This document shows positions 1-47,303 of a DNA stretch of 47,303 bases, in pieces. Every line of letters begins with the position of its first letter. Position 1 is the first letter of the stretch. A program made the translations under genes and the position numbers. Below the pieces are notes generated by a model. The model searched no databases. It was not told the origin of the DNA and saw only the letters and a program-made list of their open reading frames with translations. Source of the stretch: Candidatus Peregrinibacteria bacterium GW2011_GWF2_38_29 (lineage in GTDB: Bacteria > Patescibacteriota > Gracilibacteria > UBA1369 > UBA12463); NCBI GenBank assembly GCA_000992695.1, contig LBUS01000016.1:1-47303 (forward strand), read 5' to 3'.

Positions 1-102
1 TTTTCTAGGCTTCGGTCTGGATTCTACCCGATACACACAAACAGGGAGTATCAAGGCAGGTACTATAAAAAATCGACCACACATAGGCAAGGAAACAAAT
101 AA
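1..102 (+). other. Possible tail of a truncated ORF
   Basis: Frame 1 is open from the window edge to a TAA at 100-102 and would encode a basic tail ending in RQGNK. A terminator hairpin follows 65 bases later, which fits the end of a rightward gene. Frame 2 is also open here but runs through the terminator, so neither frame is secure. No family is recognisable. Confidence 0.2.
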
Positions 103-166
103 AAACAAAAAAGTTCACAGCCAAACAAAAACAAAAATTATTTTATTTAGGCTGACAGAAACTTTC

Positions 167-190
167 ACCCCACTTCGGTGGGGTTTTTTT
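167..190 (+). terminator. Rho-independent terminator
   Basis: A perfect 7-bp stem, ACCCCAC (167-173) and GTGGGGT (178-184), closes a TTCG tetraloop and runs straight into seven T residues. It most likely ends transcription entering from the left edge of the window. Confidence 0.9.
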
Positions 191-202
191 ATGGCTCGCT
201 TA

Positions 203-262
203 TTGTTTTGACTTTTAACTTGTGGTTTTGAGCTTTGAGCTTTGAGTTTTGACTTTTGAGTT
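203..262 (+). repeat. Word-repeat tract, TTTTGAGCTTTGAG family
   Basis: The tract is built from reiterated words such as GACTTTT, TTTTGAG and CTTTGAG around the core TTGTGGTTTTGAGCTTTGAG. The same core recurs near 12372-12404 and, diverged, near 44434-44478. Here it lies directly upstream of the exonuclease promoter; the other two copies follow stop codons of leftward genes. Confidence 0.6.
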
Positions 263-268
263 TATAAT
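263..268 (+). promoter_or_regulatory. -10 box giving a probably leaderless exonuclease mRNA
   Basis: TATAAT at 263-268 sits 6 nt before the ATG at 275, so transcription should begin at or next to the start codon. A weak -35 candidate, TTGAGT, lies at 242-247 with a 15-nt spacer. There is no Shine-Dalgarno sequence. Confidence 0.6.
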
Positions 269-274
269 GAACTC

Positions 275-835
275 ATGTTTATCGCAATCGATCTTGAAAC
301 AACCGGTCTTGACGTGGTCGCCGACCAAATTATTGAAATTGGTGCGGTTAAATTCGACAAATCCGGAATAAAAGAAGAATTTCAAACCCTTGTTAATCCA
401 AATATTCAAATCCCGCCGGAAGTTACGCGTATAACCGGAATTTCAAACAGTGATCTTGAAAATGCCCCGCAAGCACATCATGTAACAGAAAAACTAAAAG
501 TATTTATCGGCGACTTACCATTTGTTGTACACAACGCTGATTTTGATATAACAATTTTACGCCGAGCAATCTTTGAATTCCCAAACGAATATTTCGATAC
601 AATCACATTTTCTCAAATTCTTTTACCGAGAATGCGCTCATATAGCTTGGAAACCTTAAGCCGCACTTTTAAGCTTACGCATGAAGAAAAACACCGCGCG
701 TTATCAGACGCAAAAGCAACCGCAGCATTATTTAATATGCTTCTTGGAAAAATAAAAGAACTGGATCCGCAAACATTAGAAAAAATTCAAAATTTAAAAA
801 GCAATTGGAATGGCAAACGCCTCTTCAAAATATAG
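275..835 (+). CDS. DEDDh 3'-5' exonuclease (DnaQ-like)
   Basis: A 186-residue protein that should remove nucleotides from DNA 3' ends in the cytoplasm. ExoI is AIDLETTGL near residue 4, with the two metal-binding acids; ExoII is HNADFDITIL near residue 90; ExoIII is HRALSDAKA near residue 148, with the DEDDh histidine and last aspartate. The length is that of a free-standing DnaQ domain. Its 3' end overlaps the start of the DinG-like gene by 26 nt in another reading frame, so the two are co-transcribed. In Firmicutes the same two domains form one DinG polypeptide, so this looks like a split version of that protein. It could also be a Pol III epsilon subunit, but the neighbour favours the DinG-type exonuclease. 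Confidence 0.88.
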   Translation: MFIAIDLETTGLDVVADQIIEIGAVKFDKSGIKEEFQTLVNPNIQIPPEVTRITGISNSDLENAPQAHHVTEKLKVFIGDLPFVVHNADFDITILRRAIFEFPNEYFDTITFSQILLPRMRSYSLETLSRTFKLTHEEKHRALSDAKATAALFNMLLGKIKELDPQTLEKIQNLKSNWNGKRLFKI

Positions 836-2423
836 TGAAAAAATTCTACTGGCACTACAGAATAAAGAAAAAATCATTTTCGAAAATGCGCCAAATATAG
901 ATATCGAAGAGTGTTCAACTGATGCAGCAAATCAATTTTCCGAAAATACGATAATCGCTTTATCAAGCCCTTTAGCGCCTTCCATCAAAGAAAAAACTCA
1001 ATATCTATCCCCTGCCCGTTTTGAAAAATTTCTTGAAAAAGAATTAACGAACGAAGAAACGATTTTCGCTATAAAAATAATTACAGGTTTGGAAAAATCC
1101 AAGCTTGGCGAAAAAAGCGATTTTGCTTTATTCAGAGGCGAAAACACATTATGGACAAGCGTTTGTTGTGATGAATTTGAATGCAATCACGACAAAAAAA
1201 GTGAATGTTTTTATTTAAAAGCGCTAAAAAATCTTGAAGAATCAAAAGCTATTACGATTTCGCACCTAACTCTTTTAAAAGAAATTAAAACAGGTTCAAT
1301 GTCGCTTCCAAAAGCCAAAAACTTAATACTCGGAAATTTTGAAAACATATATGAAACTGCAGAATTCGCACTCTCGGAAATCTATTATTCATCGGATTTG
1401 GAAAATCTCGCATTCAATGAAACATTAAAAATAAAACTCGAAATGCTTTTTGGAATGCTTTGGTTAATGATTGAAAAAGCGACCGATCAAACAAACCAAA
1501 ACGCATATTTAAGCGTCGAGTTGAGCGAAGCATATAAAGGTTCAAAAGAATGGAATCAAATCAGCGCAATTGCACTTTTTGCAAAAGAGATTCTTGATAA
1601 AGAAAAACCCACTGAACTTGTAAAAAAACTGCAAATTTTAATGAGCGTCTTATTATCTGAAAACAGCAACTACAAAACAAAAATTGAACGCAGTGAAAAT
1701 GAAAAAGTAAAAATAGTTTTGATTCCGTTAAATGCAAAAGAAATTGTTAAGAAAAACATTTTTGAAAAATATGAAAGTATAATTCTTATTTCATCAAACT
1801 TATCCGTAAACAAATCCTTGGCTTACATAAAAGAAAAAAACAATATTCAAGGTTTTAAAGAAGATTTTATTTTATCAGATGAAAAACCTGAAACAGCATT
1901 TTATTTTATTGAAGATTTCAAAAATTTAAATCGTGAATCTTTACACAGATCAACAGCCGAACTCGCAAAATATTTGATCAAACGAACCGGCGGAAAAACA
2001 CTTTGCGTTTTTCTTTCAAAAATCAGTCTAAAAGCCACTTTTAACGATACCTATGCTGATTTAAAAAAACATGAAATCGAAATTTATGCACAAGACGTTT
2101 CCGGTGGACGAGGCAAAGTAATTGATAGCTACATTAGTAACTCAGACCATTCCGCGCTCTTTATTCTCGAACATTTTTTCAATTTTATTGATTTAAACGA
2201 AATCGAATTTGACCAAATTTTATTCAGCAAATTTTACTTTGGAAACAACGACGAAGAAACAATTTTGCGCATCAAACGCATCTTTAATAAACTCCTCGCA
2301 AAAGGCGTAAAACGCGTCTTCATAGCGGATCCACAAGCCCTAAAAGCCATAGACGAAATCTCCGCATCAATGACATGCCCGGTTGAAATGAAATCGATAA
2401 AAGTCGGACAAATCGGAAACTAA
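810..2423 (+). CDS. DinG/XPD-like protein with degenerate ATPase motifs
   Basis: A 537-residue protein with the layout of DinG helicases but without the catalytic signatures. Where Walker A should stand (about residues 24-34) the sequence reads FENAPNIDIEE, with no GKT/GKS. Where DEAH should stand it reads LILGNFENI (about 172-180). Four cysteines of the iron-sulphur region (Cys119, 120, 125, 133) remain, followed by the DinG-like ISHLTLL. The second helicase domain is traceable in TGGKTLCVFLSK and SALFILEHFFNFIDL, but the QxxGRxxR-type motif VI has lost its arginines. ATP hydrolysis is therefore unlikely. A structural or DNA-binding partner of the overlapping exonuclease is the best guess. 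Assignment rests on motif order recognised by eye. Confidence 0.65.
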   Translation: MANASSKYSEKILLALQNKEKIIFENAPNIDIEECSTDAANQFSENTIIALSSPLAPSIKEKTQYLSPARFEKFLEKELTNEETIFAIKIITGLEKSKLGEKSDFALFRGENTLWTSVCCDEFECNHDKKSECFYLKALKNLEESKAITISHLTLLKEIKTGSMSLPKAKNLILGNFENIYETAEFALSEIYYSSDLENLAFNETLKIKLEMLFGMLWLMIEKATDQTNQNAYLSVELSEAYKGSKEWNQISAIALFAKEILDKEKPTELVKKLQILMSVLLSENSNYKTKIERSENEKVKIVLIPLNAKEIVKKNIFEKYESIILISSNLSVNKSLAYIKEKNNIQGFKEDFILSDEKPETAFYFIEDFKNLNRESLHRSTAELAKYLIKRTGGKTLCVFLSKISLKATFNDTYADLKKHEIEIYAQDVSGGRGKVIDSYISNSDHSALFILEHFFNFIDLNEIEFDQILFSKFYFGNNDEETILRIKRIFNKLLAKGVKRVFIADPQALKAIDEISASMTCPVEMKSIKVGQIGN

Positions 2424-2427
2424 AAAG

Positions 2428-4404
2428 CTACACAATCTCCATTCCAAAAAACTCTCTCGCTTCTTTAATCTTATCTCGAATGGCCGCGGCTTTTTCAAAT
2501 TCAAGATTTTCAGAAGCCAAATTCATCTGGCTCGTCAAATTATCAATCAAGAATCTAGCCTCACCCTTTGGCACTTTCTTCAAATCAAAGCCCTTAATTT
2601 CAGGTTTCGCATGCTGTCCGGCAATATCTTTAATCGCCTTAATAATCGTCTGCGGAGTAATTCCATGTTTTTTATTGTATGCCGTCTGAATTTTGCGCCT
2701 TCTCTCAGTCTCCGAAATCGCAAATTTCATAGATTTTGTAATGCGATCCGCATACATTATCACTTTTCCATTAATATTACGTGCCGCACGCCCTATCGTT
2801 TGAATAAGAGCCGTATCCGACCTCAAGAACCCTTCCTTATCTGCATCCAAAATCGCAATCAATGAAACTTCCGGCAAATCCAAACCTTCGCGAAGCAAGT
2901 TAATACCAACAACAACATCAATTTTTCCAAGACGTAAATCGCGCAAAATCTCAATGCGCTCAATAGTTTGAATATCCGAATGCAAATATTTCACATTCAC
3001 GCCTGCATCCAACAGGAATTCCGTTAAATCTTCAGAGGATTTTTTCGTTAAAGTTGTAATAAGCACACGCTCTTTTGCCTTAATTCTTTTATGAATTTCA
3101 TTCATCAAATCATCAATCTGATGCTTGATTGGACGCACCTCAACTTCCGGATCAATAAGCCCTGTCGGCCTCACGACAACTTCAACAATATTATCTTTTG
3201 ATTTCTCTTTTTCATAAAGCGCAGGAGTTGCCGAAACATAAATCGTTTGATTCATATGCTTCTGAAATTCCGGAAATTTAAGCGGACGATTATCATGCGC
3301 AGATGGCAATCTAAAGCCATAATCCACAAGAGTTTGTTTGCGTGAAAAATTGCCATTATACATTCCATTCAATTGCGGAATCGACATATGCGACTCATCA
3401 ATAATCATCAAAAAGTCATCCGGGAAATAATCAAGAAGAGTTGTTGGCATATCGCCCGGTTTTCTGGAATTCAAATATCTCGTATAGTTCTCAATTCCGC
3501 TGCAGTAACCCGTTTCCTGAAGTATCTCAAGGTCATATTCCGTTCGGGTTTTTATGCGTTCCGCTTCCAAATTCTTTCCAATTTTCTTAAGTTCGTTATA
3601 TCGAATATCCAAATCCGCACGAATCGCATCAGTAGCTTTTGCAATTTTCTCACGTGAAGTTACGTCATGTTTTGCCGGAAAAACCTTTATTTGATCATAT
3701 TCCTTCAAATCATCATGCGTAAAAGCATCAACTTCCGTAATCTTTTCAAGCTCATCTCCGAAAAATTCCAATCTATAAAAAGAATCGCGATCAGGTGGAA
3801 AAACCTCAAGCACATCACCTAAAACATGAAACATCCCCTGCTTAAATTCCATCGTACTTCGCGAATATTGCATATCGGCCAATTGCCTCAAAATTTTATC
3901 GCGTTTATAACTACCGCCTTTCCCAATTTCAAGTGCCAAATTTTCATATTCTTCAATATCACCCAAGCCATAAATACATGATACAGAAGCAATAATTATT
4001 GTATCACGACGCGTCAACAAGTTCACAGTTGCAGCATGTCTGAATTTATTAATTTCATCATTTATGGAAGCATCTTTTTCAATATAAGTATCCGAATGCG
4101 GAATATACGCCTCAGGCTGATAATAATCGTAATAAGAAACAAAATAACTCACCGCATTGTCCGGAAAAAATTCCTTAAACTCGGAGCACAACTGTGCCGC
4201 AAGCGTTTTGTTATGCGCCAAAATCAATGTCGGTCTTTGCGTATTCTGAATTACATTTGCAACAATAAAAGTCTTGCCCGAACCCGTGATTCCAAGAAGC
4301 GTCTGGTCCTTCACACCCGAATTTACAGCCTTTGTCAGCTTATCAATCGCTTGTGGCTGATCTCCTTTCGGCGTCATCTTGGTTGTAATTTTGAATTTCT
4401 GCAT
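2428..4404 (-). CDS. uvrB: Excinuclease ABC subunit B
   Basis: UvrB is the damage-verifying helicase-like subunit of nucleotide excision repair; it takes over lesions from UvrA and recruits UvrC. Visible are Walker A GITGSGKTF, the beta-hairpin region rich in tyrosines (YYDYYQPEAYIP), the DEAD-like DESH motif, and a C-terminal UVR domain (LEFEKAAAIRDKI) that binds UvrC. From the ATG at 4404 it is 658 residues, normal for the family. The frame stays open upstream to 4548, but that stretch is intergenic hairpin DNA. TAGAAT on the minus strand (plus 4412-4417) lies 7 nt before this ATG, indicating a leaderless start. The stop lies 4 nt from the stop of the convergent DinG-like gene. Confidence 0.97.
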   Translation of the reverse strand: MQKFKITTKMTPKGDQPQAIDKLTKAVNSGVKDQTLLGITGSGKTFIVANVIQNTQRPTLILAHNKTLAAQLCSEFKEFFPDNAVSYFVSYYDYYQPEAYIPHSDTYIEKDASINDEINKFRHAATVNLLTRRDTIIIASVSCIYGLGDIEEYENLALEIGKGGSYKRDKILRQLADMQYSRSTMEFKQGMFHVLGDVLEVFPPDRDSFYRLEFFGDELEKITEVDAFTHDDLKEYDQIKVFPAKHDVTSREKIAKATDAIRADLDIRYNELKKIGKNLEAERIKTRTEYDLEILQETGYCSGIENYTRYLNSRKPGDMPTTLLDYFPDDFLMIIDESHMSIPQLNGMYNGNFSRKQTLVDYGFRLPSAHDNRPLKFPEFQKHMNQTIYVSATPALYEKEKSKDNIVEVVVRPTGLIDPEVEVRPIKHQIDDLMNEIHKRIKAKERVLITTLTKKSSEDLTEFLLDAGVNVKYLHSDIQTIERIEILRDLRLGKIDVVVGINLLREGLDLPEVSLIAILDADKEGFLRSDTALIQTIGRAARNINGKVIMYADRITKSMKFAISETERRRKIQTAYNKKHGITPQTIIKAIKDIAGQHAKPEIKGFDLKKVPKGEARFLIDNLTSQMNLASENLEFEKAAAIRDKIKEAREFFGMEIV

Positions 4405-4438
4405 GTAGCTCATTCTATCGCAAAATAAAGGGATTTGA

Positions 4439-4584
4439 GATTTTTCCAAGATTTGTTTTGAAGACAGTCGCGAAACTGAACGAGCACGGTGTTTTGCAAA
4501 GCAAAACGAGTTCAGCTGAGCGCTAGCGCAGGTTTGCTCGCCGGGCAAACCAAACGTGTCTGAAAAACAAGATTGGAAAAATCC
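4439..4584. repeat. Multi-hairpin intergenic element A
   Basis: Outer arms GATTTTTCCAA (4439-4449) and its complement near 4572-4583 enclose several hairpins. One is CTGAAC (4476-4481) with GTTCAG (4510-4515), containing GTTTTGC AAA GCAAAAC (4491-4507). The others are the perfect palindrome GCGCTAGCGC (4520-4529) and GGTTTGC (4531-4537) with GCAAACC (4545-4551). It lies between the divergent uvrB and inositol-phosphatase genes, and its arms border both promoters. Its first hairpin shares sequence with element B. Confidence 0.75.
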
Positions 4585-4602
4585 CCGTTTTTCAGATAAA
4601 AT
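4573..4602 (+). promoter_or_regulatory. Promoter of the inositol-phosphatase gene
   Basis: TTGGAA (4573-4578), an 18-nt spacer and TAAAAT (4597-4602) form a sigma-70-like promoter. The ATG follows after 6 nt, so the mRNA is probably leaderless. The -35 box lies within the right arm of element A. Confidence 0.6.
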
Positions 4603-4608
4603 GCGCTC

Positions 4609-5415
4609 ATGAATGAATATCTAAAATTCGCTTTAAAGCTCGCCAAAGAAGCCGGCAAAGAAATTGCAAAAAACTTCGATCTGCAAAAATCCATTGAATT
4701 CAAAAGCGTAAAAAATCCTGTTACAACAATCGACAGGCACATCGAAAAAGTCATTACAAAATCAATAAATAAGGCTTATCCGAGCCATAAAATACTTGCC
4801 GAAGAATTCAATAATAAGCTCACAAAATCAACAAAAAAATCGTCTTCTAAAAAATCCGACGACGAATTTCTTTGGATAATCGACCCAATCGACGGAACAA
4901 AAAATTTCATTCACGGAATTCCATTTGTCGCAGTTTCAATCGCGCTTCAAATGAATGGCGAAATTATCGCTGGCGTTGTTCACGCCCCAATCTTAAATCA
5001 GACCTTTTATTCAGCCAAAAATTCCGCCTCTTATTTAAATGGCAAAAAAATCACAGTATCAAAAGCTAAAAAGCTCGAAAACGCACTCATAACAACTGGA
5101 ATGCAACCCATTTTCCATGAAAAAGAAATCACATATTACACAAATTTTTGCAAAAAAGCGGGAGCGGTAAGGCGCCTTGGCTCAGCCGCACTTGATCTTT
5201 GCTATATCGCCTGTGGAAAACTCGACGGATGCTTTGAAACAGCGCTCAAACCATGGGATATCGCAGCCGGAATCCTAATCCTCAAAAACGCCGGTGGAAA
5301 AACAACAAGCTTCAAAGGAAAACCACTCAACTACCTCAAAGACGGCAATGTACTTTCCAGCAACACGCTTTTACATCCGCAAATGCTAAAAACAATCGAT
5401 TCAGCAAAAATTTAA
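4609..5415 (+). CDS. Inositol monophosphatase family phosphatase
   Basis: A 268-residue Mg-dependent sugar- or nucleotide-phosphate phosphatase of the SuhB/IMPase/CysQ superfamily. The metal-site signature is clear: LAEEF (the upstream glutamate), DPIDGTKNFIHG (about residue 92), and the C-terminal WDIAAGILI (about 221) with the third aspartate. The length is that of IMPase. The substrate cannot be read from sequence: inositol phosphate, fructose bisphosphate and PAP phosphatases share these motifs. It is monocistronic, divergent from uvrB, and starts at an ATG 6 nt after a -10 box with no ribosome-binding site. Confidence 0.88.
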   Translation: MNEYLKFALKLAKEAGKEIAKNFDLQKSIEFKSVKNPVTTIDRHIEKVITKSINKAYPSHKILAEEFNNKLTKSTKKSSSKKSDDEFLWIIDPIDGTKNFIHGIPFVAVSIALQMNGEIIAGVVHAPILNQTFYSAKNSASYLNGKKITVSKAKKLENALITTGMQPIFHEKEITYYTNFCKKAGAVRRLGSAALDLCYIACGKLDGCFETALKPWDIAAGILILKNAGGKTTSFKGKPLNYLKDGNVLSSNTLLHPQMLKTIDSAKI

Positions 5416-5435
5416 GAAAAATTTAACTGAAGCGC

Positions 5436-5464
5436 TTGCATCGGCAAAAAACAGATACTATAAT
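5436..5464 (+). promoter_or_regulatory. Sigma-70 promoter of the candidate small RNA
   Basis: TTGCAT (5436-5441) and TATAAT (5459-5464) are separated by 17 nt, the best promoter geometry in the window. Transcription would begin near 5471, at the candidate small RNA and about 95 nt before the next protein gene, which has its own -10 box. Confidence 0.75.
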
Positions 5465-5470
5465 AAAATC

Positions 5471-5528
5471 AATCACGATGAGAGGTTACACCTAGGTTTC
5501 GTCCGACGGTTAATGCCTCTCCTTTTTG
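5471..5528 (+). ncRNA. Candidate small structured RNA with its own promoter
   Basis: A transcript from the promoter at 5436-5464 would form a stem of GAGAGG with CCTCTC, extendable by UUA/UAA, and end in TTTTT (5523-5527), giving an RNA of about 57 nt. Inside are the palindrome ACCTAGGT and a short CGT/ACG hairpin. A five-codon frame (MRGYT) starts at the ATG at 5478 and stops at TAG, so a leader-peptide function is also possible. GATGAG and TAATGCCTCT recall the fluoride riboswitch, but the conserved CCGCC segments are missing. It is either a free-standing small RNA or a short attenuator-like leader. Confidence 0.5.
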
Positions 5529-5565
5529 TATTCCAATTCATAAAAATCCGTATAAAATTGGTTCC

Positions 5566-6024
5566 ATGGAAAAAGTTCTCACCTTTTTAGATCCCAGCAA
5601 ACTCACCGACAACGAACTGGAGCTAATTTTAATAAAAACAGTTCCGGCTAATGACAAACTAAATTACGTCCCAGTCTATGAATTTGAGATGCGCAACTCA
5701 AAAACAGCCGAAAAAATGGGCTACATCCATCTACGCATCGGCTACAACGAAAACATAAAATATGGCGGAAATATTGGATATGGAGTCGACGAAAAGTTCA
5801 GAGGTAAAAAATACGCTCTCAGAAGCCTAAAACTGCTATTCCCATTCGCAAAAAAACACAAAATAAATCCTCTTTGGATAACCTGCAATCCCGAGAACAT
5901 TCCTTCAAGAAAAACATGCAAACTTGCCGGCGGCAAACTCATCGAAATCATCGATATACCAAAACATAACGATTGCTATCACAGAGGCGAAAGAAAAAAA
6001 TGCCGATACAGATTTGATATTTAA
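5566..6024 (+). CDS. GNAT family acetyltransferase
   Basis: A 152-residue protein with a GNAT fold pattern: the beta-strand GNIGYGVDEKFRGKKYALRSL carries the acetyl-CoA pyrophosphate loop (R/Q-G-x-G/K-like FRGKKYA), followed by PLWITCNPENIPSRKTCKLAGGK, typical of the C-terminal half in which an asparagine and a cysteine or serine help catalysis. The acceptor is unknown. It has its own TAAAAT box (5553-5558) 7 nt before the ATG, so the mRNA is probably leaderless. Confidence 0.75.
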   Translation: MEKVLTFLDPSKLTDNELELILIKTVPANDKLNYVPVYEFEMRNSKTAEKMGYIHLRIGYNENIKYGGNIGYGVDEKFRGKKYALRSLKLLFPFAKKHKINPLWITCNPENIPSRKTCKLAGGKLIEIIDIPKHNDCYHRGERKKCRYRFDI

Positions 6025-6060
6025 AACATTAAACGCTAAAATAGCCATGCTTTTCATCGT

Positions 6061-6135
6061 GTTCTCGTAGCTCAACGGATAGAGCGCAGCCCTGCGAAGG
6101 CTGAAATGCAGGTTCGATTCCTGCCGGGAGCACCA
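6061..6135 (+). tRNA. tRNA-Arg (anticodon GCG)
   Basis: A complete cloverleaf with encoded CCA. The acceptor GTTCTCG pairs with CGGGAGC using two wobbles, the anticodon stem CAGCC/GGCTG is perfect, and the T-arm is GCAGG TTCGATT CCTGC. The anticodon loop CTGCGAA gives GCG at 6094-6096, reading CGC and CGU. A20 and C35, both arginine identity bases, are present. A -10-like TAAAAT lies at 6037-6042. A G34 arginine tRNA is unusual in bacteria, which normally use ACG deaminated to inosine. Confidence 0.93.
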
Positions 6136-6146
6136 AATAGTAGCGA

Positions 6147-6292
6147 GTTTTGCGGTCCGTAGCGCAGGATACGCGAATTTAGCGTATACGAAGCGAAGGA
6201 GGCCGAGTCAAAAATTAAACGAACAAACGTGAGGCTTATTTTTGAATGAGGCCAGCAAAACCCTATTGCAAAATAGCGCAGAGGCGGACCGC
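6147..6292. repeat. Multi-hairpin intergenic element D
   Basis: Between tRNA-Arg and the convergent cysteine-rich gene, two alternative outer stems occur: GTTTTGC (6147-6153) with GCAAAAC (6255-6261), and GCGGTCCG (6152-6159) with CGGACCGC (6285-6292). Inside are ATACGC (6169-6174) with GCGTAT (6182-6187), and TCAAAAAT (6208-6215) with ATTTTTGA (6238-6245). The outer-arm-plus-two-hairpins plan matches elements A, B and C. Confidence 0.65.
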
Positions 6293-6342
6293 GTTGCACA
6301 CAAAAACATAGCAAAAACACAAACCAACACAATCTGCGTATT

Positions 6343-7266
6343 CTAATCAACCATAAGATCAAAACCATATAATCCGGCAACTTTTAAATCTTTCTTAAGC
6401 AATTCAACCTCACGCCTATATTCATCTTCCGTATATGGCTTATCGAGAATATAAAACTTCTTTCCTTTTAAATACACACACCCAAAACAATCAGAGCAAT
6501 CATAACAACTATAACAAAATTCACAATTAACACAGGTGGTTAATTCTACGCAAAAATTGCAATTGTAAGAGTTTTTAGTTACACCAAAACATTCATAATG
6601 AAGTTCATCAGTTGCGATAAGAGTGTCACAACAATCTTTGCCATAACCACCTTCTTCGCTATATAAAAAATTTTCGGCTTTCACCAAATCAAACCCCGCA
6701 TAGACATCCTTTGAAAATGAAATATTATCACCCAAACAATTTTCGCATTGAGTCATTGAAAGATTGATACGCGGCGTTTTCTCGCACAAATTCAACCATT
6801 CTTCATAAAGCTGTTGGGATGATTTTTCTTTTTTATATGCGTCAACAAGCTCTTCGTACCTTTTCTTTGAATATTTTTTATTTTTAAATACATAAGAAGC
6901 ATGATAAATATTGCCGGAAAGAAAACAATGCGTGCAATTACGCAAATTTATACAATATTCACTATCTTGGGTAGAATTGCATTTTAATAAGTAATTCGAA
7001 CTATAGCACTGCACACATTCCACGCACTCATAACACAAAGTTGACTGCTCGATTTTCACACAATCAACACAATCCTGACATTTAACGAGAAACTCACCAT
7101 AATAACAATCTTGAACCCACCCACCTAAAAAAATATAATATGCATTCTTGGAATAAGCGAGACTATAAGTATAAAGACAATTTTCATTATCACGGCTCGC
7201 CGAAGAAACATGAGGTGAATTATCTCGAAGCTCTTTGAAAGTTTTTAAAAAATAATCAATTTGCAT
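6343..7266 (-). CDS. CxxC-repeat cysteine-rich protein (CPR type)
   Basis: A 307-residue protein with 28 cysteines, mostly in tandem CxxC spacing: CQDCVDC and CYECVECVQC in the first half, and a dense run ending CYDCSDCFGC near residue 270. A linker of about 60 residues rich in Lys/Tyr separates the halves. The C-terminus KKFYILDKPYTEDEYRREV resembles a motif seen at the end of similar CPR proteins, sometimes misannotated as CaiB/BaiF. No signal peptide or membrane segment is visible. Regular aromatic-Cys-x-x-Cys spacing suggests zinc or iron-sulphur binding, or a beta-solenoid with a cysteine ladder. Function unknown. Confidence 0.75.
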   Translation of the reverse strand: MQIDYFLKTFKELRDNSPHVSSASRDNENCLYTYSLAYSKNAYYIFLGGWVQDCYYGEFLVKCQDCVDCVKIEQSTLCYECVECVQCYSSNYLLKCNSTQDSEYCINLRNCTHCFLSGNIYHASYVFKNKKYSKKRYEELVDAYKKEKSSQQLYEEWLNLCEKTPRINLSMTQCENCLGDNISFSKDVYAGFDLVKAENFLYSEEGGYGKDCCDTLIATDELHYECFGVTKNSYNCNFCVELTTCVNCEFCYSCYDCSDCFGCVYLKGKKFYILDKPYTEDEYRREVELLKKDLKVAGLYGFDLMVD

Positions 7267-7327
7267 AAATTCTCTATTTTCTTAATCCAATTATACCCCA
7301 CAAGCTAAGTTATATTTAAACTTTTAA

Positions 7328-7360
7328 ACAAAAAACCGCCCGAATTTCTCCGAGCGGCCT
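7328..7360 (-). terminator. Rho-independent terminator of ald
   Basis: On the minus strand CCGCTCG and CGGGCGG (plus 7336-7342 and 7351-7357) form a 7-bp stem with one G-U pair, followed by TTTTTTG. It stands about 95 nt downstream of the ald stop. A T-rich flank on the other side may let it work in both directions. Confidence 0.85.
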
Positions 7361-7367
7361 TTTAATT

Positions 7368-7454
7368 TTTGACATTTATCCTTTAACATTGATTTTGCCA
7401 TTTATCTATGTAACATTTGGCATTCATTTGTCCTTTGGATTTTAGATTTTGTCA
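7368..7454 (-). repeat. Word-repeat tract after ald, TGACAAAATCC family
   Basis: Read in the direction of ald, the tract begins directly at the stop codon with ATGACAAAATCTAAAATCC and continues with words such as AAATGAATG and AATGTTA. Closely related tracts stand just after ndk (15979-16020) and rpmG (28158-28223). Confidence 0.65.
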
Positions 7455-8720
7455 TTATACTGCTGGATTTGCGCTATCCGCAGGAGCAACTGAAGCTGCA
7501 ACAGGCGCAGCAACAACCGCTTCCGCAGGCTTAACACTTCCCTGCTCTCTTGTCATTCCAAGCATATCCATCAAATCCGAATAATCAGCCATTCTTCCCA
7601 AATCTTCCGCAACAGGCTTCCATGTGATTTTACCGGCATATGTATTTACACCTTTTGCAAAACCACCATCTTTTTTCAAAGAAGATTTGATAGCCTTAAC
7701 AACGCCTTTATTCGCCATTTCCATCAAATAAGTAATCGTGGCAAATGTAAGCGCTTGTGTTGAATGTCTTGAAACCTGACCCGGCATATTTGCTACACAA
7801 CAGAAGATTTTGCCTTCAATTTCGTAAATCGGATGGCTGTGTGACGTGGCTTTTGAACCCCAAATACAACCACCTTGATCAATGGCGACATCAACAAGAA
7901 CTGAGCCATTTTTCATTGATTTTACATGTTCTTCCGTAACAACTCTTGGAGCTTTTGCGCCCGGAACAAGAACGGCTCCAATAACAACATCTGCATTCTT
8001 GATTGCCTCAGCAAATACCGTAGGTTCTGAAACTAAAATTTGAACATTTTTCATCAAATTTGAACCAAGATATTTTTTGAAATCTTTCTTCAAAAATTCA
8101 ACTTTTGCAGGATTCATATCAAAAATAACTACTTTTCCACCCATTCCTGCGGCTGTTTTTGCAGCTCTTGCGCCAACAACTCCACCTCCAACAACAACGG
8201 TTTTTGGAAGATCCGTATTTGGAATAACACCCATCGTAATACCAAATCCATTATATTTTTTCTGTAAATATTGAGCAGCATACTGAACAGCAAGAACACC
8301 GGCAACGTCGCTCATTGGAGCCAAAAGGGGAAGCCCTCCTTTCTTTCCGACAACAGTTTCATATGCAACGCCCGTGATTTTGTTATCCAATAAAACCTGT
8401 GTCAACTGAGGGTCAACTCCCGACAAATGCAAATAGGTATAAAGCGTTTTTCCGGCCAATTTAGCAAGCAAAGGATATTCAGCCGGAATTGGTTCCTTAA
8501 CTTTTACCAAAATATCAACTTTTTCAACAAGCTCATCCGGAGTTGCAATCATTTGTGCTCCAGAAGCGCTGTATTCTTCATCGCTAAAGCCTGAACCGAC
8601 TCCCGCTCCGTTCTGTGCAAGAACAGTGTGTCCCGCGCCAACTAATTCCTTTGCTCCGCTTGGAGTAAGACCAACGCGATTTTCATTGTCCTTGATTTCC
8701 TTGAGTACGCCGATAATCAT
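7455..8720 (-). CDS. ald: Alanine dehydrogenase
   Basis: Interconverts L-alanine and pyruvate plus ammonia with NAD. The N-terminal MIIGVLKEIKDNENRVGLTP carries the family signature, with the substrate-binding arginine and later lysine (DILVKVKEP). The Rossmann motif is VVGGGVVGARAAKTA near residue 173, and the conserved NMPGQVSRHST region is present near 300. The core is about 370 residues; a further 40-50 residues, ending in an Ala/Pro/Val tail, extend beyond the usual end and look low-complexity. It follows the HD/TGS gene on the same strand but has its own structured leader (8738-8792). Confidence 0.95.
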   Translation of the reverse strand: MIIGVLKEIKDNENRVGLTPSGAKELVGAGHTVLAQNGAGVGSGFSDEEYSASGAQMIATPDELVEKVDILVKVKEPIPAEYPLLAKLAGKTLYTYLHLSGVDPQLTQVLLDNKITGVAYETVVGKKGGLPLLAPMSDVAGVLAVQYAAQYLQKKYNGFGITMGVIPNTDLPKTVVVGGGVVGARAAKTAAGMGGKVVIFDMNPAKVEFLKKDFKKYLGSNLMKNVQILVSEPTVFAEAIKNADVVIGAVLVPGAKAPRVVTEEHVKSMKNGSVLVDVAIDQGGCIWGSKATSHSHPIYEIEGKIFCCVANMPGQVSRHSTQALTFATITYLMEMANKGVVKAIKSSLKKDGGFAKGVNTYAGKITWKPVAEDLGRMADYSDLMDMLGMTREQGSVKPAEAVVAAPVAASVAPADSANPAV

Positions 8721-8737
8721 TTTAAATTGGGTTAGTA

Positions 8738-8792
8738 AAATAAATTATCCAGTCTGATTAAAACTGGGTATTTTTGTGAAGATAATTTATTT
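8738..8792. promoter_or_regulatory. Long hairpin in the ald leader
   Basis: A perfect 12-bp inverted repeat, AAATAAATTATC (8738-8749) and GATAATTTATTT (8781-8792), encloses an inner stem CCAGT (8749-8753) with ACTGG (8763-8767). On the minus strand it stands between the HD/TGS gene and the ald start, about 17 nt before the ATG. It may be an operator or leader hairpin; the AT-rich outer stem makes a classical terminator unlikely. Confidence 0.55.
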
Positions 8793-8873
8793 CTTTATAT
8801 CAGATCTGACGCAAACAATCCACAAGAACAAATTGCGAAGTTTAAAAAATGTTACGCTCTATTTTATGCGAAT

Positions 8874-11135
8874 TTAAGCCGCGAGCTTAAAATTACTTCT
8901 GGTCAAATCGAGACCATGAGTTTTGGCTATCCAAGGCAAAATATCACTGACTAAATTCCTCCTAACGGTTTCTATTTGAAGCAGCTGAGACTCTTCGCCC
9001 AAAACATCGTCTTCATCAACATAAATATTAACGTCATCACCATTTTGAATAACATATCTAAAATTATCCAAATTTGGACCAACGGAACACCCAATGATTC
9101 TATAAAAAAGCGACGTAGATGTAACATTAAACAACGTATAAGCGACATTCGATCCTAGCGGCAAATCAATCTCACCAAAATCTTCAGTTTTCAACACACC
9201 GTTTTTTCTCCTTGAAATCTTAACACTTGCCTTAACCATCGGCGGAAACAAAGCATAAACATTGAATTCAATTAATTTTTTAAGCTCGGAAATTACGTTT
9301 GGACTAATGGTTCCGGGGATTTTCGGTAAATCACTATCCGCTGGAGCGTCAACCGTTTCAAACGCCAATCTTCGGGCATTTTTCACAACCATTTCAAGAA
9401 TTTGACTAATTGAATCCAAACAAGAAAATTGAGATTGAATTTTTACAACACGATCTGCGATTCTTCTAAAAGCCTCAATCATATATGCCATAGCCATTTC
9501 ATCCCCATCAATCACGGCAGAATGTATTAATCCGTAAAAATGCTTTCTCATGTCTGAAGGACTATCAAAAACCGCATAAACAACGTCTCCAAAATGTGAT
9601 CTATCGGAACCAACGGATTTTCTTCTATCTGTAGCATATTCAAACATGGACCCAAATGGAGTATCACGGTCTTCTTTATATACACCAACATCCAAAGGCT
9701 CAAAATATTTTACAAAAATTTGTCTTGCAACATCAGCTATCGTTTGATTGCTGAAAGAATCATTGGTGGAAGGAACAAAAATAACATTATGCTGAAAAGG
9801 CTGACTCATTGCTTTTGCTCCGGAAACACTAACTGAAGAAGGCATAGCTCTTCTTGATTTTCTTTTAATAGCATCTTTTCTATGACGCAAAGCGCGCGGA
9901 CGAGAAATAATCGCATAATCTTGACCGTAAATAGGACTAAAACCAATTATCCCGGCACGTTTTTCCATCTCTGTCTGAAAAAATCGTATCAAAGCGGCTT
10001 CAGGATCATAAGCTTTTATAACTTCCTTTCTAAGATTAAAAAACGGGCGCCACTCACTTTTATCGATGAGTTCAATGAAATCCGTAATCCAATCGGCGGC
10101 ACTGGTCATGCCAAAATATATTGCACAAATATAAAAAACATAAGAAGTTTCATTCATCATAGCCTCAAAAATAACAGGTTTTTTTGTTTTTAAATAATGA
10201 CTGGTTTGCTCATTATCAAGCCTATCCAAAATCTTGACAATAAAACATTTTAAATTATTCAAAAACCATTCCGTCCTGTCTTCGGGAGTACGACCTTCAG
10301 GCAATTTTGGAACATAAGTCAATCTTCCCAATAATTCAATCAAATGCTGCTCGCGTGACATTTCATCATTATCCGCTTTACTAATAATGGAAATTAATCT
10401 GGACATTTTATCTCCACTCTCATTTAATGAAGGATTTTGATTGTCATCAATCTGATCCAGAACTTTCCCCTTCAAATAATCAAGCGCCGTTTTCGGCAAA
10501 TTAATCCCCTTTTCACCAAAAAATCCTCTCCCAAAATCTTCAACAACATCATGTAAAATTCCAAGCTCAACAGTTGTTTCGTCAAGCAAACCGACTGAAA
10601 CAGGGCGGGTTTCGGAAAGCGCAACTCGAAGGGGATGGCGAATATAATCAAGTTGTTTGCCGGGAATCTGCTCACCGGTTTTTGGATCATAATCGCTCTC
10701 ATGTCTTTTTTGACGAAAGTGAATCAAAAAAGCCCAAGCAACGTCATATCTAAGCCTATCTTCCCATCCGGGAGCAAATTGCTTTTCACTAAGCCCCATT
10801 TCATTAATTGATTTTTTAATAACAGCAATTCTTGGCTCAACCTTTGTCTCAAAAATATCAATTAATTTTTCGTAAAATATTCTCTGATAATTTTTATGCT
10901 TGAGAATTCTAAGATTAGTCTCGTTCGGTTCTTGAATTCGGCTATAAACATTAGGAAATTCAAGAGAAAAAAACGTAAAAACTTTATCGATTTGCGGCAA
11001 CGCGGGCATTTTTTCAAGCCTAACGCCCAAATCCGGAAATCTTTGACAAATTTCATCAAGATCAAAAAAATCAGCTACATAATCAGGACATTCACGAACA
11101 CCTTCATAGTGCTCAGCCCCATTTTCTTTACTCAT
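8874..11135 (-). CDS. SpoT-like HD protein with TGS-like C-terminus, no visible synthetase
   Basis: A 753-residue protein. Residues about 165-311 carry the HD hydrolase signatures of RelA/SpoT enzymes: YIRHPLRVA, GILHDVVEDF with the HD pair, ISIISKAD, and VKILDRLDNEQT, matching the family's VKLADRLHNxRT. About 650-705 resemble a TGS domain: GEIDLPLGSNVAYTL, then RIIGCSVG and a NGDDVNI strand. The middle 350 residues lack the synthetase motifs expected there (RxKxxxSIxxK, the catalytic EQIRT strand). It may hydrolyse (p)ppGpp or a related nucleotide, with an unknown middle domain. The frame extends to a TTG at 11165, but the ATG at 11135 is preferred. Confidence 0.65.
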   Translation of the reverse strand: MSKENGAEHYEGVRECPDYVADFFDLDEICQRFPDLGVRLEKMPALPQIDKVFTFFSLEFPNVYSRIQEPNETNLRILKHKNYQRIFYEKLIDIFETKVEPRIAVIKKSINEMGLSEKQFAPGWEDRLRYDVAWAFLIHFRQKRHESDYDPKTGEQIPGKQLDYIRHPLRVALSETRPVSVGLLDETTVELGILHDVVEDFGRGFFGEKGINLPKTALDYLKGKVLDQIDDNQNPSLNESGDKMSRLISIISKADNDEMSREQHLIELLGRLTYVPKLPEGRTPEDRTEWFLNNLKCFIVKILDRLDNEQTSHYLKTKKPVIFEAMMNETSYVFYICAIYFGMTSAADWITDFIELIDKSEWRPFFNLRKEVIKAYDPEAALIRFFQTEMEKRAGIIGFSPIYGQDYAIISRPRALRHRKDAIKRKSRRAMPSSVSVSGAKAMSQPFQHNVIFVPSTNDSFSNQTIADVARQIFVKYFEPLDVGVYKEDRDTPFGSMFEYATDRRKSVGSDRSHFGDVVYAVFDSPSDMRKHFYGLIHSAVIDGDEMAMAYMIEAFRRIADRVVKIQSQFSCLDSISQILEMVVKNARRLAFETVDAPADSDLPKIPGTISPNVISELKKLIEFNVYALFPPMVKASVKISRRKNGVLKTEDFGEIDLPLGSNVAYTLFNVTSTSLFYRIIGCSVGPNLDNFRYVIQNGDDVNIYVDEDDVLGEESQLLQIETVRRNLVSDILPWIAKTHGLDLTRSNFKLAA

Positions 11136-11232
11136 ACTTCGTGTATTTTTAACACAAGGAAGCAACTATACATAAAAACAACAAATTTGTCCAACAAACT
11201 TGTAATCGCGCGGTATGACCGCACTTCTAAAA

Positions 11233-11889
11233 TCAAATCTCCACAGCTTTTCGAAGTTTTTTTATAGCGGCAACCCTTCTTTTACTGCTAAAAATATAAT
11301 TACCGGAAACAAAAATATTCGCACCATAATAAGAGGAAACTTTAGCGGTTTTTGGGTTAATACCACCATCAACTTCAATATTCAATTTCGGACAAATATG
11401 TCTCAAGTATTTTATTTTATGCAAAACGGATTTAATAAACGGCTGACCACCAAAGCCCGGATTAACAGTCATAAGCAAAACCAAATCAGCCTCATTTAAA
11501 ATGCCATAAATTTTGGAAAGTGGGGTGTGCGGATTTATAGAAACACCAGCCTTGCAACCAAGTTTTTTGATATAACGAATCACTTTTTTCAAATCACGCT
11601 TACAAGTCTCATGATGCACAGTTATATATCGCGCATATGGCGCAAAATCTTTTATATATTTCATTGGATCTTCGATCATCAAATGCACATCCAGCGGAAT
11701 TTTACTTTTAATATGCTTTACAACAACAGGACCAATCGTAATATTAGGCACAAAATGGCCGTCCATAACATCAACGTGAATCAAATCGACATGATGCTTC
11801 AAACTCGCAATATCTTCGTTTAAACGCCCAAAATCAGCCGATAAAATCGATGCTGCAATCTGTTTTGGTAAAAGTTTTATTTTGGCCAT
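11233..11889 (-). CDS. rpe: Ribulose-phosphate 3-epimerase
   Basis: Interconverts ribulose 5-phosphate and xylulose 5-phosphate. A 218-residue TIM barrel with AASILSADFGRL at the start, HVDVMDGHFVPNITIGP (metal-binding His and catalytic Asp), HLMIEDP, LLMTVNPGFGGQPF (the phosphate loop), and EVDGGINPKT with the second catalytic aspartate. It is the last gene of the tktA-tktB-prs-rpiB-rpe run and overlaps rpiB by 13 nt, so translation is probably coupled. Confidence 0.96.
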   Translation of the reverse strand: MAKIKLLPKQIAASILSADFGRLNEDIASLKHHVDLIHVDVMDGHFVPNITIGPVVVKHIKSKIPLDVHLMIEDPMKYIKDFAPYARYITVHHETCKRDLKKVIRYIKKLGCKAGVSINPHTPLSKIYGILNEADLVLLMTVNPGFGGQPFIKSVLHKIKYLRHICPKLNIEVDGGINPKTAKVSSYYGANIFVSGNYIFSSKRRVAAIKKLRKAVEI

Positions 11890-12332
11890 ACTTTTGTCAT
11901 TTTTTCAACACGTCTTATGTGTCTTTCTTCATTTTCAAACTCTGTTTCCAGAAATTTTTGTGTAATTTTTTTTGCAACTTCAATATCAATCAAACGCGCA
12001 CCCATACAAAGAACATTTGCATTATTATGTTTTCTCGCAAATTCCGCCATAGCCTCATTTACGCATTCCGCTGCGCGAATCCCTTGCAATTTATTTGCAG
12101 CAATCGACATCCCAATCCCTGTTCCGCAAATCAAAACTCCAACAGCATTAGGAATTTCAATAACTTTCTCAGTAACTTCACGCGCAATATCGGGATAATC
12201 AACCGAATCCGTTGAAAAAGTTCCAAGATCGATAATTTGATATCCCAATCCTTCAGCAAATTTCTTAATCTCACCTTTCATCTCATATCCCGCGTGATCC
12301 GCCCCTATGTAAACTTTAGTTTTATTTGTCAT
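11877..12332 (-). CDS. rpiB: Ribose-5-phosphate isomerase B
   Basis: Interconverts ribose 5-phosphate and ribulose 5-phosphate. A 151-residue RpiB/LacAB protein: IGADHAGYEMK at the N-terminus, VLICGTGIGMSIAANK with the catalytic cysteine, IRAAECVNEAMAEFARKHNNANVLCMGARL with the conserved histidine and asparagines. Its product and that of rpe feed the transketolase encoded upstream in the same run. Confidence 0.96.
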   Translation of the reverse strand: MTNKTKVYIGADHAGYEMKGEIKKFAEGLGYQIIDLGTFSTDSVDYPDIAREVTEKVIEIPNAVGVLICGTGIGMSIAANKLQGIRAAECVNEAMAEFARKHNNANVLCMGARLIDIEVAKKITQKFLETEFENEERHIRRVEKMTKVWPK

Positions 12333-12407
12333 TAAGTAGTTTTAAGTTCGTTATTAAGTTTTAAGTTTTCAGTTGTGGTTTTGAGCTTTGAGTTGTAACT
12401 TTTGAGC
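12333..12407 (-). repeat. Word-repeat tract after prs
   Basis: Directly after the prs stop codon, in gene orientation, come the words GCTCAAAAGTTACAACTC, AAAGCTCAAAACCACAAC, then AAAACTTAAAACTTAAT. The core CTCAAAGCTCAAAACCACAA is shared with 203-262 and nearly with 44434-44478. The tract lies inside the operon, between prs and rpiB. Confidence 0.65.
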
Positions 12408-13337
12408 TTACAATACTACGGTTACGGATTTTGACTCATGCACATTCTTTATCACATCACCAAGCATATTCGCAACGGACAAAACTTTCAAATTTTGCAT
12501 GATTTTTTTCTTATCAAGAGGGATGGTGTCTGTAATAACTATTTCTTTAAATTTAGCTTTCTTAAGCCTTTGAACGGCAGGATCGGAAAATACCGCATGA
12601 GTAGCGGCAAGATAAATATCTTTATTCGCACCACTCTTTCTTAAAGCTTCCGCCGCATTGCAAACCGAACCCGCCGTATCGATCATGTCATCATAAAGCA
12701 AACAAGTTCGGCCCTTAACGTCGCCAACAACGCTCGTAACTTCCGAAACATTATGCGCTGTTCTTGATTTATAAATAATCGCAAGTTCCGCGCCTATTAA
12801 ATTTGCAAACTTCTTGGCTTCCTTAACGCCTCCGGCATCAGGAGAAACAACTGTTAAATCCTTGATTTTCTTTTTATTAAAATATTGAACAAAAAGTTTT
12901 CGTGCAATCAAGTTATCAACCGGAAAATCAAAAAATCCTTGTACCTGATCCGAATGCAAAGTGATTGTAACCAAATGATCTGCGCCGGCAGAAGAAATCA
13001 AATCCGCAACAAGCTTTGCTGAAATAGGTTCACGCGGAACAGTCACACGATCTTGTCTTGCATATCCATAATATGGCATAACAACGTGCACTTTCGCCGC
13101 AAATGCTCGCTTCAAAGAATCCATCATTATAAAAAGCTCCATCAAATCTTTATCAACATTATGCGTTGCAGTTTGAACAATAAAAACATCACAACCACGC
13201 ACGGTTTCAAGTGGTCGCGCATAAACTTCTCCACATGCAAATCTGGAAACCAAAATCTCAGACAATTTCACGCCCAAATGCCTTGCAATAGCTTTCGCAA
13301 GCTCCGGATGCGATGTCCCTGAAAAAATTTTGAAAAT
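12408..13337 (-). CDS. prs: Ribose-phosphate pyrophosphokinase with a probable ATT start
   Basis: Makes PRPP from ribose 5-phosphate and ATP. Visible are the ATP-binding PYYGYARQDR, the catalytic-flexible KSRTAHNVSEV, and the PRPP loop CLLYDDMIDTAGS. The first ATG/GTG/TTG-type codon is a TTG at 13277, giving 289 residues and cutting off a conserved segment. Upstream codons in frame still read KIFSGTSHPELAKAIARH, the typical Prs N-terminus, and a TAA stands one codon before the ATT at 13335-13337. The window between that stop and the conserved block contains no usual start codon, so ATT is the best candidate; it gives 309 residues, the normal length. Confidence 0.9.
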   Translation of the reverse strand: MFKIFSGTSHPELAKAIARHLGVKLSEILVSRFACGEVYARPLETVRGCDVFIVQTATHNVDKDLMELFIMMDSLKRAFAAKVHVVMPYYGYARQDRVTVPREPISAKLVADLISSAGADHLVTITLHSDQVQGFFDFPVDNLIARKLFVQYFNKKKIKDLTVVSPDAGGVKEAKKFANLIGAELAIIYKSRTAHNVSEVTSVVGDVKGRTCLLYDDMIDTAGSVCNAAEALRKSGANKDIYLAATHAVFSDPAVQRLKKAKFKEIVITDTIPLDKKKIMQNLKVLSVANMLGDVIKNVHESKSVTVVL

Positions 13338-13392
13338 TTGTTATTGGTTTGAAAATTGATTATTTGATAATTGAAAATTGAATGTAAATTGA
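13338..13392 (-). repeat. AT-rich word-repeat tract between tktB and prs
   Basis: The tract uses the words TTGAAAATTGA, TTATTTGATAA and GATTATTGA. It stands directly after the tktB stop and fills the gap to prs. It is related in style, but not in sequence, to the tracts after ald and prs. Confidence 0.5.
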
Positions 13393-14337
13393 TTATTGAT
13401 ACTTGATTATTTTCTTATATATTCCCTCCGCATCTAGTCCATATTTCTTATACAACTCTTCCCATTTTCCGGATTCACCAAATTTATCTTCAATACCAAT
13501 TTTATGTAAAACTTTTGGATATTTTTCACACAAAACTTCAGAAATCGCGCCTCCAAGTCCACCTAAAATATTATGATCTTCCGCGCTAAAAAGCATCTTG
13601 CATTTTTTCGCATAAGAAATAATCAAATCTTCATCAATAGGTTTAATACTGCACATATTTATAACCGCGACAGAAAGCCCTTCAGCTGCCAATTTTTTAG
13701 CAGCCTCAAGTGCAAAATGCACCATTGTCCCAATCGCAAAAATCGCAATATCATTACCATCTTTTATAACACTTCCCTTCCCTATCTGAAATTTATAAGT
13801 ATCATCATAAATAATCGGCATGGCCGGTCTTGAAAAACGCAAATAAGTTGGACCATAATCTTCAACAACAACTTTCATCATTGCTTTTGTTTCAGCTCCA
13901 TCAGCGGGACAAAAAACTTTAAAATTCGGAATCACGCGCGTAATCGCAATATCTTCAAAAGCTTGATGTGTCGCGCCATCTTCCCCGACAGAAAGCCCTC
14001 CGTGCGATCCAACAACTTTCACATTAAAGTTCCCATAACCAACACTTGTGCGAAGTTGCTCCCATGCACGCCCTGCGGAAAATACCGCAAAACTTCCGGC
14101 AAAAGGAATTTTTCCTCTTATCGCAAAACCGCATGCCGCTCCCACCATATTCGATTCCGCAATCCCAAAATTAAAATGCCTTTCAGGAAAATTCTGCGCA
14201 AAAATATTTGTAAAAAGAGAACTTCCAACGTCACTATCCAAAACAACAATATTTTTATATTTACCGGAAAGTTCAGCTAGGGCTTGCCCAAATGCTTTTC
14301 TTGTCGCTATTTTTTCAGTCGATTTTTCGTCCAACAT
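13393..14337 (-). CDS. tktB: Transketolase, C-terminal subunit
   Basis: The pyrimidine-binding half of a split transketolase (314 residues). Visible are VVLDSDVGSS, the thiamine-activating glutamate in FNFGIAESNMVGAACGFA, SHGGLSVGEDGATHQAFEDIA, and the C-terminal domain with GTMVHFALEAAKKL. It starts 2 nt after the tktA stop, so the two halves are co-translated and should form an alpha2beta2 enzyme that moves two-carbon units between sugar phosphates. Confidence 0.95.
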   Translation of the reverse strand: MLDEKSTEKIATRKAFGQALAELSGKYKNIVVLDSDVGSSLFTNIFAQNFPERHFNFGIAESNMVGAACGFAIRGKIPFAGSFAVFSAGRAWEQLRTSVGYGNFNVKVVGSHGGLSVGEDGATHQAFEDIAITRVIPNFKVFCPADGAETKAMMKVVVEDYGPTYLRFSRPAMPIIYDDTYKFQIGKGSVIKDGNDIAIFAIGTMVHFALEAAKKLAAEGLSVAVINMCSIKPIDEDLIISYAKKCKMLFSAEDHNILGGLGGAISEVLCEKYPKVLHKIGIEDKFGESGKWEELYKKYGLDAEGIYKKIIKYQ

Positions 14338-14339
14338 AT

Positions 14340-15188
14340 TTATTTACAATCATTGATTATATTTTGAATAGCAGGAACCGCAACAGCCATTTCTTCTTTA
14401 CTCAAAGCCACTCCATGATATGAAGCTTTTCCCTCAGCAAAACTAACTCCTTTGCCTTTTATCGTATTCGCAACTATCGCAACAGGCTTTCTTGGATTAT
14501 CAACAGCTTTTGAGAAAGCCTTTAATAAATCGGAAATATTATGCCCATCCATAACTTGAAGCGTCAAAAATCCAAACGCATCAAATTTGTCCACAACAGG
14601 ATCAATGCTCATAACAGACCTAACATATCCATCCATCTGCACTCCATTGTTATCCAAAATAACCACCAAATTATCAAGCTTATGATGACCGGCAGCCATA
14701 AGCGCTTCCCAAACAATCCCTTCTTGAAACTCCCCGTCACCAACCATCACATAAACTTTATTCGGCTTCTTTTCCATTTTAAGACACATCGCAAGACCAA
14801 CAGCGGCCGAAATTCCACTTCCAAGGGTCCCGGTCGTCATTGTCACGCCCGGCGTTTTTCGCACAGGATGGCCCTGAAGAAGCGCGCCCATTTGCCTAAA
14901 ATGATTCAACTCTTCTTTTGGGAAGAATCCCAAATCCGCCAAAATCACATAAAGCGCGGGACAAGAGTGTCCTTTCGACAAGATAAAATAATCCTGATCG
15001 GTCCAATCCGGATTTTTAGGATCAGTATTTAAAAACTTTTTGCCCTTGCTCTCACCAAAATAAAGTGTCGTTATAATATCAATCGCAGAAAGAGACCCTC
15101 CGGTATGCCCGGAATTTGCCTTATGTATCATGTTTAGGATGTCTATCCTAAACTCATGCGCTTTTCTTTTTATATCAATTTCCTCCAT
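14340..15188 (-). CDS. tktA: Transketolase, N-terminal subunit
   Basis: The thiamine-diphosphate-binding half (282 residues): ILNMIHKANSGHTGGSLSA, ILSKGHSCPALYVIL, GTLGSGISAAVGLAM, and the ThDP/Mg motif VGDGEFQEGIVWEA continuing to DNNGVQMDG. It opens the pentose phosphate run, which lacks transaldolase within this window. The split form is common in archaea, CPR bacteria and some Gram-positives. Confidence 0.95.
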   Translation of the reverse strand: MEEIDIKRKAHEFRIDILNMIHKANSGHTGGSLSAIDIITTLYFGESKGKKFLNTDPKNPDWTDQDYFILSKGHSCPALYVILADLGFFPKEELNHFRQMGALLQGHPVRKTPGVTMTTGTLGSGISAAVGLAMCLKMEKKPNKVYVMVGDGEFQEGIVWEALMAAGHHKLDNLVVILDNNGVQMDGYVRSVMSIDPVVDKFDAFGFLTLQVMDGHNISDLLKAFSKAVDNPRKPVAIVANTIKGKGVSFAEGKASYHGVALSKEEMAVAVPAIQNIINDCK

Positions 15189-15246
15189 GCAGCATCACTA
15201 TAGCGACTTTTTAGCCTCAAACGCAACTGCATTTTTTGAAATTTCT

Positions 15247-15963
15247 TTAAAATTTCATGGAATTTACCATTTTTTCAGCATCTTCCGCATATTTCTCATC
15301 ATAAACAGAAATCTCCAAATTATATTTTTCATCAACCATTGTTTTTGGAACAAGCCATTTTGTCACGTATTCTTTCGCACCATCCATTCCAACAAAAAAC
15401 CCTGTTTCTTTTAAAGCATCATGACCGGCAACTTTAACTTTACTCAATTTAATATCTTTTTCACCCGATAAAAGAACTTTTGTTAATCGTGCTTCCGTTT
15501 TGCTAAAATCAATTTTCTCCCAATCGATAATAAAAGGACCCGGAGAAACATCGCCCTTAATTGCAAAATCAAGCGTCTGATATCCTATGCTTATTGGAAA
15601 ATATTCCATAAAACGCTTTCCCTCAGGATTATTTGTAAAAGCAAGACTCCAACTTTTTCCAACAGCCTCCGTTGAAGGAGTCGAAGTTAAATCCTCCAAT
15701 TTTGGCACACCCCACTCTTTTTTATAACAAAAAGAAAACTTCATTCTCTGATCAGTATAAGACATCCAACCTTCGCCAAGCCCGGAACATCTAACCGGAA
15801 ACGTAACATTCTTAAAAAGATTTTTTGAAATTGCGGGCTTTTCACCAAGCAATTCCTTCTGCCACTTTTTAAAATTTCCATTTTGCCAAAAATAAATAAC
15901 AGCAACGGCAACAACCAAAACCGCAAGCAAAATAGCTAAAATTGTTTTCATCTTATTTTTCAT
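15247..15963 (-). CDS. Membrane-anchored extracytoplasmic protein, unknown function
   Basis: A 238-residue protein with a short basic N-terminus and one membrane helix (about residues 7-25, AILLAVLVVAVAVIYFW), then a soluble domain of about 200 residues presumably outside the membrane. Features include YTDQRMKFSFCYKKEWGVP, reminiscent of PsbP-like lipoproteins, and a C-terminal YDEKYAEDAEKMVNSMKF, where PsbP-like proteins typically end with a similar late helix. No lipobox. It follows ndk by 63 nt with a word-repeat tract in between. Function unknown. Confidence 0.7.
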   Translation of the reverse strand: MKNKMKTILAILLAVLVVAVAVIYFWQNGNFKKWQKELLGEKPAISKNLFKNVTFPVRCSGLGEGWMSYTDQRMKFSFCYKKEWGVPKLEDLTSTPSTEAVGKSWSLAFTNNPEGKRFMEYFPISIGYQTLDFAIKGDVSPGPFIIDWEKIDFSKTEARLTKVLLSGEKDIKLSKVKVAGHDALKETGFFVGMDGAKEYVTKWLVPKTMVDEKYNLEISVYDEKYAEDAEKMVNSMKF

Positions 15964-15978
15964 ATAAAAAGGGGTTTA

Positions 15979-16020
15979 ATTTGACATTCATTTGTCATTT
16001 GGATTTTGGATTTTGTCATT
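15979..16020 (-). repeat. Word-repeat tract after ndk
   Basis: In gene orientation the tract starts 6 nt after the ndk stop with AAATGACAAAATCCAAAATC and continues with CAAATGACAAATGAATGTC. It matches the tracts after ald and rpmG at most positions, making this the clearest copy of the family. Confidence 0.7.
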
Positions 16021-16026
16021 TCCAAT

Positions 16027-16512
16027 CTATCTCTCGTCTTCCGCATAAACATGCATATATTCCGCCTTATCATAATCAAAAAGCTCATCTTCTTTAAAGA
16101 ATCTTTTGACTTCTTTTTCCGCATTCTCAACAGAATCAGACGCATGCACAACGTTACACGCCGTGCTCATAGCCAAATCCCCACGAATTGATCCCGGATC
16201 AGCGGCATAAGCTTTTGTGACGCCGCAAACCAGTCTAACGGCATCAACGACATTTAAGCCTTCAACGCAAAGTACAATCACAGGACTGCTTTGCATAAAA
16301 TTCGCCAAACTCTTAAAAAACGGCTTATCAACATGATGCGCATAATGTTCACGCAAAACTACTTCATCCAAAGACATCATTTTTAAACCAACAATTTTCA
16401 ACCCCTTATTTTCAAAACGACCAATAACCTCTCCAATAAGCCCTCTTTGAATCCCATCCGGCTTAACGATTATAAGTGACTTTTCTTTTATACCTTTCAT
16501 GTTTAATGACAT
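16027..16512 (-). CDS. ndk: Nucleoside diphosphate kinase
   Basis: Equalises nucleoside di- and triphosphate pools through a phosphohistidine. A 161-residue protein: IIVKPDGIQRGLIGE, the substrate helix region HYAHHVDKPFF, and the active-site region CNVVHASDSVENAEKEV with the phosphorylated histidine in NVVHASDS (most bacterial enzymes read NxxHGSDS; here the Gly is Ala). The C-terminus is slightly longer than usual and acidic. A second ATG at 16500 is a possible start; an extended -10, TGCTAGAAT, lies about 40 nt upstream on the minus strand. Confidence 0.95.
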   Translation of the reverse strand: MSLNMKGIKEKSLIIVKPDGIQRGLIGEVIGRFENKGLKIVGLKMMSLDEVVLREHYAHHVDKPFFKSLANFMQSSPVIVLCVEGLNVVDAVRLVCGVTKAYAADPGSIRGDLAMSTACNVVHASDSVENAEKEVKRFFKEDELFDYDKAEYMHVYAEDER

Positions 16513-16587
16513 ACGAAAAAAGATTAAGAATAAAATTCGCTGTCATTCTAGCATAAAATTGGCTGAACGCGAAAAAATATCAAAAAA

Positions 16588-17583
16588 TTAAGCGGCTTTT
16601 GGCACTTCAACGTCTTCAAATTTGCATCCCTTGGAAAACTTTGTACCACCGGGAAAAGTTACACCTGCAATAAGCACAATATCAGCACCTTTTGCCTCAT
16701 AAGATTCTCCGCCCTTCAATGTAATCTCTTTCCCGTCACACGAAGCAATTATATTTGATGCATCCTTTGGAAGTTCAATGCTTGCAGGATTATTATCGTT
16801 ACCATCTTTAGTAACAACAAGTCTTTTCCCATCTGGAATCTTAGCCGCTCCATCAAGCTCGACCTCTTTATCAAAAGCCTTCAAGCTTTTTGCCATATCA
16901 TCAAACGCGGCACCGGATAATTTTTCAGCGCCACCGTCCATCAATCCGGAAAACCAACCTTTAATCCTATCCAAAAATCCCTTCGCTTTTGGAGATTTAT
17001 CAGCCAGTTTATCAACCATCGGAGAAACAGCGCTATAACCAAGGACAACCGCCAATGCGCCCAAAAATCCTTTTCCCATAAAAGCCTCGTCGGCAGCTTT
17101 CTTTTGCTCTTCAGGAGTAGAGCCACCAAATGTTTTAACCAAATTACCAATAAAGCTGTTATCAAATTTTGCACGCTGTTCAGTCTCTGCTGCAGTTGGA
17201 GGAACAACTGTTTCCTTAGATCCAGCGACAGCAGGAGCAGGAGTTTGCGCTGGTGCAGGAGCTGGCGCGACAGCAGGAGTTTGGGCCGGTTGTTCTGCGG
17301 GTTTTTGAGCAGCAGCTTCAGCTTGTTTATCACCAGTTTTTTCGGTAACCGGTTGTTCAGATGGCTTAACGCCAGCTTGTGCCTCTTTCAAATCTTTAGC
17401 CGCTTTAGCTCTAATAGCAGCCTCTTGAGCAGCTTTATCAGCAGGATTTTTATCACCTTCCGCAGGCGCAGCAGCTTCAGCTTCCGCAGCAACATCAACA
17501 GCTTGAACAGCAGCTTCCCCCGGCGCCTCTTCAAACACCAATCTCGCCGGCATAAACATTGATTGTTCTTTTGTTATTTTCAT
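16588..17583 (-). CDS. Ala/Pro-rich low-complexity protein with a C-terminal globular domain
   Basis: A 331-residue protein of unknown function. Residues about 20-130 are Ala/Glu/Pro/Gln-rich and probably disordered (for example AVAPAPAPAQTPAPAVAG). One hydrophobic stretch, FLGALAVVLGYSAV, lies near 175. The last 100 residues form a compact acidic segment with repeated-looking strands (KRLVVTKDGND, ITLKGGESYEAKG, VLIAGVTFPGGTKF), which could be a small beta-sandwich. It follows the 1117-residue gene by 30 nt and shares its composition, suggesting joint expression and possibly a common complex. Confidence 0.7.
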   Translation of the reverse strand: MKITKEQSMFMPARLVFEEAPGEAAVQAVDVAAEAEAAAPAEGDKNPADKAAQEAAIRAKAAKDLKEAQAGVKPSEQPVTEKTGDKQAEAAAQKPAEQPAQTPAVAPAPAPAQTPAPAVAGSKETVVPPTAAETEQRAKFDNSFIGNLVKTFGGSTPEEQKKAADEAFMGKGFLGALAVVLGYSAVSPMVDKLADKSPKAKGFLDRIKGWFSGLMDGGAEKLSGAAFDDMAKSLKAFDKEVELDGAAKIPDGKRLVVTKDGNDNNPASIELPKDASNIIASCDGKEITLKGGESYEAKGADIVLIAGVTFPGGTKFSKGCKFEDVEVPKAA

Positions 17584-17613
17584 ATTTTTTATTTTTAATT
17601 AATTTATTTTTAA

Positions 17614-20600
17614 TTACTCTTTTATCACAGGCTCTGCATCAGGCGCTTCAACAACATCACCTTGATTCGCCTCTTTCATCAAATCATCTCCCAAAATTTC
17701 TTGTGTTTCAGGTGCGACATCCATTTCTCCGGCATCTTGAACTAGTAATGAATAGCCCATTGTTCCAAGCGCGCCGGCAATAGCAACTTTGCGTAAAGTT
17801 CTAACAGCCTTACCGGCTTTACTAACGTCAGCGGCTCCATCGGCAACTCGAACTCCGGTAGACACGGTTTTAACAGCATCTCTAGCGCTATCAACCGCTT
17901 TAACTGCCTTTGCAACTTTTGCAGCAACCAATCCGCCTCTGACAGCACTCAATCCGGCTCTAAGGCCAAGTCCAAGACCTGCAAGTAATATTGAAATATC
18001 ACAAACCGCACCGGCAACACCAAACGCAGCTCTTATGCCCCTATCACTCCAATCTAATTTTCTACCTGTAACGACTTCTTTACCGCTAAAAACACTATAA
18101 AAATCTGAAAGCGTTCCGCTAACAGGAGCAACGTCAACAGCAGCTTGCGCCATAGAAGACCCAATACCGGTTTGCTCATCAGCTCCCAAAGCTCCGCCTG
18201 CAATAACCAAAGAGACAAAAGCAAGCTTGCCCTTTGTTAATTTAACGGGCAAAATATTGCGACCACCCAAAGCTCTCTCCTTCGTTTTACTCAAAAAAGA
18301 AGTAAATTTATTTCTAAGCAATGACTTCCCGGTAACAACCTGTTCTAATCTTCTTAAAATTGCAGCAGCCTTTTCTCCTTTTGCTCCAGCCAAATGCTTC
18401 CTAAGAACACCCTCAACGCTTCTCAAGAATTTTGCATCTCTATTAACAGCTTCGAAAAACATTTTATCAGCATCTGTTAATTTTTTACTTAAAGCGTTGA
18501 TTTCTTTAACAACCTTTTCAGCCTCAACTTTTTTACCTTCTTTCAAAAGCTTTTCAACTAAATGATTTTTAGCGACTATTTGATCAGAAATACTTTTCAC
18601 ATATTCAACAGCTCCTTTTTCAAATTTACCAAACCTTTCCAATTCCGATCCTCTTAAAACTTTATCTATAGACCTTTCACCATGTTCAATTCTCTTTGGA
18701 TTAAAAACCCACTCAGACATATAAGTTGATTCCGCTTTTAACAACTTACCTCTAAGACTTATAAGTGAAGATTCTCCACGTTGAACTTTACTAGCCAAAG
18801 ATTTAACTCTTTTTTCCAAAGTGGCAATTTCAGAAGCGCCTTTTTTAGCGGATCTTGCGGCGGTCAATTCATGTTCGGCTTCAACAAGAAGAGCTTTTTC
18901 TCGATAAACCGCAGCCTGTTTTTTCAAAAGATTTTTCTCGGCAATCTCAGATTGAGCACCGTGAAGATCTCTTTTTGCATTCAACTGATCAGTAGGATTA
19001 GAAGTACTCGAAGCCTTTTTCTCCCATTCTGCCATTTCAGCTTTCGTAGGGGAAATATGACCACTAATCTTAACGTCTATATCGTCCGCTGCTTTTCGAA
19101 AATCATCAGCGGTTTTAAGACCGCCCCTACCGGCAACTCTACTCGCAGCTTTTAAAGCACGCCTTGGAGCATCAAGTAAAAGTTTTTTAGAAGCCCATTT
19201 GCCGGCTTCTCTTTGAGCCTTTGGCATCTTACGCCATCTATTTGCATTCCTTAGGCCTTGTGGCAAAAGTATAACAAACTCATCCCATCCATATCTCATT
19301 TCAATAAGATCAACAATATCATCGTTCAAATCAACGATTTCTTCAATTTTATCTTGAATTTCTTCTTGCGCAGCATCTGCGGCAATCAACTTATTAAGCT
19401 CGTCAGAAGCTTTTTCTCTCGCAGTTAATTTTTCCTTTAATGGATTTGTGTCTATTTTACGAGCATCAAGACCTTCAATATATTTTCGAACAGTTTCAAC
19501 TCCAATAATTGCAGGATAATCAGCGGTACCGGAAAACGCCAAGGCAAGCATTTGCTCAACATTTTCTCTTTTAGCCGGATCCTTTATAGACTCTGTCGAT
19601 TTTTTAACACCTTCGTATTCGCCATTGCCTTCAAGAGCTCTCGGAGCCTCCCATTTCACACCGGTTAATTTTGAATAAACCTGAACCATAAGCATGCTAT
19701 CAATAACTCCGGCTTTACGCATTTCTTTATCATGATCTTTAAAATATTCACGAATAACCTTTGTCTCTTTAATCTCCGTCTCAGACAAACCAATACCTGG
19801 AATTTTTGACGCAATCTCTACTCCAAAATCTTTAGCTTTATTTAAATATCCCTCAACTCCAACTTGCATAAAATCTCCATATTTAATTATCGAAATTTTC
19901 TCAAGAGTTCGTCTTGAAATTTTAACCTTTTTTTCTTTTTCAATCATATCAACTAAATCATCAAACATTTTTTCATTTTCTTGACCCTTAAACATAACTT
20001 CAAACGCTTCTTTAAACTTTCCATGAGACAAAAGCATAATTGCTTTTGACCAATCTTGATTTGATAAATCAGCTCCCGTGCTTTTTTGTATCCACTCTTG
20101 AAAAGTTTGCCACTCCATAAGTCTACCTGCAGCAAAAACAACTCCCGCACCAATCGCAAGCCTCTTGCCCCATTTCCAAACGCTATCCAAGGTCGATTCA
20201 CTGCTCCCCGCGGCACCCTTTGCGGCTTCAGACGATTTATCGCTTGAAAACAATTTATAAATTCCAAAAACACCGGCTGCAACAACAGCCGCAGTCAAAA
20301 CAGGGTGCTCCTTCACAGCGTTTTTAACGGCTTCATAAGTTTTACCGACAAACCCTTTTTCATCAGGCTTTCCACCCTTCACGTCTGCCTTTATAGCATG
20401 CGCTAATTGTTGCGCCGCCCTTGAATCAGCATATGCTTTTTCAACAGTTTTATTCCAATTTACAGCAATATCATCATACAAAGGAGAATTTGGATTTTTT
20501 GCAATTTCAACAAGCTTCGCAAGCTCTGCTTTTTCAGTTGATTTAAGATCGATTTTGCTAAAATCAAGTGCTTGAACATCGGGAAAATTCCTTATTTTAT

Positions 20601-20967
20601 CAACGCTTAAACCCTTTGCCAAAGCAACGCTCAAAACAACAGGCAAAACATTTTTAAATAATTCAAAAGCCTCTTTTTCCTCCTTGGTTTCAGGTAATTT
20701 TCCAATGTCAATTTTGCTCAAATCATGCGCCTGATCAAGATCAGAACGCTCAACTTCTCTTGCCAATCTTGAAGCGTCCAAAGTAGAACCTTTTTTTATG
20801 CCAACTTCAGCTTCGCTTTTTTTTGGATCTCTTTCTTTCGGCTTTAAGCCTTCAGCCGCAATATCATGCCTCAAAGCATCCAAATCTTCTTCCTCAAAGC
20901 TTGGATTTTCCCCTAAAACATCCGGATTTTGCGCTCTTCCCTGAGCACCTGATTTACCTTGTGTCAT
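17614..20967 (-). CDS. Giant Ala/Lys-rich protein with a pretoxin-TG-like segment
   Basis: A 1117-residue protein, the largest in the window. No N-terminal signal is visible. Hydrophobic stretches lie near 225-245 and 275-290 and again near 905-1005. The centre (about 560-870) is charged and heptad-rich, likely coiled coil. Residues about 946-1000 (VAPVSGTLSDFYSVFSGKEV then TGRKLDWSDRG) resemble the pre-toxin TG domain of polymorphic toxins, which normally precedes a toxin tip. Here about 115 residues of Ala/Val-rich helices and an acidic tail follow, with no recognisable toxin. A promoter TATAAT lies about 30 nt upstream, followed by an A-rich leader without a ribosome site. Function unknown. 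Confidence 0.7.
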   Translation of the reverse strand: MTQGKSGAQGRAQNPDVLGENPSFEEEDLDALRHDIAAEGLKPKERDPKKSEAEVGIKKGSTLDASRLAREVERSDLDQAHDLSKIDIGKLPETKEEKEAFELFKNVLPVVLSVALAKGLSVDKIRNFPDVQALDFSKIDLKSTEKAELAKLVEIAKNPNSPLYDDIAVNWNKTVEKAYADSRAAQQLAHAIKADVKGGKPDEKGFVGKTYEAVKNAVKEHPVLTAAVVAAGVFGIYKLFSSDKSSEAAKGAAGSSESTLDSVWKWGKRLAIGAGVVFAAGRLMEWQTFQEWIQKSTGADLSNQDWSKAIMLLSHGKFKEAFEVMFKGQENEKMFDDLVDMIEKEKKVKISRRTLEKISIIKYGDFMQVGVEGYLNKAKDFGVEIASKIPGIGLSETEIKETKVIREYFKDHDKEMRKAGVIDSMLMVQVYSKLTGVKWEAPRALEGNGEYEGVKKSTESIKDPAKRENVEQMLALAFSGTADYPAIIGVETVRKYIEGLDARKIDTNPLKEKLTAREKASDELNKLIAADAAQEEIQDKIEEIVDLNDDIVDLIEMRYGWDEFVILLPQGLRNANRWRKMPKAQREAGKWASKKLLLDAPRRALKAASRVAGRGGLKTADDFRKAADDIDVKISGHISPTKAEMAEWEKKASSTSNPTDQLNAKRDLHGAQSEIAEKNLLKKQAAVYREKALLVEAEHELTAARSAKKGASEIATLEKRVKSLASKVQRGESSLISLRGKLLKAESTYMSEWVFNPKRIEHGERSIDKVLRGSELERFGKFEKGAVEYVKSISDQIVAKNHLVEKLLKEGKKVEAEKVVKEINALSKKLTDADKMFFEAVNRDAKFLRSVEGVLRKHLAGAKGEKAAAILRRLEQVVTGKSLLRNKFTSFLSKTKERALGGRNILPVKLTKGKLAFVSLVIAGGALGADEQTGIGSSMAQAAVDVAPVSGTLSDFYSVFSGKEVVTGRKLDWSDRGIRAAFGVAGAVCDISILLAGLGLGLRAGLSAVRGGLVAAKVAKAVKAVDSARDAVKTVSTGVRVADGAADVSKAGKAVRTLRKVAIAGALGTMGYSLLVQDAGEMDVAPETQEILGDDLMKEANQGDVVEAPDAEPVIKE

Positions 20968-21133
20968 ATTTATTTTTGTTTTATTCGACTAAATCTAAAT
21001 ATTATAGCACAAGTCAGCCAAAAAATCAAAGCGTAAACCGCCAAAACCGACTTTATGAAAATGTTAACTATTTGTTAAAGATTTTTAATAACTATTTGAT
21101 ATATTGCATTTGATTTTTTCAGGATCACATTGT

Positions 21134-21156
21134 AGTATACTTTCGGAATGTATACT
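21134..21156. promoter_or_regulatory. Palindromic operator of the toxin-antitoxin pair
   Basis: A perfect inverted repeat, AGTATAC (21134-21140) and GTATACT (21150-21156), with a 9-nt spacer lies 12 nt before the antitoxin ATG. Half-site spacing of about 1.5 turns fits a dimeric AbrB-fold repressor controlling its own operon. Confidence 0.65.
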
Positions 21157-21168
21157 TAACAAAAAACC

Positions 21169-21426
21169 ATGAATTATACAGCTTTACCGTCAATTAAAGG
21201 CCAAATCACAATTCCGGTACCAATAAGAACAAAATACAATATTGGCAAAGACACACCTGTAATAATCGAAGACCTGGGCAAGGGCGTCATAACAGTAAAA
21301 GTGATGAAAATGATCGACCACAAAGATATCGAATACTACGAAAACGCAAAAAAAGTCGGTCTAAAATTCAAAAATGGTATCGATCCTGAAATTATCGCCA
21401 AAGCGATAAAACAGATCGATGGATAA
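21169..21426 (+). CDS. AbrB/MazE-type antitoxin
   Basis: An 85-residue protein whose first 50 residues follow the swapped-hairpin SpoVT/AbrB DNA-binding pattern: SIKGQITIPVPIRTKYNIGKDTPV, then short strands. The remaining 35 residues are helical and charged, as expected for the toxin-wrapping part of an antitoxin. The palindrome upstream is its likely operator. Its stop overlaps the toxin start by 8 nt. Confidence 0.82.
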   Translation: MNYTALPSIKGQITIPVPIRTKYNIGKDTPVIIEDLGKGVITVKVMKMIDHKDIEYYENAKKVGLKFKNGIDPEIIAKAIKQIDG

Positions 21427-21655
21427 AATTCAAAAATTCCTCTTAAAACTAAATACGGCGAATCGAATCACACTATTAGAAGCTCTTAACGACGTAAAAG
21501 CTTTAAATTTAGAAAAATACGATATAAAACAACTCCAAGGATTTCGCAGTATTTTTAGATTACGAAAAGGCAAAATCAGAATTATTTTCAGGAAAGACGG
21601 AGACATCGGAACGCTATTAGACATATCCTACAGAAAAGACGCATACCGTAAATAG
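21419..21655 (+). CDS. RelE/ParE-superfamily toxin
   Basis: A 78-residue protein with the compact RelE fold pattern: an N-terminal helix, KLNTANRITLLEALND, then a KYDIKQLQGFRSIFRLRKGKIRIIFRKDG strand pair and the terminal ISYRKDAYRK. The basic and aromatic residues on the last strands fit an mRNA interferase of the RelE type rather than a ParE gyrase poison, but the distinction cannot be made by eye. RelE with an AbrB-fold antitoxin is a mixed pairing. Confidence 0.8.
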   Translation: MDKIQKFLLKLNTANRITLLEALNDVKALNLEKYDIKQLQGFRSIFRLRKGKIRIIFRKDGDIGTLLDISYRKDAYRK

Positions 21656-21692
21656 AACTTAGGATTTAGAAATTTTATAGAAATTAGCGCAC

Positions 21693-22955
21693 TTAGAAAC
21701 TTAGTAATTTCGCAAAGCGTCCTTCATCCTCAAATGGCCCAATTGCCGCAAGTTTAAGTCGTTTCATGTCAAAAACATCCTTAGCAACGCGCAAAATATC
21801 ATCGGTTGTGACTTCATCAATTTTTTTCAAAACCTCCTCCGGCGCCCTCGCACGGCCATAAAGCAACTCATATTTCCCAAGAAAATGAGCATATTCTTCA
21901 CTATCTTCCAACTTCAAAATAATTTTCCCCTTCAAAAATTCCTTAGACTTTTTAAGCTCCTGTTCAGGCACTTTTTCGTCCGCAACTTTTTTATATTCAT
22001 CAATAATCGCGCTCACCGCCATATCAACACGATTCAAATCAACACCAGCATTTGTGGATAAAACACCCGAATCCGTATAGTCGTCCGTTCCGGTATGAAT
22101 ATAATAAGCCAATCCTTTGGCTTCACGAACAGACAAAAACATTCTCGAACTCATATTCCCACCCAAAATTATGCTCAAAATTCGAAGCGCATAATGATCC
22201 TTATGTTCCTCTTCATAAGCCGGCACACCAATACAAATATGTCCCTGTTCAGTTTTCTTATTTTTCACATTAACATTTCGATTTTCTTTATTTTCAACCA
22301 ATTTATCAGCAAAAAGTGTTTGCTCCGCCACAGGAAATTTAAAATAACTCTCAATTTTATTTTCCAAATCATCAGGAACATTTCCGGCCGCAGCAATCAA
22401 AACATTTTTTGGAACATAAAGCGCATTTTTATAATTCACAAAGTCCTCATGTTTAACGCCCATAATCACATCTTTAAGCCCAACTTGATCCCAACCCATC
22501 GGCTGATCGCCATACATTAATTTTTCAAAATCCCAACCGATTTGATACATCGGCGTATCCTGATACATGTTGTATTCCTCAATAATCACTCCCCTTTCCT
22601 TATCAATTTCCGCAGGATCAAACTTAGAATGAAGCATCATATCCGACAAAACGTCCATCGAAAGATCAATGTGCGCCGCCGCGGATTTAACATAATAAGC
22701 AACATATTCCTTGCCTGTAAAAGCATTAAATTCACCGCCAACCGAATCAATCGCCTCGGAAACCTCTTTCGTATTCGTATATTTTTTCGCACCCTTAAAA
22801 AACATATGCTCCAAAAAGTGCGAAATTCCATTATTTGCCTTATTTTCATATCTCGATCCGGCCTTAACCAAAACGATCACCGTCGCAGCCTGCGTGCTAT
22901 CTAATTTGTTTGATACAAGCCTTAAACCATTCTCAAAAGTTTTTATTTTAAACAT
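21693..22955 (-). CDS. M16 family zinc peptidase
   Basis: A 420-residue insulinase/processing-peptidase-type protease. The inverted zinc motif HFLEH stands at residues 46-50, and the downstream glutamate lies in ERGVIIEEYNMYQD. The second, inactive half contains the R/Y substrate motif region (FLSVREAKGLAYYIHTGTD). The length is that of the two-domain bacterial subunit (like Bacillus MlpA/YmxG), which acts as a homodimer. No signal peptide. The leader has TATAGA (plus 22977-22982) followed by CCCCTAAC and an A-rich stretch to the ATG. Confidence 0.93.
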   Translation of the reverse strand: MFKIKTFENGLRLVSNKLDSTQAATVIVLVKAGSRYENKANNGISHFLEHMFFKGAKKYTNTKEVSEAIDSVGGEFNAFTGKEYVAYYVKSAAAHIDLSMDVLSDMMLHSKFDPAEIDKERGVIIEEYNMYQDTPMYQIGWDFEKLMYGDQPMGWDQVGLKDVIMGVKHEDFVNYKNALYVPKNVLIAAAGNVPDDLENKIESYFKFPVAEQTLFADKLVENKENRNVNVKNKKTEQGHICIGVPAYEEEHKDHYALRILSIILGGNMSSRMFLSVREAKGLAYYIHTGTDDYTDSGVLSTNAGVDLNRVDMAVSAIIDEYKKVADEKVPEQELKKSKEFLKGKIILKLEDSEEYAHFLGKYELLYGRARAPEEVLKKIDEVTTDDILRVAKDVFDMKRLKLAAIGPFEDEGRFAKLLSF

Positions 22956-23068
22956 AGTATTTTGTTAGGGGACGTTTCTATAACTGCTCTATTTTAACAT
23001 GCAGGGGGACAGAGGTACAACTCACGCCAAATAAAAAAACTTCACTGAAGTTGAAGAAAAAATAGAGG

Positions 23069-23212
23069 CTTTGGTATTTTCGAAATCAAAAAGTGTCATG
23101 GAGACCGAACGAACAAGGTGTTTGCGTTAGCAAACGAGTGAGGTCGAGTGCCAAGCTAAAATTTCCACGCAGGGGAAATTTATAGCGTCTTTTTGAGAGC
23201 GAAATACCAAAG
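23069..23212. repeat. Multi-hairpin intergenic element B
   Basis: Between the divergent M16 and PBP genes. The outer stem is CTTTGGTATTT (23069-23079) with AAATACCAAAG (23202-23212), continued by TCAAAAAG (23086-23093) with CTTTTTGA (23189-23196). Inner hairpins are GACC (23103-23106) with GGTC (23142-23145), holding GTTTGC GTTA GCAAAC (23120-23135), and AAATTTCC (23159-23166) with GGAAATTT (23174-23181). The first inner hairpin shares GAACGA, CA, GGTGTTT and AAACGAGT with element A. Confidence 0.8.
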
Positions 23213-23254
23213 TCAATATAGACAACCAACTTTTAGAAGTTTAAAATCTAAAGC

Positions 23255-25507
23255 ATGATAGTCGAACACAGGCGGCCAAAACACAATTTTGATCGCAATA
23301 AATTTATAATGGCGCTAAGTATATTCGTCGCATTCACATTAATTGTGCGTCTTTTTTATCTGCAAGTTCTTGAAGGAAATTATTATCAAACTCTCGCCGC
23401 AAAAGAACATTCCGGATATACAGAGCTTCCGGCCAGAAGAGGTGAAATAATGCTCCAAGATTATCACTCGAAAGAAACATTCAAGGTCGCAACAAATATG
23501 ACTCTGGACACAATTTATGCTGATCCGACTTTAATAAAAAACCCGGACATTGTTGCAAAAACATTAAGCGATTTACTCTTCGATAAAGATATAGCACGCC
23601 AAAGTGAAACAAAAAGGATTGAAGAAGAATCAAAAAAACTCGATCCAAATATAACCTTTGAAGAAAAACAAAAATTATTAACTCCAAAAACCGACGACGA
23701 ATTAAAACAAAATTATTATAACGAAACTTTAGAAAAAATCAGTACAAAAACCCGTCAAAAAATAATCATAACTCAAAGTCTTGATAACAAAACCACTGAA
23801 GCGATTTCGCTTGAAAGTCTTCCGGGAATTGAAATAAACAACAACGTTCTTATCGCTTATCCAACACAAATAAGCGATATAGCGCACGTTGCGGAAATTC
23901 TCGCAAAACATCTCGCAACTTCAGAAGATGATCTTTTACAAATCTTAAAAGGTAAAAACAGATACGTAATTTTAAAGAAAAAAATCGGTCCTGAAATTTC
24001 AATGAAAATTAAAGAACTCAAGAAAAACGACAAAAATAAAGACTATAACGGAGTAGGTCTCCAACCTGAATATTACAGATATTATCCGGAAAATACTTTA
24101 GCATCCAGCGTAACGGGATTCCTTGATACAAGAAACCTCGGCGAATATGGAATTGAAGAAAAATTCGACACACTTCTTCGCGGAGAAAAAGGCGTTTTCA
24201 AAACACAAAAAGATTCCATGGGACGCCAAATTACGGTCGGAGAAAGCGTCATACAACCGGCAGTTGATGGTGACGATATCGTTTTAACAATTGACCGCTC
24301 AATTCAAATGGAAGCCGAAAAACTGGTACGCCAAGGAGTCAAAAATTACAATGCAGATGCGGGTGAAATTATAGTCATGGAACCTTCAACCGGAAAAGTT
24401 CTCGCAATGGCGCAATTTCCAACTTTTGATCCAAATAAATACGGCGACGCATTCAAAAAAGAACCACTAAATTTAAACACAGATGAAATAAAAAACCTCA
24501 TCCCAATCGAAGGTGCGGAAAACTCTTTTTGGCTTTATATAGACCGTGAAAAAGGCAATAGAATCCAAGTCTTTAAAGAAACTTACCCAAATAATGAAGT
24601 TATATATACAAGATTTGCGAACTTAGTTGGACCGGAAGTTTATAAAAATAAATCAGTCATGGAAGGATATGAACCAGGCTCTGTTTTCAAACCAATCGCA
24701 ATGTCGGCCGCAATCGACGATGGCGAAGTAACTCCAAACACAACTTTTGTTGATTCCGGACCAATTAAAGTTGATATTTATGAAATCAAAAATGCGACAA
24801 ATCAATATTACGGAGTCATCAACATGGTTACAATTCTTGAAAAATCTTTAAACACCGGAATGGCTTTCATTGCGAAAAAAATCGGTCGCACACTTTTTTA
24901 TAGCTACATCAAAAAATTTGGATTCGGAGAAAAAACAGATATTGAGTTGCCGTCCGAAGATCCGGGCCAAGTCGCACACTTCTCCGGCTGGGCAGATAGT
25001 GAACTCATCACTCACGCATTCGGACAAGGTTTAACCACAACACCCCTTCAAATGATTAGCTCATATTGTGCAATCGCAAACAAAGGAATCCGCATGAAGC
25101 CATATGTTATTGATAAAATAATTAAGAAAAACGGACAAGTTGTAAAAACAGATCCTCGCCCAATAAATCAATCTATAACAGAAAAAACCGCGCAAACTCT
25201 AACCGCAATGTTAACAAGCGCGGTTGAAAACGGCGTAGCTCGAAATGGCCAAGTACAAGGCTATTATCTCGCGGGAAAAACAGGAACCGCCCAAACATAC
25301 TTTAAAGGGAAACCTCTCAACGGCACAGGCACCACAATCGCAACCATGATTGGATTTGGCCCAACAGATAAGCCAAAATTCGCAATCCTCGTAAAATTCG
25401 ACAAACCTCGTTCAAGTGAATGGGCCGATGTCACTGCATCTCCAATATTCTCCAAAATGTCTCAATTCCTATTAAATTATTTCAACGTGCAAAAAGATAA
25501 AAAATAG
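23255..25507 (+). CDS. Class B penicillin-binding protein (FtsI/PBP2 type)
   Basis: A 750-residue membrane-anchored transpeptidase that crosslinks peptidoglycan during division or elongation. A single membrane helix spans about residues 17-34, then the dimerisation domain with the RRGEI box (61-65). The catalytic domain has SVFK (Ser476), SLN (531-533) and KTGTAQ (675-680). An insert of about 70 residues (about 397-468) separates the FDPNKY motif from the active-site serine, longer than usual. It starts 7 nt after TAAAAT (23242-23247) with no ribosome site. It faces the M16 gene across element B. Division and elongation versions cannot be told apart here. Confidence 0.93.
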   Translation: MIVEHRRPKHNFDRNKFIMALSIFVAFTLIVRLFYLQVLEGNYYQTLAAKEHSGYTELPARRGEIMLQDYHSKETFKVATNMTLDTIYADPTLIKNPDIVAKTLSDLLFDKDIARQSETKRIEEESKKLDPNITFEEKQKLLTPKTDDELKQNYYNETLEKISTKTRQKIIITQSLDNKTTEAISLESLPGIEINNNVLIAYPTQISDIAHVAEILAKHLATSEDDLLQILKGKNRYVILKKKIGPEISMKIKELKKNDKNKDYNGVGLQPEYYRYYPENTLASSVTGFLDTRNLGEYGIEEKFDTLLRGEKGVFKTQKDSMGRQITVGESVIQPAVDGDDIVLTIDRSIQMEAEKLVRQGVKNYNADAGEIIVMEPSTGKVLAMAQFPTFDPNKYGDAFKKEPLNLNTDEIKNLIPIEGAENSFWLYIDREKGNRIQVFKETYPNNEVIYTRFANLVGPEVYKNKSVMEGYEPGSVFKPIAMSAAIDDGEVTPNTTFVDSGPIKVDIYEIKNATNQYYGVINMVTILEKSLNTGMAFIAKKIGRTLFYSYIKKFGFGEKTDIELPSEDPGQVAHFSGWADSELITHAFGQGLTTTPLQMISSYCAIANKGIRMKPYVIDKIIKKNGQVVKTDPRPINQSITEKTAQTLTAMLTSAVENGVARNGQVQGYYLAGKTGTAQTYFKGKPLNGTGTTIATMIGFGPTDKPKFAILVKFDKPRSSEWADVTASPIFSKMSQFLLNYFNVQKDKK

Positions 25508-25509
25508 AT

Positions 25510-25974
25510 TCAAACGTATCGAAGTCTTTTTCTATTAAAATTCACCATAGTAGCCATCGTACCACCTATAAAACGCTGATCATTTTCAGATCTAAGATAA
25601 GGCGTTACAACCATAGCAACATCACACGATTCAGTAGCCTCCATAACAGCATTATGTATATTTATTGAAATAGGCCCATTATTACAAATATCCGGGATAT
25701 CAAGAACACCTCCATATATAAAAGCATTCCACAGCTGAATCCTAAACGACTTATCTAATGTTGCAAAAGGATCTCCTCTTCTAGAATATAAATCGTCTCT
25801 TCCATCGCCCAAAATAGCCTGAATAAGATCATCCACAAGCTCCATGGCACGACTAAAAGCAGAGCGACATCCATTTGTTCCACTGTGCTGCTCAGCAGTT
25901 AATATTGGCAATGTAAAATTTGCACGCTCAACGTCTAAAGGCCTATTTGGATCAAACACGTTTTCATTAATCAT
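25510..25974 (-). CDS. Small unknown protein, weakly similar to the one at 33602
   Basis: A 154-residue soluble protein with no recognised domain. The segment CRSAFSRAMELVDDLI (about residues 36-51) resembles FDSAFDRALELIDLTL in the protein at 33602-33922, which suggests a shared helical family. The rest, including NAFIYGGVLDIPDI and AMVVTPYLRSENDQ, is not recognisable. It is convergent with the PBP gene; only 2 nt separate the two stop codons. Confidence 0.6.
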   Translation of the reverse strand: MINENVFDPNRPLDVERANFTLPILTAEQHSGTNGCRSAFSRAMELVDDLIQAILGDGRDDLYSRRGDPFATLDKSFRIQLWNAFIYGGVLDIPDICNNGPISINIHNAVMEATESCDVAMVVTPYLRSENDQRFIGGTMATMVNFNRKRLRYV

Positions 25975-26092
25975 AATAATAGTTTTTAATAATTATGCTT
26001 TATCTTTACCTCTTCGCATATTCGCAGTACAATTTCTTTGAAAAAATGTTAAAAAACACAATTTGATGTTAAATATATAACAAATTAGCCTC

Positions 26093-26737
26093 ATGATAAA
26101 AATTTCAGAAGCAATAACAGAGATTTTAACTAAAAATCCATTTCTACAATTCGGCTTTCATTACAGATTATTCAACCTATCTCAATTATCAACTTTTATA
26201 AAACCTCAAATAGAAGCACGAACAAAAAAAGAAGTAAAAACGAGCGCAATCACAATGAGTCTTTCCAGATCACAAAAACAACTTTCAAAAATAACAATCA
26301 AACCGGAGCAATACAAAGCCGAAAACATCACAACATATTCAAATCTTTGTATAATGACGTTTGTCAAAAAGCAAGAAATACATGCGAAAATAAACAAATT
26401 TTACGAAAAAATTCAAAAAGAAAAAACATACATAACAATCAGCGAAGGAGTTAATGAAATAACAATCATTTTTGAAAATAAATTCATCAAAACACTACAG
26501 GATTTAATCAACGAAAAACCAAAATACAAAAAAGAAAATATCTCCGCAATAGGAATTAAATTCGACGAAAAATACACGGAAATACCCGGGCTAATACACT
26601 TTCTGGTTCAACATTTCATGATCCAAAATATAAATATCATAGAAATATCATCAACTTATACAGAATTATTTTTCTATATAGACAAAAACGATACAAAACT
26701 TGCGTTCAATACTCTATTTAACAGATTTTTGGATTAA
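26093..26737 (+). CDS. ACT-domain protein with an N-terminal helix-turn-helix-like region
   Basis: A 214-residue, very lysine- and isoleucine-rich protein. The last 55 residues have an ACT-domain pattern: EIPGLIHFLVQHFMIQNINI, then IEISSTYTELFFYIDKND and a closing helix; ACT domains bind amino acids or similar small ligands. The N-terminal 75 residues (INLSQLSTFIKPQIEAR-like, ITMSLSRSQKQL) look like a winged helix. A ligand-responsive regulator is plausible, but no family name can be given with certainty. It has a TATATA box about 13 nt before the ATG. Confidence 0.6.
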   Translation: MIKISEAITEILTKNPFLQFGFHYRLFNLSQLSTFIKPQIEARTKKEVKTSAITMSLSRSQKQLSKITIKPEQYKAENITTYSNLCIMTFVKKQEIHAKINKFYEKIQKEKTYITISEGVNEITIIFENKFIKTLQDLINEKPKYKKENISAIGIKFDEKYTEIPGLIHFLVQHFMIQNINIIEISSTYTELFFYIDKNDTKLAFNTLFNRFLD

Positions 26738-26828
26738 TTCATCATACAACTAAAACTAACTATTTGGCTTGTAAGAAGGCTTTTTTTGGCGTATAATATT
26801 ATGATATATCTGAAAAAACAAAAATAAA

Positions 26829-27959
26829 ATGAATCTTAAAGACGAAATACTCTTAACGACCTTTAGCGAGGTAGATTACATAAAAGCGATAACGGCAAAT
26901 AAACCAAGGATTGCTTTAATGGAACTCGAAAAAGATGAGGCGGAGTCTTTAAGGGACGAAATTTTCAATATAAAAACTAAAATTAAAAGTTTGGTTTTTG
27001 GAATACTTGAGCAACCTATACAAAAAGGAGGAGAAATGGTTGTGACAACATCAGGTGGACAAACAAGGCGCGAAACTATAAAAGATGTAAAGATTACAGA
27101 AGTTGAACCAAAAGAAACAATAGTTGTAACAACTGAAAAAGGAAAATACGAATTAAAAATAGAAAGAAATGAAGCAGAACGCATGTCACTTAAATTTCTA
27201 CGCAACGGATATCTGGACTATGATGATCCAATACCAAATGGATTTTTTGCACTTTCGGCAAGAAACGATCAAAGCGTCTTTTTAACCTCAGAAAACACGT
27301 TATATATAGACCCTCACGTAGGAAGAGCTATATTGCTCGACAGCAGAAAAGATAAAAAATTAGAGAATATGATTCGGGAAGCAAAACAAAGAATATTGTT
27401 ACAACCCAATGATTTTGAAAGAGCATTAACTTTAGCACAGTACGTAAACGAAGTTTTGAGTAATAACAATGAAGAACAATTAAGCCCATCAGAAGATAGA
27501 TACGCTAAAGATGATAAACGCGTTGCTACAAACCATACAATGCACAAACCAAATGGAGATTTTGTACCAATAGGTGAATATAAAATCGGCGTATGTATAC
27601 ACAAATCTTTACTATTTAAATACCTTGCGGACAGAGTAGGAATAAAATGCCGACTTGTTGATGGATTTTTATTTGACGACAACGAAAGAGCAAGAAGATA
27701 TAGACTAAAAACAGACGGAACAAAGCCGCCAATAATGACACCCGGCATGAGAAAAAAAGAAGGAGGTTACCATGTATGGAATGTAGTTGAGGTAAACGGA
27801 AAAAACTACCTACTGGATATACACAATGCTCCAAATAAATTAATAAGGGAAGAAGCGGCTGAAACAGGAACCTATGCAAGAATGAGCGGCAACGGAAATA
27901 TGGCAGGGATAGGCGGCCATAGCGTTATGTTTCGCAGAGAAGATATAGATAAAGACTAA
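26829..27959 (+). CDS. Transglutaminase-like (EDR1-type) protein
   Basis: A 376-residue protein. The C-terminal part has a cysteine-protease/transglutaminase triad: GVCIHKSLLFKYLADRVGI (Cys256), GGYHVWNVVEV (His315) and LLDIHNAP (Asp330). The exact phrase GVCxHKxLLFKYLAD is close to the peptidase-like domain at the N-terminus of plant EDR1/CTR1 kinases. The first 200 residues contain beta-rich segments (MVVTTSGGQTRRETIKDVKI) and match nothing I know. No signal peptide, so a cytoplasmic role is likely. A TATAAT box lies about 30 nt upstream, followed by an A-rich leader ending AAAACAAAAATAAA. Confidence 0.72.
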   Translation: MNLKDEILLTTFSEVDYIKAITANKPRIALMELEKDEAESLRDEIFNIKTKIKSLVFGILEQPIQKGGEMVVTTSGGQTRRETIKDVKITEVEPKETIVVTTEKGKYELKIERNEAERMSLKFLRNGYLDYDDPIPNGFFALSARNDQSVFLTSENTLYIDPHVGRAILLDSRKDKKLENMIREAKQRILLQPNDFERALTLAQYVNEVLSNNNEEQLSPSEDRYAKDDKRVATNHTMHKPNGDFVPIGEYKIGVCIHKSLLFKYLADRVGIKCRLVDGFLFDDNERARRYRLKTDGTKPPIMTPGMRKKEGGYHVWNVVEVNGKNYLLDIHNAPNKLIREEAAETGTYARMSGNGNMAGIGGHSVMFRREDIDKD

Positions 27960-27966
27960 ATTTTCT

Positions 27967-28040
27967 TGGCAGGGCCTGCAGGAATCGAACCCGCGTATTT
28001 CGCTTTGGAGGCGAACGTTCTACCATTGAACCAAGGCCCT
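27967..28040 (-). tRNA. tRNA-Trp (anticodon CCA)
   Basis: A cloverleaf with encoded CCA and discriminator G. The acceptor AGGGCCT/AGGCCCT is perfect, the anticodon stem is TTCGC/GCGAA, and the loop CTCCAAA gives anticodon CCA, decoding UGG only. This supports the standard meaning of UGA. Its 3' end is 7 nt from the stop of the convergent transglutaminase-like gene. Confidence 0.95.
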
Positions 28041-28157
28041 ATATTGATGAAATCCAAATTTCAAAGCTCAAAATCCAAAACAAATTTCAAACCTGAAATC
28101 CGAATCTAAGGATACAATAAATTCACACTTTTTCAAAATCATTCAATCCACACCCAT

Positions 28158-28223
28158 TTTGACATTTAACATTTGAAATTTATCATTCATTTGTCATTTG
28201 AAACAATTTGGATTTTGTCATTT
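28158..28223 (-). repeat. Word-repeat tract after rpmG
   Basis: In gene orientation the tract starts 3 nt after the rpmG stop with AAATGACAAAATCCAAATTG and runs on through TTCAAATGACAAATGAATG. A second stretch at 28046-28108, with words such as AAATCCAAATTTC and CTCAAAATCC, lies beyond it towards tRNA-Trp. Confidence 0.65.
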
Positions 28224-28226
28224 CCT

Positions 28227-28403
28227 CTAGTTGCTCTTCTTAATATCCTTTTTCCCATGTTCTGTTCTCTTTTTGCATTTTGAGCAGAACTTGGTTTTCT
28301 TTGTAATATTTCCTTCAGCAGACTTGATATACTTTGAAGTGTAATTCATTTTGTTGCACTCTTTGCAGTACCAAGCGCAGAATATGCTTTTGCCTTTTGC
28401 CAT
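28227..28403 (-). CDS. rpmG: 50S ribosomal protein L33
   Basis: A 58-residue basic protein: CKECNKMNYTSKYIKS follows the start, then TKKTKFCSKCKKRTEHGKKD. The two CxxC pairs form the zinc ribbon of the zinc-binding L33 class, a component of the large ribosomal subunit near the E site. There are two more cysteines (FCAWYC) before the first pair. The start ATG is at 28401-28403. Confidence 0.9.
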   Translation of the reverse strand: MAKGKSIFCAWYCKECNKMNYTSKYIKSAEGNITKKTKFCSKCKKRTEHGKKDIKKSN

Positions 28404-28415
28404 ATATTTAATTGT

Positions 28416-28736
28416 TTACATTGTTTTAGTAGACTTTTCCTGACAATTTTTAACCGTTTCAATAATTTCATTCGTAGCTTCCACATCCGCCTTAAATTTC
28501 GTTATTATCTCAACCATTTTTTCATTATCGTCTGCAGGAAACCCATTATCCTTAAAAACATTTTTGATAGTTGCAATCCCGGATTCTTGAGTTGCGAACA
28601 AGCTGGGATTTTCAATCGCGAGACAAGACACTTGAGATGAAGCTTTAATATAGCCTGCACGACTATATTTCTTCATACACCCCGAAACGCCGAGCAAGAT
28701 TACCATAACTGCAAGTACAATTGCAATCTTTTTCAT
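28416..28736 (-). CDS. Small lipoprotein
   Basis: A 106-residue protein with a lipoprotein signal: MKKIAIVLAVMVILLGVSGC, lipobox LGVSGC with the lipidated Cys20. The mature part is about 86 residues, largely helical, with two more cysteines (SCLAIE, NCQEK) that could form a disulfide outside the membrane. It is upstream of rpmG with 12 nt between. Function unknown. Confidence 0.75.
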   Translation of the reverse strand: MKKIAIVLAVMVILLGVSGCMKKYSRAGYIKASSQVSCLAIENPSLFATQESGIATIKNVFKDNGFPADDNEKMVEIITKFKADVEATNEIIETVKNCQEKSTKTM

Positions 28737-28833
28737 ATATGTTTTGCTAAATGACCAAAGTTATTTTATAACAACAATCCAATTTGCACAACTTTTATGG
28801 TTAAATATGCTAAAATACATCCGATCTCAAAAC

Positions 28834-28923
28834 GGAGAGGTCGCATAGTGGCCTAGTGCGTTCGCTTGGAAAGCGAATATACCTGAAAGGGTATCCAGGG
28901 TTCAAATCCCTGCCTCTCCGCCA
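28834..28923 (+). tRNA. tRNA-Ser (anticodon GGA)
   Basis: A class II tRNA with encoded CCA: acceptor GGAGAGG/CCTCTCC, anticodon stem TTCGC/GCGAA, loop TTGGAAA giving GGA, and a long variable arm (TACCTGAAAGGGTA). It decodes UCC/UCU. An extended -10 box, TGCTAAAAT, lies at 28808-28816. The acceptor stem is identical to that of the other serine tRNA at 34552-34642. Confidence 0.96.
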
Positions 28924-28935
28924 AATCACTTTACC

Positions 28936-29142
28936 ATGTCACAAAAACTCAAACTATTAATCAGCTTATTTCTATTAATCTGTTTTTCAGTAACGCTAAT
29001 AACGGGCTTCACAGGAGGAAAAACCTCAAGGGAAACACATGAGCTTTTTGGGATAATAACGGGAATACTCGTTCTAATTCACATTATTTGCTATTGGGAC
29101 GTTATAAAATGCCAAATAAAATTGCTTATTAAAAAATCTTAA
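28936..29142 (+). CDS. Small two-helix membrane protein (DUF4405-like)
   Basis: A 68-residue protein with two membrane helices: residues about 6-24 (LLISLFLLICFSVTLITGF) and about 38-56 (FGIITGILVLIHIICYWDV). Conserved-looking histidines (THELFG, LIHIICYW) fit a small DUF4405-type domain that can bind heme. It begins 12 nt after tRNA-Ser and is followed by guanine deaminase after 11 nt. Function unknown. Confidence 0.6.
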   Translation: MSQKLKLLISLFLLICFSVTLITGFTGGKTSRETHELFGIITGILVLIHIICYWDVIKCQIKLLIKKS

Positions 29143-29153
29143 CATCGAAAACT

Positions 29154-29618
29154 TTGAATAAATTCATGCAAATCGCGGTCCAAGAAGCCTTAAAAGGTAT
29201 GAACGCAAACGATGGAGGTCCTTTTGGCGCAGTCATAACAAAAAACGGGAAAATCATCGCGCAAGCGCACAACATGGTTGTAAAAACAAACGATCCAACA
29301 GCTCATGCCGAAATGACCGCAATCAGAATTGCCACAAAAAAACTAAAAAGATTTGATTTATCGGATTGCAAAATCTACTCTTCGTGTGAACCGTGCCCAA
29401 TGTGTTTTGCCGCAATCCACTGGGCAAAAATGAGCAAATTATATTTCGCATGCACGCGCAAAGACGCTGCAAATATCGGATTTGACGATAAGTTTATATA
29501 CGACGTAATCCTCGGAAAAACAAAGCGCAAACAAGTTTCCATCAAAAAAATCGATCGCGCAAACAGCATGAAGCCATTTCAAGAATGGCAAAAGAAACAA
29601 AATAAAACACGCTACTAA
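29154..29618 (+). CDS. guaD: Guanine deaminase
   Basis: Converts guanine to xanthine plus ammonia; zinc-dependent member of the cytidine deaminase fold. A 154-residue protein with GGPFGAVITKNGKI, the proton-shuttling HAEMTAIR and the zinc ligands SCEPCPMC. The downstream segment AANIGFDDKFIYDVI and the tail MKPFQEWQKKQ match Bacillus-type guanine deaminase rather than tRNA adenosine deaminase. The start is a TTG at 29154 that keeps the family's N-terminal helix; an ATG at 29166 is the alternative. Purine salvage fits a host-dependent lifestyle. Confidence 0.88.
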   Translation: MNKFMQIAVQEALKGMNANDGGPFGAVITKNGKIIAQAHNMVVKTNDPTAHAEMTAIRIATKKLKRFDLSDCKIYSSCEPCPMCFAAIHWAKMSKLYFACTRKDAANIGFDDKFIYDVILGKTKRKQVSIKKIDRANSMKPFQEWQKKQNKTRY

Positions 29619-29631
29619 ATAACACAACAAA

Positions 29632-30252
29632 ATGGAATTCCTATACTTCATCATCGCCCTCTTAATCGCAATCGTAATACACGAATTTTCGCATGCATAT
29701 GCCGCTGACGCACTCGGTGATCCAACACCAAGACTTGCCGGACGCATAAGTTTAAATCCTTTAAAGCACTTAGATATTGTCGGCACAATAATGCTGTTAA
29801 TCGTAAATTTTGGCTGGGGAAAACCTGTTCCAACAAATCCAAAATACTTCAAAAAACCACTCGCCTACTCTGCTTTCACGGCTATTGCCGGACCTTTATC
29901 AAATTTATTGCTCGCACTTCTGATCGCGATTTTCATGAAATATACATGGAATTTTTTACCAAACTGGACATTCGACATGTTGAAAATACTAATCAAAGTC
30001 AACATTATGCTTTGCGTCTTCAATCTCATCCCAATTCCACCACTCGACGGCTCGCATTTAATCGGACTTTTCATCCCGCAAAAATACTCAAACACATACA
30101 TGCGCTTTATGGAATCCGGTCAAATTTATCTCATTCTTTTTATTGCCGCTGATTATCTTTTAATTTCGCGCTGGTTTGGCTTCTCAATCCTCGAATCAAT
30201 AGTTGGCACTGTCTCAAAATATTTAATGATGGTTGTATTTCTCGGCGCATAA
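29632..30252 (+). CDS. Site-2 protease family membrane metalloprotease (M50)
   Basis: A 206-residue polytopic protein. HEFSH (residues 17-21) is the zinc motif in the first membrane helix, and NLIPIPPLDGSH supplies the third zinc ligand (Asp). The intermediate GKPVPTNPKYFKKP loop is typical of the compact S2P/YwhC group without a PDZ domain. It should cleave substrates inside the membrane. It follows guanine deaminase by 13 nt and may be co-transcribed. Confidence 0.92.
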   Translation: MEFLYFIIALLIAIVIHEFSHAYAADALGDPTPRLAGRISLNPLKHLDIVGTIMLLIVNFGWGKPVPTNPKYFKKPLAYSAFTAIAGPLSNLLLALLIAIFMKYTWNFLPNWTFDMLKILIKVNIMLCVFNLIPIPPLDGSHLIGLFIPQKYSNTYMRFMESGQIYLILFIAADYLLISRWFGFSILESIVGTVSKYLMMVVFLGA

Positions 30253-30319
30253 AATCCCCTTTATAATTTATAATTTTAAATCTAAAATTATAAATGCTCT
30301 TTCTTGTTCGTGAAAAACC

Positions 30320-30450
30320 TATAATACTCTCTCTCAAGCACTATATGGGATTTCAATATTTAGCCTGACCGTGGTCAAGCTGTGAGATGTCCCACCTCTT
30401 TAAAACGAGGGTGTTAGTATTTAGGCGAGTACACGGCAAAAAGGAGCTTT
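30320..30450 (+). ncRNA. Possible structured RNA of unknown type
   Basis: A -10-like TATAAT stands at 30320-30325. The downstream 100 nt hold a long-range pair GCCT/AGGC (near 30363 and 30423), the inverted repeat TGACC GT GGTCA (30367-30378), and CACCTC with GAGGGTG (near 30393-30413). CAAAAAG GAG CTTTTTG (near 30439-30455) closes the region. It lies in a convergent gap between the M50 gene and the gene at 30456. It matches none of the common RNA families I can recall. Confidence 0.3.
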
Positions 30451-30455
30451 TTGAA

Positions 30456-30722
30456 TTAACTGGAAAGGCCGAGTTTCTTTTTAGCGGCAATAACCATCAA
30501 ATTTTTTCCATCAAGCGGCTCATAAGCCATTTTGTCATCGCCGGCCCATCTCGAAATAGCAAGATCGATAACACGAGCATTTCTACCGGCCATACCGGTA
30601 ATAACTCTTTTTACCTCCTCGGCATCAGCGGCAAACAGCACATCTGAAGCGCCCGGCTTACCTTCAATTCCACCTCTTTCAGGCACGGTTACAATTTTAT
30701 ATGTTCCTCCGTATGTATCCAT
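30456..30722 (-). CDS. Small conserved-looking protein, unknown function
   Basis: An 88-residue protein without recognised domain: a Gly-rich start (TYGGTYKIVTVPERGG), a central DVLFAADAEEVKRVITGMAG helix, and KNLMVIAAKKKLGL at the end. Composition is ordinary and soluble. Its leader follows the pattern TATATT, then TCTCCTAAC, then an A-run before the ATG, shared with four other leftward genes. It could be a small binding or regulatory protein. Confidence 0.55.
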   Translation of the reverse strand: MDTYGGTYKIVTVPERGGIEGKPGASDVLFAADAEEVKRVITGMAGRNARVIDLAISRWAGDDKMAYEPLDGKNLMVIAAKKKLGLSS

Positions 30723-30773
30723 ATTTTTTTGTTAGGAGATTTAATATACAAAACACGCCAAAATAAGTCAAAC

Positions 30774-30801
30774 TTGAAAAAACTGGGATTTTACGTAGAA
30801 T
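30774..30801 (+). promoter_or_regulatory. Promoter of tRNA-Thr
   Basis: TTGAAA (30774-30779), a 16-nt spacer and TAGAAT (30796-30801) place the start of transcription near 30808, about 30 nt before the mature tRNA. Confidence 0.6.
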
Positions 30802-30836
30802 CAAAGAGCATTAAAATTTTAGTCATTTAAAAATTC

Positions 30837-30912
30837 GCCGTTGTAGCTCAGTTGGTAGAGCAACTCCATGGTAAGGAGTAGGTCGCCGGTTCAATTCCGG
30901 CCAACGGCTCCA
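30837..30912 (+). tRNA. tRNA-Thr (anticodon GGT)
   Basis: A cloverleaf with encoded CCA: acceptor GCCGTTG/CAACGGC perfect, D-arm GCTC/GAGC, anticodon stem ACTCC/GGAGT with loop ATGGTAA giving GGT, and T-arm GCCGG TTCAATT CCGGC. It decodes ACC/ACU. Confidence 0.97.
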
Positions 30913-30913
30913 C

Positions 30914-30970
30914 AGGCCGTTCCGCAAAGCGGAACACAGGCCTATATAAATAAACTGTCGCGAAGCGACA
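30914..30970 (+). repeat. Two strong hairpins between tRNA-Thr and the DedA-PAP2 gene
   Basis: The first is AGGCC GTTCCGC with an AAA loop and GCGGAAC, then GGCCT (30914-30943). The second is TGTCGC with a GAA loop and GCGACA (30956-30970). They contain GCAAAGC and GCGAAGC, the latter known as an unusually stable DNA mini-hairpin. The second ends 4 nt before the next ATG and has no T-tract, so it is not a terminator. Confidence 0.7.
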
Positions 30971-30974
30971 CCAC

Positions 30975-32264
30975 ATGCCCTCAGTAGACCAAATCATCGC
31001 CTTCGTATCCCCTTTCGTACAAGCATACGGATATATTGCGGTTTTTGTTTTGTCCATCCTTGAAGCCATGCCATTAACAGGCATCGTTGTACCGGGCGAA
31101 ATCATCATCGTTCTCGGCGGCTTCTTTGCAAAAACCGGTGATTTAAATTTAATTTATGTAATTCTATCCGCAGGAATAGGCGCAATCATCGGCGACTTCA
31201 TCGGCTACATTCTCGGCTACAAATTCGGCGAAAATCTACTTCGAAAATACGGAAAATATTTATTTTTCAAAGAAGCGCATTTCGAAAAAACGAAAAAATT
31301 AATGCATGAACATTGTGGAAAAAGCCTTATCATAGGCCGTTTTAATAAAGTAACCCGCGCGTTTATTCCATTCATCGCAGGATCTTCAAAAATACCATTT
31401 TTTAAATTTATGATATTCAACATCATCGGCGGAATAAGCTGGGCGATTGTTTATGTTGGAGTCGGTTTTATTTTCGGAAAGAGCTGGGAAGTCGCATCAA
31501 AATATCTTGGAAGATTCATCTTAATCGCAATCGTTTTAAGCGTTATCATCATCTTCACCTATCGCATTATAAACAAACACAAGCACATTTTTGCAAAATA
31601 TCACTTGCACGTTTTAATGATTAACATAGCCGCACTTTATTTACTCGGAAAAATGATTGATGATGCCGCAAAAGGCGAACTGATGGCAAGAATCGACTAC
31701 TGGATAAATATAAAAATCACCGTACTTTGGCATCCGTACTTCATAAAATTCATGATGGCAATAACGCAAATCGCAACTCCATCAACTTTAATAACTGTAT
31801 CAGCTGCACTATTCTTAACGCTCGCGTATCAACAAAAAATTTACCATTATTTTTTATTAATTTTCAGCATCGTAGGCGGAGTTTGGCTTGAAATGTTTAT
31901 GAAAGGAATCGTAGAACGAGAGCGTCCAACAAACGCATTATTTTTTGTCGACAACTATAGCCTTCCAAGCGGCCATGCCACAATGGCGTTCATATTTTTC
32001 ACAATGCTCCTCTATTCTTTCAAAGATGATTTCAAAAGCGCATTAAAGAAAAAACTTTTTATCGCAGGATGCATTTTCAGCTTTCTTTTGATCGGGTTCA
32101 GCAGAATTTTCTTAAACGTTCACTGGCTCAGTGATGTCATAGCAGGCTTTGCTCTAGGCCTTTTTTGGATTACGCTCCTCATTCTCATTTTCAAATATGT
32201 CATATCAACTCGCAAAAAAACATCTCCACTGCAAAATCCAACCGACTTGAACATGATCAAATAA
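30975..32264 (+). CDS. DedA-PAP2 phosphatase fusion membrane protein
   Basis: A 429-residue fusion. Residues about 1-200 form a DedA/SNARE-associated domain (VVPGEIIIVLGGF, GDFIGYILGYKFG, GRFNKVTRAFIPFIAG), a family of lipid flippases; the family's usual FxRxxPxxR site reads GRFNKVTRAFIPF here. From about 240 it is a PAP2 phosphatase with the three motifs KGIVERERPT, PSGHATM and SRIFLNVHWLSDVIAG. It probably dephosphorylates and returns a lipid-phosphate carrier such as undecaprenyl pyrophosphate. Fused DedA-PAP2 proteins are known elsewhere. Confidence 0.9.
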   Translation: MPSVDQIIAFVSPFVQAYGYIAVFVLSILEAMPLTGIVVPGEIIIVLGGFFAKTGDLNLIYVILSAGIGAIIGDFIGYILGYKFGENLLRKYGKYLFFKEAHFEKTKKLMHEHCGKSLIIGRFNKVTRAFIPFIAGSSKIPFFKFMIFNIIGGISWAIVYVGVGFIFGKSWEVASKYLGRFILIAIVLSVIIIFTYRIINKHKHIFAKYHLHVLMINIAALYLLGKMIDDAAKGELMARIDYWINIKITVLWHPYFIKFMMAITQIATPSTLITVSAALFLTLAYQQKIYHYFLLIFSIVGGVWLEMFMKGIVERERPTNALFFVDNYSLPSGHATMAFIFFTMLLYSFKDDFKSALKKKLFIAGCIFSFLLIGFSRIFLNVHWLSDVIAGFALGLFWITLLILIFKYVISTRKKTSPLQNPTDLNMIK

Positions 32265-32306
32265 AGTCGTAAAATAACATTTGAAAATAAATAACCCTTC
32301 AACAAA

Positions 32307-32903
32307 ATGAAAAAAAGAACCCTTCTAATTCTTTTAGCTATAGTAATAATAGTAGGCATTATAACGACAGCGGGAATATTTACATACCAAGAAAAAAGAT
32401 ATAAAAAACTTCTAAAATTCGCCGATGCACACAAAGCGGCATCAATGAATGTACGAATTTATTTTGATAACACCAAAAACAACCCAAATGCCACAGATTG
32501 CGGAGCGGTATTCGCGACTGAAAGAAATATGCCAAAAAATAAAAACTTAACAGAAATAGCATTAAAAGAATTATTTAAAGGACCACTAACCGGAGAAAAA
32601 TCTCTTGGCTATTCTTCACCATTTTCATCTGAAACAAGCAATATTCTACAAGGAATAAAAATCGAAAATAAAACCGCATATATCAATTTAATAGACATAA
32701 GAAAATTGATGCCAAATGTAACGACGAGTTGCGGCAGCGCGCAATTTATGTCTGAAATTGAAAAAACGGTTAAATACAATACGGGAGTGGAAAACATTGT
32801 AATCGCAATCGATAAAAATCCAAAAACTTTCTACGAATGGATGCAAATTGGATGTGATAAGAAAACGAAAAATTGCGACGCAAAGCCATTTGAAACACTC
32901 TAA
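32307..32903 (+). CDS. GerMN-domain extracytoplasmic protein
   Basis: A 198-residue protein with an N-terminal membrane helix (about 5-25) and a GerMN domain: VRIYFDN, LTEIALKELFKGPLTGEK, IKIENKTAYINLID, and SCGSAQFMSEIEKTVKYNTGVENIVIAID. GerMN domains occur in cell-envelope proteins of many bacteria beyond spore formers and are thought to bind wall components. Cysteine pairs (DCGAV, SCGSA, GCDKKTKNC) suggest disulfides. The stop overlaps the stop of the convergent transporter gene. Confidence 0.85.
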   Translation: MKKRTLLILLAIVIIVGIITTAGIFTYQEKRYKKLLKFADAHKAASMNVRIYFDNTKNNPNATDCGAVFATERNMPKNKNLTEIALKELFKGPLTGEKSLGYSSPFSSETSNILQGIKIENKTAYINLIDIRKLMPNVTTSCGSAQFMSEIEKTVKYNTGVENIVIAIDKNPKTFYEWMQIGCDKKTKNCDAKPFETL

Positions 32904-33577
32904 CCGATCTTAAACGGATTAAAATTTGTTTCATGATCAAAATGATCTTCTTCTTCGTGCTTTTTTAAAAGTTTTACAGCCGCATAAGTGACGGGCGTAA
33001 ACAAAATTTCAACAAGCACTTTGAAAACGTAATTTGAAATTATAATTGTAATAAGAAGGTCTGTTCCAAACCCTTCAACTCCAAAAAACGCCAACATCAC
33101 AAATATGACAGTATCAAACCCTTCACCGATCAAAGTTGAACCGATCGTTCGCATCCATAAAAATTTTCCCTTCATCCAAATCTTCATTTTCGCCAAAATA
33201 TATGAATTCGAAAATTCACCTGCAAAATAAGCACACATACTGGCAGCAACAATTCTTGGAGTTAAGCCCAAAATCTGATCATAAGCCGCTTGCCCGTTCC
33301 AATCCGGCGCAGGCGGAAGTTTTTGAACAACCATAAACACAATTGACGCCAATAAAATCATAAAAAAACCCGTCCAAATCACCTTGCGCGATCTTCCATA
33401 CCCATAAACCTCAGTCAAAATGTCTCCAAAAATATAACTCAAGGGGAAAAGAATTGTTCCACCATCAAAAGTAAAAGGCCCAAGAATTAAAATCTTGCTA
33501 GACGCAATATTTGAAACAAGCAAGACCGTTACAAAAAACGCTGTAATAAAACCCAAATACTTAAATTGTTTTTGCAT
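32900..33577 (-). CDS. Queuosine precursor transporter (YhhQ/QPTR family)
   Basis: A 225-residue membrane protein with about six helices. The family pattern is clear: SNIASSKIL near residue 23, GGTILFPLSYIFGDILTEVYGYGRSRKVIW, AAYDQILGLTPRIVAASMCAYFAGEFSNSYILAKMK, and a late LLITIIISNYVFKVLVEILFTPVTY helix. Members take up queuine or preQ0/preQ1. No other queuosine genes are in the window. The C-terminus has an added acidic, histidine-rich tail. Confidence 0.9.
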   Translation of the reverse strand: MQKQFKYLGFITAFFVTVLLVSNIASSKILILGPFTFDGGTILFPLSYIFGDILTEVYGYGRSRKVIWTGFFMILLASIVFMVVQKLPPAPDWNGQAAYDQILGLTPRIVAASMCAYFAGEFSNSYILAKMKIWMKGKFLWMRTIGSTLIGEGFDTVIFVMLAFFGVEGFGTDLLITIIISNYVFKVLVEILFTPVTYAAVKLLKKHEEEDHFDHETNFNPFKIG

Positions 33578-33601
33578 AAAATTATATTAATAATAAAAAG
33601 T

Positions 33602-33922
33602 TTAACGCGCAATTAATCCAAATTGGAAAAAATAATCATCCAAATTCTCAAGCGAAGTATCATACTGACTTTGACCAAAACATATATCACATAAAACCTC
33701 GCGAACTCGAGCTATTTCTTTATAACTCTTTTTCCATCTTGGATCCGCCAATGTTAAATCTATCAATTCAAGAGCCCTGTCAAAAGCGGAATCAAATCGA
33801 TTTTTATCGCCATTTTGAGACAATACCAATCTGTGAATTTCGCTCCCGGTATTGCCCATTTGCTCAGCAAAAGTCATTGTAAACCATCGTCCATTTGCCA
33901 AATCCGTATGAATCATATTCAA
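33602..33922 (-). CDS. Small helical protein paired with the DUF5674-like gene
   Basis: A 106-residue protein: an N-terminal WFTMTFAEQMGNTGSEI segment, then NRFDSAFDRALELIDLTLADPRW and EIARVREVLCDICFG, all helical. It resembles a small family I associate with CPR genomes but cannot name. Its start overlaps the stop of the upstream DUF5674-like gene by 4 nt (ATGA-type), so translation is coupled, and the two may interact. The protein at 25510-25974 has a weakly similar segment. Confidence 0.65.
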   Translation of the reverse strand: MNMIHTDLANGRWFTMTFAEQMGNTGSEIHRLVLSQNGDKNRFDSAFDRALELIDLTLADPRWKKSYKEIARVREVLCDICFGQSQYDTSLENLDDYFFQFGLIAR

Positions 33923-34257
33923 ATTTCTACAAGATTATTCACTATAACAATTATCTTTTCCCTAATTATAGGGTCAAGCACGTCTCTCGAACGATTTTGA
34001 CGCGGACGAATGTTTATCATTGAATCAAATTCCACTCTTTCATTTCCAATTTTATCTACATAAATATTTATACCCCATAAATTTTCTTGATTTGAACCTT
34101 GTTCAAGCAATATTGCCTCCTCGTCAGCATGAAGCTCCCCACCAATAACCATTATTTTAAGTTCAATATCAACAACGGCTTTTACAAGATCTCCAAAACG
34201 TTCTTTTGCTATATCCGCAAGCTCTTGTTTGCTTATTTTTTTATCAATTAATTTCAT
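33919..34257 (-). CDS. DUF5674-like protein
   Basis: A 112-residue protein matching my memory of DUF5674: KISKQELADIAKERFGDLVKAVVDIE, the central IGGELHADEEAILLEQGS, WGINIYVDK, and EFDSMINIRPRQNRSRDVLDPIIREKI. This small family is common in CPR bacteria and cyanobacteria; its function is unknown. It is first in a two-gene unit with the protein at 33602. Confidence 0.75.
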   Translation of the reverse strand: MKLIDKKISKQELADIAKERFGDLVKAVVDIELKIMVIGGELHADEEAILLEQGSNQENLWGINIYVDKIGNERVEFDSMINIRPRQNRSRDVLDPIIREKIIVIVNNLVEI

Positions 34258-34371
34258 AAAGATACTTAAACAATACGCCCATAAGAATAACCGATTTTCG
34301 CCTTATCTACAATCAAATAATAAAAGTTCTCTAACGAAGTGAGCGAAGCCCGACCTACTTAAAAAGCGTGA

Positions 34372-34492
34372 ATAAAAAGTCGAGACACGAAGCTAAAAGC
34401 TGAGTGTCGATAGCAAAACAAGGTTTTTTAGGCGGCAACGAAATTAGTGGCCGCCGTTTAAAAAACACGAGCTAACGCGTAAGACTTTTTAT
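34372..34492. repeat. Multi-hairpin intergenic element C
   Basis: The outer stem is ATAAAAAGTC (34372-34381) with GACTTTTTAT (34483-34492). Inside are GACAC (34384-34388) with GTGTC (34404-34408), holding AGCT AAA AGCT, and GTTTTTTAGGCGGC (34423-34436) with GCCGCC (34450-34455) plus TAAAAAAC (34459-34466). It stands between the DUF5674-like gene start and tRNA-Ser(CGA). Confidence 0.75.
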
Positions 34493-34551
34493 GAACAACA
34501 ATTCGGAAGGGATTGTGCGAAAGGGAAACCATAGGTTGCCCTTTCGATTCT

Positions 34552-34642
34552 TGGCGGAGAGGGCGAGATTCGAACTCGCGTGCCCCTTGCGAGACAAATC
34601 GCTTTCGAGACGATCCCAGTGCGACCACTTTGGTACCTCTCC
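34552..34642 (-). tRNA. tRNA-Ser (anticodon CGA)
   Basis: A class II tRNA with encoded CCA: acceptor GGAGAGG/CCTCTCC, anticodon loop CTCGAAA giving CGA (decodes UCG), a long variable arm and T-arm GCGAG TTCGAAT CTCGC. Its 5' end is 12 nt from the stop of the unknown gene upstream, so it may be transcribed with that cluster. Confidence 0.96.
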
Positions 34643-34654
34643 GCGCTGAAAGTA

Positions 34655-35656
34655 TTATACATCATCACCGGCAGGTTCAACATCATCGGACTTCAACTCA
34701 AAATCTTTATTCCACTGCTTCATATCCGTTCCCATTCTTATCGCAGTACGAAAATCATTGCATTCAAGTCTCAATAAAAACATTCTCACGCAACCGGCAA
34801 CTCTACCGTCGAATTCCCAGTCAGGCTCTTTATCCCCTCCCCACATCATACTTGGAAATTCCGCCTCTCGATGAAAAGCGCTATAAGGAACATCCTTTTC
34901 TTTTTTTCTATGACTTCCATCCGAATGAATTGCAACTCCGGGCCTCAAAGCGGATTCACGCAACATCAACATCAATCCATTACTCATCGCAGGCACAACA
35001 TCCAATCTATTACTATCGTATTCTTTAAACGTCTGAAGCCCAATCCATCCCTCACTGTCATCTTCAAAAATAACCCTCCTGCACCATTCCCCAAATTCCT
35101 CACCAGCTGAAGCGTCACGACAAAAATAATGTTTATATTCTCCCCAAAAAACATGCTTTATAACTTTCCCTGTATTCGCAGTCTTTAAAACTTCCCTATT
35201 GGCATCATAATATTTATCTCCAAATCTTCGATAAACTCCACCGCCAATTTTAGATTCAATATCAGCAACTTCCAAAGCCGCAGCTCTCACGGCATTTTCA
35301 ACGGCACCCGTTAATCCATTGCTAACATCTTTAATTCCGGAAATAATTTCCCAAGTCGTGTTATCAGCATCAACAACTTCCCCGTCAATCAAACTCACAC
35401 GAACACATTCATGACCGGCAACATCATGTGGCTCACTACAAACAACATCACAAATAACCTTTCCACAAGCCGTACGTAAAATCTCGTTACAACTTTTCGC
35501 AAAAAATACAACGACCTCAAAACCATCATCAAAAACAAGCTTAAATCGCGTATATAAAATCGTACCTGCATAAAGCATTTTATTATCACCTAAACGCTCA
35601 AGTCTGGCAATCTCACCATGAGCATCCCCTAAATTATCAGGCGCGCTCGCAACCAT
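34655..35656 (-). CDS. Unknown protein, last of the four-gene cluster
   Basis: A 333-residue soluble, acidic protein with no recognised domain. Two modules resemble the end of the protein at 35703: first, LYAGTILYTRFKLVFDDGFE; second, LKTANTGKVIKHVFW, ending GWIGLQTFKEYD. The last 120 residues (VPAMSNGLMLMLRESALRPG; FRTAIRMGTDMKQW) are unique to it. It has its own leader: TATTAT, then TCTCC and an A/T stretch to the ATG. Several cysteines are scattered. Confidence 0.65.
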   Translation of the reverse strand: MVASAPDNLGDAHGEIARLERLGDNKMLYAGTILYTRFKLVFDDGFEVVVFFAKSCNEILRTACGKVICDVVCSEPHDVAGHECVRVSLIDGEVVDADNTTWEIISGIKDVSNGLTGAVENAVRAAALEVADIESKIGGGVYRRFGDKYYDANREVLKTANTGKVIKHVFWGEYKHYFCRDASAGEEFGEWCRRVIFEDDSEGWIGLQTFKEYDSNRLDVVPAMSNGLMLMLRESALRPGVAIHSDGSHRKKEKDVPYSAFHREAEFPSMMWGGDKEPDWEFDGRVAGCVRMFLLRLECNDFRTAIRMGTDMKQWNKDFELKSDDVEPAGDDV

Positions 35657-35702
35657 ATTTTTAGATTAAAGGAGAATATAATAAGCCTAAATTTAAGTTT
35701 TG

Positions 35703-36653
35703 TCAAGAAATCTGAGTCGGCAACTTTTCTTCCAAAGTATCAAGGCCAACGTAACATTCAGTTCCATCACTTAAAGTAACAAATTTACACACTTCTGAGG
35801 TTTTACAATCACTCACATAATCGCCTCCATGAGACAAAAACCTAATAAGTTTGCCAGTATTGGACGTTCTCAAGAATTTACCGGTCGCAACATCCATGTA
35901 AGCATTGGCTGTTCGAGAACCATCGCCATAATAAAAAGTTACACTAATCAAAATTTTATCACCAAAATTTTCTCTAACCACAGGTTGAATATTTGCAATG
36001 ATACAACCGGAATCTTCGTCTCTCAAAAGGGTTCGCATCTTATCCGCATCAACATAAACCATCAAACCGGTTGAAAGTTTAGCTTTGCAATAAACAACGT
36101 CACCAATTTTAATCCGATCGCTCCTAAAAACCATATCCAATAAAAAATCACCGTCATCAGGCAAAGCGACCTCATTGGATGCCTCGTCCGGCTCATCTTC
36201 AGCTTCCAAAGCCACAGGTGCATTTCTAAAAACCGCCGAAGGATCACTTTGATCCGCTTCCGGCTCAACACGCACATTACCGGTTTGTTCCATACCGGAT
36301 CCATCGTCTATTCCACATAAAAGCTTCCAAAAAGGTCCGAGTCGCTCCACTTGTTTACGAACAATCGCCGCAATTTTCGCTCTAACACCATTAGCAACAG
36401 AAACATCAGGAATAGACAGTTCTTCAACCTCTAAAGCAACTTCCGGCGCAGAAATAGAAACAGCGCCATTGCCTTGTGGCTGTAATCCTGCTTGCGCGCC
36501 AGCTTGCAGCTCTCTCCTTTCTTCTTCAAAAGCAACTATAGATGCCTGGAGCCTAAGCCATTCCGGACTTTCAAATGCTTCAGGCTTAAAAACCAAATCA
36601 GGAACCTGCAAAAGCCCATCAATATCATCCGGTTTATCGGAACCTTTTGGCAT
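35703..36653 (-). CDS. Unknown protein with a C-terminal domain shared with its neighbour
   Basis: A 316-residue protein. The first 190 residues are acidic and mostly low-complexity (RRELQAGAQAGLQPQGNGAV; EPEADQSDP). The C-terminal 120 form the shared module: RIKIGDVVYCKAKLSTGLMV, FLRTSNTGKLIRFLSHGG, and TLSDGTECYVGLDTLEEKLP. The frame is open to 36770, but the region before 36653 is the end of the upstream gene in another frame, and MPKGSDKPDDIDGLL starting at the ATG at 36653 is the natural start. Function unknown. Confidence 0.65.
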   Translation of the reverse strand: MPKGSDKPDDIDGLLQVPDLVFKPEAFESPEWLRLQASIVAFEEERRELQAGAQAGLQPQGNGAVSISAPEVALEVEELSIPDVSVANGVRAKIAAIVRKQVERLGPFWKLLCGIDDGSGMEQTGNVRVEPEADQSDPSAVFRNAPVALEAEDEPDEASNEVALPDDGDFLLDMVFRSDRIKIGDVVYCKAKLSTGLMVYVDADKMRTLLRDEDSGCIIANIQPVVRENFGDKILISVTFYYGDGSRTANAYMDVATGKFLRTSNTGKLIRFLSHGGDYVSDCKTSEVCKFVTLSDGTECYVGLDTLEEKLPTQIS

Positions 36654-36675
36654 AAAACAATAAATTAATTTCAAT

Positions 36676-37956
36676 CTAGGCACTGGCCGCTTCAACATCA
36701 GTGTCCGGATAAAGCATGGCAACAGGATCCCTTCCAGATGGAACGTCCCACAAAGCATCTTCGATTTCACTCAAAGAAAGGCCGGACCTATTTAATAAAG
36801 ACACTGCATCAGGTCTAACATGTCTTTTATCTTCTCCTTTTTCAAAAGCTATATCCAAAGCTGTCATACGCGCCTTAGCAGCTTTAAAAGCTCGACGCAC
36901 AGAACGCATTGCATCATCCAAGTCAAGAACCATATCTCTATCTTTTAAAGGCGTGACAACCAATTCGGCCGCCTCAATAGCAGAATCCAAATTTGCAACA
37001 CGGCGATCATGTAAAGCCCTGGAAGCTTCCGGAGAATGACCATACAATGCTTCCAATTCAAGCAATTCAATATCTTCAAAAAAACTATCTCCATCATCAG
37101 AGTTGTCTAAATCCGAATCCATTAAATCAAGTACATCAATATTTTCACCACCTAAAGTATCAGCAACACTATCACTATCATCAATGACCCCCTCAACTTC
37201 ACCATCATCATGCGCATCAACATTAGACGTCGGTAAAACAACTGAAACCGCCTCATCATGATCAATACCATAATGTGCCTCCATTTGCTTAAGCTCAATC
37301 TCCAGCCTATAACGTTCGTTTTCATCCATTGCAAACGCAATTTCATTAGCCGAAGGAACGACCATTTTTTCTCTTGCATATGCATCAGCTTCCTCGGCAT
37401 CAAACCAGTCCAAACCACTATTTCGAGCAGGTCTTCTTGCAGACAAAACGTCATAACCGGAAAGTCTTTTTTCATGTCCAACATAGCCCTTGCTTTCAGT
37501 GCCGGCAGGAACATGTAAATGCCTATCGCTATAAGCTTTTTTACCAAACATTAATTCCACCAATCGTCTCTTAAGACATTTTTCCGCTTTTTCCAATTTA
37601 TCAGTTCGCTTTCCACCAATGCTCTTTGCGGCTAAAACTGTTTTTAAAGCTCTTTGCAAAGATTTTATTTTTTTCAAAACATCATGCCTATTCACAAGCG
37701 CCCTATCAACAGACGCAGCTCTTAAATCGTCAACGACGGGAATAGTGTTTTTCTTTTTAGAAGAACCGAAAACAGACCTTTTAACCCTATCACGAGTAGC
37801 ACCGGAAACGCCTCTAACTCCATCTTTATCAGGATAAAACATTTTTCTTGCATATCGGACAGTTTCTCCGGTCGGCAACGTACCAGGTAAATAAGCTTGT
37901 TCAAAACCAGGAGAAGAAGCATGACTAATATCAGGTGCCGTTGAAATTGTGAGCAT
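36676..37956 (-). CDS. Unknown acidic, helical protein
   Basis: A 426-residue protein with no recognised domain. The N-terminal 170 residues are basic and helical (KKIKSLQRALKTVLAAKSI; KAEKCLKRRLVELMFGKKA), followed by a middle rich in Asp/Glu (about 235-300) and a helical C-terminus (MRSVRRAFKAAKARMTALDI). Segment lengths suggest a DNA- or protein-binding scaffold, but that is inference only. The start overlaps the end of the upstream gene by 26 nt. Confidence 0.6.
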   Translation of the reverse strand: MLTISTAPDISHASSPGFEQAYLPGTLPTGETVRYARKMFYPDKDGVRGVSGATRDRVKRSVFGSSKKKNTIPVVDDLRAASVDRALVNRHDVLKKIKSLQRALKTVLAAKSIGGKRTDKLEKAEKCLKRRLVELMFGKKAYSDRHLHVPAGTESKGYVGHEKRLSGYDVLSARRPARNSGLDWFDAEEADAYAREKMVVPSANEIAFAMDENERYRLEIELKQMEAHYGIDHDEAVSVVLPTSNVDAHDDGEVEGVIDDSDSVADTLGGENIDVLDLMDSDLDNSDDGDSFFEDIELLELEALYGHSPEASRALHDRRVANLDSAIEAAELVVTPLKDRDMVLDLDDAMRSVRRAFKAAKARMTALDIAFEKGEDKRHVRPDAVSLLNRSGLSLSEIEDALWDVPSGRDPVAMLYPDTDVEAASA

Positions 37957-38809
37957 ATTTTCTTGTTATTTTTGATACATGAGCAGGCTTATCGCCTGAA
38001 CCTCCTTTAGTAAATAATTCAAATAAACGCGCATCATAAGAATCAGCACCACCATGTCCATATTTCACCATATGATATGCCGCATCAGCAGGAAGCCTAT
38101 GCGTACCAATACGAATCGAGCCATGATCAAAGTCTCCGAGAACATCAAGTAACGAATCTTCAGCCACAACCCTTTCAGCTTTCTTGCCTCTAATATGAAT
38201 ATCAGCATCAAGCTTAAGCTCAGCAGGGGTTTTCCCTCTATAATCTCTACCAAAAGATAAACTTTGCAAAACTTCTCTAACTCTCTTAATTGAGCTTGGA
38301 TGACCCGAAAGAAGAGAACCTAATTCCCAAATTCTATCTTTTAAAACTTCAATTTTTGCTTTTAAATCTCTTTTTTCTTGCGTTTTACCGGCTCCAATAT
38401 GAGACAATTCATCTTGTCTTATACGCAATCTATCAACAGCCTCTTCAAATCGAGTCCTTGCTTTATGAAGCAAATCCCTTGGATCAGTAACGCTCGACAA
38501 ATCGTCATCAACAGCATTATCCCTCGCATCATTATGCGAAAAACGCAAAGTCGTCTCAACGGATCTTGAAACACCACCTCTAAGCGCAGGAACAGCAACA
38601 TCGCTCGCAGGTAATGGAAATCTTCTACCGGTGTCAACGTGATCTATAACAACATCACCTCTTACAGCCGACACAGGCACTGGAAGAGTTAATTGTGGTG
38701 GTTTTTTACCTAAATCATTATCTCTACCGGCACGAGGATCGGCTCCGAATGGTCTTGTTTCAACTGACACATCACGATCATGATAAAAATCCGGCGACAT
38801 TCCTGACAT
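37931..38809 (-). CDS. Unknown charged protein, first of the four-gene cluster
   Basis: A 292-residue protein with no recognised domain and no membrane segment. Residues about 115-165 form a probable coiled coil (LHKARTRFEEAVDRLRIRQD; KRDLKAKIEVLKDRIWEL). The C-terminal third contains DYRGKTPAELKLDADIHIRG and ends in a basic KITRKYAHNFNGT. The promoter on the minus strand has TATAAT (plus 38843-38848) followed by AGCCTCCA, the leader pattern shared with several other unknown genes here. It is divergent from smpB. Confidence 0.6.
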   Translation of the reverse strand: MSGMSPDFYHDRDVSVETRPFGADPRAGRDNDLGKKPPQLTLPVPVSAVRGDVVIDHVDTGRRFPLPASDVAVPALRGGVSRSVETTLRFSHNDARDNAVDDDLSSVTDPRDLLHKARTRFEEAVDRLRIRQDELSHIGAGKTQEKRDLKAKIEVLKDRIWELGSLLSGHPSSIKRVREVLQSLSFGRDYRGKTPAELKLDADIHIRGKKAERVVAEDSLLDVLGDFDHGSIRIGTHRLPADAAYHMVKYGHGGADSYDARLFELFTKGGSGDKPAHVSKITRKYAHNFNGT

Positions 38810-38863
38810 ATATATTTTTAGGTTAAATAATGTTTGGAGGCTATTATATTTTAACCATATTAT

Positions 38864-38890
38864 TTGTCAATGGTTGTTTTGTTGTATAAT
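38864..38890 (+). promoter_or_regulatory. smpB promoter giving a leaderless mRNA
   Basis: TTGTCA (38864-38869) and TATAAT (38885-38890) are 15 nt apart, and the smpB ATG follows 6 nt after the -10 box. Transcription should start at or next to the start codon. This rules out the in-frame TTG at 38864, which lies inside the promoter. Confidence 0.65.
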
Positions 38891-38896
38891 CGGATC

Positions 38897-39370
38897 ATGC
38901 AAAAAAATTCGACAAAAATAGAAGCTTCATTCGCAAAAAATAAAAAAGCTTTTGCGGATTTTGAAGTAATGGAAAAATTTGAAGCGGGAATCGTGCTTTC
39001 CGGCGGCGAAGTCAAGTCTGTCCGCGAAGGACACGCGCAACTTAAAGGCAGTTTCGTCGAAATAAGACACGGAAACGCATTTGTAACAAACATTCACATT
39101 TCAAAATACAGATATGATCCAATTGCAAAACTTGAACCTGCAAGAGGTCGCAAATTGCTCCTCCACGCAAAAGAAATTGAAAAAATCGGATCAATATTAG
39201 ACACAAAAGGAATGGCAGCAATTCCACTTGAACTATATGGCAAACACGGCTTAATTAAGCTCCAAATCGGTATCTGTCGTGGGAAGAAAAAGTACGATCG
39301 CAGAAATGATTTGAAAAAACGTGCGCTCGATCTTGAAGCCGCGCAAACATTAAAAAGATTTTCACACTAA
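38897..39370 (+). CDS. smpB: SsrA-binding protein SmpB
   Basis: Delivers tmRNA to stalled ribosomes. A 157-residue protein from ATG 38897: NKKAFADFEVMEKFEAGIVLSGGEVKSVREG, NIHISKYRYDP, the RKLLLHAKEI block, the LELYGKHGLIKLQIGICRGKKKYDRR beta-barrel strand, and a basic C-terminal tail that becomes ordered on the ribosome. The length is normal. No tmRNA gene is visible in the window. The promoter shows a leaderless mRNA. Confidence 0.96.
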   Translation: MQKNSTKIEASFAKNKKAFADFEVMEKFEAGIVLSGGEVKSVREGHAQLKGSFVEIRHGNAFVTNIHISKYRYDPIAKLEPARGRKLLLHAKEIEKIGSILDTKGMAAIPLELYGKHGLIKLQIGICRGKKKYDRRNDLKKRALDLEAAQTLKRFSH

Positions 39371-39396
39371 TTTTCAAACAAATTAACTTTTTTATC

Positions 39397-40158
39397 ATGG
39401 ACTACCAATCCGTACATCAACAAATCGTAAAACAAATAAAAAAATATTTTTCAGACGCAGGATTTAAAAAAGCTGTAGTCGGAGTCAGCGGCGGAATTGA
39501 TTCCGCGCTCGCTTTAAAGCTCACGGTCGACGCACTCGGCCCGGAAAGTGTAACAGGAATAATGCTACCGGAAACAGGCGTAACGAAAAGCATAAACACA
39601 ACTCACGCAAAAGGGTTATGCGACTTTTTAGGTGTAAAAACATTCGTCATTCCAATAAATAAAATGTTAATGGAATTTGCAGTAACTCCATGGCGCCCAA
39701 ACCCATGCTCGCAAATGAATTTGCGCTCAAGAATCCGCATGGTAACTCTTTATAATTTCGCAAACGCAAATGCCGCACTTGTTATCGGCACATCAAATAA
39801 AACGGAAATTCTGCTTGGATATGGCACAAAGCACGGTGATTTTGCCGCAGATATAGAGGTTCTTGGCGACCTATATAAAACCGAAGTTTTTGAGCTTGCG
39901 GAACACATCGGCCTTCCGCCGGAAATTATTGAAAAAACTCCAACCGCAGAACTTTATAATGGTCAAACCGATGAAGGCGAACTCGGCGCAAGTTATCCCG
40001 AAATGGATACGATTCTCAAAAAACGCGATCTCGGTGCAATGGGAATGATAGAAAAAGGTATGAATCCGGCGCTCGTTTCAACAATTCTTGCACGAGTTGA
40101 ACAAAATAAACACAAGACTATTCCGGCATACGTTATAGAAATCAAACACGAAGAATGA
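39397..40158 (+). CDS. nadE: NAD synthetase (ammonia type)
   Basis: Amidates nicotinate adenine dinucleotide to NAD, using ATP and ammonia. A 253-residue protein with the P-loop GVSGGIDSALALKL near residue 28, GIMLPETGVT, SRIRMVTLYNFANANAALVIGTSNKTEILLGYGTKHGD, and the C-terminal KTPTAELYNGQTDEGELG. No glutaminase domain, so it depends on free ammonia or another donor. Its stop overlaps the next gene's start by 4 nt. Confidence 0.96.
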   Translation: MDYQSVHQQIVKQIKKYFSDAGFKKAVVGVSGGIDSALALKLTVDALGPESVTGIMLPETGVTKSINTTHAKGLCDFLGVKTFVIPINKMLMEFAVTPWRPNPCSQMNLRSRIRMVTLYNFANANAALVIGTSNKTEILLGYGTKHGDFAADIEVLGDLYKTEVFELAEHIGLPPEIIEKTPTAELYNGQTDEGELGASYPEMDTILKKRDLGAMGMIEKGMNPALVSTILARVEQNKHKTIPAYVIEIKHEE

Positions 40159-40682
40159 AGTTAAAAACAAAGGCAAAAGCTTTATACATAGGACGTTTTC
40201 AGCCATTTCATCTCGGCCATCTTGATGCGATAAATCAAATTTTAAAACAAGAAGATTTTTTAATTATCGCAATCGGAAGCGCGCAATATTCACATACAAA
40301 AGAAAATCCATTTACGGCTAAAGAAAGGCAAAAAATGATAATCGCAACTTTAAAATCCACAAAAATAAATCCAAAAAAATATAAAGTTATTTTAATTCCA
40401 AATATAGAAAATTTTGCCTCTTGGCCAAATCACGTCGATTTATTAGTGCCAAAATATGAAAATATTTATACCGGTTCAAAGCTCGTAAAAAGTTTATTTA
40501 AAGCGCAAAAACGCCACACAATTAAATCCATAAAATTTAACAAAAAGATTTCAGCAACTTTGGTGCGTGAAAAAATCGCACAAAATAAAAAATGGGAAAA
40601 TCTTGTTCCAAAATCGGTCGCAGAATTCATCAAAACCATTGACGGAGAGACAAGAATAAAGGAAACTTATCGAGAACTATGA
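40155..40682 (+). CDS. nadM: Nicotinamide-nucleotide adenylyltransferase, archaeal type
   Basis: Joins a nicotinate or nicotinamide mononucleotide to AMP. A 175-residue nucleotidyltransferase with the (H/T)xGH motif in GRFQPFHLGHLDAI, then SAQYSHTKENPFTAKERQKMI, and the second motif region KKISATLVREKI (ISGTxxR-like). The first two motifs follow the archaeal NadM form rather than bacterial NadD. It is translationally coupled to nadE and makes its substrate. Confidence 0.9.
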   Translation: MKLKTKAKALYIGRFQPFHLGHLDAINQILKQEDFLIIAIGSAQYSHTKENPFTAKERQKMIIATLKSTKINPKKYKVILIPNIENFASWPNHVDLLVPKYENIYTGSKLVKSLFKAQKRHTIKSIKFNKKISATLVREKIAQNKKWENLVPKSVAEFIKTIDGETRIKETYREL

Positions 40683-42099
40683 TTAAAATAAATCCACATA
40701 TTTTTCGCGCGTATGACATCCGCGGAATCGCAATGAAAACAGAAAAAAGCGAAGTCGACTTAACACCCGAACTCGCCTATTTCATTGGAAAAGCCGCAGG
40801 AAAATATTTACAAAACAATTTCGGAAAACGCATTGTTGTTGGTCGCGATATCCGCATTACAAGCAAAGCGATTCAAGCGTCTTTAATAAACGGACTTCTT
40901 TCAATCGGTTGCGAAGTAAAAAACATCGGCGAAGTCACTTCTCCAATGGTTTATTGGTCAACGTGTGCAATGGATTTTGATGCCGGAATAATGATTACAG
41001 CAAGCCATAATCCAAAGGAATATAATGGCGTAAAAATCGTTGGAAAAAACGCGCATTCCGTTTGCTTGAACTCACAAAATTATATGCAAATGAAGAACCG
41101 GAAGAAGCTACAAAATCAGGCGAAATGTTCCCGGAAACCAATGTAAAATCCATAAAAGAAGAATCAATATTTAAAAAATACCTCGACGATTTATTTTTCC
41201 GTGCAAAAATTTCTCGTCCATTAAAAATCGCGATTGACGCGGGAAATGGCTCTTCCGGACCTTTTATAAAAGACATTTTTGAAAAATTCGGATGCGAAGT
41301 TATTCCTTTATATTGCAAACCGGATGGCAATTTTCCAAATCACGAAGCCAATCCTGAATACGAACACAATTTAAAAGAACTCGCACGCGCGGTGCGTGAA
41401 GAACGCGCAGATATCGGCTTTGGTTTTGACGGTGACGGCGACAGAATCGGCGTTCTTGATGAAAACGGAAAATTTTATTCCGGAGATTATATGGTTATGT
41501 TTCTCGCAAAAGATTTGCTCACGCGAAACCCGGACGCAAAAATTATTTTTGATACAAAAGCCTCACAAGTTGCGATGAATGAAGTTGCAAAATTCGGCGG
41601 AAATCCAATTCTTTCCATAACCGGTCATTCATTTATTGAAACACGCATGCGTGAGGAAAAGGCTTTGCTTGGCGGAGAAATCAGTGGTCACATATTTTTC
41701 GCAGAAAATTTCTATGGTTTTGACGACGCCTTCATGGCAATGCTAAAAATAATGGAAATCGTTTCCAAATCAGATAAAAAATTCTCGGAATATTTCAAGA
41801 AAATCCCAAAAGTTTTTTCAACTCCGGAAATAAAAGCGCACTGTCCGGACGATAAAAAATTCCAAATCGTCAAAGAGCTAACTAACTTTTTCGTTTCAAA
41901 ATATGAATGTTTAACAATTGATGGCGTACGCGTAAAATTCGATGAAAACAGCTGGGGTGCCGTCAGATGCTCTAACACAACACCAAATCTCACGCTCCGC
42001 TTTGAATCTCCAGATGAAAAAACTTTTAAAGAAATTCAAAAAATATTTTACGAACAATTAAAAAAATATCCGGAAATCGATGTCTCTTGGTATAAATAA
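40679..42099 (+). pseudogene. Phosphomannomutase/phosphoglucomutase with a frameshift
   Basis: A phosphohexomutase of about 470 residues spread over two frames. The first part (40679 to about 41064) has RAYDIRG, GRDIRITSK and the catalytic phosphoserine loop ITASHNPKEYNG; the second (from about 41062) has ELTKLYANEEPEE, the metal loop GFDGDGDRIG, GEISGH and the C-terminal RCSNTTPNLTLRFESP. The join lies near 41059-41066, where family members continue GKNAHSVC then ExL; one missing base would restore the frame. Either a sequencing error or a recent mutation is likely. It should interconvert hexose 1- and 6-phosphates. It overlaps nadM by 4 nt. Confidence 0.85.
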
Positions 42100-42116
42100 A
42101 AAAACCGCAAACGATA

Positions 42117-43730
42117 ATGATAAACATTATAAAAACTCATAAATATTGGCGTTTTGTTGAAGGAATTCCCGGAGGAATCACCTTATTTCTACTCATCGCC
42201 CCAATAATTCTTTCCATTTTTAAACCAATTTGGGTTTCAATTTTCATCACTCTATATGCCACAATGTGGCTATTTCGCTCAATCCGCTTAACAATAAATC
42301 TCGCAATTTCATACACAAGATCAAAAAGTTTTTTAAAAACCGATTGGCTAAAAATGATTGCATATTCAGACACGCCAAATAAGCTCAACTATGACATAAA
42401 AGCACTTAAAAAACGCAAAAACTTCGATTCAAACAAATATGAAGAACTAACAAATCTAAAAAAACAAATCGAAAAATTAAAAAACGCCAATCAATATAAA
42501 ACTTCTGCTGACATAGTTCACGCCGTAATTTACGTCACTTATAAAGAAAGTTACGAACTCATTCGTGAATCAATAAAATCATACGCAGACAACACATATG
42601 ACACCAAAAAAATAATCATCGTATTTTCCGGCGAAGAAAAAGATCAGAAAAATGCGCTTTCTTATGCGGAAAAACTGAAATCAGAATTTGGAAATAAATT
42701 CATGGATTTTATAATAACGATTCATCCATACGGACTTCTAAACGAAATCCCGGGTAAAAGTTCAAATGCAACATGGGGTGCAAAACGTTTAAAAGATTAT
42801 CTCGACGAAAAACATATAAAATATGAAAACGTTGTAATTTCAAATTTTGACGCAGATACGGTAACGCACGAAAACTACTTTGCAGAACTCACGTATCTTT
42901 ATTTAACAAACGAAAATCGCGAAACAAAAACATATCAACCAATGCATTTTTATCACAACAACATCTGGGGCGTCCCAATGTTAATCCGATTAACAGTCCT
43001 TGGTTGCACTTTCTGGCGCATGGCAGATAGCGTTGATTTGAAAATTTATAAAAGTTTTTCAAGCCGCTCAATGAGCATGCAAATGGCTATAGATACGGAT
43101 TATTGGGACCCTGCCGTCATCCCAGAAGACTCTCGTCAATATTGGACCTATTATTTTTTATCAAACGGAAAACACGAACTCGTGCGCATTGAATCCCCTC
43201 TTTATATGGACGCAGTTTCCGCAAATACATACAAAGAAACTATAAGTGAACAATACAAACAACTCCGCAGATGGGCATACGGAGTTTGCGATTTACCATT
43301 CGTTTATTTCAACATGCGTGCCAACAAAAACATCGGAATTTTCGAAAAAGTTTATCAAATATTTTTCTTAATGGAAAACCACATAATGTGGTCAACAGCG
43401 CCAATCATCATCACATTCACGGGTTGGCTCCCGGGCATGTTAAACCCGGGATTCCGAGATACTGTCATGGCCTATAATCTCCCGCAAATAATAAGCTTTC
43501 TCTTAAGCATCGCGGCAATCGGCGTCATCGCATGCGCAGTCATGACCTTCATTTTCATTCCACGACCAAAAAACAAACCATTTTTAAGCTACGTCGGCCT
43601 TCTTTTCCAATGGCTCTTCATACCATTCGCAAGTATTTTCTTAAGCGCGATTCCCGCAATCGAAGCTCAACTTCGCCTTCTATTCAATAAAAAACTGGAA
43701 TATCAAGTTGCACCAAAGGTGAGGAAGTAA
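42117..43730 (+). CDS. Membrane glycosyltransferase, GT2 family
   Basis: A 537-residue processive-type glycosyltransferase. Two membrane helices (about 20-60) precede a cytoplasmic catalytic domain: VHAVIYVTYKESYELIRESI, VISNFDADTVTHENYF (the DxD metal site), DYWDPAVIPEDSRQYW (catalytic Asp region), and YKQLRRWAYG (QxxRW-like). Three or four further helices follow from about 405. The cellulose-synthase-like layout suggests synthesis of a cell-envelope polysaccharide or glycolipid. It follows the phosphohexomutase by 17 nt, whose product would feed a sugar-nucleotide donor. Confidence 0.85.
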   Translation: MINIIKTHKYWRFVEGIPGGITLFLLIAPIILSIFKPIWVSIFITLYATMWLFRSIRLTINLAISYTRSKSFLKTDWLKMIAYSDTPNKLNYDIKALKKRKNFDSNKYEELTNLKKQIEKLKNANQYKTSADIVHAVIYVTYKESYELIRESIKSYADNTYDTKKIIIVFSGEEKDQKNALSYAEKLKSEFGNKFMDFIITIHPYGLLNEIPGKSSNATWGAKRLKDYLDEKHIKYENVVISNFDADTVTHENYFAELTYLYLTNENRETKTYQPMHFYHNNIWGVPMLIRLTVLGCTFWRMADSVDLKIYKSFSSRSMSMQMAIDTDYWDPAVIPEDSRQYWTYYFLSNGKHELVRIESPLYMDAVSANTYKETISEQYKQLRRWAYGVCDLPFVYFNMRANKNIGIFEKVYQIFFLMENHIMWSTAPIIITFTGWLPGMLNPGFRDTVMAYNLPQIISFLLSIAAIGVIACAVMTFIFIPRPKNKPFLSYVGLLFQWLFIPFASIFLSAIPAIEAQLRLLFNKKLEYQVAPKVRK

Positions 43731-44330
43731 TTATCTTTTCACCACAAATTTCTTCCCCAACACCTTCTCAAGCGCATCAAGAATTAAAGGCTTAATCTGC
43801 TCAAAAACATCGCCGTCAAAAATAAATAAAATCCAATCATCCAAAAACGAATCATCACCATCCACAACCGAAAAATGATCTTTTAAATTAAACATCGGAA
43901 CTCCCCTATCTTTAAAAGCTTTCTTCGCAAAATCTCTTTGCGTTAAGCCATATATAATAGAATCTGTTCCAAAAAGCTGAAGAATATCATTGCAAACAAA
44001 TCCATTGATCTTAGTTACAACTCCATTCTGCCTATAATTCGGATCAACAACGTATTTCGAAAGCATCAAAATATTTCTATCACCAAATCGTCTATCTATA
44101 TCAATAAAAGTTCCAAAAGCAATAAGTTTTTTTTCATCAAAAGCGGCTGTTGTAAAAGGACTTTCAAGCGTTGTTCTAAAAAGCGCCTTTTGCCTTTCAA
44201 TTTCAACTCGCACAGCATCTTCATTGCCTTTAAAACCACCACGCACAAAATCAATCGCAAGCTGATCAATATTTTCATCGGCAATTGCGGCCCATCCATA
44301 ATCAAATACGTCCGAATCATCCGAATCCAT
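43731..44330 (-). CDS. GNAT-like acetyltransferase
   Basis: A 199-residue protein with a GNAT-like core: TAAFDEKKLIAFGTFIDI, then MLSKYVVDPNYRQNGVVTKI, where the strand and the R/Q-x-x-G/A pyrophosphate loop lie, and an IIYGLTQRDFAKKAFKDRG helix. The C-terminus is acidic. The upstream GTG at 44363 is less likely: AGAGG lies 7 nt before the ATG at 44330, one of the few Shine-Dalgarno sites in the window. Its stop is directly adjacent to the stop of the GT2 gene. Confidence 0.65.
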   Translation of the reverse strand: MDSDDSDVFDYGWAAIADENIDQLAIDFVRGGFKGNEDAVRVEIERQKALFRTTLESPFTTAAFDEKKLIAFGTFIDIDRRFGDRNILMLSKYVVDPNYRQNGVVTKINGFVCNDILQLFGTDSIIYGLTQRDFAKKAFKDRGVPMFNLKDHFSVVDGDDSFLDDWILFIFDGDVFEQIKPLILDALEKVLGKKFVVKR

Positions 44331-44433
44331 TAAAAAACCTCTTTTATAATTTATATCCCCCACTTTTTAATAATTTTTAAAATATGGAGGCTAATAATAC
44401 ATATAGTCAGAAGATCTGTCAAAAAACTCAACT

Positions 44434-44479
44434 TTGACTTTTGAGCTGTGGTTTTGAGATTTAACTTGTGACTTTTGAC
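44434..44479 (-). repeat. Word-repeat tract after topA
   Basis: In gene orientation the tract begins at the topA stop codon with GTCAAAAGTCACAAGTTAAA and continues with TCTCAAAACCACAGCTC and AAAAGTCAAAGTTGAG. It shares the CTCAAAACCACA core with the tracts at 203-262 and after prs. Confidence 0.65.
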
Positions 44480-46735
44480 TTATGAAACTTCGAGTTTGCA
44501 TTCACTACAAATCTTCTTCACCCCATCCTTCCCTTCTTTCTCAATAATCGGACTATCGCAAGATTTACACATTTCGCCGGTTGGCTTATCCCAAGTCGCA
44601 AACTTACATTTTGGGTATTTATTGCAACCATAAAATATTTTCCCACGCTTCGTGTGTCTTTCAATAACCTGTCCGCCGCATTTTGGACATTTCACATCCA
44701 TAAATTTCACAATCGACTGAATGTTTTTGCATTTTGGATAAGCTGAACAGCCCAAGAACGTTCCAAATCTTCCCTGCTTCACAAGCATTTCCGCACCACA
44801 TTTATCACATTTTTTACCTGCCAATTTTTTCTCGGTCTCTTTTAATTCAGCGCTTTCCTTGCCGTTTTCAAGAGGTCTGGCGTTTTTGCATTTTGGATAA
44901 TCCGAACAAGATAAAAATTTTCCAAATCTTCCAAGTTTAATCACCATTGGTTTTCCACATTTTGTACAAACCTCACTCGTCGCCTCATTAACAATATCTT
45001 TCTTCTGCAAGGTTTCCCCTTTCTCAAGAATAAGCTTATGAAACGGCACATAAAAATCCTTAATAACAGGCTGCCATTCACGTTTTCCATCGGCAACATC
45101 ATCCAAAACATCTTCCATTTCCGCAGTAAATTTATAATCAACAACAACCGGAAAATTCTCAACCAATAAATCCGTAACAACATTTCCAAGATCGGTTGGC
45201 ATAAGAGTTTTTCCATCTTTTTTCACATATTCACGCATAAGAATTGTCGAAATTGTCGGCGCATATGTGCTTGGTCTTCCAATCCCCTCAGATTCAAGCT
45301 TTTTAACCAAACTCGCTTCCGTATATCTTGCAGGTGGTTTTGTAAAATTCTGGCTTGGTGTAAATTCTTTAGCTTTAACTTCTTCATCTTTTTCCATAAC
45401 CGGAAGAAGTTTTTCTTGTTTTTCAATTTCCTCTTCAGGATCATCGCTTCCTTCCGTATATGCCATCAAAAATCCTGCAAATTTCACAGATTGTCCTTTC
45501 GCCGTGAATGTATAAGGCAAAACACTTCCACCCTTTTCTCCGCTTATCTTAGCCTCAATTTGATTAAAGATCGCTTCTTTCATTTGGCATGCAACCATTC
45601 TTTTCCAAATCAAATCATATAATTTAAATTGATCTTTTGTTAAAGAAAATTTCACGCTTGAAGGCGTAATCGTAACGTCAGAAGGACGAATTGCTTCATG
45701 AGCTTCCTGCGCACGACCCTTTGCTTTATAAAATCTTGGCGATGAAAGCGAATATTCCGCGCCAAACTCTTTTGTTATCATATCTTTCGCGGCAAAAGTT
45801 GCCGATGCCGCCAAATTCACAGAATCAGTTCTCATATATGTAATCAAACCCATTGTTTTCCCAAGAACTTCAACGCCTTCATAAAGTTGCTGAGCAACAA
45901 CCATTGTCTTTTTAACAGGATATCCAAGCTTTCTTGAAGCTTCCTGTTGCAAAGTTGAAGTCGTAAAAGGTGGCGGTGGATTTCGAACACTATCCCTTTC
46001 CTCAACGCTCGTTATTTTGAAGTCCGCACCGTCAAGTTCACCAAGTATTTCTTTTGATTCCGCCTCATTTTTAATCTTAATTTCTTTATCATTCTTATGC
46101 GTCAAACTGGCTTCAAATAGATGTTTTCGAAGTGTGGCAAATTGCCCGATAATATTCCAAAATTCCTCAGGTTTAAATGCCAAAATTTCGCGCTCTCTTT
46201 CAACAACAAGTCGAACCGCAACACTCTGTACGCGTCCCGCAGACAGTCCATATCTAACTTTTTTCCATAATAAAGGAGAAAGCTCATAACCAACCAATCT
46301 GTCCAAAACACGCCTTGCTTGCTGAGCATCAACCAAATGAGTATCTATTTCTCGTGGATTTTTTATAGCATCCAAAATCGCCTTTTCAGTGATTTCATGA
46401 AACACAATTCTCTTAATCGGAGTCTTTCCTGGCTTAACATCAAGAGCTTGGATCAAATGCCAGCCAATGGCTTCCCCTTCGCGGTCTTCATCAGTTGCGA
46501 TCCAAAGAACTTTCGCCTCTTTCATATAGTCCTTAATCTGCTTAATCGTTTTCTTCTTATCAACGGGAATCGTATATGTAGGCTCAAAATTATGCTCAAT
46601 ATCAATGCTCATTTTTGACTTTGGCAAATCGCGAACATGCCCCATAGAAGCAATGACCGTATAATCTTTATCCAAAAATCGCGAAATTGTTTTCGCTTTT
46701 GTTGGAGATTCTACAATGACAAGATTTTTTCCCAT
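44480..46735 (-). CDS. topA: DNA topoisomerase I
   Basis: Relaxes negative supercoils by single-strand passage. From ATG 46735 it has 751 residues: MGKNLVIVESPTKAKTI opens the TOPRIM domain, ATDEDREGEAIGWHL carries the metal acids, and the catalytic tyrosine is in LITYMRTDSVNLA. Four C-terminal zinc ribbons follow (CTKCGKP..., CDKCGAE..., CPKCGGQ..., CKSCDSP...), the usual DNA-binding tail. The extension to a TTG at 46774 lies in the promoter region. It is divergent from the HU gene across paired palindromes. Confidence 0.97.
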   Translation of the reverse strand: MGKNLVIVESPTKAKTISRFLDKDYTVIASMGHVRDLPKSKMSIDIEHNFEPTYTIPVDKKKTIKQIKDYMKEAKVLWIATDEDREGEAIGWHLIQALDVKPGKTPIKRIVFHEITEKAILDAIKNPREIDTHLVDAQQARRVLDRLVGYELSPLLWKKVRYGLSAGRVQSVAVRLVVEREREILAFKPEEFWNIIGQFATLRKHLFEASLTHKNDKEIKIKNEAESKEILGELDGADFKITSVEERDSVRNPPPPFTTSTLQQEASRKLGYPVKKTMVVAQQLYEGVEVLGKTMGLITYMRTDSVNLAASATFAAKDMITKEFGAEYSLSSPRFYKAKGRAQEAHEAIRPSDVTITPSSVKFSLTKDQFKLYDLIWKRMVACQMKEAIFNQIEAKISGEKGGSVLPYTFTAKGQSVKFAGFLMAYTEGSDDPEEEIEKQEKLLPVMEKDEEVKAKEFTPSQNFTKPPARYTEASLVKKLESEGIGRPSTYAPTISTILMREYVKKDGKTLMPTDLGNVVTDLLVENFPVVVDYKFTAEMEDVLDDVADGKREWQPVIKDFYVPFHKLILEKGETLQKKDIVNEATSEVCTKCGKPMVIKLGRFGKFLSCSDYPKCKNARPLENGKESAELKETEKKLAGKKCDKCGAEMLVKQGRFGTFLGCSAYPKCKNIQSIVKFMDVKCPKCGGQVIERHTKRGKIFYGCNKYPKCKFATWDKPTGEMCKSCDSPIIEKEGKDGVKKICSECKLEVS

Positions 46736-46817
46736 ACGAGTCTCATTGTTATCCGAAACGTCGAAATTAGTCAAATATTCAGTTTACATCGAGATAAAAA
46801 TGTGTTGCTTTTAAAAT

Positions 46818-46861
46818 GGCTTATGCAAGCCCTCGAATTTCAAGAATGGCTTATACAAGCC
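46818..46861. promoter_or_regulatory. Two tandem palindromes between topA and HU
   Basis: AATGGCTTATGCAAGCC and AATGGCTTATACAAGCC are near-identical direct repeats, each containing an inverted repeat: GGCTTATGCAAGCC at 46818-46831 and GGCTTATACAAGCC at 46848-46861. They are exactly 30 bp apart, close to three helical turns, which suits two dimers bound to one face of the DNA. They probably control topA, HU or both. Confidence 0.7.
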
Positions 46862-46930
46862 AAAACCAACTACCTCATTTTTAAAGCGAAACATAAAACT
46901 CAAAATATGGCTATAGCTAAACAAAAACCC

Positions 46931-46958
46931 TTGCAATCGATTACGCGTTGCATATAAT
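46931..46958 (+). promoter_or_regulatory. Promoter of the HU gene
   Basis: TTGCAA (46931-46936), a 16-nt spacer and TATAAT (46953-46958). The mRNA would have an AT-rich leader of about 34 nt before the ATG at 46999, with no Shine-Dalgarno sequence. Confidence 0.7.
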
Positions 46959-46998
46959 ACCTTTGTCTTTAATAAAAATATTTTTTAACCATTCCACA

Positions 46999-47274
46999 AT
47001 GACAAAACAAGATCTCGTCAACGCCATTGCAACAGAAGCAGGCGTGACAAAAAAAGCAGCAGGCGACATGCTTGCATCTCTCTTGAAGAATGTCACAAAA
47101 TCTCTCAAGAAAGGCGAAACTGTAACAATCACAGGTTTCGGCACATTCCGCGTATCAGCAAGACGCGCCCGCGTTGGTGTCAATCCACGCAATCCAGGAC
47201 AAAAGATCAAGATCCCTGCAATGAAACTCCCAGCTTTCAAAGCCGGAAAATCATTGAAGGATGCAGTCCGATAG
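46999..47274 (+). CDS. HU-family DNA-binding protein
   Basis: A 91-residue nucleoid protein: MTKQDLVNAIATEAGVTKKA, LKKGETVTITGFGTFRVSARRARVGVNPRNPGQ (the DNA-bending arm with its RNPxT-like proline tip), and a basic C-terminus KAGKSLKDAVR. The frame extends to 46948, but the ATG at 46999 gives the exact family length. It is transcribed divergently from topA. Confidence 0.95.
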   Translation: MTKQDLVNAIATEAGVTKKAAGDMLASLLKNVTKSLKKGETVTITGFGTFRVSARRARVGVNPRNPGQKIKIPAMKLPAFKAGKSLKDAVR

Positions 47275-47303
47275 TCAACAAACAGGGACAGTCTTCGAAG
47301 AAG

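Follow-up and report, generated by a model that had tools for sequence, protein, structure and literature searches.

A previously undescribed family of probably mobile palindromic elements with a conserved folded core in Candidatus Peregrinibacteria and other Patescibacteria

Copies A and C in the window (the whole stretch of 47,303 nucleotides analysed here, contig LBUS01000016.1) belong to a previously undescribed family of mobile palindromic elements of approximately 150–200 bases, which is of a known kind by its behaviour. The two copies are likely (probability about 0.68) to represent a small non-autonomous mobile element that is processed while folded as a single strand and whose orientation is linked to replication. 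The element is gene-free, and gains and losses at intergenic sites affect its core and arms jointly. Mobile elements of Patescibacteria (CPR) have been poorly described so far, and a gene-free hairpin family that spans the phylum and shows replication polarity is a search target for a mobilising enzyme. In genomes that seem to replicate in a single direction, the element is also a natural marker of that direction, and it contributes to intergenic and promoter variation among close relatives.

Family members and the fold of the core

The first-pass annotation described four intergenic regions (A to D) as one family, each with an outer stem around inner hairpins. Folding reproduces this plan at all four regions. 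The set nevertheless comprises three separate things, namely the A/C family, the B family, and the single-copy region D (Table 1). A single family of four was dropped, because only A and C are alike in sequence beyond chance, and the A/C covariance model found no match at B or D in the window search. In that search, the model matched copy A at E = 3e-38 and copy C at E = 1e-28; another search gave E = 6e-37 for the match 4452–4570 in copy A. The motif GAACGA(G/A)CA(C/A)GG, reported as common to two copies, is indeed present, the pair being A and C, and the flanking stems of these two copies differ yet pair, as had been claimed. Copy A is located between divergent uvrB (−) and inositol-phosphatase-family (+) genes (neighbours by Pfam), and copy C between an M16 peptidase gene (−) and a penicillin-binding protein gene (+), which likewise diverge. 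The orthologue of copy A in a congener is 99% identical, and a copy elsewhere in the genome (L018) has a core 96% identical to that of copy C.

Table 1 Positions of copies A to D and of the parts of copy A in the window
Feature	Position	Strand	Basis or remark
Copy A, whole unit (core with its palindromic outer arms)	4439–4584	+	fold, model match
Copy A, conserved core (covariance model positions 1–119)	4452–4570	+	model match
Copy A, outer stem, left arm, copy-specific sequence	4439–4459	+	arm tests
Copy A, inner hairpin 1, conserved internal loop GAGCACGG opposite GAG	4466–4524	+	alignment helices 2–5
Copy A, inner hairpin 2, conserved tip CGCYGG (here CTCGCCGGG)	4526–4557	+	alignment helices 6–7
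Copy A, outer stem, right arm, complementary to left arm	4564–4584	+	arm tests
Copy B, other hairpin repeat family, not the A/C element	6136–6271	+	starts directly after tRNA-Arg gene
Copy C (second subtype, AAAAAGTGTC...GCGTCTTTTT), whole unit	23067–23214	+	model match 23080–23199
Copy D, single-copy multi-hairpin region, not the A/C element	34372–34492	+	folds; no sequence relative in three genomes searched

The core of approximately 120 nt forms a three-way junction with two hairpins carrying conserved loop motifs. Two parts are constant throughout the phylum, namely GGGCAYGG facing GAG in the internal loop of hairpin 1, and the tip CGCTGG of hairpin 2. In 30 copies (29 distinct), 96.3% of the cells at paired positions are standard pairs, and changes on both sides are found in 29 of the 32 pairs, in agreement with the earlier claim of a selected fold with compensatory changes; the alignment leans towards the model structure, since it was made using that structure. 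The magnitude of the signal and a separate RNAalifold run nevertheless agree with the fold. None of 500 shuffles matches it on any measure, and pairing collapses when the structure is slid by 1–3 columns.

The sequence of the outer arms is free. At no position of the arms is a single base shared by more than 70% of the 23 genus copies, and no conserved position was found in the 45 nt on each side of the core. On average, 27.5 pairs join the left and right arms of the same copy, compared with 13.3 when arms are swapped among copies, and in 101 of the 116 copies own-arm complementarity is above the 95th percentile for mismatched arms. Recently spread copies (L015/L017/L018 and those in G289, a closed genome of the same order) have common arms, so that the arms travel with the unit and later diverge with compensation. 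In the orthologous pair L023/L038, the arms are altered on both sides and the cores are 92% identical. Seven empty sites have no palindrome, and an origin of the arms by insertion into pre-existing palindromes was therefore rejected as a general explanation.

Copy B belongs to a family with at least eight copies in this genome. A tRNA gene, of many isotypes, adjoins 14 of the 15 copies read (ARAGORN; L215–L229) on the 3′ or 5′ side. Double changes are found in 23 of the 36 predicted pairs, and the closing stem covaries (GTTTTGC/GCAAAAC, GAAATGC/GCATTTC, GATTTCC/GGAAATC). No sequence relative of D was found in this genome or in two congeners (G000, G001, G002). D is near a tRNA-Ser gene.

Mobility and distribution among genomes

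At all seven sites compared with the closest relative, the relative is empty; both core and arms are gone, and the flanking genes align. At L019 and L020, the flanking genes of the second congener are also close together without a copy, so that gain is the simpler history there. Cores 95% identical to each other are found in unrelated flanks. These copies, together with the seven absences that include the arms, indicate that the whole unit moves. Among the three options offered by the first-pass annotation (an RNA element, a DNA cruciform, or a non-autonomous mobile repeat), the last is the best supported by the empty sites, the dispersed copies, and the unrelated flanks. The seven occupied/empty pairs were read for a target-site duplication, and their boundaries are too diverged to define one; nor could a conserved end of the element be delimited. 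On the other side, some orthologous copies are nearly unchanged between congeners (99–100% identical), and these may have a function for the host.

At three shared sites (L014/L034, L015/L040, and L016/L037), congeners carry different core subtypes, and what remains of an older L015-like copy, its left half, is kept in the flank of L040. These observations indicate that copies displace or invade one another. In G289, the A/C element is split by a second hairpin element and also sits inside that element. The second element (TTTTGCGTCATCGCGATTA...TAATCGCTGAAAGCAAAAT) is located in the hairpin 1 tip of the A/C element at L077–L089, and bears A/C copies in its own tip, giving a Russian-doll nesting. 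Another hairpin repeat (AAAATTGGA...ACCCCCA.CCCCTT..AGGGGACAATTTTT...) is located directly upstream of the A/C copies L017 and L018.

Model R1, built from a six-sequence alignment and with copies counted at E below 1e-15, finds 16 copies in this 1.23-Mb genome, so that the search proposed earlier for further copies and covariation has yielded both for A/C. Two congeners have 8 and 3 copies, and another family of the same order has 3 (R1 search). A second model, R2, detected the element in 17 of the 353 class genomes searched, and a phylum-wide search with it gave 27 carriers among 380 sampled genomes, the named relatives among them being Candidatus Peregrinibacteria. The R2 class search found no A/C element in the sister genus. 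None was found in the plasmids and phages searched, and two pattern matches in viral contigs were unconfirmed by the model.

Orientation and the strand that folds

The orientation of the copies follows the asymmetry between the two chromosome strands. All 14 A/C matches of closed genome G289 are on one strand, and the GC skew of that strand is negative in 20 of 20 samples round the chromosome. The skew of these samples (L108–L127; 998,424 bp) ranges from −0.15 to −0.45 with no sign switch, and this pattern looks like one-way replication; one paper reports ordinary skew curves for complete Peregrinibacteria genomes. When read in the orientation of the element, the skew is negative in 52 of 68 flanks in other class genomes (p = 1.4e-5), and in 31 of 44 flanks in a second, independent set from the phylum (p = 0.0096), to which G377 and G522 contribute 7/7 each. 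In the window, the skew is negative throughout and copies A and C are both on the + strand. The contig samples of this genome mostly agree, those of C1, C3, C7, and C12 being weak or mixed, and there are exceptions to the correlation, such as G407 and G683. Closely spaced copies in opposite orientation at L246, L262, and L263 (G354, G683) break the one-strand rule. The A/C copies thus sit preferentially on the C-rich strand, which is the lagging-strand sequence if the G-rich strand is leading. IS608-type elements act on the lagging-strand template (PMC6006769). The as-written strand of the A/C element is the C-rich one, opposite to the lagging-strand template entered by IS200/IS605 elements, and because of this difference the replication link is an observation with no mechanism yet.

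The mismatches in the arms indicate which strand is under pairing constraint. On the as-written strand, 104 are G·T and 36 are A·C (p = 8e-9), so that this strand is the constrained one. In the genus core with the junction helix excluded, G·T accounts for 6 of 829 cells. The corresponding counts are 25 of 561 in tRNAs at these loci and 33 of 467 in the B family next to tRNA genes, the latter being an RNA-like share. The scarcity of G·T in the genus core leans towards DNA over RNA. The simpler argument that there are no G·T pairs, and hence that the element is DNA, is true in the genus core and weakened by the phylum-wide counts (2% of the core) and the arm asymmetry. The recognised form would be the as-written strand in a self-folded state, most likely single-stranded DNA, as suggested by the replication strand polarity and by the tolerance of G·T over A·C on that strand. 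A trans-acting protein would recognise the folded tip, consisting of the junction and the two conserved loops, and the arms would need merely to pair.

The arm asymmetry also fits a mobile structured RNA, in which transcription of the as-written strand gives a folded RNA, and this RNA, rather than single-stranded DNA, is what functions or transposes; strong RNA-style covariation, conserved unpaired loops, and a conserved G·T pair in the junction helix point in the same direction. We regard this explanation as rather unlikely, since the genus core is nearly without G·T outside the junction helix, carriers such as closed G289 are without a reverse transcriptase, and transcription would run head-on to replication if the G-rich strand is leading. 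Furthermore, Rfam gave no match over any A/C element (the window at the gathering threshold and 10 loci at E ≤ 1). The fixed orientation upstream of one gene class that marks a cis-regulatory RNA or riboswitch was not found, neighbours and orientations being variable. A polar chromosome element of benefit to the host, linked to the replication fork as an oriented loading or restart site would be, and repeatedly gained and lost, could account for the uniform orientation with respect to strand asymmetry and for the near-identical orthologous copies in congeners. However, the A/C element occurs in just 5–7% of genomes, was not found in the sister genus, and is dispensable at 7/7 compared sites, and this explanation is very improbable. 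Still less probable is a conventional MITE with an overlooked parent insertion sequence. The A/C element is short, gene-free, palindromic, intergenic, and dispersed like a MITE, but it has no conserved terminal inverted repeats, with the arm sequences as variable as described above, and no transposase gene recurs beside the copies.

Known systems and candidate enzymes

The closest systems by behaviour to the small non-autonomous mobile element preferred here are the organellar double-hairpin elements and REP sequences. The organellar elements (DHE/RHE; PMC2800124) are likewise short, gene-free, multi-hairpin, and mobile among intergenic sites, with several families per genome and no known enzyme. 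The A/C element corresponds to them as a non-coding multi-hairpin unit present or absent among relatives, and differs in being bacterial, in having one core across the phylum and a much longer outer stem, and in its strand polarity. Sponge RHEs have conserved stems and variable loops (PMC2800124), the reverse of the A/C element with its variable arms and conserved loops. The resemblance is one of behaviour and no proof of homology.

The A/C element fails a defining test of each of REP/RAYT, MITE/ERIC, and attC. It shares with REP/BIME sequences served by TnpA-REP (RAYT; PMC6006769) the nature of a structured extragenic palindrome, and REP sequences are thought to move as folded single strands (PMC6006769). 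However, REPs are single hairpins of 21–65 nt with a GT[AG]G foot (PMC6006769), whereas the A/C element is a Y-shape of approximately 150–200 nt, most carriers are without the Y1 transposase, and no conserved GT[AG]G foot was found in the core margins or in the 45 nt beyond. Hairpin recognition and replication-strand bias are common to non-autonomous IS200/IS605 derivatives and the A/C element, but the latter has no defined cleavage sites or subterminal hairpins, and the enzyme is missing in most carriers. ERIC/IRU, RPE, NEMIS, and other MITE-like repeats (PMC2229807) are similarly intergenic, palindromic, and dispersed, at approximately 100–150 bp; most of these repeats have conserved terminal inverted repeats and TA-linked target duplication (PMC2229807), whereas the centre alone is conserved in the A/C element. 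Integron attC sites, which are recombination substrates, resemble the A/C element in that one strand is folded and structure is kept over sequence. Contrarily, the base (R boxes) is conserved and the tip varies in attC, while the tip is conserved and the base varies in the A/C element, where no R boxes (RYYYAAC/GTTRRRY) were found at the base of the outer stem, the sequence of which is free.

Candidate enzymes were compared with carriage of the element. The Y1 (PF01797) transposase is present in carriers G000, G001, G002, and G305 and absent from 11 other carriers, including closed G289 with its 14 A/C matches; it was ruled out as the partner, showing no correlation with carriage. Reverse transcriptase was rejected since its presence is unrelated to carriage and it is missing in closed G289. 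Tyrosine recombinase (PF00589) genes number one to four in carriers and non-carriers alike, with none in carrier G505, and likewise show no correlation with carriage. No gene recurs beside A/C copies. A more far-reaching reading, namely a distinct Patescibacteria-wide mobile class with a tip-recognised Y-shape, coupling to replication, an enzyme outside the tested transposase, reverse-transcriptase, and integrase families, and nesting in the tips of other hairpin elements, is tentative and rather doubtful.

Two minor observations were made during these searches. Y1 genes (152–228 aa) number one or two per genome of this genus and occur in 0 of 4 sister-genus genomes tested; none of the loci read (L153 at G000:C1:68652-68984, L152, L151, and L159) contains an A/C copy. 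In the window, a 6S RNA candidate at 30293–30451 (+) has a score slightly over the Rfam gathering score.
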